A DNA stretch of 64,000 bases from Nitrospirota bacterium. Lineage in GTDB: Bacteria > Nitrospirota > Thermodesulfovibrionia > Thermodesulfovibrionales > JdFR-88. Every line of letters begins with the position of its first letter. Positions within the stretch are counted from its first letter, which is position 1. Where the stretch lies: contig JACWAF010000005.1 of NCBI GenBank assembly GCA_014874185.1, positions 1 through 64,000 of the forward strand, read 5' to 3'. Made by a program: the position numbers and the translations under genes. The notes beneath the pieces were generated by a model. That model was not told the DNA's origin. It worked only from the letters and a program-made list of their open reading frames with translations, and ran no database searches. Positions 1 through 64,000 of the stretch are shown one piece after another.

Positions 1-469
1 GGCGTCTTTTGGACAGCATCTGGGGCCTGATTTCAGAGCGAGAGCAAAACCTGTCCAAAAGCCTGAGATTTCAGAAGGTTATTTCTCTTAAATGAGGCTT
101 TTTAGAATATTTTTTTTCGTGGGAGTCACCCGCCCACGGGTGACCCGATCCGCTTTGGAACAGAAAGGTCCTTTTCAGATTATCTTGGACAGGTCAGGTT
201 TGTAACCTGAACCAAATAGTTCCTCATCTGAAAACCAACTCCGGGTTCAACAGGCCCCTTCGAGTCATCCCCGGCTCGCTCAATTAAGAATGCTCCTCAG
301 GGTCTGCGCTCCTGAAAACAGAACTGGGAGCTTTCTGTTTTAAAAGGAATTTTTTGGCTCTTCCGGGCGTGTAGTCCCCCTCTTTTCCAAAGAGGGGAAT
401 TCCACAGAAAAGTCTGAAGAACCAATTTTTTAAGGCAGGGAGGCAATACAAAAGAAGGAGACGGGAAAA
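1..469. other. Non-coding region downstream of panD
   Basis: I see no convincing gene here. It holds three inverted repeats: TTTTGGACAG at 7-16 against CTGTCCAAAA at 51-60; GTCACCCG/CGGGTGAC at 125-144; and TCAGGTT/AACCTGA at 194-210. A fourth hairpin at 377-397 (CCCCTCTTT/AAAGAGGGG) belongs to the dispersed palindrome family found elsewhere in the window. None is followed by a T-run on the panD strand, so none is a clear intrinsic terminator. Confidence 0.5.
377..397. repeat. Short dispersed palindrome (CCCCTCTTT hairpin)
   Basis: Perfect 9-bp stem with a 3-nt loop. Nearly the same sequence recurs at 8296-8316. It lies just past panD and could fold in the operon's 3' transcript. Confidence 0.6.
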
Positions 470-814
470 CTACTTTACAACCCGGTTTTTTCCATCCAGC
501 TTCACTATCACCGGGTTGAAGTCTTTGCGCTCTTCTTCCGTGAGCCATGCGTAGCTGAAGATTATTATCCTGTCGCCCACAAGGCCCTTTCTTGCGGTGG
601 GGCCGTTCAGGCAGAACTCGCCCTTTTTGCCGGGGATGATATAGGTTTCGAAACGCTCGCCATTCGAGAGATTGCTTATCTGCACCTGTTCGTATGGGAG
701 CATCCCCGCTTTTTTCATGACGCCGGAGTCCACGGTGATGCTGCCCTCGTACATGAGATTGGATTCCGTAACCATGGCCATGTGTATCTTGGCCTTTAGA
801 AAGCACCTGAGCAT
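470..814 (-). CDS. panD: Aspartate 1-decarboxylase
   Basis: Pyruvoyl-dependent enzyme that converts L-aspartate to beta-alanine for pantothenate and CoA synthesis in the cytoplasm. The 114-aa product has the family's usual length. The self-cleavage pair Gly24-Ser25 is in place; Ser25 becomes the pyruvoyl group. Lys9, Arg54 and Tyr58, which the family uses for substrate binding and catalysis, are all visible. It is the last gene of the minus-strand operon that starts with the YebC gene, 8 nt after gatC. Recognition is confident because motifs and length both match. Confidence 0.97.
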   Translation of the reverse strand: MLRCFLKAKIHMAMVTESNLMYEGSITVDSGVMKKAGMLPYEQVQISNLSNGERFETYIIPGKKGEFCLNGPTARKGLVGDRIIIFSYAWLTEEERKDFNPVIVKLDGKNRVVK

Positions 815-822
815 CTTATATT

Positions 823-1110
823 CTACTCTATTATGCGGGGGACGCGGTAGAAGCCGTCTTTTCTGTCTGGGGCGTTCGCGAGCACCTCGTCCTCCGGAAG
901 GGAAGGGCGCACGCGGTCCTCTCTCATTACGTTTTTCAGGTCCAGGACGTGGCTTGTGGGCTCTATGCCGCCGGTGTCAAGCTCTTTCAGTTTTTCGACA
1001 TAACCAAGGATGCCGCTTAGCTGGGTGGAATAGAGTTCCAGTTCGGCCCCGGTTAAAGAGAGCCTGGCGAGCTTCGCGATATGAGTTACTTCCTTGATAT
1101 CTATGCTCAT
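823..1110 (-). CDS. gatC: Asp-tRNA(Asn)/Glu-tRNA(Gln) amidotransferase subunit C
   Basis: Small 95-aa subunit that stabilises the GatA-GatB core during transamidation of mischarged tRNA. It shows the typical N-terminal helix pattern (VTHIAKLARLSL) and the C-terminal RPS-x-P-x-E-V-L-x-NAPD segment. The start codon overlaps the stop of the helicase gene by one base, so the two are translationally coupled. gatA does not follow, as it often does elsewhere; panD does. gatA and gatB must therefore lie outside the window. Confidence 0.95.
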   Translation of the reverse strand: MSIDIKEVTHIAKLARLSLTGAELELYSTQLSGILGYVEKLKELDTGGIEPTSHVLDLKNVMREDRVRPSLPEDEVLANAPDRKDGFYRVPRIIE

Positions 1111-3200
1111 CAGATAAGTTTCTCCAGATTGGCGAATTTGATCGAAAGCTTTTTTACCCCGATGTTGGGAAAGTTCACGGTGACCTTGGCCTCATCGCCC
1201 TCGCCGTAGCAATCCCTGATGACGCCCACTCCCCAGACCGGGTGCTTCACCCTGGAGCCTACCATATAGGCGGGCGGCAGGGGCTTGGCCGTCATGCTGG
1301 CCTCCGGGGCGGCCTTTAAATTCCTCGGTATCTTGTCTACGATGGTGCATACTTCCTTTGGCAGGTCCAGGAGAAAACGCGACGGCCTCTGTTCCTTTAT
1401 TTTGGCGAAAATCCTTCTCTTTTTGGCGCCCGTGAGGAAGAGCAGGTCCTTGGCGCGGGTCATACCCACGTAGAGGAGCCTCCTTTCCTCCGAAAAATCC
1501 TCCGGCGCCTTGGCCTTCAGATAGGGCAGAAGGCCCTCTTCGAGCCCGGCTATGAAGACAACCGGGAACTCGAGCCCCTTGGCGCTGTGCAGCGTGATAA
1601 GGGACACCTGTCCGCTTGCGGCCGAGTCGTCGGCGGTGGATGTGAGCGAAAGCCTGTCTATGAATTCCTTTACATCCTTCCCCATCGCGGCCGAAACGAA
1701 TTCATCTATGTTGGCGGCCCTGTCCTCATCGACCGATTCAGCGTATTTCGTCTCTTCCAGGATGGCTTTTATAAGCTCGGCCGTGTCCTTGTATGATTTC
1801 TCCGAAAGCCTTTCGATAAGCGCCGCAAAGGTCTCCAGCTTGTCTTTCATGGAAGACACTATCCCATTAGACCGGAGCAGGGCCTTGCTGGCCGCGTACA
1901 GGCTGAGCCCTTTCTTTTTCGCGTGCTGCTCCACCTTGGAAATGGTGGAGGCGCCTATGCCCCTCGGGGGGCAGTTGATGATCCTGCGCAGCGAGACGTT
2001 GTCGTCTTTATTTATTACAAGCTTCAAATAGGCGGTGAGGTCCTTTATCTCCTTGCGGTGATAGAAGCTGAGGCCGCCCACGACCTTGTAAGGGATGCCT
2101 TCGGTCTGGAGCGTGTCTTCGATTGCCCTGGACTGGGTATTTACCCGGTAGAGGACCGCGAAGTCCCCGTACCCGTAATTGTTTTTCAGGTAAAACTCCC
2201 TGATGATCTTCGCTATGTGGCGGGCCTCTTCTTCCTCGGAGCTGAGCCAGAAATAACATACGGTCTCGCCGCTGCCCTTGTCCGTCCAGAGCTTCTTTTC
2301 CCTTCTCTTCTGGTTCCTGCTTATTATCCCGCCGGAGGCGTCAAGGATGTTCTGCGTGCAGCGGTAGCTCTGTTCCAGCTTGATCACCTTTGCATCCGGG
2401 AAGTCCTGCTCGAAGCTGAGGATATTATTAATATCGGCTCCCCTGAACCGGTAGATGCTCTGGTCGTCGTCGCCCACTACGCAGATGTTGCGGTGCGGCT
2501 CGGCCAACAGCTTTACAAGCCTGTACTGGGCCGGGTTCGTGTCCTGGAACTCGTCTACCAGTATTTCCTCGAAGCACTGCTGGTATTTTTTGAAGACCTT
2601 CGGGTGCTCCTCGAAGAGCCTTATCGTCATTAATATGAGGTCGTCAAAGTCCAGGCCGTTGCTCTTTTTCAGCTCGTCCTGATAACGGACGTATACCTTG
2701 GCAAGCCTTTCCTCGAACCCAAACCCGTCAGACTGCGAGAGGAAGTCCTCCGGCTTTATCAGCGAGGACTTGAAGAAGCTTATCTTCTGCAGGACGCCCT
2801 TGTAGAGGGCCTCGTAGATGTTCAGCTCCTTGAGGATATGGCGGATAAGGCTCAGCTGGTCGTTATCGTCGTAGATTGAGAAATCGTTCGTGTAGCCCAG
2901 GTGCTGTATCTCTCTCCGCAGTATCCTCAGGCACTGGGAGTGGAATGTTCCAATCCAGCACTGCCGCAAGTCCCTGCCCAGGAGCGGGCATATCCGCTCT
3001 CTCATCTCCTCGGCGGCCTTGTTCGTGAATGTGACCGTGAAGATGGAGGAGGGCTGGAGCTTCTTCGCGAGGTGGGCGAACCTGTAGGTGATCACCCTGG
3101 TTTTTCCGCTTCCGGCGCCCGCCACGATCAGAAGCGGCCCGTCGGATGAGACGGCCTCTTTTTGCTGTGGATTTAGCTCTGAAAGAAAGTTCCTGGACAT
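1110..3200 (-). CDS. pcrA: UvrD/PcrA-family superfamily 1 DNA helicase
   Basis: 3'-5' DNA helicase for repair and for clearing proteins from DNA, 696 aa. Walker A GAGSGKT lies at residues 28-34. Motif II is VDEFQDTN, followed by QSIYRFRGA and the C-terminal motif VGMTRAKDLL. The last about 50 residues (from GSRVKHPVWGVG) resemble the Tudor-like domain by which PcrA/UvrD bind RNA polymerase. That favours PcrA/UvrD over Rep. It sits 51 nt downstream of glmS and overlaps gatC by one base. The choice between the names pcrA and uvrD is arbitrary from sequence alone. Confidence 0.95.
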   Translation of the reverse strand: MSRNFLSELNPQQKEAVSSDGPLLIVAGAGSGKTRVITYRFAHLAKKLQPSSIFTVTFTNKAAEEMRERICPLLGRDLRQCWIGTFHSQCLRILRREIQHLGYTNDFSIYDDNDQLSLIRHILKELNIYEALYKGVLQKISFFKSSLIKPEDFLSQSDGFGFEERLAKVYVRYQDELKKSNGLDFDDLILMTIRLFEEHPKVFKKYQQCFEEILVDEFQDTNPAQYRLVKLLAEPHRNICVVGDDDQSIYRFRGADINNILSFEQDFPDAKVIKLEQSYRCTQNILDASGGIISRNQKRREKKLWTDKGSGETVCYFWLSSEEEEARHIAKIIREFYLKNNYGYGDFAVLYRVNTQSRAIEDTLQTEGIPYKVVGGLSFYHRKEIKDLTAYLKLVINKDDNVSLRRIINCPPRGIGASTISKVEQHAKKKGLSLYAASKALLRSNGIVSSMKDKLETFAALIERLSEKSYKDTAELIKAILEETKYAESVDEDRAANIDEFVSAAMGKDVKEFIDRLSLTSTADDSAASGQVSLITLHSAKGLEFPVVFIAGLEEGLLPYLKAKAPEDFSEERRLLYVGMTRAKDLLFLTGAKKRRIFAKIKEQRPSRFLLDLPKEVCTIVDKIPRNLKAAPEASMTAKPLPPAYMVGSRVKHPVWGVGVIRDCYGEGDEAKVTVNFPNIGVKKLSIKFANLEKLI

Positions 3201-3251
3201 TTCACCCGCCTATTAATGATAACAAATCGCTTTGATTTTCATCCACTTCTT

Positions 3252-5096
3252 TCATTCGACCGTGACGCTCTTCGCCAGGTTCCTGGGCTGGTCCACGTCG
3301 CACCCCCTCAAGACCCCTATATGATAAGCCAGCATCTGGAGGGGGACCGCCATCAGCATCGGGCTCAGGAATTCATTGGACCGGGGCACCCGCAGGACCG
3401 GGCCGCATATCTCCTCTATACCAGCGTTATCCTGCTCGGCGACTCCCACGATGACCGCATCCCTGCTCCTGACCTCCTCCATGTTGGATATCACCTTCTG
3501 CCTGAGCGTCTCGTCCGAGGGGAGCAGGAAAAGGGCCGGCATGTCCTTGTCTATGAGGGCAATGGGCCCGTGCTTCAGTTCCCCAGCCGGATAGCCCTCG
3601 GCGTGTATGTATGAGATCTCCTTGAGCTTCAACGCCCCCTCGAGGGCTATCGGATAATGAATCCCCCTGCCAAGGAAAAGGAAATGCTCCTTTTTGAACA
3701 GCCTCTTCGCAACCTCCTCAACAAGGTCCGAGCCGTTCAGTATCAACTCTATCTTATCGGGTATGGCAAGCAGCTCCTCAAGGAGCCCCGCCGCTTCCTG
3801 GCCTGAGACGGTCCCCTTCGCCCGGGACAGCGCGATGCACAGGATGTAAAGACAGGTAAGCTGCGCGGTGAAGGTCTTCGTGGAGGCGACCCCTATCTCC
3901 GGGCCGGAGCGGGTGAAGAAGACCGCGTCCGCCTCCCGCGCCGAGCTGCTGCCCATCACGTTGGCTATGCTCATGGTGAGCGCGCCGGATTTCTTCGCGA
4001 GCCTCTGGGCGGCAAGCGTGTCGGCCGTCTCCCCGGACTGCGTGATGGCGATAAAAAGCTCGCCTCCTTTCAGGATGGGGTTGCGGTAGCGGAACTCGGA
4101 GGCGATCTCCACGTCCACTGGCACCCTGGCCATGTTCTCTATCATGTACCTGGCCGCCAGGCCGGCGTGCCAGGATGTGCCGCATGCGGCGATAATGACC
4201 TTCTCTGTCCCTTTCAGTGTGTCCGCGTCCAGCCCGTTGAACTCGTCCAGGTTCACTTCGCCGGTCTCGGCGTTTACCCGGCCGCGGATGGTGTCCGCGA
4301 CGGCCCTGGGCTGCTCGTGTATCTCCTTCAGCATGAAATGCTTGTAGCCCTGCTTCTCGGCCACTCCGGGGCTCCATGGGAGCACGTGCGGGGCCCTGTC
4401 AAGGACCATCCCGTTTACATGGGCGACAGTGTAGCCCCCCGGCCCCAGTATCACGATCTCGTCGTCTTCAAGGAAAACGGCCCTGTTCGTATGTGTCAGG
4501 AACGCCGAGGCGTCCGAGGCAAGAAAGAATTCCCCCTCGCCGACTCCAAGGGCGAGCGGGCTGTCTTTTCTGACCCCTATCAGCTTGTCAGGTTCCCCGG
4601 AATTCAATATGGCCAGCGCGTATGCGCCCTTCAGCTCTTTTACGGCCAGGCGGACGGACTCCTCGAAGGGCAGGTGCCGGTTCTTTTTATAAATTTTATG
4701 CAGCAGGTGGCAGATGACCTCGGTGTCGGTCTCGGAGTTGAATTTATAGCCTTCGGCTTCAAGTGAGCGCTTGAGGGGTATGTAGTTTTCAACAATCCCG
4801 TTGTGCACGATCACAATGCCGCCGGAGTCGTGCGGATGGGCGTTGTTTTCGGAGGGTTTGCCGTGGGTGGCCCAGCGTGTATGACCGATGGCTACCTTGC
4901 TTTTATAGGAAGCTTTTTCCCCGACCAGTGATTCGAGCTGCCTTATCCTCCCGGCGCAGCGGAGGACCTTTATGGAACCGCCTTCAAAGAAGGCCAGCCC
5001 GGCGGAATCGTAACCCCTGTACTCAAGGCGTTTCAGCCCTTCCAGGGCCACGGAAACGGCGTTCTTAGGCCCTATGTAGCCTATAATTCCGCACAT
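3252..5096 (-). CDS. glmS: Glutamine-fructose-6-phosphate aminotransferase (copy 1)
   Basis: Makes glucosamine-6-phosphate from fructose-6-phosphate and glutamine, the first step toward UDP-GlcNAc. The 614-aa protein starts MCGIIGYIG, so Cys2 is the glutaminase nucleophile after Met removal. The N-terminal half is the class II amidotransferase domain (residues 1 to about 220). Two SIS sugar-isomerase domains follow, and the protein ends with the family signature LAKSVTVE. It lies 21 nt after glmU in the housekeeping operon. A second full-length copy lies at 39097-40932. Confidence 0.97.
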   Translation of the reverse strand: MCGIIGYIGPKNAVSVALEGLKRLEYRGYDSAGLAFFEGGSIKVLRCAGRIRQLESLVGEKASYKSKVAIGHTRWATHGKPSENNAHPHDSGGIVIVHNGIVENYIPLKRSLEAEGYKFNSETDTEVICHLLHKIYKKNRHLPFEESVRLAVKELKGAYALAILNSGEPDKLIGVRKDSPLALGVGEGEFFLASDASAFLTHTNRAVFLEDDEIVILGPGGYTVAHVNGMVLDRAPHVLPWSPGVAEKQGYKHFMLKEIHEQPRAVADTIRGRVNAETGEVNLDEFNGLDADTLKGTEKVIIAACGTSWHAGLAARYMIENMARVPVDVEIASEFRYRNPILKGGELFIAITQSGETADTLAAQRLAKKSGALTMSIANVMGSSSAREADAVFFTRSGPEIGVASTKTFTAQLTCLYILCIALSRAKGTVSGQEAAGLLEELLAIPDKIELILNGSDLVEEVAKRLFKKEHFLFLGRGIHYPIALEGALKLKEISYIHAEGYPAGELKHGPIALIDKDMPALFLLPSDETLRQKVISNMEEVRSRDAVIVGVAEQDNAGIEEICGPVLRVPRSNEFLSPMLMAVPLQMLAYHIGVLRGCDVDQPRNLAKSVTVE

Positions 5097-5117
5097 GCCG
5101 TTATGCGCCGGATGCCG

Positions 5118-6524
5118 TCATTTGGAACTGCCCTTTCTCTTTTCTCTCTTCCTGGCCCAACCCTTTATATTCTTCTGCTCGGCCCTGCTTATCCCCAGAG
5201 AACCCGCAGGGACGTTTCTTCTGATGGTGGAGCCGGCACCCACATATGAGCCCTTGCCAACTTTTACGGGGGCTATCAGCTGGGTGTCGCTCCCGATGAA
5301 AACCCCGTCTCCGATTACGGTCTGGTGCTTTTTCACGCCGTCATAATTGCAGGTTATGGTGCCCGCGCCGATGTTCACGTCCTTGCCGACTGTGGAATCT
5401 CCTATATAGGAAAGGTGCTGGGCCTTGGTGCCTTCACCTATGACGGATTTTTTGACTTCGACGAAGTTGCCGATCTTTGCGCGTTCTCTGATTACGCTTC
5501 CGGGGCGAATATGCGCGAAAGGCCCCACCTGGGCAGATTTGCAGATCCTGGAACCCTCCATTAAAGACGAATCCTTGATGATTGCCCCCTCTTCAAGTAC
5601 GCAGTCTATTATACGCACATTGGGGTAGATAATGCATCCTTTGCCGATTTTCGTACAACCCTGGATATAGGTATTGGGGTAGATGAGGGAGCCCGGCGCT
5701 ATCTCCACCGTGGCATCAATGAACGTGAGCCCCGGATGAAGGAATTTCACCCCCGAACCGGCCAACGCGGCTATAAGACGCCCCCTGATTATGTCCTCGG
5801 CCAGGCGAAGCTCGGAGTACGTGTTTACCCCGGCGAACTCCTCTTCGGGGGCAATGGGATATACGCCAGTTTTAAGCCCGCTTTTGCCTGCAAGGGCCAG
5901 GATGTCTGTCAGATAGTATTCTTTTTTCCCGGGGTTCGGCTTTACTTTTTCAAGGAGGCCGACAGTCTCCGGCTCCATGAGGTAGAGACCGCTGTTCACC
6001 TCGTCTATATTACTTTCTTCATCCGTGAGGTCGCTTTTTTCCACTATCCGGAGCGGCAGGCCCGACCCGTCCCTTACGATGCGCCCGTAGGAGCCGGGCT
6101 CCTTCGCGATGAAAGAGGCAAGCGAGAGGGCGTTGCCAGCCCGCCTGTGCAGGGACAAAAACTTTTTGAGAGTGGATGATTTTAAAAGCGGGCCGTCCCC
6201 GTTCAGGACCATTATGCCGCCCCTGAATGATTTAAGCCCGGCCAGCCCGGCTGAAAGGGCATGTGCCGTGCCAAGCGGCTTCTTCTGCACGGCGAAGATG
6301 AGCTTCCCGGCATAACCTGACAGGGCCTCTTTTATGGTCTCTCCCATTGCGCCCACGACGACAACGCACTTCTCCGGATTCAGCGATAATGCCGCGTCAA
6401 TCGCATAGGTGATCATCGGCCTTCCGGCTATCGGGTGCAGGACCTTGGGCAGGCCGGATTTCATCCTGGTGCCCAGCCCTCCGGCCAGTATGACGCAGGC
6501 GGTCCCCTGCCGGTTCTTCCTCAT
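5118..6524 (-). CDS. glmU: Bifunctional GlcNAc-1-phosphate uridyltransferase / GlcN-1-phosphate acetyltransferase
   Basis: Catalyses the last two steps to UDP-GlcNAc. The 468-aa protein has the N-terminal pyrophosphorylase motif LAGGLGTRM-x5-KVLHPIAG. The C-terminal half is a left-handed beta-helix of hexapeptide repeats that includes the acetyltransferase stretch KIGNFVEVKKS and GAGTITCNYDG. It overlaps the DUF502 gene by 4 nt and precedes glmS by 21 nt. The two UDP-GlcNAc enzymes are therefore co-transcribed. Confidence 0.97.
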   Translation of the reverse strand: MRKNRQGTACVILAGGLGTRMKSGLPKVLHPIAGRPMITYAIDAALSLNPEKCVVVVGAMGETIKEALSGYAGKLIFAVQKKPLGTAHALSAGLAGLKSFRGGIMVLNGDGPLLKSSTLKKFLSLHRRAGNALSLASFIAKEPGSYGRIVRDGSGLPLRIVEKSDLTDEESNIDEVNSGLYLMEPETVGLLEKVKPNPGKKEYYLTDILALAGKSGLKTGVYPIAPEEEFAGVNTYSELRLAEDIIRGRLIAALAGSGVKFLHPGLTFIDATVEIAPGSLIYPNTYIQGCTKIGKGCIIYPNVRIIDCVLEEGAIIKDSSLMEGSRICKSAQVGPFAHIRPGSVIRERAKIGNFVEVKKSVIGEGTKAQHLSYIGDSTVGKDVNIGAGTITCNYDGVKKHQTVIGDGVFIGSDTQLIAPVKVGKGSYVGAGSTIRRNVPAGSLGISRAEQKNIKGWARKREKRKGSSK

Positions 6525-7129
6525 TTCTTTACCTCTTTAAGGAATTGCGGCGTAGCTATCCCGCCGGACAGGATTATCTTCACCCCGTCTTCTATGGCGA
6601 TATCCGTGTAGAAGATGTCTTTCTCGCTAAAAAGCGCAATTTCCCCGAAATATAGATGGTTGGTGGGGATGTATACGGCAAACAGCTTCTGGGAGCTTCC
6701 GTCAGTAAAGGTCTTTATCGTATTGTCCTTGGTAAGGAAACCGAAGGCGTAGACGCCCGGCCTGGGATATTCAACTATCACGAATTTCTTGAATGAACTG
6801 GAATTGGAGAAGGCGTCCATTATTGATTTCATAGGAGAGTAGACGCTCTTCAGTACGGGAATGGCGAGGAGGAGCCTCTCAATGGAGCCTATGACTTTCT
6901 TGCCGATGACGTTTGTCGCGAAGAGGCCCACAAAAAAGACGAAGATTATGAAAGAGACGAAACCCAGGCCTTCGATATGCCTTCCGAATGCGCGGTCATA
7001 TATGGGGCTTGCGAATCCGTCCACGATATGGAAGAGCCAGACCAGCACGAATGCGCTCACCAGGGCCGGGATGGAGACGATCATGCCGGTGATGAATTTT
7101 TGCCTGAAACTGGATTTTAGGGAGATCAT
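6521..7129 (-). CDS. DUF502 family inner-membrane protein
   Basis: 202-aa membrane protein of the DUF502 family, whose function is not established. Two hydrophobic segments lie near residues 13-35 and 55-75, with soluble sequence after them. The family-typical pattern IPVLKSVYSPMKSIMDAF is present. It stands 9 nt after the YebC gene and overlaps glmU by 4 nt, so it is in the operon. Assignment rests on sequence pattern only. Confidence 0.85.
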   Translation of the reverse strand: MISLKSSFRQKFITGMIVSIPALVSAFVLVWLFHIVDGFASPIYDRAFGRHIEGLGFVSFIIFVFFVGLFATNVIGKKVIGSIERLLLAIPVLKSVYSPMKSIMDAFSNSSSFKKFVIVEYPRPGVYAFGFLTKDNTIKTFTDGSSQKLFAVYIPTNHLYFGEIALFSEKDIFYTDIAIEDGVKIILSGGIATPQFLKEVKK

Positions 7130-7138
7130 TTTACTGCG

Positions 7139-7885
7139 CTATTGTTTTTCAAGCGCCTCTTCCGGCATATCGAAGTTCGAATACACGTTCTGCACGTCAT
7201 CGTGGTCTTCCAGCGCCTCCAGGAGCTTGGACATCTGATTGGCCTGATGCCCGTCCAGCGGGACATAGGTCTTTGGAAGCATGGTTATCTCGGCCAAGGA
7301 AACCGGGATCCCGGCTTTCTCCAATGCCTCTTTTACACGGTGAAGGTCTTCGGGCTCGGTTATCACCTCGAAATTCTCCTCATCGGGGTCGTTCTTTATA
7401 TCCAGGGCGCCCGCGTCCAGGGCTATGCTCATAAGGGTGTCCTCATCGGTCTTCTTGTCGACCAGGACATAGCCTCTTTTCTCGAATATCCAGGCCACGG
7501 AGCCCGATTCGCCCAGCGCCCCGTTGTTCTTCGTCATTATGTGCCTGATCTCAGAGACCGTGCGGTTCTTGTTGTCCGTAAGCACCTCCATGAGGACGGC
7601 AGCTCCGCCAGGGCCGTAACCCTCGTAGATGATCTCCTCATAGGCCATGCCGGGCAGTTCGCCCGCGCCCTTAAGGATGGCCCTCTTTACGTTCTCGGAA
7701 GGCATGTTGACCTCTTTTGCCTTGTCAATGACCGTCCTCAGGCGCGGGTTCCCGCTGGGGTCTCCGCCGCCAAGCCGCGCCGCAATCGAGATCTCCTTGG
7801 AGAGCTTCGAGTAGACCTTCCCCCTCTTGACGTCCGTTGCCGCCTTTTTATGCTTTATCTGCGCCCATTTTGAATGTCCTGACAT
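7139..7885 (-). CDS. YebC/PmpR-family regulatory protein
   Basis: 248-aa protein that starts [18 protein letters not shown], the unmistakable signature of the YebC/PmpR/TACO1 family. Members are described as transcription regulators or as factors that relieve ribosome stalling. Typical internal motifs are [19 protein letters not shown] and [11 protein letters not shown]. It is the first gene of the minus-strand operon. ruvC, a frequent neighbour, is absent. Confidence 0.95.
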
Positions 7886-7978
7886 CTGAAACTCCTCTAT
7901 TCGGTTAAGTTTGCTTCCTCTTCAGCCCCGTGTTTTCCCCTCCCGAAAGAACACCGGAAAAGAGCACAGGTATGTTCA

Positions 7979-7987
7979 ATTATAACA
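7979..7987 (-). promoter_or_regulatory. Probable promoter of the yebC-glmU-glmS-panD operon (extended -10)
   Basis: On the minus strand the sequence reads TGT-TATAAT, a perfect extended -10 element. No good -35 hexamer lies 16-18 nt upstream, as is common for extended -10 promoters. Transcription would start near 7972, about 85 nt before the yebC start codon. Confidence 0.5.
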
Positions 7988-8106
7988 TGGAAAGCCCGTT
8001 TCACGCCTGTTCGGGCCGCGAAAAGCCCTTTATTTTGAAGCGATTAGCTTCTACTTTAGATTGACCTTAGAACCTATCTCAAAATAGGAATTTAAAAAAG
8101 AATTGG

Positions 8107-8323
8107 TAATCCCCCTCTGTCCCCCTTTAGGAAAGGGGGATTTTAAAGCATGCCCCGGCAGGTCCCCGTATCAAGTACGGGGCAGGCTTAAGCCGGGGTC
8201 CCCTCCCCGGGAGGGGTGCAGGGGGGTGATAGGGCCTGGGGCCAGGGCCGCTTTGCTAAAGTCCCCTCCCGGGAGGGGTGCAGGGGTGGGTTGTCCCCCT
8301 CTTTTCTAAAGAGGGGCCGGGGG
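8107..8323. repeat. Cluster of five short G/C palindromes
   Basis: Hairpins seen are CCCCCTTT/AAAGGGGG at 8121-8139, CCCCGTA/TACGGGG at 8164-8182, CCCCTCCC/GGGAGGGG at 8200-8216 and again at 8263-8278, and CCCCTCTTT/AAAGAGGGG at 8296-8316. Related copies are at 377, 21030, 21059, 26883 and 39030. All lie between genes, which suggests a small dispersed, REP-like element family rather than single terminators. Confidence 0.75.
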
Positions 8324-8398
8324 AGATTACAGATGTATCATTTCTCATCCATTAAGTGAACCTTTTGATTTTTGGACAGCTCTGGGCGGCAGCGGAAT

Positions 8399-9757
8399 TT
8401 ACTCTTCCAGCCCGTATTCTTTTATCTTGGTGAGAAGGGTCTTGTAGCTGACCTTCAAAATCCCGGCGGCCCTGGTCTTGTTCCCGCGTGAGGCGGAGAG
8501 GGCCCGCCTTATGCATTCGGCCTCGGCGGCCCTTTGGGCCCGTCTGGAGACTTCCTCAAGGGTGGCATCGGGGGGCAATTCGGCATTCGCGGCCGTCTGC
8601 GGGGCCATGTTAAAGTGCTCCGGCAAGAGCATCGGGCCGCTGGAGAGGATCACGGCCCTCTCTATCGCGTTCTTAAGCTCCCGCACATTCCCCTTCCAGT
8701 TGTACCCGCAAAGAAGAGATAGCGCTTCCGGCGATATCCGCTTCTCCCCGGTCTTGAGTTCGGCGGCATAGAGGCTTACAAAATAGTCTGCCAGCAGAGG
8801 GATGTCCTCCCGCCTTTCCCTGAGCGGCGGGATCAGGAGCGGGAATACATTCAGCCTGTAGAAAAGGTCTTCCCTGAATGACCCCCCGGCCGTGGCCCTG
8901 GCAAGGTCCTTGTTGCTGGCCGCCACTATCCGGATATCCATTTTTATCAGGGCCGTGCCGCCAACGCGCTCTATCTCGCTCTCCTCCAAAACGCGCAGGA
9001 GCTTTGCCTGCAGCGAGAGGTCCAGTTCGCCAATCTCGTCCAGGAATACGGTGCCGCCCTCGGCCAGTTCCAGCTTGCCTGTCTTCTGTTTGTCGGCGCC
9101 CGTGAAGGCCCCTTTCTCGTGCCCGAACAACTCCGATTCCATAAGCTCCCTGGGAATGGCGGCGCAGTTTATGGCGATGAAGGGGTAGCCCTTCCTCGGG
9201 CTCAGGTTGTGTATCGCGCGGGCGAAGAGTTCCTTTCCCGTGCCGCTTTCGCCCAAAAGGAGCACTGTGCTCTTTGCCGGGGCGACCCTTTTTATCTTCT
9301 CCGCCACATCGGCTATCTTCGCGCTCCTGCCTATTACGGGCGGCAGGAACCTGGCGGAGAGGGATTCCTTGAGGAGTATGTTTTCGGCCAGAAGCCGCTG
9401 GCTGTCGAGGGCCCGCCGGACAAGTATAAGGAGATGGTCCGTGTCGAATGGCTTGGTGATGAAATCATACGCGCCCTGCTTTATAGCGCTTACCGCGCTC
9501 TCTATGGAGCCGTGCGCGGTCATGACAATCACCGGGCGAAGGGAATCGGCCTCGCGCGAGGCCCTGAGGACTTCCAGGCCGTCTTTTCCTGGCAGCCTGA
9601 GGTCGGTCAGGACCAGGTGGATGACGTTGTCTTTAAGTCTTTTTAGCGCCTCGGCGGCGCTTTTGGCGAGGACCGCCTCGAAGCCTTCGGACTCCAGTGT
9701 GGCCTTGAGCATCTGGCCCATGGATTCCCTGTCCTCAACCACGAGGATGGACTGCAT
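8399..9757 (-). CDS. NtrC-family sigma-54-dependent response regulator
   Basis: Transcription activator of sigma-54 promoters, 452 aa from the chosen start. The receiver domain has the acidic pocket ED (8-9), the phospho-acceptor Asp52 ([10 protein letters not shown]) and the KPFD lysine. The AAA+ domain carries GESGTGKE and a canonical GAFTGA sigma-54 contact loop. A Fis-type helix-turn-helix ends the protein. An in-frame start 18 nt upstream (9775) would add LYFIA, but it overlaps the likely -10 box, so the ATG at 9757 is preferred. No kinase gene is adjacent. Confidence 0.93.
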
Positions 9758-9765
9758 AGCGATAA

Positions 9766-9774
9766 AGTATAACA
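9766..9774 (-). promoter_or_regulatory. Extended -10 promoter for the ntrC-like gene
   Basis: The minus strand reads TGT-TATACT. The element ends 8 nt before the ATG at 9757, so the predicted transcript would begin within about two bases of the start codon. Confidence 0.4.
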
Positions 9775-9790
9775 CACGCCCCGTATAAGC

Positions 9791-9796
9791 TATAAT
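9791..9796 (+). promoter_or_regulatory. -10 box for ppx, possibly leaderless
   Basis: A perfect TATAAT ends 6 nt before the GTG start at 9803. The -35 region is poor. If used, transcription starts at or next to the initiator GTG. Confidence 0.4.
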
Positions 9797-9802
9797 CTCC
9801 TC

Positions 9803-10699
9803 GTGCGGATAGCGGGGATCGACATAGGCTCTAACGCGGTAAGGATGCTGGTGGCCGAGGCCCTTCCGGGGAGGCCCGTAAAAAGGCTCCGTTACGAGCG
9901 CGCCGCGACCAGGCTCGCGGATTTCACGAAGGCCGGCCGCCTCTCCGCAAAGGGCATGAATAAAACAATTAAAACCCTCCGGAGATATGCGGAGGTACTC
10001 TCCGGCTTCGATGTCGAAGAGTACAGGGCGGTGGGCACCAGCGCCCTCAGGGAGGCCAAAAACTCCGCGGAATTTCTTGACGAGGTCGAACGCCTGACCT
10101 CGATAGAAGTAGAGGTGATAACGCCCCGCGAAGAAGCGCAGCTTACGGCGAAGGGCGTCATGGGCGGCCTGCCCCCGATAATGGCAGGGCTCATCCTAGA
10201 TATAGGCGGCGGGAGCACGGAGTTCATGCTGGTTAAAAACGGGAAACTGGCAAAGACAGGAAGCTTCCCTGCCGGAGTGGTAAAGCTGCTTAAAAAAAAC
10301 CGGACGGATTTCGAAAGAGAAATTAAGGAATTTCTGGACTGGCTTTCAGGTGAGGCATCGCCCTTGCCTGAAGGGACCCGCCTCGTCCTCACGGGCGGCA
10401 CTGGCTCGACTATCGGGATGATGGACATGGAGCTTCCGGAGCACGACCACGAGCGCATACAGGGGCATGAAGTTAATCTAAAAAGATTGTCCTCGATGGA
10501 GAGGAGATTAAGGGGGCTTTCGCCGGCTGAAAGAAGACATGTAAAGGGGCTTCCAGCGGACCGGGCCGACTTGATAACCCCCGGATTAGGACTTACAATT
10601 AATATAATGAAATATCTGGGTCTTGACGCGCTTACGATAAGCGATGCCGGCCTTCCGGAAGGGATAATATACCAGCTCATCCCATGGTCCAACCGATGA
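9803..10699 (+). CDS. Ppx/GppA family exopolyphosphatase
   Basis: 298-aa ASKHA-fold phosphatase that hydrolyses polyphosphate or pppGpp. Phosphate-binding motifs are [11 protein letters not shown] (residues 5-15) and [12 protein letters not shown]. The protein is short for the family and lacks the C-terminal HD-like extension of long Ppx proteins. The start is GTG, with no Shine-Dalgarno sequence but a -10 box just upstream. The 3' end overlaps the diguanylate cyclase gene by 16 nt. Polyphosphate and pppGpp activity cannot be told apart from sequence. Confidence 0.92.
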
Positions 10700-12054
10700 C
10701 AAGCCTCTTGAAAAGCGTCTTTGGAAGGAAGGAGGCCCTTTGCCTGGATTACATAAGAGACCCGATCGCGATATTCGACCGGGACGGCCGGCTCTCGGAC
10801 CTGAACGGGCCGATGGCCGCCCTGCTGAAAGCGCCCAGGAACAAACTGCTGGGCAAAAAGCCCTCTGACCTGGCGGTAAAGCCAATCCGGAATTTGCTGG
10901 CCGAGAGCATGGAAAAGGCCCCCGCCGGGTTTTCCGGCGAACTGAAGATAGGAGATGGCGTTTATTCGGCGTCCCTCTATCCGCTTCATGAGGACGGGAC
11001 AAATTCCAGGGCCCTTCTGCTGCATGAAATCACCGGGTTCAGAAACCTGGAGGATGAGCTTGTAAAAAGAAACAGGCTCCTCATGGCTATAAACACCATT
11101 TCAACTGCATTCATCTATTCGGAAGACATAAGCTCGGTATTCAGCCGCCTTATAGACAAGATAATGCTGGTGACGGACCTTGGCATCTGCTGGATCGCGG
11201 TGCGCGAGGGAGACCGCTTCGAACTCCGGGGCGCCTCGGGCATCTCGCGGGACTTCCGGGAGAAGCTTGAAAAAGGCGGGCTCGATTATATTTACCGAAG
11301 GGTGATCGAGTCCGAGGAGCCATTTGTCGTTTACGAGGGGCGCGAGGCGGAGGCGGTTGAAGACCTTGGAAGGGAACGGATAGAGTTTTTGACCGCGCAG
11401 GCCCTCTACATGGGGCCGGACCGGATAGGCGTCCTCGCGGTGGGCAGCCGGACGCCGGTTGTCCTGGATTTCGAGCTGGCCTCTCTCATTCACCTTATCG
11501 GCAATCACGTGTCCCTGGTGCTTGAGAAAGTAAAGCTTTACGAAAACGCGGAATACCTGGCCATAACGGACGCGCTGACCGGGCTTTTCAATCTCAGGTA
11601 TTTCTACGACTCGCTGTCACACGAGACGGCGAGGGCCAGGCGCTACCAGGACCAGTTCTCGCTTACCATATTCGACATAGATGATTTCAAGGAGATAAAC
11701 GACCGTTACGGCCACCAGGCCGGGGACGAGGTGCTGAGGGGCGTGGCCTCCGTCATGAAGCGGGTCTCGCGCGAATCGGACATAGTGGCCAGATACGGCG
11801 GCGAGGAATTTGTTATCATACTAGCCAATACGGCAAAGGATGAGGCGCTGAAACAGGCGCTGAGGGTCAAGAACGCCGTTGAAACCGAGAGCTATTTGAA
11901 AGATAATATCAGGATTTCAATAAGCGGCGGAGTTGCCAGCTTCCCGGAGGACGGGGCGGACGAGAAAAGGCTCCTGTACATGGCCGATATGGCCTTGTAC
12001 GAGGCCAAGTCCATGGGCAAGAGGCAGGTCCGCATGGCTGGGAGAAAAAAATGA
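10684..12054 (+). CDS. Diguanylate cyclase with PAS-like and GAF domains
   Basis: Cytoplasmic c-di-GMP synthase, 456 aa. A PAS-like region covers about residues 15-115, a GAF-like region about 130-285 and the GGDEF domain about 290-450. The catalytic motif is GGEEF at 372-376. The inhibitory I-site RESD lies five residues before it, so product feedback is likely. No membrane segment is visible. ATG codons at 10684 and 10696 are both possible starts. The gene overlaps ppx by 16 nt and korB by 4 nt (ATGA), so it is embedded in a metabolic operon. Confidence 0.93.
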   Translation: MVQPMTSLLKSVFGRKEALCLDYIRDPIAIFDRDGRLSDLNGPMAALLKAPRNKLLGKKPSDLAVKPIRNLLAESMEKAPAGFSGELKIGDGVYSASLYPLHEDGTNSRALLLHEITGFRNLEDELVKRNRLLMAINTISTAFIYSEDISSVFSRLIDKIMLVTDLGICWIAVREGDRFELRGASGISRDFREKLEKGGLDYIYRRVIESEEPFVVYEGREAEAVEDLGRERIEFLTAQALYMGPDRIGVLAVGSRTPVVLDFELASLIHLIGNHVSLVLEKVKLYENAEYLAITDALTGLFNLRYFYDSLSHETARARRYQDQFSLTIFDIDDFKEINDRYGHQAGDEVLRGVASVMKRVSRESDIVARYGGEEFVIILANTAKDEALKQALRVKNAVETESYLKDNIRISISGGVASFPEDGADEKRLLYMADMALYEAKSMGKRQVRMAGRKK

Positions 12055-12830
12055 AACAGGTCTTCGGACGGCCGCAGGGGTTGAAGGACGCGCCATTCAG
12101 GTTCTGCCCCGGCTGCGGGCACAGCATCCTCCATAGGTTGGTGGCCGAGTGCCTGGACGAGATGGAACTGCGGGAGCTTACGATAGCCATAGCCCCGGTG
12201 GGCTGTGCCGTATTCGCCTATGATTATTTCAATTTCGACGTGATAGAGATACCCCACGGCAGGCCCCCTGCCGCGGCAACGGGGATAAAGCGCATGCTGC
12301 CGGACAGGGTAGTGCTCTCCTATCAGGGGGATGGCGACCTTGCCGCAATAGGCACCGCCGAGATAATCCATGCGGCAAACAGGGGCGAGAACATAACCGT
12401 GCTCTTCGTCAACAACGGCATATACGGCATGACGGGCGGACAGCTTGCCCCAACAACCCTTACGGGGCAGAAGACCACCACTACCCCGGGCGGCCGCACA
12501 CCCGCCGATGCCGGGCATCCGCTCAGGGTCTCGGAGCTTCTGGCGCAGCTGGACGGCGTATCATTCATAGCGCGTTCCGCCGTGGACTCAGCGGCAAATG
12601 TGATAAAGACAAAAAACCTCCTGAAAAAAGCCCTCCGCTATCAGGTTGAAGGCAAGGGCTTCAGCATGGTGGAGGTGCTCTCCCCATGCCCGACCTCGTG
12701 GAAGATGAGTCCGGAGGACGCCCTCAGGTGGGTGGCGGAGGATATGCAGAAGACCTTCCCGCTTGGCACCTTGAAGGACATATATCCGGAAACTCCGGGC
12801 AACGGGGACAACGGTGGCGATGATGAATAG
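12051..12830 (+). CDS. korB: 2-oxoacid:ferredoxin oxidoreductase, beta (TPP-binding) subunit
   Basis: Thiamine-pyrophosphate subunit that oxidatively decarboxylates a 2-oxoacid (2-oxoglutarate or a branched-chain oxoacid) with ferredoxin. The 259-aa protein has the family motifs FCPGCGH near residue 18, GDGD-x6-E for Mg-TPP and VNNGIYGMTGGQ. No alpha subunit gene lies upstream. A diguanylate cyclase takes that place and overlaps by 4 nt. korC follows and overlaps. Substrate specificity is not decided by the sequence. Confidence 0.9.
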   Translation: MKQVFGRPQGLKDAPFRFCPGCGHSILHRLVAECLDEMELRELTIAIAPVGCAVFAYDYFNFDVIEIPHGRPPAAATGIKRMLPDRVVLSYQGDGDLAAIGTAEIIHAANRGENITVLFVNNGIYGMTGGQLAPTTLTGQKTTTTPGGRTPADAGHPLRVSELLAQLDGVSFIARSAVDSAANVIKTKNLLKKALRYQVEGKGFSMVEVLSPCPTSWKMSPEDALRWVAEDMQKTFPLGTLKDIYPETPGNGDNGGDDE

Positions 12831-13359
12831 CCTTATGATAGCCGGCTCCGGCGGGCAGGGGATTCTGTTTGTGGGAAAGCTCCTTGCGCAGGCGGCGATG
12901 CTGGAAGGAAAGAATGTAACATGGTTCCCCTCATACGGGGCTGAGGTGCGCGGGGGCACGGCCAACTGCACGGTGGTGATCTCCGACGGCCTTATAGGCT
13001 CGCCCGTGGTGAGGGACCCTGATTTCATGATCGTGATGAACGAGGCCTCTCTTGAACGATTCGAGAACAGGGTGAAAAAAGGGGGGCTTCTCCTCTACGA
13101 CTCTTCAATGATCAAAAAGAAACCCGTGAGACCGGACATCGAAAAGGCAAACATACCCGCGGGCGAGCTTGCGCTTTCCCTTGGCGTGCCCCTTGCGGCC
13201 AATATGGTTGTTGCCGGCGCCCTGGCCCATAAGGCCAATGTCTGCGGCCTTGCCACCATGAAGGCGGCACTGGAAGAGCTTACGCCAAAGAGCAGGGCGA
13301 AGACGCTCTCCGCCAATATGAAAGCCATCGAAGAGGGCTGGACTTACTTTGGCAATTAG
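12820..13359 (+). CDS. korC: 2-oxoacid:ferredoxin oxidoreductase, gamma subunit
   Basis: About 180-aa subunit that pairs with KorB and shapes the site near the TPP and acceptor. Key motifs are IAGSGGQGI near the N terminus and SYGAEVRGG-x-ANC. The ATG pair at 12820/12823 is chosen over an in-frame GTG at 12814. The gene overlaps the end of korB and the start of the acetyltransferase gene. Alpha and delta (ferredoxin) subunits are not in the window. Confidence 0.9.
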   Translation: MMNSLMIAGSGGQGILFVGKLLAQAAMLEGKNVTWFPSYGAEVRGGTANCTVVISDGLIGSPVVRDPDFMIVMNEASLERFENRVKKGGLLLYDSSMIKKKPVRPDIEKANIPAGELALSLGVPLAANMVVAGALAHKANVCGLATMKAALEELTPKSRAKTLSANMKAIEEGWTYFGN

Positions 13360-13804
13360 GAAGGCCCGCTCCAGGGACATAAAAGAGATACACTCGCTTG
13401 TAAATTCCCTCGCCCGTTCCAGGCAGATGCTCCCGCGCTCCCTGCATAACCTGTACGAGAACATCCGCGACATAATCGTCTACGAAAAAGACGGCCAGAT
13501 AATCGGGACGTGCTCGCTCCACGTGCTCTGGGAGGACCTGGCCGAGATCCGCTCGCTTGCCGTAAAGAAGGATGAGCGCAGGGCCGGGATAGGCAAGGCC
13601 ATGGTGGAGAGGTGCATGAAGGAGGCCAAGGAGCTTGGGATACAAAGGGTCTTCGCGCTGACTTATAACCCCGGTTTCTTCAAGAAGCTCGGTTTCAGGG
13701 AGATAAACAAGAACGAGCTTCCGCATAAGATCTGGGGCGACTGCCTGGACTGCCCTCATTTCCCGGAGTGCGACGAATATGCCGTTATAAAGGAGCTGGA
13801 ATAG
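13349..13804 (+). CDS. GNAT N-acetyltransferase, short N-acetylglutamate synthase type
   Basis: 151-aa GNAT-fold enzyme. The acetyl-CoA loop reads RRAGIGKAMVE (about residues 76-86), and GFFKKLGF follows. The C-terminal cysteine segment CLDCPHFPECDE is typical of the short ArgA-like acetyltransferases of anaerobic bacteria, which acetylate glutamate for arginine synthesis. It starts with TTG, overlapping the korC stop by 11 nt. The ArgA role is inference from the C-terminal motif and family resemblance; other acetyl acceptors are possible. Confidence 0.8.
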   Translation: MAIRKARSRDIKEIHSLVNSLARSRQMLPRSLHNLYENIRDIIVYEKDGQIIGTCSLHVLWEDLAEIRSLAVKKDERRAGIGKAMVERCMKEAKELGIQRVFALTYNPGFFKKLGFREINKNELPHKIWGDCLDCPHFPECDEYAVIKELE

Positions 13805-14470
13805 GTGCTCAGGATAGGGGTGCTGGCCTCAGGACGGGGCTCTAACTTCCAGGCGATAATAGACGGGATAAAGGCCGGCAAGATAAAGGCCGGAATAGCC
13901 GTCCTCATCACGGACAAGGCCGGCGCCTATGCCGTCCAGCGGGCGAAGGAGAACGGCATAGAGGCCCTGCACATGAGCCCGAAATTTTTCGGCAACAGAG
14001 ATGATTACTTCGCGCAAATAGCGCGGGAGCTTGAAAAACGCGGCGTGGGCCTGGTGCTCCTTGCCGGTTTCATGCGCATAGTGGGAAAGCCCCTCCTGGA
14101 CGCGTTCCCGTGGAAGGTGATGAACATACACCCGGCGCTCCTACCCTCGTTCCCGGGCCTCCACGGGCAGAAGCAGGCCCTTGACTACGGCGTGAGGATA
14201 TCCGGGTGCACGGTGCACTTCGTTGACGAAGGGATGGACACCGGGCCGATTATCATCCAGGCGGCCGTGCCGGTCCACCCGGACGATACGGAGGACTCGC
14301 TATCCGGGCGCATACTGGAATTCGAGCATATAATCTATCCGGAGGCCGTGCGCCTCTTCGCCGAGGGCAGGCTGGAGGTGAAGGATAACAGGGTGCTTAT
14401 AAAGGACCAGATAGTGCCTTGCAATATCCTCTTAAACCCGCAACCACAAGGGGGCTCAGATGTCATATAA
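13805..14470 (+). CDS. purN: Phosphoribosylglycinamide formyltransferase
   Basis: Transfers a formyl group from 10-formyl-THF to GAR in purine synthesis. The 221-aa protein has the N-terminal GRGSNFQAI motif. The catalytic region is MNIHPALLPSFPGLHG, followed by GCTVHFVDEGMDTGPII, which provides the conserved Asn, His and Asp. The start is GTG, directly after the acetyltransferase stop. It overlaps hicB by 11 nt. The C terminus is a little longer than usual. Confidence 0.96.
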   Translation: MLRIGVLASGRGSNFQAIIDGIKAGKIKAGIAVLITDKAGAYAVQRAKENGIEALHMSPKFFGNRDDYFAQIARELEKRGVGLVLLAGFMRIVGKPLLDAFPWKVMNIHPALLPSFPGLHGQKQALDYGVRISGCTVHFVDEGMDTGPIIIQAAVPVHPDDTEDSLSGRILEFEHIIYPEAVRLFAEGRLEVKDNRVLIKDQIVPCNILLNPQPQGGSDVI

Positions 14471-14684
14471 AGTAAGCATAGTGATTGAAAAAGATGAGCA
14501 TGGCTTTTTTGCCTATTGCCCGGAATTGGAAGGATGCCATTCTCAAGGGGAGACTCTGGAGGAAGTCATTGAAAACGTAAAGGAAGCAATTGAGCTTTAT
14601 TTGGAAACGATGAGCGAAGAGGACATAAAAATGGCATTAAGCAAACAAGTGCTTACCACTACTATTGAGGTTGAGATTGCCTAA
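14460..14684 (+). CDS. hicB: HicB-family antitoxin, orphaned
   Basis: 74-aa protein of the HicB type: a partial RNase H-like fold with EKDEHGFFAYCPELEGCHSQG, the family hallmark, then a helix and a short C-terminal strand. HicB neutralises the HicA mRNA interferase and often represses its own operon. Base composition is more AT-rich than in purN upstream, which hints at acquisition. The partner hicA survives only as a fragment directly downstream (14677-14773), so this antitoxin is probably without a local toxin. No DNA-binding domain is present in this short form. Confidence 0.88.
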   Translation: MSYKVSIVIEKDEHGFFAYCPELEGCHSQGETLEEVIENVKEAIELYLETMSEEDIKMALSKQVLTTTIEVEIA

Positions 14685-14773
14685 GCTCCCCCGGCTGACT
14701 CCTGCCCTTCCATTCGGGTAAGGTGCTTCATCCAAAAATCATAAAACAGGTGGTCAAGGCGACCGATGAGTAA
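14677..14773 (+). pseudogene. hicA: Remnant of hicA toxin gene (internal deletion)
   Basis: A TTG at 14677, overlapping the hicB stop, starts MPKLPRLT, which matches the usual N terminus of HicA (M-P-K-L-P-R-L-T-G-K-E-V). The frame then stops at 14719. In another frame, 14702-14773 encodes LPFHSGKVLHPKIIKQVV plus KATDE, which matches the HicA C-terminal segment including the strand before HPK. The middle, with the catalytic His region, is missing. An internal deletion with a frame change explains both halves. Confidence 0.7.
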
Positions 14774-15253
14774 TCATTCCACTATGCAGATGGCAAGCCC
14801 CGCTCCTTCGTTCACAACCTTTATAGTTACGCTCCCCATGAAGGGGTGCACCTTCCTGCCGTGGCCGCAGCGGCCCATTATCAGCATGCTGTAGCCGCCA
14901 GCCTTCCCTTCTTCTATTATGCTTCCGGCCACGTCCGTCGAGTCCGAGACGGATTTCATCGTCACCTGTTCCGCCGTGAGGCCGTTTGCGGAGAGGACCT
15001 CCATGGCTTCATCGAATATAGGCTGCGCCTGCAGCATCCTGTTGGAGAGCCATTTCTGGATCACTTTTTCCCTTTCCGCCCTTTCCTCCGGCGTGAGTAT
15101 ATGCCCGTCGTCCCAGAATGTAGTGGGCACATAAGGGAGCACGTGGAAGAGGGTGATGTCCGCCTCCGGGTCATTCGCGAACAGCCGTGCAGTGTGCTCA
15201 ACCGCCTTGGTGGAGCATGGGGAACCATCTACCGCTATCAGCAATTTTTTCAT
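14774..15253 (-). CDS. Universal stress protein, UspA family
   Basis: Cytoplasmic stress-linked nucleotide-binding protein, 159 aa from the ATG at 15253. It begins MKKLLIAVDGSPCSTKAVE and ends with the phosphate loop GRCGHGRKVHPFMGSVTIKV, a slightly altered version of the ATP-binding G-x2-G-x9-G-S motif. An in-frame GTG 6 nt upstream is part of the likely ribosome-binding sequence GAGGTG, so the inner start is chosen. It is convergent with hicB. The stop follows the hicA remnant immediately. Confidence 0.92.
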   Translation of the reverse strand: MKKLLIAVDGSPCSTKAVEHTARLFANDPEADITLFHVLPYVPTTFWDDGHILTPEERAEREKVIQKWLSNRMLQAQPIFDEAMEVLSANGLTAEQVTMKSVSDSTDVAGSIIEEGKAGGYSMLIMGRCGHGRKVHPFMGSVTIKVVNEGAGLAICIVE

Positions 15254-15410
15254 GGTCACCTCGCTGGGGCTTTTCCTGTCCAGAGTTTACCGCTTTGGGC
15301 GGGCGGTTTGAAGCGGGAAATGGAGTTCTTTTTTATATGAATTTACCCGCTCGATTACACGAAGACGATGAATTTCTAATTAGATGTTATCTTAAGATTG
15401 TAATTTGACA

Positions 15411-15439
15411 TTGACATCGCATACTACCACAAATAACAT
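15411..15439 (+). promoter_or_regulatory. Sigma-70-type promoter for the 15446 gene
   Basis: TTGACA at 15411-15416, a 17-nt spacer, then TAACAT at 15434-15439. A second TTGACA lies directly before the first. The GTG start at 15446 is only 6 nt past the -10 box, so the transcript may be leaderless. Confidence 0.5.
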
Positions 15440-15445
15440 AGGCGG

Positions 15446-15739
15446 GTGAAATCAATAACCGTAATAATACTGGCCTTTCTTGCTTTTTCTCTTGTACCCG
15501 GAGGTGATGTGTATGTAGAAAGGCCGTCCTCAGGGAAGGCATCTCTCATAACCCTTGATGTGTGTCACCAGGGCAAAGGCGGGTTGACCAGCCAGACCAT
15601 GCCATTCGTTCTGGAGTTCGTTGACAAACCGTTCCATATGGATTTTGCACATGCCTTTGAAATACACGAACAGCATTTCAAACCTCTTTTGTTTGCTTCA
15701 TCCAAGGAGCGTCCTCCCAAAATCAATCTTTGGTCCTGA
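15446..15739 (+). CDS. Small exported protein, unknown function
   Basis: 97-aa protein I do not recognise. A signal peptide is likely (residues 1-17, hydrophobic VIILAFLAFSLV). The mature part has a single Cys in LITLDVCHQGKG, rich flanking Pro/Phe, and HxxxF-type spacing in the second half (HMDFAHAFEIHEQHF). The His-rich patch could bind metal, but that is a guess. It lies 93 nt upstream of a Tat-exported cytochrome and reads the same way, so the two may act together. The surrounding DNA is AT-rich. Confidence 0.6.
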   Translation: MKSITVIILAFLAFSLVPGGDVYVERPSSGKASLITLDVCHQGKGGLTSQTMPFVLEFVDKPFHMDFAHAFEIHEQHFKPLLFASSKERPPKINLWS

Positions 15740-15832
15740 TGGGGAAACTTTCAAGAGACAGTCAGCCAGGACATATCCGGATGGCTGCGCGGAGTGAAGC
15801 TTTTCCAAACATCAAAACAAGGGAGATATTTC

Positions 15833-16624
15833 ATGATTACTGATGAAAAGAACGAAGGGCTTTCAAGACGGAATCTGATTGTAAACGGGGGGAAAGCGGT
15901 GGCATTGGGCGCCGCGGCCTTGTCTCTGGGCGCACTCAATATTGCAAAGACCGCTGACGCATACGAATACGCCTCGGACTACAAGTACGCGAAGCTTGAC
16001 CCGCAGGAGGTAGGCCAGCTCACCTATGAAAACTATCCCAAGATGTGGTGTACGTCCTCGGTTATTGCCGGACTTGTGGGACATTTGCAGAAGAAAGCCG
16101 GCGGCGCATGGAAGGATTTCCCCATCAATGCCTACAGGTGGGGGCACGGCGGCTTGGCGGGCTGGGGCGCGCTCTGTGGGACCATGCCCGGCGCAGGCGT
16201 AGTCATAGGGCTGGTTACAAAGGACACCGATACCGCAGAGGCAATGGTCAACGATCTCGCCTTCTACTATTCATACACCGAACTGCCGTCCTTTACTCCC
16301 TCCAGGGTGATGAATGCCGAAATCAAACACATGACCCTGGCTGGAACACCCATCTGCCACATCTCCGTAGGCAGGTGGATGAGGGCGGAAGGCGTCGGCT
16401 TTTTAACTAATGCGAGGGTGGAAAGGTGCGCCCGCCTTTCGGCAAATGTGGCGATGAAAGCGGTGGAGATGCTCAACGCGTGGGCGGACGGCAAGTACAA
16501 GCCGGCGCACAGGCTGCTGTACAACGTTGTGGAAAACGGCATCACATCGCAGAACAACTGCATGGATTGCCACGGACACGACGTCCCTTCGCCCAACGAA
16601 CGCTACGATACGCTGAAGAAGTAG
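15833..16624 (+). CDS. Tat-exported split-Soret-type cytochrome c (C_GCAxxG_C_C family-like)
   Basis: About 263-aa periplasmic protein. The N terminus has a twin-arginine signal (SRRNLI at 11-16, then a hydrophobic stretch ending TADA). One c-type heme motif, CMDCH, lies at 243-247 near the C terminus. Other cysteines (CTSS, GALCGTMPGAG, TPICH, RCAR) fit the cysteine-rich C_GCAxxG_C_C domain, which can carry an iron-sulfur cluster. The whole resembles the split-Soret cytochrome of Desulfovibrio. The start at 15833 is chosen because AAGGGAGA lies 5-12 nt upstream; a GTG at 15794 has no such site. The redox partner is unknown. Confidence 0.8.
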   Translation: MITDEKNEGLSRRNLIVNGGKAVALGAAALSLGALNIAKTADAYEYASDYKYAKLDPQEVGQLTYENYPKMWCTSSVIAGLVGHLQKKAGGAWKDFPINAYRWGHGGLAGWGALCGTMPGAGVVIGLVTKDTDTAEAMVNDLAFYYSYTELPSFTPSRVMNAEIKHMTLAGTPICHISVGRWMRAEGVGFLTNARVERCARLSANVAMKAVEMLNAWADGKYKPAHRLLYNVVENGITSQNNCMDCHGHDVPSPNERYDTLKK

Positions 16625-16683
16625 GATTTTTTTTGGCGGGATACAGGTAGCGAAGAAGGGAAAGCAGGTCGCCTTTTCCATGG

Positions 16684-16716
16684 AACGGGAAGGATAGTTT
16701 GCTTGTCCTTCCCGTT
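16684..16716. terminator. Strong hairpin after the cytochrome gene, possible terminator
   Basis: AACGGGAAGGA (16684-16694) pairs perfectly with TCCTTCCCGTT (16706-16716) across an 11-nt loop. No T-run follows, so intrinsic termination is not certain. The hairpin may instead protect the 3' end. Confidence 0.4.
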
Positions 16717-16789
16717 CGTATTGTCACGCATGTCCTAACGGTATCAGGTCCTTTTGCTTCTTTAAAGGCAGAGATTTTAGCCGTGTAGA

Positions 16790-16798
16790 TGCTAATAT
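16790..16798 (+). promoter_or_regulatory. Extended -10 promoter for rsmD
   Basis: TGC-TAATAT ends 7 nt before the ATG at 16806. The -35 region is weak. The short distance would give a leader of a few bases at most. Confidence 0.35.
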
Positions 16799-16805
16799 AT
16801 ATTGC

Positions 16806-17342
16806 ATGAAAACCCTTGAAAAAGGCCGGGCGGGGCAAAAACAGACCCTGAGGCCAACGCTGGGGAAGGTGCGGGAATCCGTATTCAATATCCTGATGGG
16901 CAGGGTGGATGGCTCTGTCTTTGTTGACCTCTATGCCGGCACCGGGGCCGTGGGGATGGACGCGATGAGCAGGGGGGCCAAGGCCGTCTGGTTCGTCGAG
17001 GCCGACAGGAAGCGCGCCGCTGAGATAAAGAAACTCCTCGAAGGCTGCGGATGCAGGCCCAAGGCGAACATAATCGCAATGGATGCGGAGGCGTTTATAA
17101 AGAAGGCCTCGAAGGAAAACCTCCGGGCCGATATCGTTTATCTGGACCCGCCCTATGCCTCGGATGAGCTGGAGAAAGTCCTGCCCCTCCTGAGCGGAGA
17201 GGGCGTCCTTGCGGATGATTTCGCCGTCCTGGCGGAGCACTCGACAAAAAAGCCCCAGCCGGATGAGGCAGGCATATTAAAAAAGAAAAAATCCTACAGA
17301 TATGGGGACACCACGCTCACCCTTTACGGGAGGAAGAGATGA
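16806..17342 (+). CDS. rsmD: 16S rRNA (guanine(966)-N(2))-methyltransferase
   Basis: SAM-dependent methyltransferase acting on 16S rRNA G966, 178 aa. It has the RPTLGKVRESVFNIL segment at residues 18-32, the SAM motif DLYAGTGAVGMDAMSRGA and the catalytic DPPY motif near residue 117. It overlaps coaD by 4 nt, a very common rsmD-coaD arrangement that supports the call. Confidence 0.96.
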   Translation: MKTLEKGRAGQKQTLRPTLGKVRESVFNILMGRVDGSVFVDLYAGTGAVGMDAMSRGAKAVWFVEADRKRAAEIKKLLEGCGCRPKANIIAMDAEAFIKKASKENLRADIVYLDPPYASDELEKVLPLLSGEGVLADDFAVLAEHSTKKPQPDEAGILKKKKSYRYGDTTLTLYGRKR

Positions 17343-17818
17343 GAAGGGCGATACTTCCCGGCACATACGACCCTTACACAAATGGCCATCTGGACCTTAC
17401 GATCCGTGGGCTCAGGATCTTCGACGAGGTGATAATCGCCGTGGCCCCGAGCACGAAAAAGGAGCCGCTATTTACCGTAGAAGAAAGAATCGAGCTGATA
17501 AAGGGCGCGATAAAAGGGATTGAGGGTGTGACGGTTGAGGCATTTCACGGCCTGCTGGTTGATTATGTAAGGTCTAAAGGGGCCGTCGCGGTCATAAGGG
17601 GGCTTCGGGCCGTGAGCGACTTCGAATACGAGATGCAGATGGCCCTGATGAACCGCAGCCTGGACCAGAACATAGAGACCGTCTTCATGATGCCCTCCGT
17701 GGAGTACACCTTTCTGACCTCCACCATCGTCCGGGAGGCCGCCTCATTCGGGGGCTCGATAAAGGGACTGGTCCCTAAAAACGTGGAACGCGCCCTCATA
17801 AAAAAGTTCAGGAAATAG
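17339..17818 (+). CDS. coaD: Phosphopantetheine adenylyltransferase
   Basis: Converts 4'-phosphopantetheine and ATP to dephospho-CoA. The 159-aa length is standard. Visible signatures are GTYDPYTNGHLD (the nucleotidyltransferase T/HxGH site), VIRGLRAVSDFEYE and the C-terminal STIVREAASFGG. Translationally coupled to rsmD. With panD also in the window, two CoA pathway genes are present, in different operons. Confidence 0.97.
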   Translation: MRRAILPGTYDPYTNGHLDLTIRGLRIFDEVIIAVAPSTKKEPLFTVEERIELIKGAIKGIEGVTVEAFHGLLVDYVRSKGAVAVIRGLRAVSDFEYEMQMALMNRSLDQNIETVFMMPSVEYTFLTSTIVREAASFGGSIKGLVPKNVERALIKKFRK

Positions 17819-17935
17819 GCATCTCCTAGAAATACAGGAAACATTCCGTTAGAATAAAGACTTACGCCCGCCCGAAATGAATTAAAATAGAGGACCCAAT
17901 TAACAGGGGATATCTTTTTGTAAAAAAGGGCGGGT

Positions 17936-18790
17936 ATGGGTTCCCTTTACATAATAGCCGCGATCCTCATCTGGAGCTCCCAGGCGGTCTTCATCCGGGT
18001 GATCCACCTGGATATCGGCTTCATCATATTTTTTTCAGCGTTTGTTTCGGTTGTGGTCACCGGAGTGCTCAGCGTCCTCTACGGATGGAGGAAGACCGTA
18101 CCCGGCGGGAAGGGCATTTTGTACCTCCTTCTGCTTGGGCCGGTAAGCCTCCTGAACGTGCTAAGCTTCTTCTATGCCTACCGGCATACGACCGTATCAA
18201 ACGCCGTGCTCACGCATTATATAGCGCCTGTCATAGTCGCCTTCCTGGCCCCGGTATTCCTGAAAGAGAAACTCACCGGAAAAGTGGTCTTCGCCATCGC
18301 GCTTTCCTCTGTCGGGCTCTGGATAATGACGGACGGCACGAGGGGCGCACTCTTTAATTACCTGAAATCTCCCACCGGGAACGCGGCGGGCATTTTCGCC
18401 GGGCTGTTCTCAGGGCTCATGTACGCGGTGATAACAATCCTCTTCAGGGCCTTCTCACAGAATTCCAGGCCGCTTGCCATGTGCTTCTTCCAGAACCTGG
18501 CGATATGCGCCATACTCCTGCCGTTCACGCTTCCGTTTCCGGCGTGTATAATGCTGAACATGAAATGGCTCCTGCCGATGGGCCTCCTCAATTCAGTAAT
18601 AGCCCCGCTCCTGTATTACAGGGGCATAAGCAGCGTGCAGGCGAACAGGGCGGCGGTGCTGGGGTACTTCGAGCCGGTGGGCGCTATTGCCCTGGGCGTC
18701 GCCTTTTTGGGCGAGTTCCCGGCCGCAAAAAGCGTGCTGGGAGGAATATTGATACTTGCCGCCGGTTATCTTACACTTAGGGCTGAATGA
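17936..18790 (+). CDS. EamA/DMT-superfamily transporter
   Basis: 284-aa inner-membrane protein with about ten hydrophobic segments arranged as two EamA repeats of five. The repeats end with the typical IAPVIVAFLAPVFLKEKLTGK and LGVAFLGEFPAAKSVLGG patterns. The family exports metabolites or amino acids; the substrate is unknown. GGGCGGGT just before the ATG may serve as ribosome-binding site. It overlaps tolC by 4 nt. Confidence 0.88.
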   Translation: MGSLYIIAAILIWSSQAVFIRVIHLDIGFIIFFSAFVSVVVTGVLSVLYGWRKTVPGGKGILYLLLLGPVSLLNVLSFFYAYRHTTVSNAVLTHYIAPVIVAFLAPVFLKEKLTGKVVFAIALSSVGLWIMTDGTRGALFNYLKSPTGNAAGIFAGLFSGLMYAVITILFRAFSQNSRPLAMCFFQNLAICAILLPFTLPFPACIMLNMKWLLPMGLLNSVIAPLLYYRGISSVQANRAAVLGYFEPVGAIALGVAFLGEFPAAKSVLGGILILAAGYLTLRAE

Positions 18791-20232
18791 GAAAAGTCCT
18801 TCTTCTCCTATATATATTCACAATATTTCTTGGTTCAAAAGCAGGGGCGCAGGATATACGCCTGACCCTGAAGGATGCCGTTGATACCGCCCTGCGTGAA
18901 AACCTTGCCCTGAAGACGGAGGGGCTTAATGTCTCCTCCGCCCGGGCGGATGTGCTGTCAAGAGAGGGGGAGTTCGATACGATATTCAACACCACGGGAT
19001 ATCAGGCGTATCAGAGGCTGGAGACCCCAAACCTCTTCATTCCGTCCCTGACGATAGACAGCGTATGGAGCATCGGCTTCATGGGCAAGTATTATACCGG
19101 CACCCAGTATGACCTCCAGTGGAGGAGCGAGAGGCTGAAGACGAACTTCCCGGCTGAATTCCAGCCGGTGAACCCGTATTACTCCTCCGACCTGGTGCTT
19201 ACTGTTACCCAGCCTCTTTTGAAGAACAGGGGCATGAGCGTTCAGAAGGCCAGCCTGGACGTGGCGAAGGGCAACGTGAAGATCTCCGGTTACCAGGAGA
19301 GGCGGAGGGCGGAGCAGATAGCGCTCCAGACGGCCCAGGCCTATTGGGATCTCTATTTCAGGATCAGGGACATCGAAGTGGCAAGGCTTGGCCTCAAATC
19401 AGCCGAATCGATACTTAAAGAGGTGAAAGAGAAGATAAAAGTGGGCGCTCTGGCCCCGGTTGAGGTATATCAGTCCGAAGCAGACGTTTATGGAAGAAGG
19501 GAGGAGCTTATCGCGGCGGAAAAATCATTGATGGACGCGGAAGATTCCATCCGCAGGCTGCTGAACCTGTCCGACTGGACCAGCCCCATAGTGCCTCTTG
19601 AGGAACCCGCGGCCCAGAAGACCGGCGTGGCAGAGGAACCCATGGCGGATATCTTTGCCCGCAGGCCGGACCACAAGGCGGCGCTGGTGTCTTTAAGAAA
19701 CGCCGTGACGGCAAAGAGGTTTTACCGGAACCAGCTCCTTCCGGACCTGTCTTTCATAGGCCAGGCCGGCCTTGACGGCCAGCGGGGAAATTACTCGGAT
19801 GCCATAAGCGATATGGGCTCGGCAAGATATAATGACTGGCAGCTTGGGGTAGGCCTGAAAATACCGCTGGAAAACAGGTCGGCAAAGGGCCAGTACCAGA
19901 AGGCCGTGTACGAGGAGGAGAAGGCTAAGATAAACCTGGCCGACCTTGAGCAGGGCATAAGAAGCGAGGTGCGCGAGGCGAGGAGGGGGGTACAGGCCGC
20001 GAGAGAGGCCCTGGACGCGGCGGAAAAGAAGGCGTTTGCCACAAAAAAAAGGTTCGATGCCGAAAGGGCCAGGTTTTCGGTGGGGCTTGCCATATTGAAC
20101 GCCGTTATCAGGTTTGAATACGACTACAGCCGCTCGCAATCAGACCAGTACAGGGCGCTTGCAAGCTATGCCTATTCCGTTATGAAGCTGGAGCAGGTCT
20201 CCGGGACCATCCTGAAGAGGTTCAAGCCCTAG
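18787..20232 (+). CDS. TolC-family outer-membrane efflux protein
   Basis: 481-aa outer-membrane channel subunit. A signal peptide covers about residues 1-21 (ends KAGAQ). Two OEP repeats follow, with the typical NLALK motif at the start and long coiled helices rich in Ala, Glu and Arg (for example DLEQGIRSEVREARRGVQAA). No adaptor or RND/ABC pump gene is next to it. The only coupled gene is the DMT transporter upstream (4-nt overlap), which is not a usual TolC partner. Confidence 0.9.
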   Translation: MRKVLLLLYIFTIFLGSKAGAQDIRLTLKDAVDTALRENLALKTEGLNVSSARADVLSREGEFDTIFNTTGYQAYQRLETPNLFIPSLTIDSVWSIGFMGKYYTGTQYDLQWRSERLKTNFPAEFQPVNPYYSSDLVLTVTQPLLKNRGMSVQKASLDVAKGNVKISGYQERRRAEQIALQTAQAYWDLYFRIRDIEVARLGLKSAESILKEVKEKIKVGALAPVEVYQSEADVYGRREELIAAEKSLMDAEDSIRRLLNLSDWTSPIVPLEEPAAQKTGVAEEPMADIFARRPDHKAALVSLRNAVTAKRFYRNQLLPDLSFIGQAGLDGQRGNYSDAISDMGSARYNDWQLGVGLKIPLENRSAKGQYQKAVYEEEKAKINLADLEQGIRSEVREARRGVQAAREALDAAEKKAFATKKRFDAERARFSVGLAILNAVIRFEYDYSRSQSDQYRALASYAYSVMKLEQVSGTILKRFKP

Positions 20233-20307
20233 CACTCCCCGGACTTGTAAAGAGGTTCCAATATCTTGCAAAATATCAACAGGCTCAAAGGAGGGATTCT
20301 TTTTTTC

Positions 20308-20943
20308 ATGAAAGTCTGCGAGATATTCACCAGCATACAGGGCGAGTCCAGCTATGTAGGGCGCCTGTGCACATTCGTACGCTTCACAGGCTGCAACCTC
20401 CGGTGCACTTATTGCGATACCGAATACGCCTACACGGGCGGGGTGGAGCTGAGCGAGGCCGGGATAATGAACGAGGTGTCGTTGATAGGGGTGAACCTGA
20501 TCACGGTCACCGGCGGCGAGCCGCTTCTGCAGCCCGGCGTCATGCACCTTACTGAAAAATTCCTGAACGACGGCCACCGGGTGCTCATCGAGACGAACGG
20601 CTCCATGAGCATACGGGATATCGACCCCAGGGCCATCGTTGTCCTGGACGTGAAGACACCCGGCAGCGGGATGTGGGAGGAGATGGACCTGTCCAATATG
20701 GAATTCCTGAAGCCCCAGGACGAGGTCAAGTTCGTGGTCACCGGAAGGGGCGACTACCAGTGGGCGAAGGATTTTATAAAAGAATACCGCCTCCTGCAGC
20801 GCTCGTCGGTCCTTATATCGCCAGCTTTCGGGGTGCTGGAGCCCTCGGCGCTTGCGGGCTGGATGCTTGAGGATCGACTGGACGCCAGGTTCAACCTGCA
20901 GGCCCACAAGTACATATTCGGCCCGGACAAAAAAGGCGTCTAG
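20308..20943 (+). CDS. queE: 7-carboxy-7-deazaguanine synthase
   Basis: Radical-SAM enzyme of the queuosine/7-deazaguanine pathway; it converts CPH4 to CDG. The 211-aa protein starts MKVCEIFTSIQGES, as the family does. The cluster-binding cysteines are in CNLRCTYCDT (C-x3-C-x2-C), with GGEPL further on. The ATG at 20308 follows AAAGGAGGG; an in-frame upstream start at 20266 would add 14 unrelated residues. queC, queD and queF are not nearby. No preQ1 riboswitch was recognised. Confidence 0.93.
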   Translation: MKVCEIFTSIQGESSYVGRLCTFVRFTGCNLRCTYCDTEYAYTGGVELSEAGIMNEVSLIGVNLITVTGGEPLLQPGVMHLTEKFLNDGHRVLIETNGSMSIRDIDPRAIVVLDVKTPGSGMWEEMDLSNMEFLKPQDEVKFVVTGRGDYQWAKDFIKEYRLLQRSSVLISPAFGVLEPSALAGWMLEDRLDARFNLQAHKYIFGPDKKGV

Positions 20944-20970
20944 AAGTCTACTGGACAAGTCAGCCATATA

Positions 20971-21000
20971 TCATTGCGAGCGGAGCGAGGCAATCTCGTC
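20971..21000. repeat. Dispersed repeat with ATTGC/GCAAT inverted ends
   Basis: The segment contains GCGAGCGGAGCGAGGCAATC with short inverted ends. This type of intergenic repeat is widespread in environmental bacterial genomes and is often mistaken for coding sequence. Confidence 0.55.
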
Positions 21001-21029
21001 AATTTTAATGAGTTGTAATCCCCCTCCAT

Positions 21030-21075
21030 CCCCCTTTGGGAAAGGGGGATATCAAAGTCCCCTCCCTTGGAGGGG
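21030..21075. repeat. Two dispersed G/C palindromes
   Basis: CCCCCTTT/AAAGGGGG at 21030-21048 and CCCCTCC/GGAGGGG at 21059-21075. Same family as the cluster at 8107-8323. Confidence 0.65.
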
Positions 21076-21138
21076 TGCAGGGGTGGGTACTGGCGATTTA
21101 GATTGAATAACCCCCGCCAATCCGCTTAAAATCTCATT

Positions 21139-23769
21139 GTGGACATAATATTAGGACATATAAACGCCGATTTCGACGCCTTCGCCTCGATGGTTGCCGC
21201 GAAAAGGCTCTATCCGGATGCCGCGCTCGTCTTCCCAGGCTCACAGGAGAAGAAGGTGCGCGACTTTCTGGAGGCCTTCCATCCGGCTGAAATAAGGCGC
21301 ATCAAGGACTTGGATTTCGATGAGGTCACAAGGATAATAGCGGTGGACTCGAAGTCCCCGGACCGCCTGGGGCCGTTCGAGCCCCTGCTCTCGAAACCCG
21401 ATATGAAGGTGCACGTCTATGACCACCACCAGCACGAGGCCGGAGACATTCACGGCGAGGTGGAGGTGATAGAGCCGGTTGGCGCGACTGCCACTATCTT
21501 TACCGAGATGCTGAAAAGCAAAAATAAAAAACCCACGCCGATGGAGGCCACCATCCTTGCGCTTGGGATACATGAGGAGACGGGAAGCCTCCTCTATCCG
21601 TCCACCACTGAGCGGGACATTGCAGCATTGGCCTATCTCCTTAAAAACGGGGCCAGCCAGAGGATCGTCTCCAGCTATATGAAAACGGAACTCCTCAAAA
21701 AAGACGAGATCGCCGTCCTGAACATGCTGCTGGATAATTCCGAGGAGCTTATAGTACACGGGCTGAGGGTGAAGATAGCAAAGGCCTCGCCGGAGAGTTA
21801 CATGGGAGATGCCGCGCAGTTCGCCCACAGCATTATGGAGATGGAAGACATTGACGCCCTAGTCGTGATGCTGGCGATGGACGGGAAGGTGACGCTCATC
21901 GGGCGGAGCAGGGCGCCGGAGCTGAACATAGCCGAGGTGCTCTCCGAGTTCGGGGGCGGGGGGCATTGGTCCGCCGCGTCGGCCACCATACAGGAGATGC
22001 CCTTCGAGATGATAGAAGAAAGGCTCACCGGTGCCTTGGAAAAGGCGGTGCGCCCGGAGATGACCGCGGGTGACATAATGACACGCCCGGTGATAACCAC
22101 CGGTTACAAGAGCACAATAAAGGAAGCCGAGAGCACCATGACCCGGTACGGCGTGAACGTCCTGCCCGTGCTGGACAAAGATGGAAGATATATCGGCCTT
22201 ATCTCGCGCGAGATCGTGGAGAAGGCCCTTTTCCACGGGTTCGCTAAAAGCAGGATAACGGACTTCACCACCACGGACGTCTTCACGGCAGGCCCAAATG
22301 CCTCCTTGCGGGAGGTGGAGTCCCTGATGATAGAGCGCAACCAGCGCTTCATGCCCGTGCTGGAGGGCGAGAAGATTGTCGGCGCAATCACGAGGACGGA
22401 CCTCCTCAGGACGATGTACGAGGAATACCTGAGGCGCGCGAGGATAAGGGGAGAGGAGGTAGAGCCCAAGCCCCACTTTGAGCGTAACCTGGCCGCAAGC
22501 ATAAAAGAGCGCTATCCCGAAGATGTGGTGCGTCTTCTGGAAGACGCGGGCGGGGTGGCCGGGGAGATGGGCTGCAATGTTTACATGGTGGGCGGCTCGG
22601 TAAGGGACCTGTTGAGGGGCGAGGAGAACCTGGATATAGACCTCGTTGTGGAGGGGGACGCGATAGAGTTCGCAAAAGAGCTTGCGGGAAGGCTGAAAGC
22701 GAAGATACGCACGCACGAGCGCTTCGGCACGGCGGTGCTTGTAACGGACAAGCTGAAGATAGACCTTGCCACGGCAAGGACCGAGTACTATGAGTTTCCG
22801 GCGGCCCTTCCGAAGGTGGAAAGCTCTTCAATAAAGAAAGACCTGCAAAGAAGGGACTTCACCATCAACACGCTTGCCGTGAAGCTCGCCCCGCGCGAGT
22901 TCGGAAAGCTGGTGGATTTTTTCGGCGGCAGGAGAGACCTGCGGGAGAGGACCATCCGCGTCCTCCACGACCTGAGCTTCATCGAAGACCCCACGCGCGC
23001 CTTCAGGGCCGTGAGGTTCGCGGTGCGCTTCGGGTTCAAGCTCTCGAAGCACACGGAGGAGCTTTTGAAATCAAGCCTCAAGATGGACCTCTTCGGCAGG
23101 CTCTCCGGGGCGAGGCTTTACGAGGAGCTTATACTGAGCTTCAAGGAGGCAGACCCGATAGAGGTTGTTAAAAGGCTCTCCGATTACGGGCTCCTGAAGG
23201 TGATAAGCCCCGCTCTGAAGCTGGACGCGGAGCTGCTGGGGGTGCTGGAGTCGCTCCATGCGACCCTCCTCTGGTTCGACCTGTCTTTTCTGGAGGAGAA
23301 GGAAGACAAGCCTCTTTTATATCTGATGGCGCTCCTGAGCAAACTTTCAGAGGAGGGCAGGGCAGAGGCCCTTAAGCGGCTGGACGTCTCGCCGAAGATA
23401 AAAGAACTGGTCACGCGAGGGACACGCGACGCGGCAATGATATTGGGGAAACTTCCGCTGAAAGACCCCGCCCCGGTTTACGACCTTTTATACGGGCATT
23501 CGCTGGAGGAGCTTCTTTTCGCCATGTCCCTGACCGCTTCGGCCGAAAAGAAGAAAGAGATATCGCACTATCTCCTTGAGATGCGGAAAATAAAACCCTT
23601 CATCACGGGGCGCGACCTGAAGGCGATGGGCTTCGAACCTGGCCCGGTATATTCCGGGATATTGAAGGCCGTCCTCCACGAAAGGCTCCGCGGAAGGCTA
23701 AAGAGCAAAGAGGACGAAGAGAACTTCGTGCGGGCTCACTTCAGGCCCAGCACGTCCTGCATATCGTAA
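21139..23769 (+). CDS. DHH-CBS-CCA tRNA nucleotidyltransferase/poly(A) polymerase fusion
   Basis: 876-aa multidomain protein. Residues 1-300 form a DHH/DHHA1 phosphoesterase (GHINADFDAFAS, DHHQHE, GGGGHWSAASATI). Two CBS domains follow (about 310-430, MTRPVITTGYKSTIKEAE and ITRTDLLRTMYEEYL). The class II nucleotidyltransferase head is at about 470-610 (VGGSVRDLLRG, DIDLV, then RRDFTINTLA), with an RNA-binding region to the end. Such fusions are known in Aquifex-like and deltaproteobacterial lineages as CCA- or A-adding enzymes; the DHH part may act on short RNA or nucleotides. The start is GTG. The 3' end overlaps dapB by 34 nt convergently. Confidence 0.93.
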   Translation: MDIILGHINADFDAFASMVAAKRLYPDAALVFPGSQEKKVRDFLEAFHPAEIRRIKDLDFDEVTRIIAVDSKSPDRLGPFEPLLSKPDMKVHVYDHHQHEAGDIHGEVEVIEPVGATATIFTEMLKSKNKKPTPMEATILALGIHEETGSLLYPSTTERDIAALAYLLKNGASQRIVSSYMKTELLKKDEIAVLNMLLDNSEELIVHGLRVKIAKASPESYMGDAAQFAHSIMEMEDIDALVVMLAMDGKVTLIGRSRAPELNIAEVLSEFGGGGHWSAASATIQEMPFEMIEERLTGALEKAVRPEMTAGDIMTRPVITTGYKSTIKEAESTMTRYGVNVLPVLDKDGRYIGLISREIVEKALFHGFAKSRITDFTTTDVFTAGPNASLREVESLMIERNQRFMPVLEGEKIVGAITRTDLLRTMYEEYLRRARIRGEEVEPKPHFERNLAASIKERYPEDVVRLLEDAGGVAGEMGCNVYMVGGSVRDLLRGEENLDIDLVVEGDAIEFAKELAGRLKAKIRTHERFGTAVLVTDKLKIDLATARTEYYEFPAALPKVESSSIKKDLQRRDFTINTLAVKLAPREFGKLVDFFGGRRDLRERTIRVLHDLSFIEDPTRAFRAVRFAVRFGFKLSKHTEELLKSSLKMDLFGRLSGARLYEELILSFKEADPIEVVKRLSDYGLLKVISPALKLDAELLGVLESLHATLLWFDLSFLEEKEDKPLLYLMALLSKLSEEGRAEALKRLDVSPKIKELVTRGTRDAAMILGKLPLKDPAPVYDLLYGHSLEELLFAMSLTASAEKKKEISHYLLEMRKIKPFITGRDLKAMGFEPGPVYSGILKAVLHERLRGRLKSKEDEENFVRAHFRPSTSCIS

Positions 23770-24539
23770 AGCCCCGGTTTCTTCCCCTCAAGCCACATGG
23801 CGGCCCTGAGGGCCCCCCTGGCAAAGGTGTCCCTGCTTGAGGCGCGGTGGGTTATCTCCACCCGTTCGCCAAGCCCGCCGAAGAGGACTGTATGTTCGCC
23901 AACTATATCGCCGGCCCTTATCGTCTGGATGCCTATCTCGGTCTTTGACCTCTCGCCGATGATCCCCTTCCTGCTGTAGACGGCCACTTCTTCCAGGTTC
24001 CGCTCCAGCCCTTCGGCAACGGCCTCGGCCATCTTTATGGCCGTCCCCGATGGGGCGTCCTTCTTCATCCTGTGGTGGGCCTCTATTATCTCCACGTCGT
24101 ATTCGCTTCCAAGCGCGCGGGCCACGTCCTTGAGGACCTTTAAAAGCAGGTTCACGCCAAGGCTCATGTTGAATGCCATGACGGAAGGGATGTCTTTGAG
24201 GATGGGTTTTATCCCGGCAAGTTCTTCCTTTTTGAACCCGGTCGTGCCCACTACCATCGCTTTTCCGGCTTTCGCGCAGGCCTTCGCGTGGGAGATGGCG
24301 GCGGAAGGGCTTGTGAAATCTATTACCAGGTCGGCGCCGGCCAAGGCAGCCTCTATATTGTCTTTCAGCTCTATATCCAGACCGGGGATGCCCAGGAGCG
24401 CGCCCAGGTTTTTACCCGTATCCGGGTGGCCTCTGGCCTCGAATGCGCCCGTTAATTTGACCCCTTCGTACTCGCGGGAAATGGCCGCTATCCTTGAGCC
24501 CATCCTGCCCCTTGCGCCAGCGATGGCTATCCTCATCAT
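23736..24539 (-). CDS. dapB: 4-hydroxy-tetrahydrodipicolinate reductase
   Basis: NAD(P)H-dependent step of lysine/diaminopimelate synthesis. The N terminus carries the Rossmann motif GARGRMG, and the catalytic block is EAHHRMKKDAPSGTA. The ATG pair at 24539/24536 is chosen because AAGGAGG lies 9 nt upstream; the in-frame GTG at 24548 would overlap that site. Length is about 267 aa, normal for the family. The 3' end overlaps the CCA enzyme gene on the other strand by 34 nt. Confidence 0.96.
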   Translation of the reverse strand: MMRIAIAGARGRMGSRIAAISREYEGVKLTGAFEARGHPDTGKNLGALLGIPGLDIELKDNIEAALAGADLVIDFTSPSAAISHAKACAKAGKAMVVGTTGFKKEELAGIKPILKDIPSVMAFNMSLGVNLLLKVLKDVARALGSEYDVEIIEAHHRMKKDAPSGTAIKMAEAVAEGLERNLEEVAVYSRKGIIGERSKTEIGIQTIRAGDIVGEHTVLFGGLGERVEITHRASSRDTFARGALRAAMWLEGKKPGLYDMQDVLGLK

Positions 24540-24574
24540 GTGCGACACCTCCTTGGTCTTGCGATCAGGGACTT

Positions 24575-24583
24575 ATAATAGCA
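24575..24583 (-). promoter_or_regulatory. Extended -10 promoter for dapB
   Basis: The minus strand reads TGC-TATTAT. A start near 24568 leaves a leader of about 29 nt that contains the AAGGAGG site. Confidence 0.4.
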
Positions 24584-24703
24584 GATAGAGAGGCCGCGGT
24601 ACATGCCGGGTCTAATTAATCGGCCCGCTCTCCGGATTCTGGGAGAGGGGCAGGGGGTGAGGGAATTTGTTTGTTCCCTTAAAAAGAGGTATTGAAATTC
24701 GCC

Positions 24704-25075
24704 TCACGCCTTGTCTATTACTATATTCGTCTCGTCCCGGGCCTGTTTCAATATCGAGGGGTCGCCCTTTATCCTTCCTATCAGGTTCACGTCGCTTGCG
24801 GGCACGGGCTTGTCGTCCTTGCTGAGGGGAGTAGGGCCGAAGAATATCGCGACGGCCTTGCCCGGGGGCCAGTAGCCGATGTCGCCTATATTCACGTCGC
24901 TGGTGGCCGATTCGTCCGGGTCCATGTAGAGGGGCACCTCGAAATAGAACTCGTCTCCCCAGTTGTTGCAGAAGCCCTCGACGGGCAGGATGTCGTACAC
25001 GGCCCTGGCTGTCTCGTTGTCGAAGAGTTCCGCGGCGAGCTCGACCTTGTCGCCCACTTTTATCCTGATGTCCAT
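24704..25075 (-). CDS. Cyclophilin-like fold protein (TM1367 type)
   Basis: 123-aa cytoplasmic protein resembling the small cyclophilin-like family typified by Thermotoga TM1367. Supporting pattern: an N-terminal KVGDKVELAAELFDNETAR, then WGDEFYFEVP, then GDIGYWPPGKAVAIFFGPTP near the C terminus. Peptidyl-prolyl isomerase activity is not established for this group. It is the last gene of the apbE-yacG run, 40 nt after its neighbour. Confidence 0.75.
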   Translation of the reverse strand: MDIRIKVGDKVELAAELFDNETARAVYDILPVEGFCNNWGDEFYFEVPLYMDPDESATSDVNIGDIGYWPPGKAVAIFFGPTPLSKDDKPVPASDVNLIGRIKGDPSILKQARDETNIVIDKA

Positions 25076-25115
25076 TTTACCCTCCCGGCCCCTCCCGTCC
25101 GCTGACGGGCGCGGC

Positions 25116-25481
25116 TTAAGGCATGGTTATCGTGATCTCGTAGCCGCCTAATGAGATCTTATCGGCAATCCCGCTATCCCACAAGGCCGATGTGAGTTTT
25201 GCCTTCATATGTTTGGGCAGGATCACCATCAGCCTGGGCCCGCCCGATACCAGCTTTCTCCATACTTCTATTTTATCAGGAGAAAAGCTGTTTTCAGTCT
25301 CCACTTCCACCAGGGCAAGCACCATCCCGTGCTCTGAGAGGACCATGTCCGGGAATTCACCGTTGAACTCGTGGGCCTTCTCGCCGGAGAGGTTTATTTT
25401 TATCTCCTTGTACTGGTGCCGGAGCTTTTTCCTTATCTCCTCGACTATCGCGTCGTGTACGGCATGCTCGCTCTGGTCCAT
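25116..25481 (-). CDS. Unknown protein, possible PD-(D/E)xK nuclease-like fold
   Basis: 121-aa protein I cannot assign to a family. The middle reads FPDMV-x8-ALVEVETENSF, which has the spacing of a PD-(D/E)xK active site (Asp, then Glu-x-Glu instead of Glu-x-Lys). A basic helix VEEIRKKLRHQYKEIK precedes it. No signal or membrane segment is present. It starts right at the stop of yacG and precedes the cyclophilin-like gene, so it belongs to this operon. The nuclease idea is inference only. Confidence 0.7.
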   Translation of the reverse strand: MDQSEHAVHDAIVEEIRKKLRHQYKEIKINLSGEKAHEFNGEFPDMVLSEHGMVLALVEVETENSFSPDKIEVWRKLVSGGPRLMVILPKHMKAKLTSALWDSGIADKISLGGYEITITMP

Positions 25482-25697
25482 CTATCCGGGCCCCTCCCTT
25501 CTGCTGTTGCCGTCAGTCTTTTCGGCCTCTTCCCCGTCTTCCCTTTCCACCTTCTCGCCTGGTATCCTGTAATCCCCGCCCGCCCACCGGCCAAGGTCTA
25601 TTGTCCTGCACCTCTCGGAGCAGAAGGGCCGCCAGGGGTTGCCCTCCCATTCGATTTCCTTGCCGCACTGCGGGCAGCGAAGTTTTTTCTTCTTCAT
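25482..25697 (-). CDS. yacG: DNA gyrase inhibitor YacG
   Basis: 71-aa zinc protein that binds GyrB in E. coli and inhibits gyrase. The four zinc ligands are in CPQC and CSERCR, with the family tail [16 protein letters not shown]. The acidic C-terminal tail is longer than usual. It overlaps apbE by 4 nt. The usual neighbour coaE is absent. Confidence 0.93.
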
Positions 25698-26737
25698 TTC
25701 TTTATTATGTTGACCTTTCCTTTCAGGTTGTCCGAGATGAAAACCTTCCCGTTGTCGTCGATGGTAACCGCCCCGAAGCCGAGCCGTTCCAACTGTTTCA
25801 CCCGTTCAATGCCCTTCTGCGGGCCCATGACGAATATCCCCGTGGAGAACCCGTCAGAGAGATAGCCATGCGGCGCGATTATGCTTACGCTTTCGAACCC
25901 CCTTGCCGGATAGCCGGTCCTGGGGTTCAGGATATGGAAGTACATGACGCCGTTTTTGAAGAAATATCGCTCGTAGTCGCCCGATGTCGATATGCCCTGG
26001 TCAACAAGCTCCACAGTGGCGAATATGCCGCTTTGGCCATGGCCTTCAAGAGGGCGCGGGTCACGTATCGCAACCAGCCAGCCGTGCCCGTCGGGTTTCC
26101 TGCCGAACGCCTTTATGTCCCCGGCTATGGCAATAAGCCCGGCCTTTATCCCGTGCTCTTTCAGCACCCGCTCGGCATAGTCAGCGCCCCAGCCCTTGGC
26201 TATCCCGCCCGTGTCGAAGGTCATGCCCTTTCGTTTTAGAAAGACGGTCGAGTTTTTAGGGTCTACCACCACCTGCCTGTAATCCACGTCCTTCAAGGCC
26301 TTCTTTATGGCCGCGTCAGAGGGCTTTATCTGCCTGTGGAAGTCCCACTGGCTTATAACAGGGCCGATGGTGCCGTCAAAGCCTCCGTCGGTCATTTTGG
26401 AGGCATAGAGGGCGTCCTGCACCAGGTCCAGCGTCTCAGGCGAGACCTTCACCGGCGCGACGCCGGCCTTGTCGCTGATGGCCCATATCTCGCTCTTTTT
26501 GTCCCAGAAACTTATCAGCTTTTCCAGCCTGTGGAGTTCGGCAAAGGCGGCGTCAATTGCCCCGTTGGCCTGCCTGCTGGAATCCGATACAACCGTGATC
26601 GTTACAAGCGTATCCATGATAATAGAGCTTTTTTTATAGATATTCTGTTCCGGCCTGGGGGAGCATGAAAAGAGCATAAAAGCGCACAGGAACAGAGAAA
26701 AAACTGAAAGACGTCTATTTAAGATATTGATTTTCAT
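25694..26737 (-). CDS. apbE: FAD:protein FMN transferase, lipoprotein
   Basis: Attaches FMN to Thr/Ser of flavoproteins such as Nqr/Rnf subunits in the periplasm. The 347-aa protein has a lipoprotein signal ([13 protein letters not shown]; Cys is the lipidation site). ApbE motifs include [26 protein letters not shown] and [12 protein letters not shown]. The long open frame reaches 26854, but those extra codons are an inverted repeat (26757-26841), so the start is placed at the ATG at 26737. No flavoprotein target is encoded nearby. Confidence 0.93.
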
Positions 26738-26756
26738 GGATGACCATGCACTCCAG

Positions 26757-26841
26757 GTCATTCCCGCGAAAGCGGGAATCCAGATCCAAAAATGTTTTTT
26801 GAAAGGCTTACAAACTGGATTCCCGCTTTCGCGGGAATGAC
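26757..26841. repeat. Inverted-repeat element with 27-nt perfect arms
   Basis: Left arm 26757-26783 and right arm 26815-26841 are perfect reverse complements around a 31-nt centre. The arms contain ATTCCCGCGAAAGCGGGAAT. Translated, this gives the familiar false peptide HSRESGNP. It is a MITE/REP-like dispersed element common in many genomes, upstream of apbE. Confidence 0.85.
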
Positions 26842-26882
26842 GAACTATTTTCACTTTTCCTCCTGATTGAAATGCTGTTCAC

Positions 26883-26903
26883 CCCCCCTTAAATTAAGGG
26901 GGG
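26883..26903. repeat. Dispersed G/C palindrome
   Basis: CCCCCCTTAA pairs with TTAAGGGGGG around one base. It stands between uvrA and the inverted repeat; related to the 8107-8323 family. Confidence 0.6.
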
Positions 26904-26962
26904 ACAGGGGGGGGTACCAGCTATCGGCATCGCACTTGTAATGCTATGATTTGCCTTTCCCA

Positions 26963-29473
26963 TTAATCGGAACCCTTTCCCAGCTTCCTCTTCAATGCCT
27001 CCCCCGTATGGGAGCCGGCAGTGGCCGCGACTTCCTCCGGCGTGCCCTGGGCCACCAGGTAGCCGCCTTCCTCCCCGCCCTCCGGGCCAAGGTCTATTAT
27101 GTAATCCGCCGATTTTATAATATCCAGGTTATGTTCCACAACAATTACCGTATTGCCCTTTTCCACCAGCCCGGTGAGCACCTTCAGAAGTTTCTCTATG
27201 TCCACGAAATGAAGTCCGGTCGTGGGCTCGTCAAGTATGTAGAGGGTCCGTCCGGTCCCTTTCTTTCCGAGTTCCCTTGAAAGCCGCACCCGCTGCGCCT
27301 CCCCGCCGGAGAGGGTTGTGGCGGGCTGGCCCAGTTTCAGATACCCAAGCCCCACATCGTCAAGAACTCTGAGTTTTCTTTTTATGGGCAGCACGTGCTC
27401 GAAGAACTCACAGGCCTCGGAGATGGTCATCTCCAGGACTTCGGAGATGTTCTTCCCCTTGTACTTTATATCAAGCGTCTCCCTGTTATAGCGCTTGCCG
27501 CCGCACTCGTCGCACAGGACGTAGACATCTGGCAGGAAGTGCATCTCAACCTTCTTTAGTCCCTCGCCCTTGCAGTTTTCGCACCTGCCGCCGGGCACGT
27601 TGAAGCTGAAGCGTGATTCCTTATAACCCCTAACGCGCGATTCCCCGGTCAGGCTGAAGAGCCGCCTTATATAGCTGAAAATGCCCGTGTATGTTGCCGG
27701 GTTGGAGCGCGGTGTCCTCCCCAGCGGGGCCTGCTCTATTGCCACTATCCTGTCCAGGTGCTCCGTACCTCTTATCTCCCTGTGCTTTCCGGGTGTGGGC
27801 CCGGCCTTGTAGAGTTCCCTCTCAAGCGCCCTGTATAAAATATCGTAGACAAGCGTGCTCTTCCCGGAGCCGGACATGCCCGTCACGCAAACGAACATGC
27901 CCAGGGGTATTCGCACGTCCAGGTTTTTCAGGTTATATGCCTGCGCTCCCACTATCTCCAGAAATTTTCCATTCGGAGGCCTTCTTATGCCGGGCACGGG
28001 TATCTCACGCGCGCCTTTCAGGTAGAGGCCGGTAATGGAATTGGCATTTCGTTTTATCTCTTCGGGGCTTCCGGAGGCGATAACCTTTCCGCCCAGCACG
28101 CCCGCGCCTGGCCCCATATCCAGTATGTGGTCCGCGCGGAGCATCGTTTCCTCATCGTGCTCCACTATTATTATCGTGTTCCCCTGTGTCTTCAGCATGT
28201 CCAGGCTGTCCAGCAGGCGCATGGAGTCCCTGGGGTGAAGCCCTATCGTGGGCTCATCCAGGAGATACAGCACCCCCGTAAGGGAGGAGCCTATCTGGGT
28301 GGCCAGCCTTATCCTCTGCGATTCCCCGCCCGAGAGAGTGAGCGAGGTGCGGGAAAGGGTGAGATAGCCAAGCCCGACCTTCTCAAGAAAATGAAGCCTT
28401 TCAGTGACCTCTTTCAGGAGGCGCTCGGCTATGACCTGCTCCCTGGGGCCAAGCTCAAGTCTTTTTACAAACTGCCTGGCATCTTTAACCGGAAGCGACG
28501 CGAACTCGCCTATGTTCTTTCCCGCTATTTTTATACTGAGGGCCTCTGGCCTCAGCCGGAGCCCCTTGCATGCCTTGCAGGGCCTTTCTTCAACGATCTC
28601 CTCGGTCTCCTCGTCGATGTACTCGTAGCCCAGCCCCCGGCAGGCCGGACATGCGCCCGAAGAGCTGTTGAATGAGAAGAACATCGGGTTTATCTCAGGG
28701 TAGCTTATCCCGCAGTTGGGGCAGACCGCCTTCCTGCTGAATACCATGTCCTCGCCCCTGTCTATCAGGTTCACGACAATGGTATCCGAATACCGCAGGG
28801 CGCACTCTATCGAGTTCTTGAGCTGCCTTTCTATCCCGGGCTTTATTATGAGCCTGTCTATGACGATCTCGATCGTATGGCGCTTGTAGCGGGCAAGCTT
28901 CACGTCCTGGGTGATGTCCGCCATCTGCCCGTCTATACGCGCCCTTATGAAACCCTCGGAGCGCATCTCGGCAATCTCTTTCCTGTACTCGCCCTTTCTG
29001 TCGCGGACTATCGGGGAGAGCACCTGTATCCTGGTCTTCTCCGGGAACTGAATAAGTGTGTCCAGGATATCCGAGGTCTCCTGCCCGGCTATCTGCGAGC
29101 CGCACTTATAGCAATACGCCTTCCCAAGCCGCGTGTAGAGCACCCTCATGTAGTCGTAGATTTCTGTTATGGTGCCCACGGTGGAACGGGGGCTCTTGGT
29201 CACGGTCTTCTGGTTGATCGCGATGGAGGGGGAGAGCCCTTCGATGGAATCCACGTCCGGTTTTTGAAGCTCCCCAAGGAACTGCCTGGCATAGGGCGAG
29301 AGGCTTTCAACATACCGCCTCTGTCCCTCGGCATAGAGCGTGTCTATCGCCAGGGAACTCTTCCCGGAGCCGGACGGGCCGGTTATGACCGTGGTCTTCT
29401 GCCTGGGGATGCGGACGTCTATATTTTTTAGATTGTGCTCCCTTGCGCCCTTTATGATTATGAAGTCTTGCAT
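26963..29473 (-). CDS. uvrA: UvrABC excinuclease subunit A, compact form
   Basis: ATPase that finds DNA lesions and loads UvrB. Two ABC modules are visible: Walker A GPSGSGKSS and GMSGSGKST, signatures LSGGESQRI and LSGGEAQRV, and two Walker B DEPT sites. Zinc pairs CYKC, CPNC...CPAC...CKAC and CENC...CDEC are present, as is the UvrB-binding region after the first Walker A. At 836 aa it is about 100 residues shorter than E. coli UvrA: the segment between CRGLG and the CKAC pair is only about 18 residues. The start at 29473 is chosen for GGAAGGG just upstream. Confidence 0.94.
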   Translation of the reverse strand: MQDFIIIKGAREHNLKNIDVRIPRQKTTVITGPSGSGKSSLAIDTLYAEGQRRYVESLSPYARQFLGELQKPDVDSIEGLSPSIAINQKTVTKSPRSTVGTITEIYDYMRVLYTRLGKAYCYKCGSQIAGQETSDILDTLIQFPEKTRIQVLSPIVRDRKGEYRKEIAEMRSEGFIRARIDGQMADITQDVKLARYKRHTIEIVIDRLIIKPGIERQLKNSIECALRYSDTIVVNLIDRGEDMVFSRKAVCPNCGISYPEINPMFFSFNSSSGACPACRGLGYEYIDEETEEIVEERPCKACKGLRLRPEALSIKIAGKNIGEFASLPVKDARQFVKRLELGPREQVIAERLLKEVTERLHFLEKVGLGYLTLSRTSLTLSGGESQRIRLATQIGSSLTGVLYLLDEPTIGLHPRDSMRLLDSLDMLKTQGNTIIIVEHDEETMLRADHILDMGPGAGVLGGKVIASGSPEEIKRNANSITGLYLKGAREIPVPGIRRPPNGKFLEIVGAQAYNLKNLDVRIPLGMFVCVTGMSGSGKSTLVYDILYRALERELYKAGPTPGKHREIRGTEHLDRIVAIEQAPLGRTPRSNPATYTGIFSYIRRLFSLTGESRVRGYKESRFSFNVPGGRCENCKGEGLKKVEMHFLPDVYVLCDECGGKRYNRETLDIKYKGKNISEVLEMTISEACEFFEHVLPIKRKLRVLDDVGLGYLKLGQPATTLSGGEAQRVRLSRELGKKGTGRTLYILDEPTTGLHFVDIEKLLKVLTGLVEKGNTVIVVEHNLDIIKSADYIIDLGPEGGEEGGYLVAQGTPEEVAATAGSHTGEALKRKLGKGSD

Positions 29474-29542
29474 GTCCCTTCCTGCATATAATTCAACCAT
29501 TTAGTATAAAAAATACCGGCCTGTTCTTTCAAACTGAATTTT

Positions 29543-29571
29543 TTGTCTTTTGGACGGTTCTGTTTTATAAT
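29543..29571 (+). promoter_or_regulatory. Sigma-70 promoter for the DUF1573 gene
   Basis: TTGTCT at 29543-29548, a 17-nt spacer and a perfect TATAAT at 29566-29571. The ATG follows after only 5 nt, so the transcript should start at or within the initiation codon. Confidence 0.6.
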
Positions 29572-29576
29572 CTTTC

Positions 29577-29969
29577 ATGCGCTGGATTTTCATAACCGCC
29601 TTTGTTATTGCTTTTACCTTTCCGGTGTCCGTTAAAGCCAGCCCTCCCAGGGCTGTGTTCCAGAGTGAAGATTACGATTTCGGAGATGTAATGGAGGGAG
29701 TTACCCTGCAGCACGATTTCATCCTGAAAAACGCGGGGACGGACGTGCTTGTGATCAAGAACATCATACCGACATGAGGGTGCACCGCGGCGCTTGCCAG
29801 TTCGGCAAGATTGAACTCCGGACAGGAGGCAAGGATAAGCGCTAAAGTTGACACCAGGGGCCACAGCGGCCTTATGCTGAAGGGCATAAAAGTGCTCACC
29901 AATGACCCGCAGGTGCCGGCGATAATGCTTTTCATGCGGGCGAACATAGAGAAAGACAAGAAAGATTGA
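29577..29969 (+). CDS. DUF1573 exported protein with in-frame TGA: probable selenoprotein
   Basis: Reading through one TGA gives a complete 130-aa DUF1573 protein: signal peptide about 1-21, FQSEDYDFGDVMEG, FILKNAGTDVLVIKNI, then the conserved cysteine motif, then SGQEARISAKVDTRGHSG and VLTNDPQVPA. The TGA (29775-29777, codon 67) replaces the first Cys of the family's CGCT motif, giving U-G-C-T. The frame continues intact to a stop at 29967. A hairpin suited to a bacterial SECIS lies just behind it. DUF1573 function is unknown; periplasmic redox work is inference. The alternative is a fresh nonsense mutation. No selA, selB or selC gene lies in the window. Confidence 0.6.
29778..29809 (+). promoter_or_regulatory. 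SECIS-like hairpin after the in-frame TGA
   Basis: CTTGCC (29793-29798) pairs perfectly with GGCAAG (29804-29809) around the loop AGTTC. The stem starts 15 nt after the TGA, and the loop has a G at its second position. Distance and loop fit what is known of bacterial SECIS elements, which sit inside the reading frame just past UGA and bind SelB. Confidence 0.5.
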
Positions 29970-30000
29970 ACCTGGATCAGTCCCGCTTCCGGAGGACCAC

Positions 30001-30852
30001 ATGATCAGAAAGGCCGTCCTTTTCCTGAGGATGATAAAGTTTACCCACTCCGTATTCGCGCTCCCTTTCGCCTTCACGGCGGCCATTATCGGGGCAGGCG
30101 GCATACCGTCCCTGAAACAGGCCCTCTGGATAGCCCTGGCCATGGTTGGGGCGCGCTCCGGGGCGATGGCCATGAACCGCATAATAGACAGGAAGATGGA
30201 CGCGCTGAACCCGCGCACGCGGGGCAGGGAGATACCCTCGGGCAAGCTCCGCTTAAGCGAGGCCGCGTTCTTCGCGGCGGTCTCCTTCGCCCTCCTCGTG
30301 TATTCCGCCTACAGGCTGAACCCGCTCTGCTTCAAGCTTTCGCCCCTGGCGATCCTGATAGTGATCTTTTATTCCTACACGAAACGGTTCACCTGGGCGG
30401 CGCACATTTTTCTGGGCATGTCGATAGCTCTTGCCCCGCTTGGGGCCTGGATAGCCGTGACCGGGACCGTGGGCCTGAAAATCATTCCCATGGTAATAGC
30501 GGTCGTCTTCTGGCTCGCGGGCTTCGACATCCTTTACGCCCTGCAGGATCTGGACTTCGACCGCGCACACGGGCTTTTTTCCATCCCCGCGCGTTTCGGC
30601 ACCGGAAAATCACTGCTCATTTCGAGGCTCTGCCACGCGGTGTCCATAGCGATGCTCGTCCTGACGGGGTTTTTATTCGGACAGGGCGTCTTTTACTGGG
30701 CGGGGATGGCCTTCGTCTGCGCCCTGTTCGCCTACGAGCATTCCCTGGTCAGGGAGGACGACCTTTCCAGGCTTGACATGGCCTTCTTCAACATGAACGG
30801 CTGGATAAGCGTAAGCGTGCTTTTTTTTACGGCCCTCTCTTATCTGGCCTAG
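30001..30852 (+). CDS. UbiA-family polyprenyltransferase (menaquinone, MqnP-like)
   Basis: 283-aa membrane prenyltransferase with about eight hydrophobic segments. The first Asp-rich motif is N59-R-I-I-D63-R-K-M-D67; the second is ALQDLDFDRAHGLFSIP. The closest type is the putative 4-hydroxybenzoate polyprenyltransferase that acts in the futalosine route to menaquinone. GGAGGACCAC precedes the ATG. No other quinone gene is in the window, so the exact substrate is inferred. Confidence 0.88.
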   Translation: MIRKAVLFLRMIKFTHSVFALPFAFTAAIIGAGGIPSLKQALWIALAMVGARSGAMAMNRIIDRKMDALNPRTRGREIPSGKLRLSEAAFFAAVSFALLVYSAYRLNPLCFKLSPLAILIVIFYSYTKRFTWAAHIFLGMSIALAPLGAWIAVTGTVGLKIIPMVIAVVFWLAGFDILYALQDLDFDRAHGLFSIPARFGTGKSLLISRLCHAVSIAMLVLTGFLFGQGVFYWAGMAFVCALFAYEHSLVREDDLSRLDMAFFNMNGWISVSVLFFTALSYLA

Positions 30853-30926
30853 TGTGATGTTCCTTACGGAACGCGGCACGCCGGGAGGCGGTTAAAAGCA
30901 AGGGCGGTTTGAGGGGATTTCTGTTT

Positions 30927-31451
30927 TCAGGGGGAGACCTTCACCATTTCCTTTACCCTGCTGTGGAACCGGGCTATCTGTTCTATCTGGTCCTCGCGGG
31001 TCAGCCCTTTGTTCTCCAGGATCGAGACGAGGTCTATCAGCTCGGAATCTATGCCCTTTGCAAGCTCGGCCCTGGAACGGTGCTTCCTCTCGTATGAGTC
31101 CAGCAGGTTATTGACTTCGCCTATGAAAGACCTGATATAGACGTCATCGTTTTTCCTTACCTGAAGCCGCCTTTCGTAATCGCCTGACAGTATGAGCCTC
31201 ATCTGCAGCTTGAGCCTTTCGAACGGCCCTATGAACCTGTGCGAAAAGATCATCGTGAAGATGACAACTACGGCGGCGTATCCGGCCATTATCAGGACGA
31301 ATGGGAGCACATTCTGATGGATGAGTCCGCCAAGCGCCTTGGCCAGATAGATAAGCACTACTCCGGCCAAGAGCGACCAGATTACTATGAAGGCAATCGA
31401 GTACCGCAGCTCTTTTGGCACGAAGTACCTTTGCCTTTTCTTCCGGGGCAT
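30927..31451 (-). CDS. Membrane protein with HAMP-like domain, unknown
   Basis: 174-aa protein with two transmembrane segments (about residues 18-40 and 48-70) and almost no periplasmic loop. A HAMP-like linker follows (HRFIGPFERLKLQMRLILSG...V). The C-terminal part is a predicted coiled-coil helix without kinase, cyclase or chemotaxis signalling domain. It stands divergent from the GAF-GGDEF gene at 31749 and could pass a membrane signal to a partner. The function is not known. Confidence 0.75.
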   Translation of the reverse strand: MPRKKRQRYFVPKELRYSIAFIVIWSLLAGVVLIYLAKALGGLIHQNVLPFVLIMAGYAAVVVIFTMIFSHRFIGPFERLKLQMRLILSGDYERRLQVRKNDDVYIRSFIGEVNNLLDSYERKHRSRAELAKGIDSELIDLVSILENKGLTREDQIEQIARFHSRVKEMVKVSP

Positions 31452-31748
31452 TTCCGCTTCCCCCTTTTTTTCAAAGATTATAACTCATATACAGGGCCTG
31501 CGCATAAGGATTTTTTCCGCCTGAATGCCATTGCAGGTTAGTTCTCAAGGCGGTCTTTTTTGCGTGAAAACAAGCAGGCGTCCCGGAGGGCGGTGCGTGT
31601 TGTCACACAAAAAAAAGCGGGTTTCTGCTATGTTATACGGAAAAGGAACTTGCGTTTTTTCCGGGATGCTTTTTTTTAGGTCTTAAACAGCCATCGAATA
31701 AGCAGAATCCCGGGAAGGAGCTTTGGATATTCCGGACCGGCACGCATA
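31452..31748. other. Divergent intergenic region
   Basis: Nearly 300 nt between the HAMP protein gene and the diguanylate cyclase gene. I see no small gene and no well-spaced promoter. TTGTCA at 31600 and TATGTT at 31629 are too far apart to pair. Confidence 0.5.
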
Positions 31749-33794
31749 TTGCTTATCGAAGAAGGGATGTTACATTTAGTTGACATACAGCTTCTCACGA
31801 GGGCATTCAAGTCTTTTACTGCTCTTACGGGCCTGAATTTCGCCCTGTACGACGACAGGGAAAACCTGGTGATCGCCCCCGCCCGGGAGGACCCCGTGCT
31901 CTCGGTAATGAAGACGAGCAGAAAAGGCCAGGAGATATATGCCCGGTTTTTAGAGGAAAACCTGAAGCTTTCGTCGAAAAAGACAAAGGCGCATCTCGCA
32001 AGGGGCCCGGCAGGGCAGTTCCATCTGTTCATTCCCGTGCGCTACAAGGAGATTAACCTGGTCGCTCTGGGCGAGGCCTTCTATCCGGCCATGGAGGACT
32101 TCGTCAGGTTTTATGAAGAGATGGGGCCGGAGTACGGGCTGCTGGAAAAAGACCCCGTCGAGTGGTCCAGGGAAATAAACGTGCTGCCGGCCGGGACCGC
32201 CGAGTGCTATATAGAGGCCATCCAGCCGCTCCTTGAAAACATCATAGCCTCTGGATACGAGAAGGGCGAACTGAGCAAGCACTGGCAATGGTCCAAAACC
32301 ATTATAAACCTGGCCGCGAACATAAAATCAAGCACCTCGCTGAATGAGATAAGGCAGATGATAATCGACACGGTCATCTTCCTCTTCAACATAGATACGG
32401 TCGCGATCTTCTCCCTCCGGGACGGATATTTTTGCCCGGAGGCCGCGGGCGGCAGAAACAGGGATGTGGTCAGCCGTTTCCGGATAGCCGGGAGCAACAA
32501 GTTCATAGCCGGGGCGATGATGTCCGACATCCCCGTTTCGGCAATGGACAGCTACAAGCTGTGGCACAACGGCTTCCCGGACGAGATAATCTCGATGTAC
32601 CTGTTCCCGATATGCTCGGGAACAGGGATGAACGGCTTCCTGGGCGTCTTCAATACCCTCCTGGGCAGGGAGGCCTTCGATTCCATAAACGAGATATGCC
32701 GGATAACGGCGTACTTCCTCGACGTGAGAAACATGGGCGAGGAATTCGACAGGAAGAGCGTCTCCCTCAAGATGCTCACCGAGACGACCTCGCAGCTTTA
32801 CGAGTTTTACAAGGAGCCGCAGAAGCTGTACGAGAGCATAGTGGCGGAAGCGGCCAATATAGCCGGGGCCGAGAAATGCTCCCTCATGCTTCCGGAGGAC
32901 GGGGGCGACGTGCTCGCAATCAGCGCGGTCAAGGGCACAAGCCCCTGGCTGATGAAGGACGTGAGGGTGAGGAGAGGGGAGGGGATAGCCGGCAAGGTCT
33001 ATGAACAGGGGGCCCCGATACTTATCGACGGCGAGGAGAGGATGCGGGACTATGCCGTGAGCCCGAAGCCCCTCTTCAAGACGGCCTCCTGCCTCAGCAT
33101 GCCGCTGAAGGTGTCCGGCGAGGTTGTGGGGATACTGAACCTCTCGGACAAGCAGACCGGCGAGTCCTTCTCCGACGCCGACCTCATGGTGCTCGGGCCT
33201 TTTGCGCTCCATGCCTCCATACTCCTCAAACTGAGCCATTTCTACAATACGTCCCAGAAGATGAGGGAGCTTTCCATAACCGACCCGCTCACCGGCCTCT
33301 TCAACAGGCGCTATTTCGACGTGCGGCTTGAGGAGGAGTTCCAGCGGGCCAGGAGATACGGGCTCTCCTTTTCGCTGGCCATAATGGACATAGATGATTT
33401 CAAGGCCCTGAACGACACCGAGGGCCACATGGCCGGCGACCACGTCCTGAAGGAGCTGGCCCTCATAATGAACAGCTCGATCAGGGCAAATGACATCCTG
33501 GTGCGCTTCGGGGGCGAGGAGTTCGCCATCATAATGCCCCAGACCTCGAAGGAGGAGGCCTTCAACGTGGTGGAAAGGATAAGGAGCAACATAAGCACGC
33601 TCATGTTCCGGGCCCTGAAGGCATTCCCCGGCAAGAGGCTCACCATAAGCACGGGGATAGCGATGTACCCGGATGCCGGAGAGCAGATTGAGAAGCTGAT
33701 CATCTGTTCGGACAGGGCCCTCTACAGGGCCAAGATGGGCGGCAAGAACAGGAGCGTCCTCTGGGAGCCGGACTGGGGCAGGAGGCCCGGTTAG
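31749..33794 (+). CDS. Diguanylate cyclase with N-terminal sensor and GAF domains
   Basis: 681-aa cytoplasmic c-di-GMP synthase. Residues 10 to about 150 resemble a PocR-like ligand sensor (DIQLLTRAFKSFTALTGLNF). Two GAF-like regions follow, roughly 185-335 and 350-500. The GGDEF domain is C-terminal, with GGEEF at 588-592 and the I-site RAND five residues earlier. No membrane segment is present. The start is TTG at 31749 or ATG at 31767; neither has a clear ribosome-binding site. It heads a signalling block just before an NtrC regulator. Confidence 0.92.
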   Translation: MLIEEGMLHLVDIQLLTRAFKSFTALTGLNFALYDDRENLVIAPAREDPVLSVMKTSRKGQEIYARFLEENLKLSSKKTKAHLARGPAGQFHLFIPVRYKEINLVALGEAFYPAMEDFVRFYEEMGPEYGLLEKDPVEWSREINVLPAGTAECYIEAIQPLLENIIASGYEKGELSKHWQWSKTIINLAANIKSSTSLNEIRQMIIDTVIFLFNIDTVAIFSLRDGYFCPEAAGGRNRDVVSRFRIAGSNKFIAGAMMSDIPVSAMDSYKLWHNGFPDEIISMYLFPICSGTGMNGFLGVFNTLLGREAFDSINEICRITAYFLDVRNMGEEFDRKSVSLKMLTETTSQLYEFYKEPQKLYESIVAEAANIAGAEKCSLMLPEDGGDVLAISAVKGTSPWLMKDVRVRRGEGIAGKVYEQGAPILIDGEERMRDYAVSPKPLFKTASCLSMPLKVSGEVVGILNLSDKQTGESFSDADLMVLGPFALHASILLKLSHFYNTSQKMRELSITDPLTGLFNRRYFDVRLEEEFQRARRYGLSFSLAIMDIDDFKALNDTEGHMAGDHVLKELALIMNSSIRANDILVRFGGEEFAIIMPQTSKEEAFNVVERIRSNISTLMFRALKAFPGKRLTISTGIAMYPDAGEQIEKLIICSDRALYRAKMGGKNRSVLWEPDWGRRPG

Positions 33795-33950
33795 GCCCCG
33801 CAAACGCCGGAGGCGCGCGCCTTTGCCGGACTTCCTCTCCCAAATGGGAGATTGCTAACCCCCTCCGCCTGGATTAAATTTTGAATAGATTCTTTTCCAT
33901 GGTGCTCCCGTATCTTCCCCATCCTTCCTTATGAAGGGGGACAATGAAAA

Positions 33951-35324
33951 ATGCAAGACGGCGGAAATATCCTGATAGTGGACGACGAGCCCAATGCGCT
34001 GAAGGTGCTTTCGGCCATACTTTCCAGCGAGGGTTACAACGTCTACGGCTCCCCGGACGTCGATAAGGCCGTGAACATAATGAACGGGAACCAGATGGAC
34101 GCCGTTATCACCGACCTGAGGATGCCAGGGCGTGACGGCATGCAGCTTTTCGAGTACATAAGGAAGAACCACCCGGACATCCCGGTGATCTTTCTTACCG
34201 CATACGGGACGGTGGAGTCCGCCGTGAACACTATTACGAACGGGGCGTATTACTACTTCATAAAACCCCCCGACTACCCGAAGCTGAAAGGCGTCCTCTC
34301 GAAGGCCGTCGAAGAGCGCAGGGTGAAGGTCTACCGGAAATCCTCCGATATGGGAGTAGAGGGCATCAGGGTGAGGATCTTCGGCAATACGCGGGAGATG
34401 AAAAAGATATTCGAGACGATCGGCATAATAAAAGACACCTCAAGCAGCGTCGTCATAACCGGCGAGACCGGCACCGGAAAGGAACTGATCGCGAAGGCCC
34501 TCCATTACCAGAGCCGGAGGAGGCAGAAGCCCTTTGTGGCCGTGAACTGCGCGGCCATCCCCAGGGAGCTAATCGAGTCCGAGCTTTTCGGGTTCGAGAG
34601 GGGCGCTTTCACAAGCGCCGTCTCCAGGCGTGTGGGCCGCTTCGAGGAGGCCTCCGGCGGCACGATATTCCTGGACGAGATAGGCGAGATCGAGCACGGG
34701 CTCCAGGCAAAACTCCTGAGGGTGCTCCAGGAGAAGGAGGTCGAGCGGCTGGGGAGCAACAAAAAATACAAGGTGGACTTCAGGCTGGTGGCGTCCACCA
34801 ACCGCGACCTGGAAGAGGAGGTAAGGGAGGGCCGCTTCCGCAAGGACCTGTTCTACAGAATAAACGTGGTGCAGATAAAAGTGCCGCCCCTCAGGGAAAG
34901 GCCCGATGACATCCCGGTCCTGATGGAAGAGTTCCTTGCGGAGTTCTGCGACCGCGAGCAGAAAAAGCTCTGTGTGCGGGCCGAGGCCGTTGAGAAATTG
35001 AAGCAGTATTCCTGGCCGGGGAATATAAGGCAGCTGAAGAACGTCCTTGAGCGCGCCGTGGTGCTGTCAAAGTCCTGTGAGATAGGCATAAGAGAGCTGC
35101 CGGAGGAGATAGTCAACGCCTGTTCCGCCGCGGTGGGAGCAGCGGCGGAACCGGAGCAAACCGGGCCTGAGCAGGCCGGCACGGGGCCCAAGACCCTTAA
35201 GGAAATGGAATTCCAGGCGATACGGAACGCACTGGACGAATGCGGCGGGAACATCTCGCGCGCGGCCAAGCTCCTTGGTATATCCAGAAAGACCTTCTAC
35301 AAAAGACTCAGAGAGGAGAGTTAG
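33951..35324 (+). CDS. NtrC-family response regulator with altered GAFTGA loop
   Basis: 457-aa sigma-54 activator. The receiver has DDE at 11-13, Asp55 (TDLRMPGRDG) and the unusual KPPDY segment. The AAA+ domain has GETGTGKE and Walker B-like FLDEIGEI. The sigma-54 contact loop reads GAFTSA instead of GAFTGA. A Fis-type helix-turn-helix closes the protein. It is strongly similar to the regulator at 48425 inside the polysaccharide locus, so the two are paralogues. AAGGGGG lies 10 nt before the ATG. Its stop is one base from the end of the convergent GGDEF-EAL gene. Confidence 0.93.
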   Translation: MQDGGNILIVDDEPNALKVLSAILSSEGYNVYGSPDVDKAVNIMNGNQMDAVITDLRMPGRDGMQLFEYIRKNHPDIPVIFLTAYGTVESAVNTITNGAYYYFIKPPDYPKLKGVLSKAVEERRVKVYRKSSDMGVEGIRVRIFGNTREMKKIFETIGIIKDTSSSVVITGETGTGKELIAKALHYQSRRRQKPFVAVNCAAIPRELIESELFGFERGAFTSAVSRRVGRFEEASGGTIFLDEIGEIEHGLQAKLLRVLQEKEVERLGSNKKYKVDFRLVASTNRDLEEEVREGRFRKDLFYRINVVQIKVPPLRERPDDIPVLMEEFLAEFCDREQKKLCVRAEAVEKLKQYSWPGNIRQLKNVLERAVVLSKSCEIGIRELPEEIVNACSAAVGAAAEPEQTGPEQAGTGPKTLKEMEFQAIRNALDECGGNISRAAKLLGISRKTFYKRLREES

Positions 35325-35325
35325 T

Positions 35326-37956
35326 TTAGAAGACAAGCCCTGCCGGGACGGGCTTCTGGAAATAAAAGCCCTGCACCTCGTCGCAGCCCAGCGACCTGAG
35401 CAAATCCAGCTGGTTCCTCGTCTCCACCCCTTCGGCAACCACCTTCATGTCAAGGTCGTGCGCAAGCGCGATCACCGCCTTCGAAATGGCCTCGTTGTCC
35501 GGATCGACGGTGATGGCGTGCACGAAGGACTTGTCCAGCTTCAACCTGTCTATCGGAAGGCGTTTCAGATAGCTGAGCGAGGCATACCCCGTACCGAAAT
35601 CGTCCAGTGAGAGGTGAATCCCCATCCGCTGGAACTCATGCAGGGCCCCGATAACGGTCTCGGCGTCCTGCATCAGGGTGCTCTCAGTGAGTTCCAGTTC
35701 CAGGCAGCCCGGCTCGAGGCCGGACTCTTCGACTATCTTTTTTATGGTCTGCACGATCTCCCGCTGCTTGAACTGCCTCATCGAGAGATTGACGGCTATC
35801 CTGACCGGCTGGCATCCAGCTTTCCGCCACTGGGCCCCCTGCCTGCACGCCGTCTTCAGCACCCATTCGCCTATCGGCACAATCAGCCCGGTCTCCTCGG
35901 CAAGCGGGATGAAATCCATCGGGCTCACAAGGCCCAGTTCCGGGTGCATCCAGCGCAGGAGGGCCTCCATGCCCGCCATCTCCCCCGACGCGAGGTCTAT
36001 CTGCGGCTGATAATAAAGGACGAACTCGTCCTTTTCTATCGCCTTCCTCAGATTGCCTTCCAGCCTTATCCTCTCTGAGGAGGCGGCGTTCATGTGTGAC
36101 GCATAGAACTGAAAGGAGTTCTTTCCCTGCTCTTTGACGTGATACATGGCCGAGTGCGCGTTCCTGATCAGAGCCTCCGAATCATTCCCGTCAGAGGGGT
36201 AGAGGCTTATCCCTATGCTTCCGGTCAGGTAGAACTCGTGCCCCTCCAGCAGGCAGGCGCGGGTGAGGGCGTCCAGTATCTTCCGGGCTGTTTTCGCCGC
36301 ATTCTGCGGGCCCTCTATATTCGAGAGCACTATTATGAATTCGTCGCCCCCCTGGCGGCTTATCGAATCCTCCTCGCGAAGACAGCCGAGGATGCGCTGG
36401 GAGATGCGCTTCAGGAGCATATCGCCTTTTTCATGCCCCAGTGTTTCATTGACGGACTTGAACCTGTCCAGGTCCAGGAACAGGACGGCGGCCTGTTCCC
36501 TGTGCCTCCGCGCGTGGGCCAGCGTCTGATTGAAACGCTCATTGAAAAGATGCCTGTTCGGGAGCCCGGTAAGCGAGTCGTAATAGGAAAGAAGCCATAC
36601 CTGCTTTTCCGTGCTCATTCTCTCATAGGCCTCCGCAAGCACGTTTGCCGCCGATTTGAGAAAACAGAGGTCGTCCTCGTTGAAGGCCCGCCTCTTTGCC
36701 GTGTGCGCCCCCAATACCCCGAAGCGTTTCGAGTCTTTTCCCTCCACGGGCACGCAGATGGAGCTTGCAAGGCCGCATGCCGGATGGCCTGCGGGGAACG
36801 CGAACCTGTTCTGCGCGCTTATGTCTTCGATTGCGACCGCCTCTCCCGTCAGGAGGGCATATCCATGCGGGGCCGTTTCATCCGCGTTTATTCTGAAGCT
36901 GCCGGGGGCCTCTATCGGCCAGCCCACGCCGGCCTTCACCAGGAGTTCCTCGCCCCCCGGCTGAAGTTCAAGCACTTCGGAGCAGTCAACACCCAGGGTA
37001 AGACCGACAAGTATGGCGGTCTCGGCCAACAGCTCATCCATCCCGGAGCCCGAGAGCGCCCTCTGGCCCATCTCGGCTATGGCGGCCTGCTGCCGCTCTC
37101 TGGCCCTCAGCTTCGCCTCCGATTCCTTGCGCTCTGTAATGTCCTTGAAGGAGACTACCACTCCGGCGATTTCTTTCCCGGCATATATGGGGGTTGCGGT
37201 ATACACGGCCGGCAAGTGGGAGCCGTCCTTTTTCCGGTAAACTGTCTCGCTTGCTTCATGGCCTCGGCTGCCGGAGAGGATCCTGCTTACGGGGCATTCG
37301 TCTTCGGAGATGAAATTGGGCGGGCCCTGAGGGCCGCAGCTCAGGATCTCATGGGCGTGCTTCTTCAGCAGCTGGCCCGGCCTGTAGCCCAGCATCGAGG
37401 CCCCGGCCGGGTTTATGAAGGCAATCCTGCCCTGGAGGTCCAGTCCGAATATCCCCTCGGCGGCCGAGTTGAGAATAAGCTCGTTGTACTGCCTCAGCCA
37501 TTCGTTTTTCTTTGCCGCCTTCCGCTCCTGATGGATCAGGACGTCGACAAAGATGCCGAACAGGGTGAAAAGGATGAGGACGGAAAGCCTCACTCCCATG
37601 ATGTTCCTGTTTGCCGGAACAAAAAACTGCATCAGATTGGCCGGCCTGTGGCCTGCCTTTTCGATTAGGGATTCAAAAAACCAGTAAAGAATGCCCAGGC
37701 CGACCCCGAACCAGCCAAGTTTGTTGCGGAGCTTATCGAAAATGAAATCCTTCAGTACCCGGCCCTTATTCAGGCCGGGCTCCAGGCTGATCTGTATGGG
37801 TTGCGCGCGGGCGGACAAGTCCCGGGCCAATCTCCCGCCTAACCCGGCTGTTTTAAAAAAAGGCATTCCCGGCACTTCCCCCTGGTCTCTGAAGTGCTCT
37901 ATTTTAGCATGTCCCCCTTTTGCAAAGCCATTCGTATGTAAATACGTTTCTATCAT
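35326..37956 (-). CDS. PAS-GAF-GGDEF-EAL c-di-GMP turnover protein
   Basis: 876-aa protein with two hydrophobic segments (about 80-97 and 122-140). PAS (about 155-280) and GAF (about 295-445) domains precede the GGDEF domain (GGDEF at 536-540, I-site REED five residues before). The EAL domain starts near residue 630 and has EALLRW (664-669), DDFGTGY, LKLDKSF and VVAEGVET, so phosphodiesterase residues look intact. Both activities are possible; in many such proteins only one is used. It is divergent from galE. Confidence 0.94.
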   Translation of the reverse strand: MIETYLHTNGFAKGGHAKIEHFRDQGEVPGMPFFKTAGLGGRLARDLSARAQPIQISLEPGLNKGRVLKDFIFDKLRNKLGWFGVGLGILYWFFESLIEKAGHRPANLMQFFVPANRNIMGVRLSVLILFTLFGIFVDVLIHQERKAAKKNEWLRQYNELILNSAAEGIFGLDLQGRIAFINPAGASMLGYRPGQLLKKHAHEILSCGPQGPPNFISEDECPVSRILSGSRGHEASETVYRKKDGSHLPAVYTATPIYAGKEIAGVVVSFKDITERKESEAKLRARERQQAAIAEMGQRALSGSGMDELLAETAILVGLTLGVDCSEVLELQPGGEELLVKAGVGWPIEAPGSFRINADETAPHGYALLTGEAVAIEDISAQNRFAFPAGHPACGLASSICVPVEGKDSKRFGVLGAHTAKRRAFNEDDLCFLKSAANVLAEAYERMSTEKQVWLLSYYDSLTGLPNRHLFNERFNQTLAHARRHREQAAVLFLDLDRFKSVNETLGHEKGDMLLKRISQRILGCLREEDSISRQGGDEFIIVLSNIEGPQNAAKTARKILDALTRACLLEGHEFYLTGSIGISLYPSDGNDSEALIRNAHSAMYHVKEQGKNSFQFYASHMNAASSERIRLEGNLRKAIEKDEFVLYYQPQIDLASGEMAGMEALLRWMHPELGLVSPMDFIPLAEETGLIVPIGEWVLKTACRQGAQWRKAGCQPVRIAVNLSMRQFKQREIVQTIKKIVEESGLEPGCLELELTESTLMQDAETVIGALHEFQRMGIHLSLDDFGTGYASLSYLKRLPIDRLKLDKSFVHAITVDPDNEAISKAVIALAHDLDMKVVAEGVETRNQLDLLRSLGCDEVQGFYFQKPVPAGLVF

Positions 37957-37966
37957 GGTTTGCTGA

Positions 37967-39022
<1,056 letters not shown>

Positions 39023-39029
39023 AATAGTT

Positions 39030-39052
39030 CCCCCTCCCTTGATGGGAGGGGG
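39030..39052. terminator. Palindrome between galE and glmS copy 2, possible two-way terminator
   Basis: CCCCCTCCC pairs with GGGAGGGGG around a 5-nt loop. It is in the dispersed palindrome family and sits where a bidirectional terminator would be expected, but no T-run follows on either strand. Confidence 0.4.
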
Positions 39053-39096
39053 AGGGGGGAGGTGAATCGGCGGTATTCGAAGCCGCCGCCGAGTCC

Positions 39097-40932
39097 CTAC
39101 TCGACCGTCACGCTCTTTGCCAGGTTCCTGGGCTTGTCCACGTCGCATTTCTTCATAACGGCTATGTGGTAGGCCAGAAGCTGCAAAGGCACCACGTTCA
39201 CAAAGGGCGAGAGCGAGGGGTGCGTCGAGGGGACCTTTATAAAATCGCCCACCTTGCCCTCAAGCCCCCGCACCTTGTCGTCCACCACCGCGATTATCTT
39301 TCCGCCCCTGGCCTTCACCTCCTCGATATTGGAAAAGGTCTTTTCGAAGAGGGCGTCCATAGGGGCCAGAAATACTACCGGCAGGCCTTCTTCTATAAGG
39401 GCGATCGGCCCGTGCTTCATCTCCCCCGCCGGGTAGCCCTCGGCATGTATGTAGGATATCTCCTTCAGTTTCAGCGCGCCCTCCAGAGCGATGGGATAGT
39501 TTATCCCTCTTCCAAGGTAAAGGAAGTCCTTCCAGCCCAGCAGTTTTTTGGCGATCTCCCGGATGTCGCCCTCCAGCAGAAGGGTTTTCTCAACAAGCGA
39601 GGGCATTTTTTCGAGCTGTTTCCTTATGGTCTCGGCCTCCGCGCGGGTGAGCCTCCCCCGCTTGGTCCCCAGTACAAGGGCCAGCATGGAAAGGGCGGCT
39701 ATCTGCGCCGTAAAGGTCTTGGTGGAGGCCACGCCTATTTCGGGGCCCGCACGTGTGTAAAGCACGTGGTCGGCTTCTCTCGATGCGGTGCTGCCCGCGG
39801 CGTTGCAGATGGTGAGGGCCATGGCCCCCTTCCTTTTCGCCTCCCGCTGGGCGGCCAGCGTATCGGCCGTCTCACCGGACTGGGTTATGGAAATGAAGAG
39901 GGTGCTCTTCTCGATCATATTTTCCTTGTACCTGTATTCCGAGGCGATATCCACGTCCACGGGGACATGGGCAAGCCCCTCTATCATGTACTTGCCCACA
40001 AGGGCCGCGTGGTAGGAGGTGCCGCAGGCGACTATCTGGAGCCTCCCGATGGAGAGCGCGTTTTTGTGTTCAAGCCCAAGCGCCTCCAGAAACCTGCCGG
40101 GTTCGTTAAGCCATTCCCCAAGGGTGTCCCGTATGGCCATGGGCTGTTCGTGTATCTCCTTGAGCATGAAATGGTCGTAGCCTTCCTTTTCGGCCATGGA
40201 AGCCGTCCAGTCCACCTCGACCACATCGTCTTCCACGCGCATTTCTTTCGGGGTCCCGTCCAGGGATTCTATCCGTATCCCTTCCCGGCTCATTGCGCAT
40301 ACGTGCCCGTCCTCAAGGAAGATGAACTTCCTCGTATGGGCCAGTATGGCGGGTATGTCCGAAGCGAAAAAATATTCCCCTTCCCCTATGCCCAGCACCA
40401 GCGGGCTTCCGTTTCTTGCGGCCAGAAGGACGCCTGGCTCCCGCTCACTGAGGATGCCAAGCGCAAAAGTGCCCTTCAGTTCCCGGATGGCTGCTTTTAC
40501 CGCGCTTTCCAAATCCATCCCCCTGCTGAAATAATTCGATATGAGCTGGGGGATTATCTCGGTATCGGTCTCGGAGGCGAACCGGTGCCCCTCTGAGACC
40601 AGGCGGGACTTTAATTCCATGTAATTCTCTATTATCCCGTTATGGACCACCACGATCCCGTCCGCCGAATGGGGGTGGGCATTTCTCTGGGAGGGGGCCC
40701 CGTGGGTGGCCCACCTTGTATGCCCAATGCCAAGGTTCGCCCTGGCGTGTTTGCAGGGAAGGATGGCCTCCAGGTCGCTTATGCGCCCCATGGTCTTGTA
40801 TATCTCCAGCCCGTTTCCATTCAGATATGCGATACCGGCCGAGTCATACCCCCTGTATTCGAGCCTTTTCAGCCCGTCCATTATTACCGGCAGGGCATCC
40901 CTGGAGCCGATGTATCCCACTATGCCGCACAT
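39097..40932 (-). CDS. glmS: Glutamine-fructose-6-phosphate aminotransferase (copy 2)
   Basis: 611-aa second GlmS. The open frame runs up to 41220, but the family always starts at MCGIVGYIG with the nucleophile Cys2. CGGAGG lies 6-11 nt before the ATG at 40932. Glutaminase, two SIS domains and the LAKSVTVE end are complete, so it looks active. It differs clearly from copy 1, so it is not a recent duplicate. Its position next to galE and the polysaccharide genes suggests a dedicated amino-sugar supply. The sequence upstream has no glmS ribozyme. Confidence 0.95.
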   Translation of the reverse strand: MCGIVGYIGSRDALPVIMDGLKRLEYRGYDSAGIAYLNGNGLEIYKTMGRISDLEAILPCKHARANLGIGHTRWATHGAPSQRNAHPHSADGIVVVHNGIIENYMELKSRLVSEGHRFASETDTEIIPQLISNYFSRGMDLESAVKAAIRELKGTFALGILSEREPGVLLAARNGSPLVLGIGEGEYFFASDIPAILAHTRKFIFLEDGHVCAMSREGIRIESLDGTPKEMRVEDDVVEVDWTASMAEKEGYDHFMLKEIHEQPMAIRDTLGEWLNEPGRFLEALGLEHKNALSIGRLQIVACGTSYHAALVGKYMIEGLAHVPVDVDIASEYRYKENMIEKSTLFISITQSGETADTLAAQREAKRKGAMALTICNAAGSTASREADHVLYTRAGPEIGVASTKTFTAQIAALSMLALVLGTKRGRLTRAEAETIRKQLEKMPSLVEKTLLLEGDIREIAKKLLGWKDFLYLGRGINYPIALEGALKLKEISYIHAEGYPAGEMKHGPIALIEEGLPVVFLAPMDALFEKTFSNIEEVKARGGKIIAVVDDKVRGLEGKVGDFIKVPSTHPSLSPFVNVVPLQLLAYHIAVMKKCDVDKPRNLAKSVTVE

Positions 40933-41220
40933 GAATACCTCCGTTGCGTCCATGCATTTATGAAAGGCGTACGGAAATAACGCTGCAAGAAGCGTTCCAG
41001 GGCCCCCCGCGAATGGCGGAAGGGCAAGATGGAAGAAGGGAAAAGCAATTTCACGGGGCAGGGAGACGCAATCAACCAGATAAACCTTGACTTTTCCGGC
41101 AATTCCTCTAAAAAGGAATATAAGGGCATGTAGAAGGATCAGCCCGTCTGCGTATTGCTGAAAATCCCTGAGCGGGGTTTTCCCCTTGTCTTGTAATTTT
41201 CCCGGAACGGAACCCAACAT

Positions 41221-42261
41221 ATGATTGAAAACTATAGTTTTCAGACGGATAACGCCTTAAGGATCGAACGGGCTGACGAAAGCCTGTCCGAGCTGACGGG
41301 CCTGCCGCTGTCTGAGCTGATAGGAAGGCCTTATTACGACGTATTTCCAAGGCTTTATAACGGCGAAACGGACGCGGTGCTGGCCTCCCTCGCGAAGCAA
41401 AAGAACTCGCTTATAAGAAATTACTGCCTGAGGTTCGCGACCAGGCAGATGATAGCCGACGTAAAAATCCGTCCCTCGGAAGGGGAGCAGCCGGGGCACG
41501 GCGCAAAAATCATCATCTGTCCCAGGAGCACCTGCCAGCTTGCAAACAAGCTGCATAATTCCCAGCGCCTGATAGACATAGGGAAGATAGCTTCCATCCT
41601 GGCCCACGGGGTAAGAAACCCGCTGAATGCCATAAAAGGGGCCGTCGTCTACCTTGGTGAGAAGTACGCCGGGGAGCCCACCCTGACCGAGTTCACCAGG
41701 ATAATGCACGAGGAGATCTCACGCCTGGACAGTTTCATATCAAGGTTCCTGAGCACGTCCATACCGGACATGGGTACGGAAAGCGACATAAATTCCGTCC
41801 TCAGGAAGATAGAGGTCTTCACCTTCCTTCAGGCCCAGGCGGGTGAAATAAGGCCGGAATATTCCTATCGGGATGTCCCCCCGGCCGCGATAAATTCCTT
41901 TCAGCTGGAACAGGCCGTATTGAATATTATCAATAACGCGATAGAGGCGATGGCCCCCGGTGGAAAGCTTGCCATCAGGACTTTTGCCGAGCCCCGTCCG
42001 GAAGGGGAGTTCGTCGTCATAGAGGTCTCGGACACCGGCCCCGGAATCCAGGAGAACAGGATAAAGGACCTTTCAAAGCCGGTGGGCAAGAAGGGACGGG
42101 GCTTCGGTCTTTTCATAACCAGGGAGATACTGAAGTGCCATGGCGGGCTCCTCGAGATAAAAAGCGTAAAGGACGCGGGGACCACTGTCCGGCTTCTGCT
42201 GCCGGTCAAAAAGCAATCTCCCGAAGACATTGTATCCCTAAGCGGCAAAATATCGGAATAG
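41221..42261 (+). CDS. Cytoplasmic PAS sensor histidine kinase
   Basis: 346-aa kinase without membrane segments. A PAS-like domain covers residues 1-100. The phospho-acceptor is His129 in LAHGVRNPLNAIKGA. The ATPase domain shows the N-box INNAIEAM, DTGPGI and GRGFGLF. It is divergent from glmS copy 2 and is the only complete kinase in the window, so it is a candidate partner for the NtrC regulators at 33951 and 48425. That pairing is inference. Confidence 0.92.
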   Translation: MIENYSFQTDNALRIERADESLSELTGLPLSELIGRPYYDVFPRLYNGETDAVLASLAKQKNSLIRNYCLRFATRQMIADVKIRPSEGEQPGHGAKIIICPRSTCQLANKLHNSQRLIDIGKIASILAHGVRNPLNAIKGAVVYLGEKYAGEPTLTEFTRIMHEEISRLDSFISRFLSTSIPDMGTESDINSVLRKIEVFTFLQAQAGEIRPEYSYRDVPPAAINSFQLEQAVLNIINNAIEAMAPGGKLAIRTFAEPRPEGEFVVIEVSDTGPGIQENRIKDLSKPVGKKGRGFGLFITREILKCHGGLLEIKSVKDAGTTVRLLLPVKKQSPEDIVSLSGKISE

Positions 42262-42492
42262 CCGCTGTGTCCCTTAGATACAGCCTGTTTCCATTATCTA
42301 CAAACCCTTCCTGAAAAATCCCGCCCGGAACCATCTCACTTCCAGCCATGGCCCGCGTTAGCCGGGGGTTTCGGCGGGATTTACAGGCGGCCATTAATAA
42401 AAGAACACCCGTCATCATTGTCATTCCGGCTTGTCCGGGAGCTTTCTTGAAAACCCCTGCAACGGGAGATTATGAGCGCGCCCCTCCCACAT
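42262..42492. other. Leader region before the NusG-like gene
   Basis: A reading frame from 42348 runs in phase into the NusG-like gene, but its first 62 codons do not resemble protein of the family, and part of it is repeat-like (GTCATTCCGGCTTGTCCGGG). I treat it as non-coding. The sigma-54 promoter follows at 42493. Confidence 0.55.
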
Positions 42493-42508
42493 TGGCATGC
42501 TGCTTGCT
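42493..42508 (+). promoter_or_regulatory. Sigma-54 (-24/-12) promoter for the NusG-like gene
   Basis: TGGCATGCTGCTTGCT matches the sigma-54 consensus TGGCACG-N4-TTGCA closely, with GG and GC exactly 12 nt apart. Transcription would start near 42519, just before the AAGGAGG of the gene. Two NtrC-type activators lie on either side. Confidence 0.75.
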
Positions 42509-42533
42509 TTCTTTTCTGGAAAGGAGGACCGGA

Positions 42534-43028
42534 TTGAACTGGTACGCCATATACGTTAAATCCAGACACGAGTCCATCGCCGAGGCCGATCTGTGCAGAA
42601 GGGGGGTGGCAACTTTTCTGCCGCTCATAAACAGGCTCAGGCAATGGAAGGACAGGAGAAAGATGGTCCAGTTCCCCCTCTTCCCCGGATATCTCTTTGT
42701 GAATATAAACCCTGCCGCCCAGGAGATCGTGAACGTGCTCCGGGCCAGGGGGGTGGTAAACATGCTCTCAAGCCAGGCTGGTGTCCCGGACAGGGTCCCC
42801 GACGAGGAGATAAGCTCGTTGAGGATACTGCTTGAACAGGGCGAGGGGATAGACGTGTATCCCGCACTCAGGCAGGGGGCCCAGGTGGTCGTAAAAAGCG
42901 GGCCCCTGCGCGGCGCAAGGGGGATGGTCATGAAAAAGGAATCGCACTGCATGCTGCTGGTCAATATAGAGATACTTGGCAGGAGCGTAGGCGTGAAGAT
43001 ATACGCCGAGGACCTCGAAGCGGCCTGA
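42534..43028 (+). CDS. NusG-like (RfaH/UpxY-type) transcription antiterminator
   Basis: 164-aa NusG paralogue, the kind that helps RNA polymerase read through long polysaccharide operons. The NGN domain starts NWYAIYVKSRHE, with FPGYLFVNI and the RARGVVNML region. The C-terminal KOW domain has GAQVVVKSGPLRGARGMV. The start is TTG at 42534, placed by AAGGAGG seven bases upstream. It is the first gene after a sigma-54 promoter and directly precedes the sugar genes. Two ops-like elements in the locus may be its loading sites. Confidence 0.9.
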   Translation: MNWYAIYVKSRHESIAEADLCRRGVATFLPLINRLRQWKDRRKMVQFPLFPGYLFVNINPAAQEIVNVLRARGVVNMLSSQAGVPDRVPDEEISSLRILLEQGEGIDVYPALRQGAQVVVKSGPLRGARGMVMKKESHCMLLVNIEILGRSVGVKIYAEDLEAA

Positions 43029-43075
43029 GCCGTTAGCGGAGCCAATCGCCGCATTCCGGTTTTTCAAAATTCCCA

Positions 43076-43101
43076 TGTAGCCAAGGAGGCGGAGCATTGC
43101 C
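43076..43101 (+). promoter_or_regulatory. 26-nt repeated leader element, copy 1 (ops-like)
   Basis: This segment matches 50270-50295 at 24 of 26 bases. Its core GGCGGAGCATTG resembles the ops element GGCGGTAGCGTG that recruits RfaH in enterobacteria. Here it also provides AAGGAGG and the TTG start of the next gene. Confidence 0.5.
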
Positions 43102-44410
43102 AAGAAACGGTCCCCTGATAAAGAAAATAGAGTCCAGGTCGGCAAATATCGGCGTCATAGGCCTGGGTTATGTCGGACTGCCCATAGTGATCGCGTTCTG
43201 CAGGGCCGGCTTCCAGGTGACGGGTTTCGATATAGACCCGGTGAAGGTGGACCTGCTGCGGAACGGGAAAAGCTACATAAAACATATTACCCCGGAACGG
43301 ATAAGGGAGACGGGCGGGCTTTTTACGCCAACAAACGATTTCTCGGCGCTCTCCGGGATGGACGCGATGGTGATATGCGTCCCAACGCCCCTGAACGAGC
43401 ACCGGGAGCCCGACCTCTCGTTCGTCTTCAACACCACCCGGGAGATAAGCAGGTACATGCGGAAGGGCCAGCTCATAGTGCTCGAATCCACTACATACCC
43501 CGGCACCACGGACGGCGAGATGCGGGAGTTGCTGGGCAGTTCGGGGCTCAGGGCCGGGACGGACTATCACCTGGCCTTCTCCCCGGAGCGTGAAGACCCC
43601 AACAACGGCAAATTCTCTACAAGGACGATACCAAAGATAGTGGGCGGCTACACGCCGGCCTGCAGGGACGCGGCCTGCGCCCTGTATTCGACGATAGTGG
43701 AAAAGGTCGTGCCGGTGTCCTCAACCAGGGTTGCCGAGGCGGCCAAGCTGCTGGAGAACATTTACAGGGCCGTGAACATAGCCATGGTGAACGAGATGAA
43801 GGTCCTCTTCGACAGGATGGAGATAGACATCTGGGAAGTGATAGAGGCCGCCAAGACAAAGCCCTTCGGGTTCCATGCCTTTTATCCCGGCCCCGGCCTG
43901 GGGGGGCATTGCATACCGGTGGACCCGTTCTACCTTACATGGAAGGCAAGGAAATACGACGTGACAACCAAGTTCATCGAACTGGCCGGTGAGATAAACA
44001 CCAACATGCCTTATTACGTGGTGCAAAAGACCATAGAGGCCCTGAACGAAAGCGGCAAGAGCATACGCGGCTCCAGGGTGCTCGTGCTGGGGCTGGCCTA
44101 CAAAAAGGACGTGGACGACATGCGTGAGTCGCCCTCGCTGAAGCTCCTGGAGATACTGAAGGCGCGCAATTGCCAGGTGGACTACAACGACCCGTTCATC
44201 CCCGCCGTGCCGAACCTGAGGAGATACAGCATCAATAAGCGCTCCGTCGCCCTCACGGCGGAAAACCTTGGCAGGTACGACTGCGTGATAATCGCAACCG
44301 ACCACTCCGCCTATGATCCCGATTTCATCATGGAGAATGCGCGGCTCATCGTGGACACTAGGAACCTCCTGAAAAAATTCAGCAGGTCCGGAAAGGTAGT
44401 CAGGGCATGA
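43097..44410 (+). CDS. Nucleotide-sugar C6 dehydrogenase (UDP-GlcNAc/ManNAc type)
   Basis: 437-aa enzyme that oxidises C6 of a UDP-hexosamine or UDP-hexose to the uronic acid. The N-terminal Rossmann motif is GVIGLGYVGLPI. The catalytic Cys272 lies in GLGGHCIPVDPF, the form seen in WbpA/TviB/WecC-type enzymes rather than plain UDP-glucose dehydrogenase. The start is TTG behind AAGGAGG. It overlaps the small membrane gene by 4 nt. Together with the aminotransferase and dehydratase downstream it makes modified amino sugars. Confidence 0.92.
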   Translation: MPRNGPLIKKIESRSANIGVIGLGYVGLPIVIAFCRAGFQVTGFDIDPVKVDLLRNGKSYIKHITPERIRETGGLFTPTNDFSALSGMDAMVICVPTPLNEHREPDLSFVFNTTREISRYMRKGQLIVLESTTYPGTTDGEMRELLGSSGLRAGTDYHLAFSPEREDPNNGKFSTRTIPKIVGGYTPACRDAACALYSTIVEKVVPVSSTRVAEAAKLLENIYRAVNIAMVNEMKVLFDRMEIDIWEVIEAAKTKPFGFHAFYPGPGLGGHCIPVDPFYLTWKARKYDVTTKFIELAGEINTNMPYYVVQKTIEALNESGKSIRGSRVLVLGLAYKKDVDDMRESPSLKLLEILKARNCQVDYNDPFIPAVPNLRRYSINKRSVALTAENLGRYDCVIIATDHSAYDPDFIMENARLIVDTRNLLKKFSRSGKVVRA

Positions 44411-44580
44411 TGAAGACATACAGGCGCGCAAAGGATCGCTTTAACAGGGACTACCATTTGTCGTCCGGGCTTGCCAAACGGCGGCTGAAAGAGATAACCG
44501 GGCTGAATCCGCACTACATAGCCGCTTTCATAACGGGGCTCCTGTTTGCGGTCCTGCTCATTAAGTTAGTGGCGCAATAA
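44407..44580 (+). CDS. Small single-pass membrane protein, unknown
   Basis: 57-aa protein that starts MMKTYRRAKDRFNRDYHLSS. The N-terminal half is very basic. One hydrophobic segment (about residues 38-55, YIAAFITGLLFAVLLIKL) follows, and the protein ends shortly after. The ATG overlaps the dehydrogenase stop by 4 nt, and its stop overlaps the aminotransferase ATG by one base (TAATG). This coupling on both sides argues it is a real gene. It could anchor or tune the soluble sugar enzymes at the membrane, but no function is known. Confidence 0.7.
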   Translation: MMKTYRRAKDRFNRDYHLSSGLAKRRLKEITGLNPHYIAAFITGLLFAVLLIKLVAQ

Positions 44581-45761
44581 TGAACAGCGGGCGTCTTAAG
44601 GGCGTGTCCCTGTATATACCATTTCACAAGCCCTATATAACGGAAGAGGAGATCTGCGGGGTTGTGGACTCGCTGCGCTCGGGCTGGCTCACGATGGGTC
44701 CGAAGACCCTCCGTTTCGAAGAGGCCTTTGCCAGGTACACGGGGGCGGCCCACGCCGTTTCGGTCAATTCCTGCACCGCCGCGCTCCACATGGCCCTGAA
44801 GGCGATCGGGCTCGCGGAGGGGGACGAGGCGATAGTCCCGGCGGTCACCTTCACGGCCACCGCGGAGGTACTCTCCTATTTCAAGGCCGTCCCGGTCTTT
44901 GCCGAAGTGGAGGCCAGGACCCATAACATGAACGCGCTAAACCTGGAACGCCACATCACCCCCAGGACCAGGGCGATACTTCCGGTGCACTTTGCCGGCC
45001 AGCCCTGCGACATGGACGAGATAAGAGAACTGGCCCGCAGATACAGGCTCTTTGTCATAGAGGACGCGGCCCATTCGCTGCCCGCCGTTTACCGCGAGAA
45101 CAGGATCGGCGGCACCGGCGACATGACCTGTTTCAGCTTTTACGCCACGAAGACACTCGCGGCCGGCGAGGGCGGGATGGTCACGACCGGCAATCCGGAG
45201 TGGGCCGGCAGGATGCGGACGCTGCGCCTGCACGGGATCTCGAATGACGCATGGAAGAGATATTCCAGGGGGGGCTCCTGGTATTACGAAGTAATGGAGC
45301 CCGGCTGGAAATACAATATGACGGACATTCAGGCGGCCCTGGGGCTGGCGCAGCTCGGAAAAGTCGACTGGATGCGCGACATGCGCGCCGAGATCGCGGG
45401 GAGGTACACGGACGCGTTCAGGCATGACGAGGAACTCATCGTCCCTTATGTCAAGCCCGACCGGGAAAGCGCCTGGCACCTTTACGTGCTGAAACTGAAC
45501 CTTGACATGCTCCGGATCGGAAGGGACCGGTTCATAAGCGAGATGGAAGAGCGGGGCGTCGGGGCATCGGTCCACTTCATACCCCTTTACAGGCAGCCCT
45601 ATTACAGGGACGCTTACGGTTGCCAGGCAAAGGATTATCCCGTCTCCGAGTGGATATATGAAAGGGTGCTGTCTCTGCCAATATATCCGGGCATGATGCG
45701 GGAAGACGTCGATGCCGTAATCGAAGTAATTAAATACCTGATAAAGAAATTCAGGAGATGA
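44580..45761 (+). CDS. DegT/DnrJ/EryC1/StrS sugar aminotransferase
   Basis: 393-aa PLP enzyme that puts an amino group on a keto-sugar nucleotide. The PLP lysine is Lys191 in SFYATKTLAAGEGGM. Other family marks are SVNSCTAALHMAL, VIEDAAHSLPA and the C-terminal VHFIPLYRQPYY. The likely substrate is the 4-keto product of the FlaA1-type dehydratase two genes downstream. It overlaps both neighbours by a few bases. Confidence 0.94.
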   Translation: MNSGRLKGVSLYIPFHKPYITEEEICGVVDSLRSGWLTMGPKTLRFEEAFARYTGAAHAVSVNSCTAALHMALKAIGLAEGDEAIVPAVTFTATAEVLSYFKAVPVFAEVEARTHNMNALNLERHITPRTRAILPVHFAGQPCDMDEIRELARRYRLFVIEDAAHSLPAVYRENRIGGTGDMTCFSFYATKTLAAGEGGMVTTGNPEWAGRMRTLRLHGISNDAWKRYSRGGSWYYEVMEPGWKYNMTDIQAALGLAQLGKVDWMRDMRAEIAGRYTDAFRHDEELIVPYVKPDRESAWHLYVLKLNLDMLRIGRDRFISEMEERGVGASVHFIPLYRQPYYRDAYGCQAKDYPVSEWIYERVLSLPIYPGMMREDVDAVIEVIKYLIKKFRR

Positions 45762-46348
45762 AGAGACTTTTCGACCTGGCCCTCTCATTCGCAAGCCTGA
45801 TTGCCCTCTTCCCGTTTTTCGTCCTGATAGCCGCCCTGATCGTGATTGAAAGCGAAGGCCCGGCCTATTTCAGGCAGGAGAGGGTGGGCCGGAATTTCCG
45901 CCCCTTTTATATCTACAAATTCCGCACCATGCACCTCAAGGACAGGAGCGCGGGGCCGCTAGTCACGGCCCAGGGGGACAAGCGCGTGACCCGGGTGGGC
46001 AAATACCTGAGAAGATACAAGATAGACGAACTCCCGCAGCTTCTGAATATCCTTAAGGGCGACATGAGCTTCGTCGGCCCCCGCCCCGAGGTAATGAAAT
46101 ACGTCGAACTTTTCCAGGATGATTACGCGAAGATACTGGCGGTAAGGCCCGGCCTTACCGATCCCGCGTCAATAAAGTTCCGCAATGAGGAGGACATCCT
46201 TTCGGCCTCCGGCAACTGGGAGAGGGATTACATCGACATTATCCTGCCGGAAAAGCTGAGGCTCTCGGGCAAATACCTTGAGAACAGGTCGTTCACCGGC
46301 GATATCGCGCTGATGATTGATACGGCAAGAGGGTTCCTGCGAAAATGA
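45758..46348 (+). CDS. Phosphoglycosyl transferase initiating the glycan (PglC-like)
   Basis: 196-aa monotopic transferase that moves a sugar phosphate from UDP-sugar to undecaprenyl phosphate. It consists of one N-terminal re-entrant hydrophobic helix (about 4-30) and the catalytic domain with [16 protein letters not shown], the [10 protein letters not shown] acidic site and [11 protein letters not shown]. The small form lacks the extra four membrane helices of WcaJ/WbaP. It overlaps both neighbours by 4 nt and probably uses the diacetamido sugar made here. Confidence 0.93.
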
Positions 46349-48423
46349 AGACCTCACAGAGGCTTGTCTACAACTCGATAGAAAGGCTTGTCATACGGAA
46401 AAGGCGGATCGTGATCAGCCTTTTCCTTCTGGTGCAGGCCGCGCTTGCCAATTACCTGGCTTTTATCCTGAGGCATGATTCAATCCTCAAGTACGAGGAC
46501 CTTGGCGAATTCCTGCGTTTTCTCCCCCTGGTGGTGGCCGTCAGGATGCTCCTCTATCTGAAGGCCGGGCTTTACAAGAGCCTGTGGCGGTATGCCAGCG
46601 TAGAGGACCTGGTAAAAATAATAAAGACCTCAACCATGGGCAGCCTCATCCTGCTGGTTTCGATAAGGTATCTCTTCGGAGACGTCAATTATCCCCGTTC
46701 GGTATATCTGCTGGACTGGGCGCTCTTTATCCTGATCGCGGGCGGCACAAGGCTCCTGCTGAGGATTTTCAGGGAGTACATGCGGCACGAGCCAGGGCTG
46801 AAGAGGGTTCTGATCATAGGGGCTTCCGATGCGGGCGAGATGCTGGTCAGAGAGATAAAGGGCAACCCCATGCACGGATACGAGCCCGTTGGCTTCATCG
46901 ACGAGGACCCATACAAGAAGGGGCTTACCATCCACGGGGTGCCCATATTCGGCAAATATAACGCAATACCCAAAGTGATTAGCAGGTATAAGCCCGACGA
47001 GGTGCTGGTGGCGGCCAGCAACGGCAATCTGAAGAATATCTATGACCTTTGCAAGCCCTTCAATGTGAGCGTAAAAAAACTGCCGCGGCTCTCGGATATC
47101 CTGGACGGAAACATCTCCGTCTCGGCCAAGCTGGGCCAGCTGCTGGTGGAGGCCAATATGGTGACAGGGGCCCAGGTGCATGAGGCCCTGGAATATCAGA
47201 GGAAAGAGGGCGGCAGGTTCGGGGCCAAGCTGATAAAGCTGGGCTATATAAGCGAGGAGCACCTGGTCTCCTTCCTCAACAAGCAGTTCAGGGTCTCGCA
47301 GATCAAGCCCCTGCAGCTTGAGGACCTCCTCCAGAGGGAGCCCGTCAGGACGGACATAAAGCTGCTGAGGGACTTCATCGAGGGCAAGTCCGTCCTGGTG
47401 ACCGGGGCGGGCGGCTCCATAGGCTCGGAACTCTGCAGACAGATTGTAAAATACGACCCCTCCGTGCTCGTCATGCTGGACCGTTATGAAAACAGCCTTT
47501 TTTACGTGGACAGGGAATTAAGGGAGGCCGCCCCGGGCGCGAATATAAAAACCGTCATCTGTGACATCCAGGACAGGCATGGGCTTGAGAAGCTGTTTGC
47601 GGCCTGCACGCCCGGCATCGTCTTCCACTCCGCGGCCTACAAGCACGTGCCGCTTATGGAGCACAACCCGGTAGAGGCGGCCAAAAACAATATATTCGGC
47701 ACCAGCAACCTCCTTGAAACCTCCCGCAAGTACGAGGCGGACAGCTTTGTGACCATTTCCACCGACAAGGCCGTGAACCCCACCAGCATAATGGGTGCGA
47801 CAAAACGGGTGGCCGAGCTGCTTACCATCAACATGAATTCCGCGTCAAGGAAGACGAAATTCACCGCCGTCCGCTTTGGGAACGTGCTCGGCACAAACGG
47901 AAGCGTGGTGCCGATCTTCAGGAGGCAGCTCCAGAAAGGCGGCCCCCTCACCGTCACCCACCCCGAGATGAAGCGATTCTTCATGCTCATCCCGGAAGCC
48001 ATGCAGCTTGTCCTCATAGCCGCCGCCGCGGGGCGGGGCGGGGAAATTTTCGTTCTGGACATGGGAGAGCAGATAAAGATAACCGACCTGGCCGAAAACC
48101 TCATACGGCTCTCCGGGTTCATTCCCCACGAGGAGATAAAAATAGAATTCACGGGCCTGAGGCCCGGCGAAAAGCTTTATGAAGAACTCTTCAACCCCGA
48201 TGAGAATATACTGCCCACCTTTCACGAGAAGCTGAGGATGGCCGTCTCTGACGTGCCCGCCATCCATCCGCACCACCTCTCGGAACTGGAAGGTTATGTG
48301 AAGGAGATGTCCGTGGAAGGGGTGATAGGATGGATACGGACTTTTGTCCCGAGGTACAAGCCCCAGCCGGCAGCCGGGCAGGAGGCCGTCCTCACGGCAA
48401 AGGACCTGCCCGTAAAGGCCTGA
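46345..48423 (+). CDS. FlaA1/CapD-type nucleotide-sugar 4,6-dehydratase with inserted MshEN c-di-GMP domain
   Basis: 692-aa membrane enzyme that should convert a UDP-HexNAc to the 4-keto-6-deoxy sugar. Four N-terminal membrane helices (about 22-135) and a CoA-binding-like Rossmann domain (about 150-255) come first. Residues 262-314 are an insertion that matches an MshEN domain: KLGQLLVEANMVTGAQVHEA..., five spacer residues, RFGAKLIKLGYISEEHLVSF.... The SDR domain follows, with VLVTGAGGSIGSEL, the catalytic STDKAVNPTSIMGATKR and SVVPIFRRQ. Ordinary family members have a short linker at this point. c-di-GMP control of this enzyme is inferred. Confidence 0.9.
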   Translation: MKTSQRLVYNSIERLVIRKRRIVISLFLLVQAALANYLAFILRHDSILKYEDLGEFLRFLPLVVAVRMLLYLKAGLYKSLWRYASVEDLVKIIKTSTMGSLILLVSIRYLFGDVNYPRSVYLLDWALFILIAGGTRLLLRIFREYMRHEPGLKRVLIIGASDAGEMLVREIKGNPMHGYEPVGFIDEDPYKKGLTIHGVPIFGKYNAIPKVISRYKPDEVLVAASNGNLKNIYDLCKPFNVSVKKLPRLSDILDGNISVSAKLGQLLVEANMVTGAQVHEALEYQRKEGGRFGAKLIKLGYISEEHLVSFLNKQFRVSQIKPLQLEDLLQREPVRTDIKLLRDFIEGKSVLVTGAGGSIGSELCRQIVKYDPSVLVMLDRYENSLFYVDRELREAAPGANIKTVICDIQDRHGLEKLFAACTPGIVFHSAAYKHVPLMEHNPVEAAKNNIFGTSNLLETSRKYEADSFVTISTDKAVNPTSIMGATKRVAELLTINMNSASRKTKFTAVRFGNVLGTNGSVVPIFRRQLQKGGPLTVTHPEMKRFFMLIPEAMQLVLIAAAAGRGGEIFVLDMGEQIKITDLAENLIRLSGFIPHEEIKIEFTGLRPGEKLYEELFNPDENILPTFHEKLRMAVSDVPAIHPHHLSELEGYVKEMSVEGVIGWIRTFVPRYKPQPAAGQEAVLTAKDLPVKA

Positions 48424-48424
48424 A

Positions 48425-49750
48425 ATGGCAGCCGTCACTGGGGCAAATGTACTGATAGCCGATGACGAGCCCAATGCCCTGAGGGTGCTCTCGGCAATCC
48501 TCTCCAAAGAGGGATACGATGTCCGCGAGTCAGCCGACGTGGAATCGGCGATCAAGGCGCTCTCCAACCGTGATGTGGATGCCGTGATAACCGATCTCCG
48601 GATGCCAGGCAAGGACGGCATGCAGCTCTTCGATTTCATCCTGGAGAACCACCCGGAGGTGCCCGTTATTTTTCTGACCGCCTACGGGACGGTGGAATCA
48701 GCGGTGGGCGCCATGACACGCGGGGCCTTTTACTATTTCATAAAGCCTCCGGACTACGAAAAGCTCAAGGGCGTCCTGGCCAGGGCCGTGGAGCAGCACC
48801 GTTTGAAAACAGGACTCTCCGTTGAGCGCGCCGGATCCAACCCTCTCAGGATCGTGGGCAGCAGCCCGGGCATCCAGAAGATATTCGGGATAATGGATTC
48901 CGTGAAGGACTCTGAAAGCAGCGTCCTCATAAAAGGCGAGACCGGCACTGGCAAGGAGATGATAGCGAGGACCCTGCATTTCGGGAGCGTCCGGAGGGAC
49001 ATGCCATTTACGGCCGTGAACTGCGCGGCCATTCCAGGCGAACTCATGGAATCGGAACTGTTCGGCTATGAAAGGGGGGCCTTTACCGGGGCCGTCTCGA
49101 GGAGGATAGGAAAGTTCGAGGAAGCGGATGCGGGCACCGTCTTCCTGGACGAAATAAGCGAGCTGGAACTCCCGCTGCAGGCAAAACTCCTCCGCGTCCT
49201 CCAGGAGAGGGAGATCGAAAGGATCGGAAGCAGCAGGAAGATAAAGGTCAGGTTCAGGCTGGTATGCTCCACGAACCGCGACTTGTCCCATGAGGTGGCG
49301 GAAGGGCGCTTCAGGGAGGACCTCTATTACCGGATAAACGTTGTGCAGATAGACGTCCCACCCCTGAGGGAGAGGACCGGGGACATACCGCTTCTGGCAT
49401 CTGAGTTCCTGGACGAGTTCTGCCGCAGGGAGGCGAAATGCCTCTCCATCGCCGAAGAAGTGCTGCCCATGCTTGGCAGGTATCAGTGGCCGGGCAACAT
49501 CCGGCAGCTTAAAAACATGATCGAGAGGGCCGTGGTGCTGGCCGAAGGCGGGGTGATAACCGGCCGGGAACTCCCGGACGAGCTGCAATCCTTCGGGAGA
49601 AGGATACTCACGCCCATAAAGACCCTGAAGGAGATGGAATTGCAGGCAATAAAAAATACCCTCAAGGCGTGCAGGGGAAACAAGTCGAAGGCGGCCAGGC
49701 TGCTCGGGATATCCCGGAAGGCCTTTTACAGGAGGCTGAGGGAATGCTGA
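48425..49750 (+). CDS. NtrC-family response regulator in the polysaccharide locus
   Basis: 441-aa sigma-54 activator. The receiver has DDE at 13-15, Asp57 (TDLRMPGKDG) and KPPDY. The AAA+ domain has GETGTGKEM and a standard GAFTGA loop. The Fis-type end reads GNKSKAARLLGISRKAFYRRL. It is a close paralogue of the 33951 regulator and resembles regulators of exopolysaccharide loci. It follows the dehydratase stop after one base. The sigma-54 promoters at 42493 and 50216 are obvious candidate targets. Confidence 0.94.
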   Translation: MAAVTGANVLIADDEPNALRVLSAILSKEGYDVRESADVESAIKALSNRDVDAVITDLRMPGKDGMQLFDFILENHPEVPVIFLTAYGTVESAVGAMTRGAFYYFIKPPDYEKLKGVLARAVEQHRLKTGLSVERAGSNPLRIVGSSPGIQKIFGIMDSVKDSESSVLIKGETGTGKEMIARTLHFGSVRRDMPFTAVNCAAIPGELMESELFGYERGAFTGAVSRRIGKFEEADAGTVFLDEISELELPLQAKLLRVLQEREIERIGSSRKIKVRFRLVCSTNRDLSHEVAEGRFREDLYYRINVVQIDVPPLRERTGDIPLLASEFLDEFCRREAKCLSIAEEVLPMLGRYQWPGNIRQLKNMIERAVVLAEGGVITGRELPDELQSFGRRILTPIKTLKEMELQAIKNTLKACRGNKSKAARLLGISRKAFYRRLREC

Positions 49751-49805
49751 AGGTATGTAACTTTCAGAAACAAGGAATGTTTCCTTTGTATACAGAAAAG
49801 AGGAA

Positions 49806-50210
49806 GTGGACCCGGGCCGTATGAGCGGAATGCTCCAGTCATACAGGCGGATACTGATAATAGACGAGGCCGGATTCTGCCGGGTCTGCTCGGCCCTCCT
49901 TGAGGCCGAGGGTTACCGGGCCGAGGCCGTCAGCGACCTGGGCCTTGCGCTCACCCTCTGCAAAACCGGCCCCTTCGGGCTGATCATAACCAGTTATCCT
50001 TTCGGGGCGGGTATTTTCAAGGAGATAAAGGGCCTGAAGACCCCCATGATTGTCCTCTCCGACCAGGTCAGCAGGGAACTGATAGGGACCCTTCAGCTCC
50101 TGGACAGTTCATATTGCATGATAAAACCCATAGATTACATGAAATTCAGGGGGGTGGTGAGGCGGGTGTTGAGCGGGGCCGAATGCGGGAATGGATGCAA
50201 GATCATATGA
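49806..50210 (+). CDS. Degenerate receiver-domain protein
   Basis: 134-aa (or 129-aa, from the ATG at 49821) stand-alone receiver-like protein. It keeps ILIIDEAGF at the first strand and IKPIDYMKFRGV at the end, which mirrors IKPPDYEKLKGV of the NtrC paralogues. The phospho-acceptor position reads IITSYPFG where the regulators have VITDLRMPG, so the Asp is replaced by Ser. It therefore cannot be phosphorylated in the usual way. It probably arose from the neighbouring regulator by duplication and may act by protein binding. The GTG at 49806 and the ATG are both possible starts. Confidence 0.78.
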   Translation: MDPGRMSGMLQSYRRILIIDEAGFCRVCSALLEAEGYRAEAVSDLGLALTLCKTGPFGLIITSYPFGAGIFKEIKGLKTPMIVLSDQVSRELIGTLQLLDSSYCMIKPIDYMKFRGVVRRVLSGAECGNGCKII

Positions 50211-50215
50211 ATTCC

Positions 50216-50231
50216 GGGCACGGTGTTTGCT
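50216..50231 (+). promoter_or_regulatory. Sigma-54 (-24/-12) promoter of the second polysaccharide unit
   Basis: GGGCACGGTGTTTGCT fits the consensus TGGCACG-N4-TTGCA, with GG and GC 12 nt apart. The start would be near 50242, about 75 nt before the rfbF-like ATG. The leader contains the 26-nt repeated element. Confidence 0.72.
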
Positions 50232-50269
50232 TTCCCGGATTGAGAGAACTCTCATGGCCCTCCGGGTGG

Positions 50270-50295
50270 TGTAACCCAGGAGGCGGAGCATTGCC
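50270..50295 (+). promoter_or_regulatory. 26-nt repeated leader element, copy 2 (ops-like)
   Basis: It is 24/26 identical to 43076-43101, with the core GGCGGAGCATTG. Here the TTG in the element opens a 9-codon frame that ends in the TGA overlapping the ATG at 50317. The element lies in the transcribed leader, which is where an antiterminator loading site is expected. Confidence 0.5.
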
Positions 50296-50316
50296 CGGGG
50301 CTGAAAGGAGATGGCG

Positions 50317-51090
50317 ATGAAGGCCGTTATACTTGCCGGCGGGCTTGGCACAAGGCTGGCCGAAGAGACCGTGACCAAGCCAAAGCCCATGGTCGAAGTG
50401 GGCGGGAAACCGATGCTCTGGCACATTATGAACATCTACTCCGCCTACGGCATAGACGAGTTCATAATAGCCGTGGGCTACAGGGCCGAGGCCATAAAAA
50501 AATATTTCCTTAACTTCTACGCCATCAACAACGATATCACGATAGACCTCTCGCACGGAGAGACCATAGTGCACGGCGGAAACCAGCCCAAATGGAAGGT
50601 GCATGTAGTGGATACGGGGCTTTATACCCAGACGGGCGGCAGGCTCCGCCGCCTTAGGAAATGGCTTGAGGATGAGGATTTGTTCATGTTCACCTACGGC
50701 GACGGAGTGGCGGACGTGAATGTCCGTGAGCTGCTCGCCTTCCACCGTTCCCATGGCAGGCTGGCCACGGTCACCACGGTGCGCTCTCCGGCGCGGTTTG
50801 GAAGGATCTCATTCGACGGCGACCGGATCACCGATTTCTACGAGAAGCCCCAATCCGGAGAGGGCTGGATTAACGGGGGGTATTTTATCCTCTCCCCGGC
50901 CGTCCTGGACTACATAGAGGCGGACGACACGGTCTGGGAGCGCGGCCCGGTAGAAAGGCTGGCCAGCGAGAAACAGCTTGCAGGATACAGGCACTACGGG
51001 TTCTGGTCCTGCATGGACACCTTAAAGGAAAAAAATTACCTCGAAGACCTCTGGAATTCGGGCAAGGCGCCCTGGGTGGTCTGGGCCTGA
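50317..51090 (+). CDS. rfbF: Glucose-1-phosphate cytidylyltransferase
   Basis: Makes CDP-glucose from CTP and glucose-1-phosphate. The 257-aa protein starts MKAVILAGGLGTRL, followed by KPKPMVEVGGKPMLWHIM. Further matches are FMFTYGDGVADV, GWINGGYF and WERGPVERLA, typical of RfbF. The ATG at 50317 has AGGAG 6 nt upstream; an in-frame ATG at 50311 is too close to that site. The usual partners RfbG (4,6-dehydratase) and RfbH are not in the cluster. It overlaps the next gene by one base. Confidence 0.94.
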   Translation: MKAVILAGGLGTRLAEETVTKPKPMVEVGGKPMLWHIMNIYSAYGIDEFIIAVGYRAEAIKKYFLNFYAINNDITIDLSHGETIVHGGNQPKWKVHVVDTGLYTQTGGRLRRLRKWLEDEDLFMFTYGDGVADVNVRELLAFHRSHGRLATVTTVRSPARFGRISFDGDRITDFYEKPQSGEGWINGGYFILSPAVLDYIEADDTVWERGPVERLASEKQLAGYRHYGFWSCMDTLKEKNYLEDLWNSGKAPWVVWA

Positions 51091-52301
51091 TGATAACGGC
51101 GGATTTTCTGGTAATAGGCGGGGGGATTATCGGCCTGACCGCCGCGCGCGAGCTGAAAAAGACATATCCGGGCTCCAAGGTGGTGCTCATCGAAAAGGAG
51201 CCCGATTGCGGCCTGCACGCAAGCGGCCGCAACAGCGGCGTGCTCCATGCAGGCTTCTATTACACGAAAGACACAATGAAGGCGAAATTCACCAGGGAGG
51301 GCAACCGGGCCCTTACAGAGTATTGCGAGTCCAGGAGAATACCCGTAAACAGGTGCGGAAAGCTTGTAGTCGCCAGAAACCAGAGCGAGCTGGCTTCGCT
51401 GCGCGAACTCCTCGAAAGGGGAAAGACCAACGGGATAGAACTGCACGAGATACCCGAGGCGGAGGCCAGAAAGATAGAGCCCCGCGTAAAGACGTTCGGC
51501 AGCGCTCTCTTCTCCCCCACCACTTCCACCGTAAACCCCGTGCAGGTGATGCGGGAGATGAAAAACGACGCGATACGCGAGGGCATAAAGGTCCATACCG
51601 GTGTGAGATATACCGGCAGGAACGGGAAATCGGTAAAGACTAGCGCGGGCGACTACCAGGCCGCTTACCACGTGAACGCCGCGGGCCTTTACGCCGACAA
51701 GATTGCCAGGGACTTCGGCTTTTCGGAGAACTACTGCCTCCTGCCGTTCAAGGGCATTTATCTGTACTCCGACGAGCCGCCCGGCTCGGTCAGGACCAAC
51801 GTCTACCCAGTCCCGGACCTTGGGAACCCGTTCCTGGGCGTGCACTTTACAGTCACCTCAGAACGGAAGATAAAGATCGGCCCCACGGCCATCCCGGCAT
51901 TCTGGCGGGAGCAGTATGGCATGCTGGACAATTTCTCGCTGACCGAGCTTATGGAGATAGTGGCGCGCGAGTTTACGCTTTTCCTTTCCTCGAAATTCGA
52001 CTTCAGGAGACTGGCCCTTGAGGAGATGAAGAAATATTCCAGGAACTACATGGTCTCGCTTGCATCCAGTCTCCTCAGCGGCGTCAACAGGGACGTCTTC
52101 AACAGGTGGGCCCGGCCCGGCATAAGGGCCCAGCTCGTAAACACGAAAGAAAAAAGGCTGGAGATGGACTTCGTGCTGGAAGGCGACGAGGGTTCCATGC
52201 ACGTGCTGAACGCGGTCTCGCCCGCCTTCACTTGCTCGATGCCTTTTGCGAGGCACATCTGCGCGGAAATAAAAAAGCGGATCAACCAGGAGCGCCAATG
52301 A
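51090..52301 (+). CDS. FAD-dependent oxidoreductase, LhgO-like
   Basis: 403-aa DAO-fold enzyme. It has the FAD motif VIGGGIIGLTAARELK and HASGRNSGVLHAGFYY, which is characteristic of L-2-hydroxyglutarate oxidase (LhgO), and FSPTTSTVNPVQVMREM. Inside a nucleotide-sugar cluster the substrate is more likely a sugar or sugar acid than 2-hydroxyglutarate; that is inference. It is tightly coupled on both sides (overlaps of 1 and 4 nt). Confidence 0.85.
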   Translation: MITADFLVIGGGIIGLTAARELKKTYPGSKVVLIEKEPDCGLHASGRNSGVLHAGFYYTKDTMKAKFTREGNRALTEYCESRRIPVNRCGKLVVARNQSELASLRELLERGKTNGIELHEIPEAEARKIEPRVKTFGSALFSPTTSTVNPVQVMREMKNDAIREGIKVHTGVRYTGRNGKSVKTSAGDYQAAYHVNAAGLYADKIARDFGFSENYCLLPFKGIYLYSDEPPGSVRTNVYPVPDLGNPFLGVHFTVTSERKIKIGPTAIPAFWREQYGMLDNFSLTELMEIVAREFTLFLSSKFDFRRLALEEMKKYSRNYMVSLASSLLSGVNRDVFNRWARPGIRAQLVNTKEKRLEMDFVLEGDEGSMHVLNAVSPAFTCSMPFARHICAEIKKRINQERQ

Positions 52302-53386
52302 AGATACTGATAACCGGGAACATGGGCTATATCGGCCCTTCCGTAATCAGAGAGCTTAGACAATCATATCCATATGCCACGCTTGCGGGGTACGACAGCG
52401 GCTTTTTCGCCAGCTGCCTCGCAAACGCCGACTTCCTTCCGGAGCGGCGGATGGACTACCAGCACTTTGGCGATGTGAGGCATCTGCCCGAGTCTCTCCT
52501 GGAAGGCACGGACGCGGTAATCCATCTGGCGGCAATATCGAACGACCCCATCGGGAACATGTTCGAGGACGTCACCTATGAAATAAACTACCTGGCCACG
52601 GTTGAGCTTGCGAAAAGGGCCAGGGCAAAGGGCGTGCGCTCTTTCGTATACGCCTCAAGCTGCAGCATGTACGGCCATGCCGAGGACGGCGCCCGGACGG
52701 AACTGTCGCCCCTGAACCCCCTCACCGCTTATGCGAAAACGAAGGTGTTTTCGGAGAGACAGCTTGAACAGCTTGCAGGGAAGGACTTCAAGGTGACAAG
52801 CCTCAGGTTCTCCACTGCCTGCGGCATGAGCGAGCGGCTGAGGCTGGACCTCGTCCTGAACGATTTCGTGGCGAGCGCGGTTGCAGGCGGAAGGATAACG
52901 ATCCTCAGCGACGGGGCCCCCTGGAGACCGCTTATAAATATAAAGGACATGGCGAGGGCGATAGACTGGGCGGTTGGCAGGAGCGTTGAAAACGGCGGTG
53001 AATATGTTGCGGTAAACGTGGGCAGCAGCCGGTGGAATTACCAGGTAAAAGACCTGGCCCGGGCGGTGGCGGAGGTGATCCCGGGGACCGGGATAAGCAT
53101 CAACCCGAATGCCCGGCCGGACAAACGCTCCTACAAGGTGGACTTCTCGCTTTATGAGCGCCTGGCGCCCGGGCACCAGCCGGGGGTAGACCTCCTTTCC
53201 ACGATAAGGGAGTTGAAAGAGGGGCTGGAATCCATGGGATTTAATGACCCTGATTTCAGGAATTCCCGGTTCATACGCCTGAACGTGCTCAGGGACTTCA
53301 GGGAACGCGGCATCCTCAGCGAAAAGCTGGAATGGGTTGAAAAAAGCGTGCCGGCCTCCGTTGAGCGCCAGGAGGCCGCCATATGA
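52298..53386 (+). CDS. NAD-dependent epimerase/dehydratase (extended SDR)
   Basis: 362-aa nucleotide-sugar SDR. The cofactor motif is TGNMGYIGPSV; the active site has SSCSMYG and Tyr-x3-Lys as YAKTK. In place of an ordinary LRYFNVYG strand it has SLRFSTACGMSERLRLDLV, typical of SDRs paired with sugar C-methyltransferases. The start is the ATG at 52298, overlapping the previous stop; the open frame upstream is not real. The product is probably a keto or epimerised CDP-sugar. Confidence 0.9.
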   Translation: MKILITGNMGYIGPSVIRELRQSYPYATLAGYDSGFFASCLANADFLPERRMDYQHFGDVRHLPESLLEGTDAVIHLAAISNDPIGNMFEDVTYEINYLATVELAKRARAKGVRSFVYASSCSMYGHAEDGARTELSPLNPLTAYAKTKVFSERQLEQLAGKDFKVTSLRFSTACGMSERLRLDLVLNDFVASAVAGGRITILSDGAPWRPLINIKDMARAIDWAVGRSVENGGEYVAVNVGSSRWNYQVKDLARAVAEVIPGTGISINPNARPDKRSYKVDFSLYERLAPGHQPGVDLLSTIRELKEGLESMGFNDPDFRNSRFIRLNVLRDFRERGILSEKLEWVEKSVPASVERQEAAI

Positions 53387-54624
53387 AAAAGAACGGCGGG
53401 TTCGCCTGCAGGTTCTGCGGGGCGGCCCTGGAGCACGACTTCGTGGACCTCGGCATGTCGCCGCTCGCGAACTCGTATCTGAAAAGAGAGCAGCTCCTGC
53501 AGATGGAACCCTTCTTCCCGTTGAAGGCGTTCGTGTGCGGCTCGTGCTTCCTTGTGCAGCTTCCGGCTTTTAACACCCCCTCCGAGATATTCGGCGATTA
53601 CGCCTATTTCTCTTCGTACTCTGACTCCTGGCTGGCACACGCAAAAAAGTATGCGGAAGAGGTTTCGGTCCGCTTCGGCCTGGGCTCCTTCAGCCAGGTG
53701 ATAGAAGTGGCCAGCAATGACGGCTATCTCCTGAAGAACTTCAAGCTGAAAGGCGTCCCCGTGCTGGGCATAGAGCCCGCCCGGAACGTGGCCCAGGCCG
53801 CGATCAAGAGCGGGATACCCACGCTGATAGAGTTCTTCGGCCGGGAGTCCGCCGGGCATCTGGCAAAAGAGGGCGTCCATGCGGACCTCCTTGTCGGCAA
53901 CAACGTGCTGGCCCATGTGCCGGATATAAACGATTTCGTCGCGGGAATGAAAACGGTCCTTAATTCGCGCGGCGTTATAACAATGGAATTTCCGCATCTC
54001 ATGCGCCTGATGGAGCAGAACCAGTTCGACACCATATACCACGAGCATTTCTCCTATTTCTCCCTGGTCACGGCCGAAAAAATATTCGCCGCGCACGGGC
54101 TTGTCATTTTTGATGTCGATGAGCTTCCCACTCACGGCGGCTCTCTGAGAATTTACGCGCGCCACGATGATGACAATTCGAAACCCGTTGGGCCGAAGGT
54201 GGCGGGCCTGATGGAGCGCGAGATCAATGCCGGTTTCACCGATCTCCATTTTTACAGGTCATTTGCCGAGAAAGTAAAGGACACGAAACGTAAGGTGCTT
54301 GATTTCGTGATAAGGGCCAAGGCAGAGGGAAAGAGCGTGGCCGGATACGGCGCCCCCGCCAAGGGCAACACGCTTCTCAATTACTGCGGGATCAGGACGG
54401 ATTTCATTGAGTTCACGGTAGACCGCAGTCCGCACAAACAGGGCCTTTACCTGCCGGGCACGCACATACCCGTCCATCCTCCGGAGAAGATCGAGGAGTC
54501 CATGCCGGATTACCTGGTTGTGCTGCCCTGGAACCTGAAGGAAGAGATCATGGAGCAGATGTCCTTTATCCGCCAGTGGGGCGGAAAATTCGTGGTCTTC
54601 ATCCCCGAAGTCAGGGTGCTTTGA
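53383..54624 (+). CDS. Sugar C-methyltransferase (NovU/TylCIII type)
   Basis: 413-aa SAM enzyme with three parts: an N-terminal zinc module (CRFC near residue 10, CGSC near 54), the methyltransferase core with EVASNDGYLL and GIEPARN, and the C-terminal putative sugar-binding domain (AGYGAPAKGNTLLNY). Such enzymes add a branching methyl group to a keto-deoxysugar nucleotide. YHEHFSYFS in the core supplies the conserved His/Tyr. It overlaps both neighbours. Confidence 0.92.
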   Translation: MKKNGGFACRFCGAALEHDFVDLGMSPLANSYLKREQLLQMEPFFPLKAFVCGSCFLVQLPAFNTPSEIFGDYAYFSSYSDSWLAHAKKYAEEVSVRFGLGSFSQVIEVASNDGYLLKNFKLKGVPVLGIEPARNVAQAAIKSGIPTLIEFFGRESAGHLAKEGVHADLLVGNNVLAHVPDINDFVAGMKTVLNSRGVITMEFPHLMRLMEQNQFDTIYHEHFSYFSLVTAEKIFAAHGLVIFDVDELPTHGGSLRIYARHDDDNSKPVGPKVAGLMEREINAGFTDLHFYRSFAEKVKDTKRKVLDFVIRAKAEGKSVAGYGAPAKGNTLLNYCGIRTDFIEFTVDRSPHKQGLYLPGTHIPVHPPEKIEESMPDYLVVLPWNLKEEIMEQMSFIRQWGGKFVVFIPEVRVL

Positions 54625-55172
54625 TGAGATTTAAGGAAACCAGGCTGAAGGACGCCTGCATGGTGGAGCCCGAGAGGATGCGGGACGAGCGGGGCTTTTT
54701 CGCCCGCGCCTGGTGCGAAAGGGAGTTCCGGCTAAAGGGTATAAACTTCCGCACCGTCCAGTGCAGCATCTCTTTCAGCAGGCATGCGGGCACGCTCCGC
54801 GGCATGCACTTCCAGGTGGCCCCTTACGAAGAGGCAAAGATCGTCAGGTGCACGAAAGGCGCCGTTTATGACGTCTTCATAGACCTTCGCCCAGGTTCCG
54901 AAACATACAAGAAATGGGATTCCGCCGAGCTTACGGAAGAAAACAGAAGGATGGTTTACATCCCCAAGGGCTTCGCGCACGGCTTCCTCACCCTTCTGCC
55001 GGATACGGAGGTCTTCTACCAGATGTCGGAGTTCTATGCACCTGGGTATGCCCGGGGGGTCAGATGGAATGATCCGGCCTTCGGGATCGCCTGGCCGGAC
55101 CTGGTGAAGGTCATATCGGAAAGGGACAGGCTCTATCAGGACTTCCAATCCATAGAGTGCCAGCTCATATGA
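54624..55172 (+). CDS. dTDP-4-dehydrorhamnose 3,5-epimerase family protein
   Basis: 182-aa cupin-fold epimerase. The conserved substrate region reads SRHAGTLRGMHFQ, and YIPKGFAHGFLTL is the typical later strand. The start codon overlaps the methyltransferase stop. With RfbF in the cluster the substrate may be CDP- rather than dTDP-linked, which the sequence does not show. No rfbA, rfbB or rfbD is nearby. Confidence 0.9.
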   Translation: MRFKETRLKDACMVEPERMRDERGFFARAWCEREFRLKGINFRTVQCSISFSRHAGTLRGMHFQVAPYEEAKIVRCTKGAVYDVFIDLRPGSETYKKWDSAELTEENRRMVYIPKGFAHGFLTLLPDTEVFYQMSEFYAPGYARGVRWNDPAFGIAWPDLVKVISERDRLYQDFQSIECQLI

Positions 55173-56476
55173 ATACGCTGCTTGAAAGGGAATCACCCCC
55201 GATGACGGTTGGATGCGAGATGCACCGGCTCGCGGCCGAGCTTTACCCGTTTGCGCGCAGCATAACCGGGGACGGCGTAAGGCGCACGCTGGAGACGCTG
55301 AAAAGGGAGATGCCCTTAAGCATTTATGAGGTCCCATCGGGCACCCGGGTCTTCGACTGGACGGTGCCCAGGGAATGGAATATCAGTGACGCATGGATAA
55401 AAAATGAAAAAGGCGAAAAGATAGTGGATTTAAAAAACTCGAACCTCCACGTGCTGAACTACAGTGTCCCCGTGCACGGCAGGTTCACCCTGGACGAACT
55501 GAAAGGCCACCTGTTCACATCTGCCGAGCATCCGGACTGGATACCTTACCGGACTTCCTATTACAAGGAGGACTGGGGCTTCTGCATGTCCCACAAGGAT
55601 TACGAGCGGATGGAAGAGGGCCGGTACGAGGTCCTCATCGACAGCGAACTGAAACCGGGCTACCTGACTTACGGAGAGTGTTTCGTGGAAGGGCTGACCG
55701 GAGAAGAGGTGCTCATATCAACCCACGTCTGCCATCCTTCGCTTGCAAACGATAACCTCTCAGGGATAGCGGCATCGGCCTTTCTGGCGAAACAGCTCTC
55801 CGGGCTTGACAGCCGCCTTTCATACAGGTTCCTCTTCATTCCGGGCACGATAGGGGCGATAACGTGGCTTGCCCTGAACGAAAGCAAGATCAGGAAAATC
55901 AGGCATTGCCTCGTGCTTGCCTGCCTGGGCGATCCGGGGATGTTCAGTTATAAAAAATCGCGCTCTGGCAGCTCCCCGATAGACAGGGCGGCGATCAACT
56001 GCCTCAGGCACTCGGGAAAGAATTACAGGTTGCAGGAGTTCATCCCCTTCGGCTATGACGAGCGGCAGTACAACTCGCCCGGAATAGGAATACAGGCCGG
56101 ATGCCTTATGCGCACGCCGCACGGGATGTATCCGGAATACCATACCTCGGCGGACGACCTTGACCTTATCAGGCCCGAATGCCTTGAGGAGTCGCTGGGC
56201 CTGCTGCTGTCGATCATGAAGACCCTGGACGGTGACCTTAAATACATAAACATGAACCCCAGGTGCGAGCCTCAGCTTGGCAAAAGGGGGCTCTATCCCC
56301 CAACCGGCGGACAGGCCGAAAGGAAATCGGCCGAGATGGCGCTCCTCTGGGTGTTGAACCTCTCGGACGGTGGAAATTCCCTGCTGGATATCTCCGAGAG
56401 GTCCGGCCTTCCATTCGAACTTGTAAAAAACGCCGCTTCGGCCCTGGCGGAAAAAGGACTCCTGGGCGCGGCATGA
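55169..56476 (+). CDS. DUF4910 aminopeptidase-like protein
   Basis: 435-aa protein of the DUF4910 type: an M28-like metallopeptidase fold plus a C-terminal winged-helix region. Possible metal ligands are in STHVCHPSLANDNLSG and PEYHTSADDLD. The N terminus has LYPFARSITGDGVRRTL. These proteins recur in polysaccharide clusters, and their reaction is not established. An ATGA overlap with the epimerase fixes the start at 55169. Confidence 0.88.
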   Translation: MNTLLERESPPMTVGCEMHRLAAELYPFARSITGDGVRRTLETLKREMPLSIYEVPSGTRVFDWTVPREWNISDAWIKNEKGEKIVDLKNSNLHVLNYSVPVHGRFTLDELKGHLFTSAEHPDWIPYRTSYYKEDWGFCMSHKDYERMEEGRYEVLIDSELKPGYLTYGECFVEGLTGEEVLISTHVCHPSLANDNLSGIAASAFLAKQLSGLDSRLSYRFLFIPGTIGAITWLALNESKIRKIRHCLVLACLGDPGMFSYKKSRSGSSPIDRAAINCLRHSGKNYRLQEFIPFGYDERQYNSPGIGIQAGCLMRTPHGMYPEYHTSADDLDLIRPECLEESLGLLLSIMKTLDGDLKYINMNPRCEPQLGKRGLYPPTGGQAERKSAEMALLWVLNLSDGGNSLLDISERSGLPFELVKNAASALAEKGLLGAA

Positions 56477-57198
56477 GCTATTTTTTCGGAAAAACGGCCG
56501 TGGTCACCGGCGCCTCAAGCGGGATAGGGCGGGCCATCGCCCTGGCGCTTGCCTCAAAAGGGGCAACCCTGGCCCTTGCGGGGCGTGATACGGAAAAGCT
56601 GAACTCGATAAAAGAAGAGGCCCGCACCGCCACTGAAATATTTTTATACAGGGCGGACCTGAACTCTGAAGACGATATCAAGGATTTGAAGAAGTCGCTG
56701 GAAAAAGACCATAAGAGGATAGACCTCCTGATCCACAGCGCGGGACGTTTCTCGATGGGCCGGTTCAGAAGCGCGCCGGTCTCCGAGATGGATGCCATGT
56801 ACAGGATAAACGTGAGGGCCCCTTATCTGCTGACCCAGGCCCTGCTGCCGATGCTGGCGGCATCCGGGGGGCAGGTCGTCTTCATGAATTCAAGCGCCGG
56901 CCTCACGGCAAGGGAAAACGCGGGCCAGTATGCCGCCACCAAGCACGCCTTGAAGGCCGTGGCGGACAGCCTGCGGACCGAGGTCAACCGGGACGGGATA
57001 CGGGTGATAAGCGTTTATCCGGGCCGGACGGCCACGCCCATGCAGGAGGCAGTCCACAGGGCCGAGGGAAAAGAATACAGGCCGCACCTGCTGATGCAGC
57101 CCGAAGACATAGCCATTCTCCTGATGAATGCCCTCTCGCTGCCCCGGACCGCCGAGGTAACGGATATACATATGCGCCCGCTCACAAAATATCCCTGA
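56473..57198 (+). CDS. Short-chain dehydrogenase/reductase
   Basis: 241-aa classical SDR. The cofactor motif is VTGASSGIGRAIA (about residues 11-23), the NNAG equivalent reads HSAGRFSMG, and the active site is Ser with Tyr-x3-Lys as YAATK. PGRTATPM follows. It is coupled to the DUF4910 gene by an ATGA overlap. It probably reduces a keto sugar of this pathway. Confidence 0.9.
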   Translation: MSYFFGKTAVVTGASSGIGRAIALALASKGATLALAGRDTEKLNSIKEEARTATEIFLYRADLNSEDDIKDLKKSLEKDHKRIDLLIHSAGRFSMGRFRSAPVSEMDAMYRINVRAPYLLTQALLPMLAASGGQVVFMNSSAGLTARENAGQYAATKHALKAVADSLRTEVNRDGIRVISVYPGRTATPMQEAVHRAEGKEYRPHLLMQPEDIAILLMNALSLPRTAEVTDIHMRPLTKYP

Positions 57199-57206
57199 GG
57201 TGATGA

Positions 57207-58049
57207 ATGCAGGAATTTGCGAAAAACGAGGAGGTCCTTGTGCAAATCCGCCCCACTCGCGGTTGGGTCTCGCTGCAGTTGAAACGGCTCTGGGACTACC
57301 GCGAGCTTGTTTATTTCCTTACCTGGCGGGACGTAAAGGTGCGCTATAAACAGACGGTGCTGGGGGCCTCATGGGCGATTATCCAGCCGCTGTTCACAAT
57401 GGCGGTCTTCAGCCTTTTTTTTGGAAAGCTGGCCAAGGTGCCATCGGACGGCATCCCGTATCCGGTCTTCAGCTATGCGGCGCTCGTCCCGTGGACATTC
57501 TTCGCGAACGGGTTGAATATGGCCTCAAACAGCCTTGTCTCAAGCGCGAACCTTATAAAAAAGGTCTATTTCCCCCGCCTGGCCATGCCGCTGGCAACCG
57601 TGCTGAGCGGGGGGGTGGATTTCGTTCTGGCCTTCGCGGTGCTGGTCGGGATGATCTATTTCTTCGGCATGGGGATAACCGCAAACGTGGTGTATCTTCC
57701 CTTTTTCCTCATGCTCACCTTCTGCACCTCGCTTGGGGTCTCGCTCTGGCTTTCGGCCATGAACGTGCAGTTCAGGGACATCAGGTACATAATACCGTTT
57801 TTGACCCAGCTTTGGATGTTCGCAACGCCGATAGCCTATCCGAGCGCCCTTCTTTCGGACCGGTGGCGGACGGTTTACGCCCTGAACCCGATGGTGGGCG
57901 TGGTGGAGGGGTTCCGGTGGGCCCTTCTGGGCACGAATACCGCGCCTGGGCCGATGGTCATCGTTTCGACGGGGGCAAGCCTCCTTCTGCTTTTAACCGG
58001 CTCCTTCTACTTCCGCCGCATGGAGCGCACTTTCGCTGACGTGGTATAG
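57207..58049 (+). CDS. wzm: ABC-2 type polysaccharide export permease (Wzm-like)
   Basis: 280-aa inner-membrane permease with six hydrophobic segments. The N-terminal amphipathic motif RDYRELVYFLTWRDVKVRYKQ, written here only in part (YFLTWRDVKVRYKQTVLG), is typical of Wzm/KpsM/TagG-like proteins. NPMVGVVEGFRWALLG near the end is also characteristic. It pairs with the Wzt gene 4 nt downstream to export lipid-linked glycan. Confidence 0.93.
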   Translation: MQEFAKNEEVLVQIRPTRGWVSLQLKRLWDYRELVYFLTWRDVKVRYKQTVLGASWAIIQPLFTMAVFSLFFGKLAKVPSDGIPYPVFSYAALVPWTFFANGLNMASNSLVSSANLIKKVYFPRLAMPLATVLSGGVDFVLAFAVLVGMIYFFGMGITANVVYLPFFLMLTFCTSLGVSLWLSAMNVQFRDIRYIIPFLTQLWMFATPIAYPSALLSDRWRTVYALNPMVGVVEGFRWALLGTNTAPGPMVIVSTGASLLLLLTGSFYFRRMERTFADVV

Positions 58050-58053
58050 GGAC

Positions 58054-59391
58054 ATGGGCACCGCTATTCTGGCAGAAAACCTTGGCAAGGAATACAGGAT
58101 CGGGGGAAGGCAGGAGGGCTATAAGACCTTCCGCGAGGCCGTCGTGGAGACATGCATCTCCCCTTTCAGGAGGGCCAGGAATCTGATAATGGGAGATGCA
58201 TCCGGCGCGTCCGGCCTCAAGGAGACCATCTGGGCCCTGAAGGACGTCTCGTTCGAGATCAGGCAGGGAGACATCGTGGGAATAATCGGCAGGAACGGCT
58301 CCGGGAAAAGCACGCTCCTGAAGATACTCTCCCAAATTACGGAGCCCACCTCCGGCTATGCCGAGGTGCGCGGCAGGGTAGGGTCTCTCCTGGAGGTGGG
58401 GACGGGGTTCCATCCCGAACTTACGGGCAGGGAGAACATTTACCTGAGCGGGGCCATCCTGGGCATGAGGAAGCGCGAGATCGTGAAGAAGTTCGAGGAG
58501 ATAGTGGCCTTTGCGGAGATAGACAAGTTCATCGATACGCCCGTGAAGCACTATTCAAGCGGCATGTACCTGCGGCTTGCCTTTGCCGTGGCCGCCCATC
58601 TGGAGCCCGAGATACTCCTTGTTGACGAGGTGCTTGCGGTGGGCGACGCGCGGTTCCAAAAGAAATGCATGAACAAGATGCAGGACGTGGGGCAGGAGGG
58701 CAGGACCGTACTCTTCGTCTCCCATAACATGCCCGCCGTAACCAGGCTGTGCAGGAATGCGGTCCTCCTTGAGGAGGGCCGCATATTGCAGATCGGGCCC
58801 TCCCATAAAGTGGTGAGCGCCTATCTCAGTTCGGACGCTGGCACCACGGCGGCGCGCGAATGGGAGGAGAAGAGGGCCCCAGGCGGCGAGATCGCCCGTT
58901 TAAGGGCCGTCCGAGTGCGTTCTGAAAACGGGGAGACAACGGACAAGGTGGACATCCGCGAGCCGGTCAGGATAGAGATGGAATACGATGTGCTGAAGCC
59001 GGGCTGCAGGCTGCTGCCGGTTTTTTATTTTCATAATGAAGAAGGCATCCTGGTTTTTGAATCCAATGATATGGACCCGGCGTGGAGAAAAAAGCCCCGT
59101 CCCGCCGGACACTGGAAGAGCACGGTATATATCCCGGCGGATTTCATGGCCGAGGGAATCGTATATGTAGGGGCGGCGATGGTAACGCTGGATCCCGTTC
59201 TGGGACAGTTCGATGAGCACGATGCGGTCGCGTTCCAGGTTTATGACGGAAATACCGGAGACTCCGCCCGCGGCGAGTGGCCCGGCGAGATTGCCTCGGC
59301 AGTGATGCCCCTCTTCAAATGGCGCACGGAACATGAACAGGGCCATGCAATGACGGAAGCCTCAGGGGCCGGAAGAGCGGGGGCCAGATGA
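58054..59391 (+). CDS. wzt: Polysaccharide ABC transporter ATPase with carbohydrate-binding domain (Wzt-like)
   Basis: 445-aa ATPase. Walker A is GRNGSGKST near residue 80, the signature YSSGMYLRLAF and Walker B ILLVDEVLAVGD. The C-terminal about 170 residues form a Wzt_C-like beta domain that recognises the end-modified glycan in O-antigen export. That fits the methyltransferase next door, which could make the terminal cap. It overlaps that gene by 4 nt. Confidence 0.94.
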   Translation: MGTAILAENLGKEYRIGGRQEGYKTFREAVVETCISPFRRARNLIMGDASGASGLKETIWALKDVSFEIRQGDIVGIIGRNGSGKSTLLKILSQITEPTSGYAEVRGRVGSLLEVGTGFHPELTGRENIYLSGAILGMRKREIVKKFEEIVAFAEIDKFIDTPVKHYSSGMYLRLAFAVAAHLEPEILLVDEVLAVGDARFQKKCMNKMQDVGQEGRTVLFVSHNMPAVTRLCRNAVLLEEGRILQIGPSHKVVSAYLSSDAGTTAAREWEEKRAPGGEIARLRAVRVRSENGETTDKVDIREPVRIEMEYDVLKPGCRLLPVFYFHNEEGILVFESNDMDPAWRKKPRPAGHWKSTVYIPADFMAEGIVYVGAAMVTLDPVLGQFDEHDAVAFQVYDGNTGDSARGEWPGEIASAVMPLFKWRTEHEQGHAMTEASGAGRAGAR

Positions 59392-60701
59392 GGAACTCTC
59401 TTTTGGACCTGATGAAATGCCCCTTCTGCGGGGGGCGGTTCAACCGGACCGTTATGGATGGCGCCGCGGGGGAAACCGAATACGGGCTTCTTGAATGCTA
59501 CTGCGGCAAATACCCGGTAATAGCGGGAATTCCCGTGCTGAAAAAAGACCCTTCCGGGGAGCTGGACAGGATAGTAAGGATTTTAGAGTCCGGGCGGCAC
59601 AGGGAAGCCCTCCTGGAGATGATCACGCCCGCGGAACTTAAACAAAAGCCCCAGGCAGCCGCAAGAAGGATCTTTAACCTGGTTCGGGCCGGCATCCATG
59701 GCGATCCCGCTAAAAGATGGAAGGCCCGTGCCTCCGAACTGCTATGGAGCGGTTCAGGCCGCCTCACGGCGTGCGATCTTCTGAGCTTCTATTTCAGGGA
59801 CAAGGATATTTTCTACTATTTCGCGTATCGCCAAAGCCAGCCGCGCTATCTTGTGGGCCTGTCTTTTGCAAGCCTGGTGAAGGGGGCGGGGCCGGTCCTT
59901 GACCTTGCCTGCGGCTGCGGACACCTGACCGGATATCTCGCCAAAAACTCAGGCCGGGATGTGGCCGGAATAGACGAATTCTTTTTTGGCCTCTATATGG
60001 CAAAACACTGGATCGCACCGGCAGCGGAATATGTCTGCTGCAGGGCGGACTCCACCCTCCCGTTCTCCGGCGGGGCGTTCTCATCCGTGTTCTGCTCGGA
60101 CGCCTTCCATTATTTCGGGAACAAGGCCGGCGCCGTGCGCGAGATGAAAAGGCTTTTAACCGGAAAAGGGCTGATGCTTTTTGCGTGGGTTCACAACGCC
60201 CTCCGCAGGCGCGCATATGACGGCAGCCCGCTCCCGCCGGCAGGCTACGCATCCCTGTTTGAAGGCATGAATTACTCGATTGTATCAGCAAACGATGTGC
60301 TGGAGAGGTACTTGCGGAAGAAGGCCCCGGCTCTCCTCAGGTTTCCGGGCGCTTCGGTTGAAAACGAGCCGCTCCTATGCATGGCGGCAAGCACGGGAAG
60401 GGAGATCGAGGGCGACTACGGCGAATTCGAGGAATGGCCGCATGCCCAGGGGGACCTGGGCCTCAATCCCATTTATTCAAAAAACGCCCGGCTTAACGGG
60501 AGAATGCATCTGCGCCGCAGCTTCCCAAGCGCCGGTTATGAGCGGGAGCACCCCGAGTCCAAAAGATATCTTCCGGAAGAGATCGAGATAAGGCCCCAAG
60601 CCCTGTCGGATTTGAAAGAAGGCAGGCGGACGGCGGAGATAAACAAGCTGATCGGCGATTTTGCCGTAACGGCAATGCCGAGACGGTATATGGAATGGTA
60701 G
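59388..60701 (+). CDS. SAM methyltransferase with N-terminal zinc-ribbon-like module
   Basis: 437-aa protein. The first 55 residues resemble a Trm112-like module (LLDLMKCPFCGG, then CYCGKYPVIAGIPVL). The class I methyltransferase core has VLDLACGCGHLTGYLA and FSSVFCSDAFHYF. The C-terminal about 150 residues are not recognised. Its place directly after wzt suggests it modifies the glycan, perhaps as chain-end cap. That role is inference. Confidence 0.85.
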   Translation: MRNSLLDLMKCPFCGGRFNRTVMDGAAGETEYGLLECYCGKYPVIAGIPVLKKDPSGELDRIVRILESGRHREALLEMITPAELKQKPQAAARRIFNLVRAGIHGDPAKRWKARASELLWSGSGRLTACDLLSFYFRDKDIFYYFAYRQSQPRYLVGLSFASLVKGAGPVLDLACGCGHLTGYLAKNSGRDVAGIDEFFFGLYMAKHWIAPAAEYVCCRADSTLPFSGGAFSSVFCSDAFHYFGNKAGAVREMKRLLTGKGLMLFAWVHNALRRRAYDGSPLPPAGYASLFEGMNYSIVSANDVLERYLRKKAPALLRFPGASVENEPLLCMAASTGREIEGDYGEFEEWPHAQGDLGLNPIYSKNARLNGRMHLRRSFPSAGYEREHPESKRYLPEEIEIRPQALSDLKEGRRTAEINKLIGDFAVTAMPRRYMEW

Positions 60702-61501
60702 GAGGGGCCCTGAAATCCGTCATTGTCGCCGCCCATCCCGACGACGAGGCGCTCTGGTTCAGCTCAATACTGAACGAGACGCGCGATATCACGATATGTT
60801 TTCTGGGCATCAAGTCAGACCCGGCCCGCACCAGCGGAAGAGAACGGGTCCTTTCGGCCCATCCGCATGAAAACCTGAGGGCGCTGGCAATCCGGGAGGC
60901 GGGCGTTTTCGGGAGGGCCGACTGGAACTCGCCGTCCGAGACCGGGTATGGGCTCCTGCTCTCAGACAGAAACAGCCCTTCCGATATCACCTATAAACAG
61001 AACTTCTACAAATTGAAAATGGTTTTAAGGGAAAGGCTCGCCGGGTTCGAGCGCGTCTTCACCCATGGCCCCTGGGGCGAATACGGAAACGAAGAACACG
61101 TGCAGGTCTACAGGGCCGTTTCCGCGCTTCAAAAAGAGCTTGGTTATCAGGTCTGGTTTCCAGGCTATTACTCCCAGAGGTCGTCCTTCCTATTTTTGAA
61201 ATACCTTCCGGCCCTGGACAATGAATACATCCTTGCGGAAACGGACCGGGGCATGGCGGAAACCCTGAAGGGGCTCTATGTTGAAAACGGAGCCTGGACC
61301 TGGTTTCCAGGATGGAAATGGCCCGAAAGGGAGAGTTTTCTCAGGCTGGCCCCGGAAGCTCATCCCGAAGACAAGCCGCATGACGCGGAAGGCGCCCTCT
61401 TCCCTCTGAACTTCATAAACTTCGGGCTCCCACTGAAAAAGAAAGAACCGGCGGGGCAGGCCCTGCTTAGGCTGGGAAGGGCCTGCTTCCCTCATCAATA
61501 A
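60695..61501 (+). CDS. PIG-L family sugar N-deacetylase
   Basis: 268-aa LmbE/PIG-L zinc deacetylase. The metal site AHPDDE is at residues 13-18, with the second His in FTHGPWGEYGNEEHVQVY. It would deacetylate a GlcNAc-type residue of the glycan or its precursor. It overlaps the methyltransferase by 7 nt and the glycosyltransferase by one base. Confidence 0.9.
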   Translation: MVGGALKSVIVAAHPDDEALWFSSILNETRDITICFLGIKSDPARTSGRERVLSAHPHENLRALAIREAGVFGRADWNSPSETGYGLLLSDRNSPSDITYKQNFYKLKMVLRERLAGFERVFTHGPWGEYGNEEHVQVYRAVSALQKELGYQVWFPGYYSQRSSFLFLKYLPALDNEYILAETDRGMAETLKGLYVENGAWTWFPGWKWPERESFLRLAPEAHPEDKPHDAEGALFPLNFINFGLPLKKKEPAGQALLRLGRACFPHQ

Positions 61502-62736
61502 TGAAAGTGGCGAACCTCCTTTACAGCGATTACACCGTATGCGGAGGGGCTGGAATCATGATGCTCCGGCAGCATGAGGCCCTGCGGTCGCTGGGTGTGG
61601 ACTCGCATATCCTCTGCCGCGTGAAGACGGTCAACTCGCCGCAGGTGCATGAGATCAAAATATCAAAGAACATGAAGAGGCTGGAATACGTGCTGATGCA
61701 GGCCGCGCGCAGGCTTGGGTTCAACGACCTGCACTGCCTCAGTTCCTACTCGATCGGCGATGAGGAAGTGATCGAATCCGCCGATGTTGTCCATATACAT
61801 GGGATACACGGAAATTTCTTTTCCTATCTTGCGCTTCCCGCGCTCACAAAAAAAAAGCCCACCCTCTTCAGTCTGCACGACATGTGGTGCTTTACCGGGC
61901 ATTGCGCATCGAGCTACGACTGCGAAAGATGGAAGACCGGATGCGGAAACTGCCCATATCCGCAGATACACCCGCCGGTGAGAAGAGATACCACCCGGCT
62001 TGTCTGGAAGCTGAAAAAACGGGCCTTCGAAAACTCCCCTTTTGAAATAGCGGTGCCAAGCAGGAAGATGCTGGAACAGGTGGAAGAAAGCACGCTGAAA
62101 GGCAGGAAGGTCCATTACGTGCCCTTGGCGGTGGACACGGAAATATACAGGCCCACTCACGATTGGGGGCTGAAACAGCTCCTGGGCATCGGGGAAAAGA
62201 AAAAAGTGGTCCTCTTCTGCACGAACGACATGAAAAACCATTACAAGGGGGGCGACCTTCTGCTGAAGGCGCTTGCCGGGATGAGCGAACCGCTCAAAAG
62301 GAAGCTCCATCTCCTGATACTTGGAAAAGGCGGGCAGGGCTTTGCCGAAGGCACCGGGATTGAGGCGATGGACCTGGGCTACATAAGCAACGAGCGGCTC
62401 AAGGCCGCCATCTATTCGCTGGCGGACGTCTTTGTCCACCCGACCCGCTCGGACAATTTCCCGCTTGTCATCCTCGAAAGCCTGGCGTGCGGCACCCCGG
62501 TGGTCTCTTTCATGGTGGGCGGCATACCGGACATGGTGCGCCCCGGCCTGACGGGGTATCTGGCCCGTTTCGAGGACGTCGGGGATTTCGCGAACGGGAT
62601 GACCTGTCTTTTGGAAGACGATTCACTGCTTGACCGGATGAGGGACAACTGCAGGGAAACAGCAGTGAAAGAGTATGACCTCAGATCGTATTCAAAAAAA
62701 CTGATAGATATATACGGCGGCATTTCCGCAAATTAG
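61501..62736 (+). CDS. Glycosyltransferase family 4
   Basis: 411-aa GT-B enzyme. The N-terminal domain has VCGGAGIMMLRQHEAL and the FSLHDMWCFTGHCASSYDC block, with extra cysteines (CERWKTGCGNCPYP) seen in a GT4 subgroup. The C-terminal domain has the donor-site motif SDNFPLVILESLACGTPVV. It is the only ordinary glycosyltransferase in the window, so the remaining ones needed for a repeat unit must lie beyond 64000 or elsewhere. Confidence 0.92.
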   Translation: MKVANLLYSDYTVCGGAGIMMLRQHEALRSLGVDSHILCRVKTVNSPQVHEIKISKNMKRLEYVLMQAARRLGFNDLHCLSSYSIGDEEVIESADVVHIHGIHGNFFSYLALPALTKKKPTLFSLHDMWCFTGHCASSYDCERWKTGCGNCPYPQIHPPVRRDTTRLVWKLKKRAFENSPFEIAVPSRKMLEQVEESTLKGRKVHYVPLAVDTEIYRPTHDWGLKQLLGIGEKKKVVLFCTNDMKNHYKGGDLLLKALAGMSEPLKRKLHLLILGKGGQGFAEGTGIEAMDLGYISNERLKAAIYSLADVFVHPTRSDNFPLVILESLACGTPVVSFMVGGIPDMVRPGLTGYLARFEDVGDFANGMTCLLEDDSLLDRMRDNCRETAVKEYDLRSYSKKLIDIYGGISAN

Positions 62737-62759
62737 CACCCGTCCATTCAGGAGGCAAA

Positions 62760-63986
62760 ATGAGACCACGCAAGACGGTTCTGAAAACGCTCTTCCTTAT
62801 TCTGATGGCGATTTGCCTTGGCGCGGGCACATCCTGGGCCGTAATAGGCAGCTGCGATTCCCCGGCCCGCATAATGCCGCTTGGCGACTCGATCACGCAG
62901 GGCGTTCAGGTCGACAACACGCCTGATTCGCTTCTGGTCGGCTATAGGCAGCCCTTGTATCTTTCTCTTACGCAGAATAACCGGCACAAAGTCGATTTCG
63001 TAGGCTCTTTGCAGAACGGGTGTTCGGCCACCCCGTATTTCGATTGCGCCCATGAGGGACACCCTGGCTTTTTGAGCGGCCAGATTGCCCAGAACGTATA
63101 CAGCTGGCTGCAGTTGAACCCGGCGGATATCGTTCTTCTGCATATAGGCACCAACGACCTTATGGTCAAACCGGCCGGTGAGGATTACCTCTCCGCTGAC
63201 AATATCTCGAAGATACTGGACGAGATATACCGCTATAACCCGAAGATACTGGTCGTGCTTGCCCAGATAATCAATTGGCAGACCTATAACCCCGATGTAG
63301 CCACTTTCAACCAGAACATCGCGGATATGGCTCTGGCCAGGATACAGAACGGCGACGATCTGATCCTCGTGAATATGGAAAATGCGCTCAGTTATCCGGA
63401 TGACATGGCCAGTCTGCTCCATCCCGACCAGACCGGCTATAAAAAGATGGCGCAGGTATGGTTCAATGCGCTGGACAATGTCCTTCCGTTCTGCGGGAAT
63501 GAACCGCCCACGAAGCCGCAGCTGGTCGCGCCGGAAGACAACCAGACCGGCGTGGGCAAAAACGTCACCTTCGAATGGAACAGGTCAACCGACCCCGATG
63601 GCGGCAAAGTCAATTACAGCCTTTACTATTGCGAAAGCCCTGATTTCGCGAACTGCCCCCCATTGAACATAACCGCACAGCAGGCGCGTCTCCGGAACAC
63701 GAAGGGCTATGGTGCAGGCCTGCTGTTATTGGCGGCCGTTCTGGCTTTTCGGGCAAGGCGCAAAAAGAGGCTGGCCCTGCTTGTGTTCATCCCGCTCATC
63801 ACGGGCTTGTTGTTGGTCTCCTGCAGCGGGGGAGGGGGGACCGCTCAGACCCAGCCGCCCCCATTTGACGGGCTCTCCTATACGGCTGGCCTCAATCCGG
63901 GCACGACTTATTACTGGAAGGTGGCGGCCGTTGATTCAAACGGCGCGTCTTCGGAAAGCGGCGTCTGGTCTTTCAAGACGAAATAA
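62760..63986 (+). CDS. SGNH/GDSL hydrolase with FN3 domain split by a hydrophobic insert
   Basis: 408-aa exported protein. A signal peptide covers about 1-27. The SGNH hydrolase has GDSIT (Ser44), GTNDL and the closing DQTGY with the His in LLHPDQ. A fibronectin type III-like domain starts near residue 249, breaks off near 312 and resumes near 368 to end YYWKVAAVDSNGASSES. Between the halves (316-365) lie a hydrophobic segment, RARRKKR, a second hydrophobic segment ending LLVSC (Cys355) and a Gly-rich linker. AGGAGG precedes the ATG. It may trim or deacetylate surface glycan. Confidence 0.85.
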   Translation: MRPRKTVLKTLFLILMAICLGAGTSWAVIGSCDSPARIMPLGDSITQGVQVDNTPDSLLVGYRQPLYLSLTQNNRHKVDFVGSLQNGCSATPYFDCAHEGHPGFLSGQIAQNVYSWLQLNPADIVLLHIGTNDLMVKPAGEDYLSADNISKILDEIYRYNPKILVVLAQIINWQTYNPDVATFNQNIADMALARIQNGDDLILVNMENALSYPDDMASLLHPDQTGYKKMAQVWFNALDNVLPFCGNEPPTKPQLVAPEDNQTGVGKNVTFEWNRSTDPDGGKVNYSLYYCESPDFANCPPLNITAQQARLRNTKGYGAGLLLLAAVLAFRARRKKRLALLVFIPLITGLLLVSCSGGGGTAQTQPPPFDGLSYTAGLNPGTTYYWKVAAVDSNGASSESGVWSFKTK

Positions 63987-64000
63987 ACAAGCTCACAAGG

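What the first reader, a model, noticed from the sequence alone, without database searches (positions are those of the whole stretch)
29577..29969. Probable selenocysteine in a DUF1573 protein
One in-frame TGA falls exactly on the first cysteine of the conserved CGCT motif, the next Cys remains (U-x-C), the frame after it encodes the rest of the domain without damage, and a 6-bp hairpin with loop AGTTC starts 15 nt downstream. A random nonsense mutation would rarely hit the single most conserved Cys and leave a good SECIS-like hairpin. Ordinary gene callers would report two fragments. It suggests a periplasmic or surface redox selenoprotein.
Basis: partly seen in the sequence, partly recalled or inferred. 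Interest (0 to 1): 0.87.

Follow-up and report, generated by a model that had tools for sequence, protein, structure and literature searches.

The report
Selenocysteine DUF1573 protein in a Nitrospirota
The apparent stop codon in this small secreted protein is very probably read as selenocysteine, as it is in about a hundred related genes across the Nitrospirota, so the gene is intact; the family was already known to contain selenoproteins, but this branch falls below the standard annotation threshold.

Summary
Window 29577-29969 encodes a secreted DUF1573 protein with one in-frame TGA (29775-29777) at the first cysteine of the CGCT motif, followed by a 6-bp hairpin with loop AGTTC. The selenocysteine reading is strongly supported. 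The genome has selA, selB, tRNA-Sec(UCA) and selD, itself with an in-frame TGA. In the same order, 106 of 116 homologous domains carry TGA at this exact codon, with only one other in-frame TGA in all of them. The hairpin is conserved with compensatory changes. Cys-coding homologues lack it, and in three Nitrospirota families with Cys-coded copies all 16 genomes tested lack selA.

The kind is not new: DUF1573 is a listed selenoprotein family (OS_HP2, motif UGC). None of the Nitrospirota members tested (0 of 176 genomes in the order, 0 of 396 in a phylum sample) reaches NCBIfam's cut-off, so they are probably mis-annotated. The newer part lies in relatives: many Sec-DUF1573 domains are fused to a two-haem-motif cytochrome c, some to SCO1/SenC, and six proteins carry two domains, each with its own UGA and hairpin, beside NosD-like copper genes. 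Best functional guess, inferred: a periplasmic selenol/thiol redox partner of haem or copper proteins.

The parts
29577..29969 (+). Sec-DUF1573 (OS_HP2-type) gene, 130 aa with UGA read as Sec; final stop TGA 29967-29969
   Evidence: translation with TGA=U; Pfam DUF1573 68.9 bits; NCBIfam OS_HP2_seleno 82.2 bits, below its 100-bit cut-off
29577..29642 (+). probable N-terminal signal peptide (MRWIFITAFVIAFTFPVSVKAS)
   Evidence: read from the translation; hydrophobic N terminus, no predictor run; inference
29658..29945 (+). DUF1573 Ig-like (PapD/ASH-like) beta-sandwich domain
   Evidence: Pfam residues 28-123; AlphaFold2 model pLDDT 92.7; Foldseek hits to HYDIN PapD-like domain 2e6j and P. gingivalis 2qsv
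29775..29777 (+). in-frame UGA, Sec67 (U of the U-G-C motif)
   Evidence: 106/116 aligned domains of the order have TGA here
29781..29783 (+). Cys69 codon TGC, partner of Sec67 in U-x-C
   Evidence: conserved in 95 of the 106 TGA-bearing domains
29793..29809 (+). bacterial SECIS-type hairpin: CTTGCC / loop AGTTC / GGCAAG
   Evidence: fold; covariation in relatives; absent from Cys homologues
26963..29500 (-). uvrA, divergently transcribed neighbour; conserved in 29 of the loci
   Evidence: NCBIfam UvrA 1304 bits; clustering
30001..30852 (+). UbiA-like prenyltransferase (MqnP-like), downstream neighbour in 15 loci
   Evidence: TIGR01475 303 bits, over its cut-off; clustering
25694..26854 (-). 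ApbE-like FAD:protein FMN transferase, beyond uvrA; ApbE also near the gene in 16 related loci
   Evidence: clustering

Best explanation
The gene is an intact selenoprotein gene of the DUF1573/OS_HP2 family. SelA, SelD and tRNA-Sec(UCA) make Sec-tRNA; SelB bound to the hairpin at 29793-29809 delivers it to the UGA at 29775, so the ribosome reads through and makes a 130-aa exported protein. The mature protein is a single Ig-like beta-sandwich carrying a U-x-C pair (Sec67-Gly-Cys69) in a loop between two strands. Most likely that pair forms a selenylsulfide/dithiol couple, or a soft metal site, used in periplasmic electron or metal transfer with haem or copper proteins. Shown by sequence comparison: recoding signature, machinery, family, fold. 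Inferred: export, actual Sec insertion, redox or metal function.
For: Full Sec machinery in the genome. TGA at one aligned codon in 106/116 domains, one other in-frame TGA in all of them. SECIS hairpin: 71 distinct sequences 93.2% paired against 15-43% for slid registers; formal count on 34 sequences 95.8% paired, 5 of 7 pairs with changes on both sides, covariation 0.540 against 0.283 shuffled, 0/500; the window's own 5-nt-loop version 89.8% paired, 3 pairs compensated. Cys forms (TGC/TGT) lack the hairpin. Of 20 genomes with Cys-coded copies 4 have selA; of 19 with TGA copies outside the order 17 have a selA match, one of them partial. selA in 154/176 genomes of the order. Conserved place next to uvrA and ubiA. 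Redox/metal role: C-terminal cytochrome c with two CxxCH in 39 related proteins, SCO1/SenC fusion in 2, NosD-like and ResA-like neighbours of the multi-domain forms.
Against: No experiment. The window copy is on a long branch (1.11) and about 40% identical to its relatives, so relaxed constraint cannot be ruled out. G073 has a TGA copy with a hairpin but no selA, selB or tRNA-Sec found, and G212 (96% complete) a TGA copy but no selA; assembly gaps are likely but not shown. The function is unproven; the window copy itself has no haem or copper domain and sits beside uvrA and ubiA, not a redox operon.
Confidence: 0.95

Rival explanations
1. The TGA is a nonsense mutation or sequencing error and the gene is a pseudogene.
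For: A single stop in an otherwise normal frame; the window copy is a long branch.
Against: The same codon is TGA in scores of independent genomes, the rest of the frame is undamaged, and the hairpin is kept by compensatory changes.
Confidence: 0.02
2. UGA here is read as another residue, for example Cys by a selC*-type tRNA-Cys or Trp by general readthrough.
For: The genome carries a long-variable-arm tRNA-Cys resembling selC* tRNA-Cys, a class known from Nitrospirae (PMC7609411), some members of which elsewhere have a UCA anticodon.
Against: Its anticodon here is GCA; the tRNA found with UCA is the tRNA-Sec. The family's codon switches to TGY in genomes without selA, as expected for Sec.
Confidence: 0.02
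3. The TGA is a genuine regulated stop: a truncated 66-aa product is the main product and readthrough a rare selenium-dependent event.
For: Sec insertion competes with termination (general knowledge of bacterial Sec decoding).
Against: The half after the TGA is conserved as protein in all relatives, and the Cys forms make the whole domain without a stop; 66 aa would be half an Ig fold.
Confidence: 0.02
4. Functional rival: the domain is a structural or adhesive Ig module in which U-x-C only makes a metal or structural contact, not a redox couple.
For: The nearest solved folds are structural PapD/ASH-type domains.
Against: Sec is rarely kept for structure (general knowledge); 39 fusions with cytochrome c and 2 with SCO1; the U/C position is the most conserved of the family.
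Confidence: 0.25

Closest known systems
OS_HP2 family (seleno)protein, NCBIfam NF041425; 'DUF1573 domain-containing protein, UGC' in selenoproteome reviews (PMC9312934, PMC13188914); OS_HP2/pfam07610/UxC in the GOS survey (PMC2398784)
   Same: DUF1573 domain with U-x-C at the same place, short exported protein
   Different: 82.2 bits against a 100-bit cut-off; 0 of 176 genomes of the order and 0 of 396 in the phylum sample reach it, so this is a divergent branch. Many relatives add cytochrome c, SCO1 or a second Sec domain, which the review tables do not mention (they list one Sec).
Cys-containing DUF1573 proteins (Pfam PF07610), e.g. the Nitrospirota CGCT copies L144-L163
   Same: Same domain and motif; several have the same C-terminal two-CxxCH cytochrome c
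   Different: TGC/TGT instead of TGA, no SECIS, mostly in genomes without selA
Porphyromonas gingivalis protein 2qsv and HYDIN/ASH PapD-like domains
   Same: Fold (TM-score 0.59-0.70 by query); distant sequence match to 2qsv, E 2.5e-5
   Different: About 20-24% identity; no comparison of the U-x-C loop was made

Membership tests
Bacterial selenoprotein (Sec-encoded) | In-frame UGA aligned with a conserved Cys in homologues | tested here: met
   TGA 106/116, Cys in 7; Cys forms of L144-L163
Bacterial selenoprotein (Sec-encoded) | SECIS hairpin just 3' of the UGA, conserved as structure, G in the first two loop bases | tested here: met
   loop AGTTC
Bacterial selenoprotein (Sec-encoded) | selA, selB, selC, selD in the genome | tested here: met
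Bacterial selenoprotein (Sec-encoded) | Selenium in the protein (75Se or mass spectrometry) | not testable with these tools
   needs a wet experiment
DUF1573 (PF07610) | Score over Pfam's gathering threshold | tested here: met
   68.9 against 26.1 bits
OS_HP2 (seleno)protein NF041425 | Score over the curated 100-bit cut-off | tested here: not met
   82.2 bits, 75.5 in the genome search; full-length match 2-98/98
OS_HP2 (seleno)protein NF041425 | U-x-C motif at the DUF1573 CGC position | tested here: met
   motif as listed in PMC2398784 and the reviews

The most novel reading that the evidence does not exclude
Nitrospirota use Sec-DUF1573 as a general module for periplasmic haem/copper redox chemistry: a lone domain (as here), a domain fused to a cytochrome c or SCO1, and a two-Sec tandem form whose second domain has lost the partner cysteine (U-K/R-x), so that it would act with a lone selenol, beside NosD-like copper-site assembly genes.
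Probability: 0.3. Interest if true: 0.6.

Novelty: new member of a known kind. Interest (0 to 1): 0.42.

Why it matters
Standard annotation would call this gene truncated or two fragments. At least 106 DUF1573 domains in one order carry the same UGA and none of their genomes reaches NCBI's curated cut-off for the known selenoprotein family, so a whole clade of selenoproteins is probably missed. The Sec/Cys switch that follows presence of selA across Nitrospirota families is a clean natural experiment, and the fusions with cytochrome c, SCO1 and two-Sec tandems give the first concrete lead to what DUF1573 selenoproteins do.

Tried and rejected
Single-sequence fold energy of the hairpin is not significant (z -0.24), so it was not used as evidence. 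AlphaFold2 without an alignment gave a poor model (pLDDT 54.9); with 66 relatives 92.7. The search for related loci with the DUF1573 protein found nothing in genome contigs and viral contigs, probably because its peptide patterns encode Cys at the TGA; the neighbouring UbiA was used instead to name relatives. The six Cys-coded domains within the order are a separate clade (100/99 support), not recent Sec-to-Cys reversions; better Sec/Cys pairs came from other Nitrospirota families. The selD hairpin was looked at: it is not of the AGTTC type, so no shared loop is claimed between genes. The original 2007 Olavius paper is not held.

Full report
Observation. The window contains an ORF from ATG 29577 that meets TGA at 29775-29777 and continues in frame to the stop at 29967-29969. 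Read through, it is a 130-residue protein with a hydrophobic N terminus and a full DUF1573 domain (68.9 bits, cut-off 26.1, residues 28-123) that spans the TGA. The TGA is residue 67, in IPT-U-G-C-TAA. The hairpin CTTGCC-AGTTC-GGCAAG lies at 29793-29809, 15 nt after the TGA. Its energy alone is unremarkable.

Machinery. The same genome (2.43 Mb, 100% complete by estimate) has tRNA-Sec with anticodon UCA (71.9 bits), SelB (359.8 bits), SelA (627.2 bits) and SelD (348.3 bits, with one in-frame TGA of its own, SSCAGU). The order is not named by the tools; its make-up fits Thermodesulfovibrionales, which is inference.

Comparison. A search of 176 genomes of the order found homologues in 90, nearly all with exactly one TGA inside. 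I fetched the loci and aligned 116 domains: 106 have TGA at the aligned codon, 7 have Cys and 3 other residues; 115 have no other in-frame TGA and one has one. Two rows (L044, L131) are the same gene. Of the 106, 95 keep the second Cys (U-x-C). Chance nonsense mutations would be spread over about 110 codons.

Hairpin. In 71 distinct sequences the stem TGA+18..24 with +31..37 is 93.2% paired, against 15-43% when slid, with loop AGTTC(N) or GGTTC/GGGTC. A count on 34 sequences gives 95.8% paired, five of seven pairs changed on both sides, covariation score 0.540 against 0.283 shuffled with 0 of 500 shuffles as high, and 14-41% when slid. The window's own version has a 5-nt loop, shared with its family members (CTTGCC/GGCAAG; 89.8% paired, three pairs with compensatory change). 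The multi-domain group has the hairpin three bases further on in most cases, 96.8% paired. Cys-coded homologues lack the hairpin.

Sec/Cys switch in the phylum. A sample of 396 Nitrospirota genomes showed families with no TGA in the gene. Fetched copies have TGC or TGT at the codon (TTSCGCTA and the like) and no matching stem, while 20 TGA copies outside the order all have a hairpin in the right place by eye or by fold. selA was found in 17 of 19 TGA genomes (one match partial; the two without are 96% and 74% complete) and in 4 of 20 genomes with Cys copies; the three families f22, f24 and f28 have none (0 of 16). These counts are not corrected for relatedness. Within the order, 8 TGA-bearing genomes lacked a good selA hit; 7 of them have SelB or tRNA-Sec over cut-off and one, G073, has neither.

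Context and architecture. uvrA lies divergently upstream in 29 loci, and a UbiA-like prenyltransferase downstream in 15, so the window gene is at the family's usual place. Of 100 TGA-bearing proteins, 45 are single domains like this one, 39 (38 distinct genes) carry a C-terminal region with two CxxCH motifs, Pfam cytochrome c in the one tested (44.7 bits), 14 have a long N-terminal region with a weak CarboxypepD_reg match that looks cupredoxin-like to me (not tested), and 2 an N-terminal SCO1/SenC domain (66 bits). Six of the 14 have two DUF1573 domains, each with its own TGA and hairpin; in the second the partner Cys is missing (U-K/R-x-A-T). These multi-domain genes lie beside NosD-like, ABC-2 permease, ResA-like and cytochrome bd-like genes.

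Structure. With 66 relatives AlphaFold2 gives pLDDT 92.7; the U-G-C motif (67-69) is the loop between strands 58-65 and 70-74. Foldseek finds PapD/ASH-like Ig folds (HYDIN 2e6j, P. gingivalis 2qsv).

Known status. NCBIfam has OS_HP2_seleno (NF041425), which matches end to end at 82.2 bits, below its cut-off of 100; none of 176 genomes in the order and none of 396 in the phylum sample reaches it. Reviews list DUF1573 with motif UGC as a prokaryotic selenoprotein family with one Sec (PMC9312934, PMC13188914), and the ocean metagenome survey lists OS_HP2/pfam07610/UxC (PMC2398784). So the reading is right, and the kind is known. What I did not find in the held papers is the Nitrospirota radiation, the cytochrome c and SCO1 fusions or the two-Sec form; only three held papers mention DUF1573 at all, so absence there means little.

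Mechanism. Sec insertion is as good as sequence can show. The function is inferred: an exported Ig-like domain presenting Sec-Gly-Cys, repeatedly coupled to haem or copper proteins, most simply does selenol/thiol redox or soft-metal transfer in the periplasm. Only 6 of 9 architecturally distinct lines were not examined for neighbours in depth, so the copper link applies to the multi-domain group and is only suggestive for the window gene.

Noticed in passing
L002:1497-1593 (-), i.e. G000:C37:56224-56316: A 97-nt tRNA-Cys(GCA) with long variable arm that scores 52.3 bits on the tRNA-Sec model; it resembles selC* tRNA-Cys, a class described from Nitrospirae (PMC7609411). Similar 50-58-bit second hits occur in relatives, not identified.
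   Followed up: partly
L106, L113, L078, L080, L087, L088 (related loci): Proteins with two DUF1573 domains, each with its own in-frame TGA and hairpin; the second domain lacks the partner Cys. Review tables list one Sec for this family.
   Followed up: partly
L101, L102 (related loci): SCO1/SenC domain fused to a Sec-DUF1573 domain, near NosD-like genes: a possible copper-chaperone selenoprotein.
   Followed up: partly
L033, L038, L067 and about 35 further related loci; also Cys forms L144-L151: DUF1573 fused to a C-terminal region with two CxxCH motifs, in Sec and in Cys forms alike.
   Followed up: partly
L122 (genome G073): TGA-bearing copy with hairpin in a 92%-complete genome in which no selA, selB or tRNA-Sec was found: assembly gap or recent loss of the Sec trait.
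   Followed up: partly
window 26963-29500: UvrA neighbour is 845 aa from its listed start, shorter than the 924-943-aa models; not examined.
   Followed up: no
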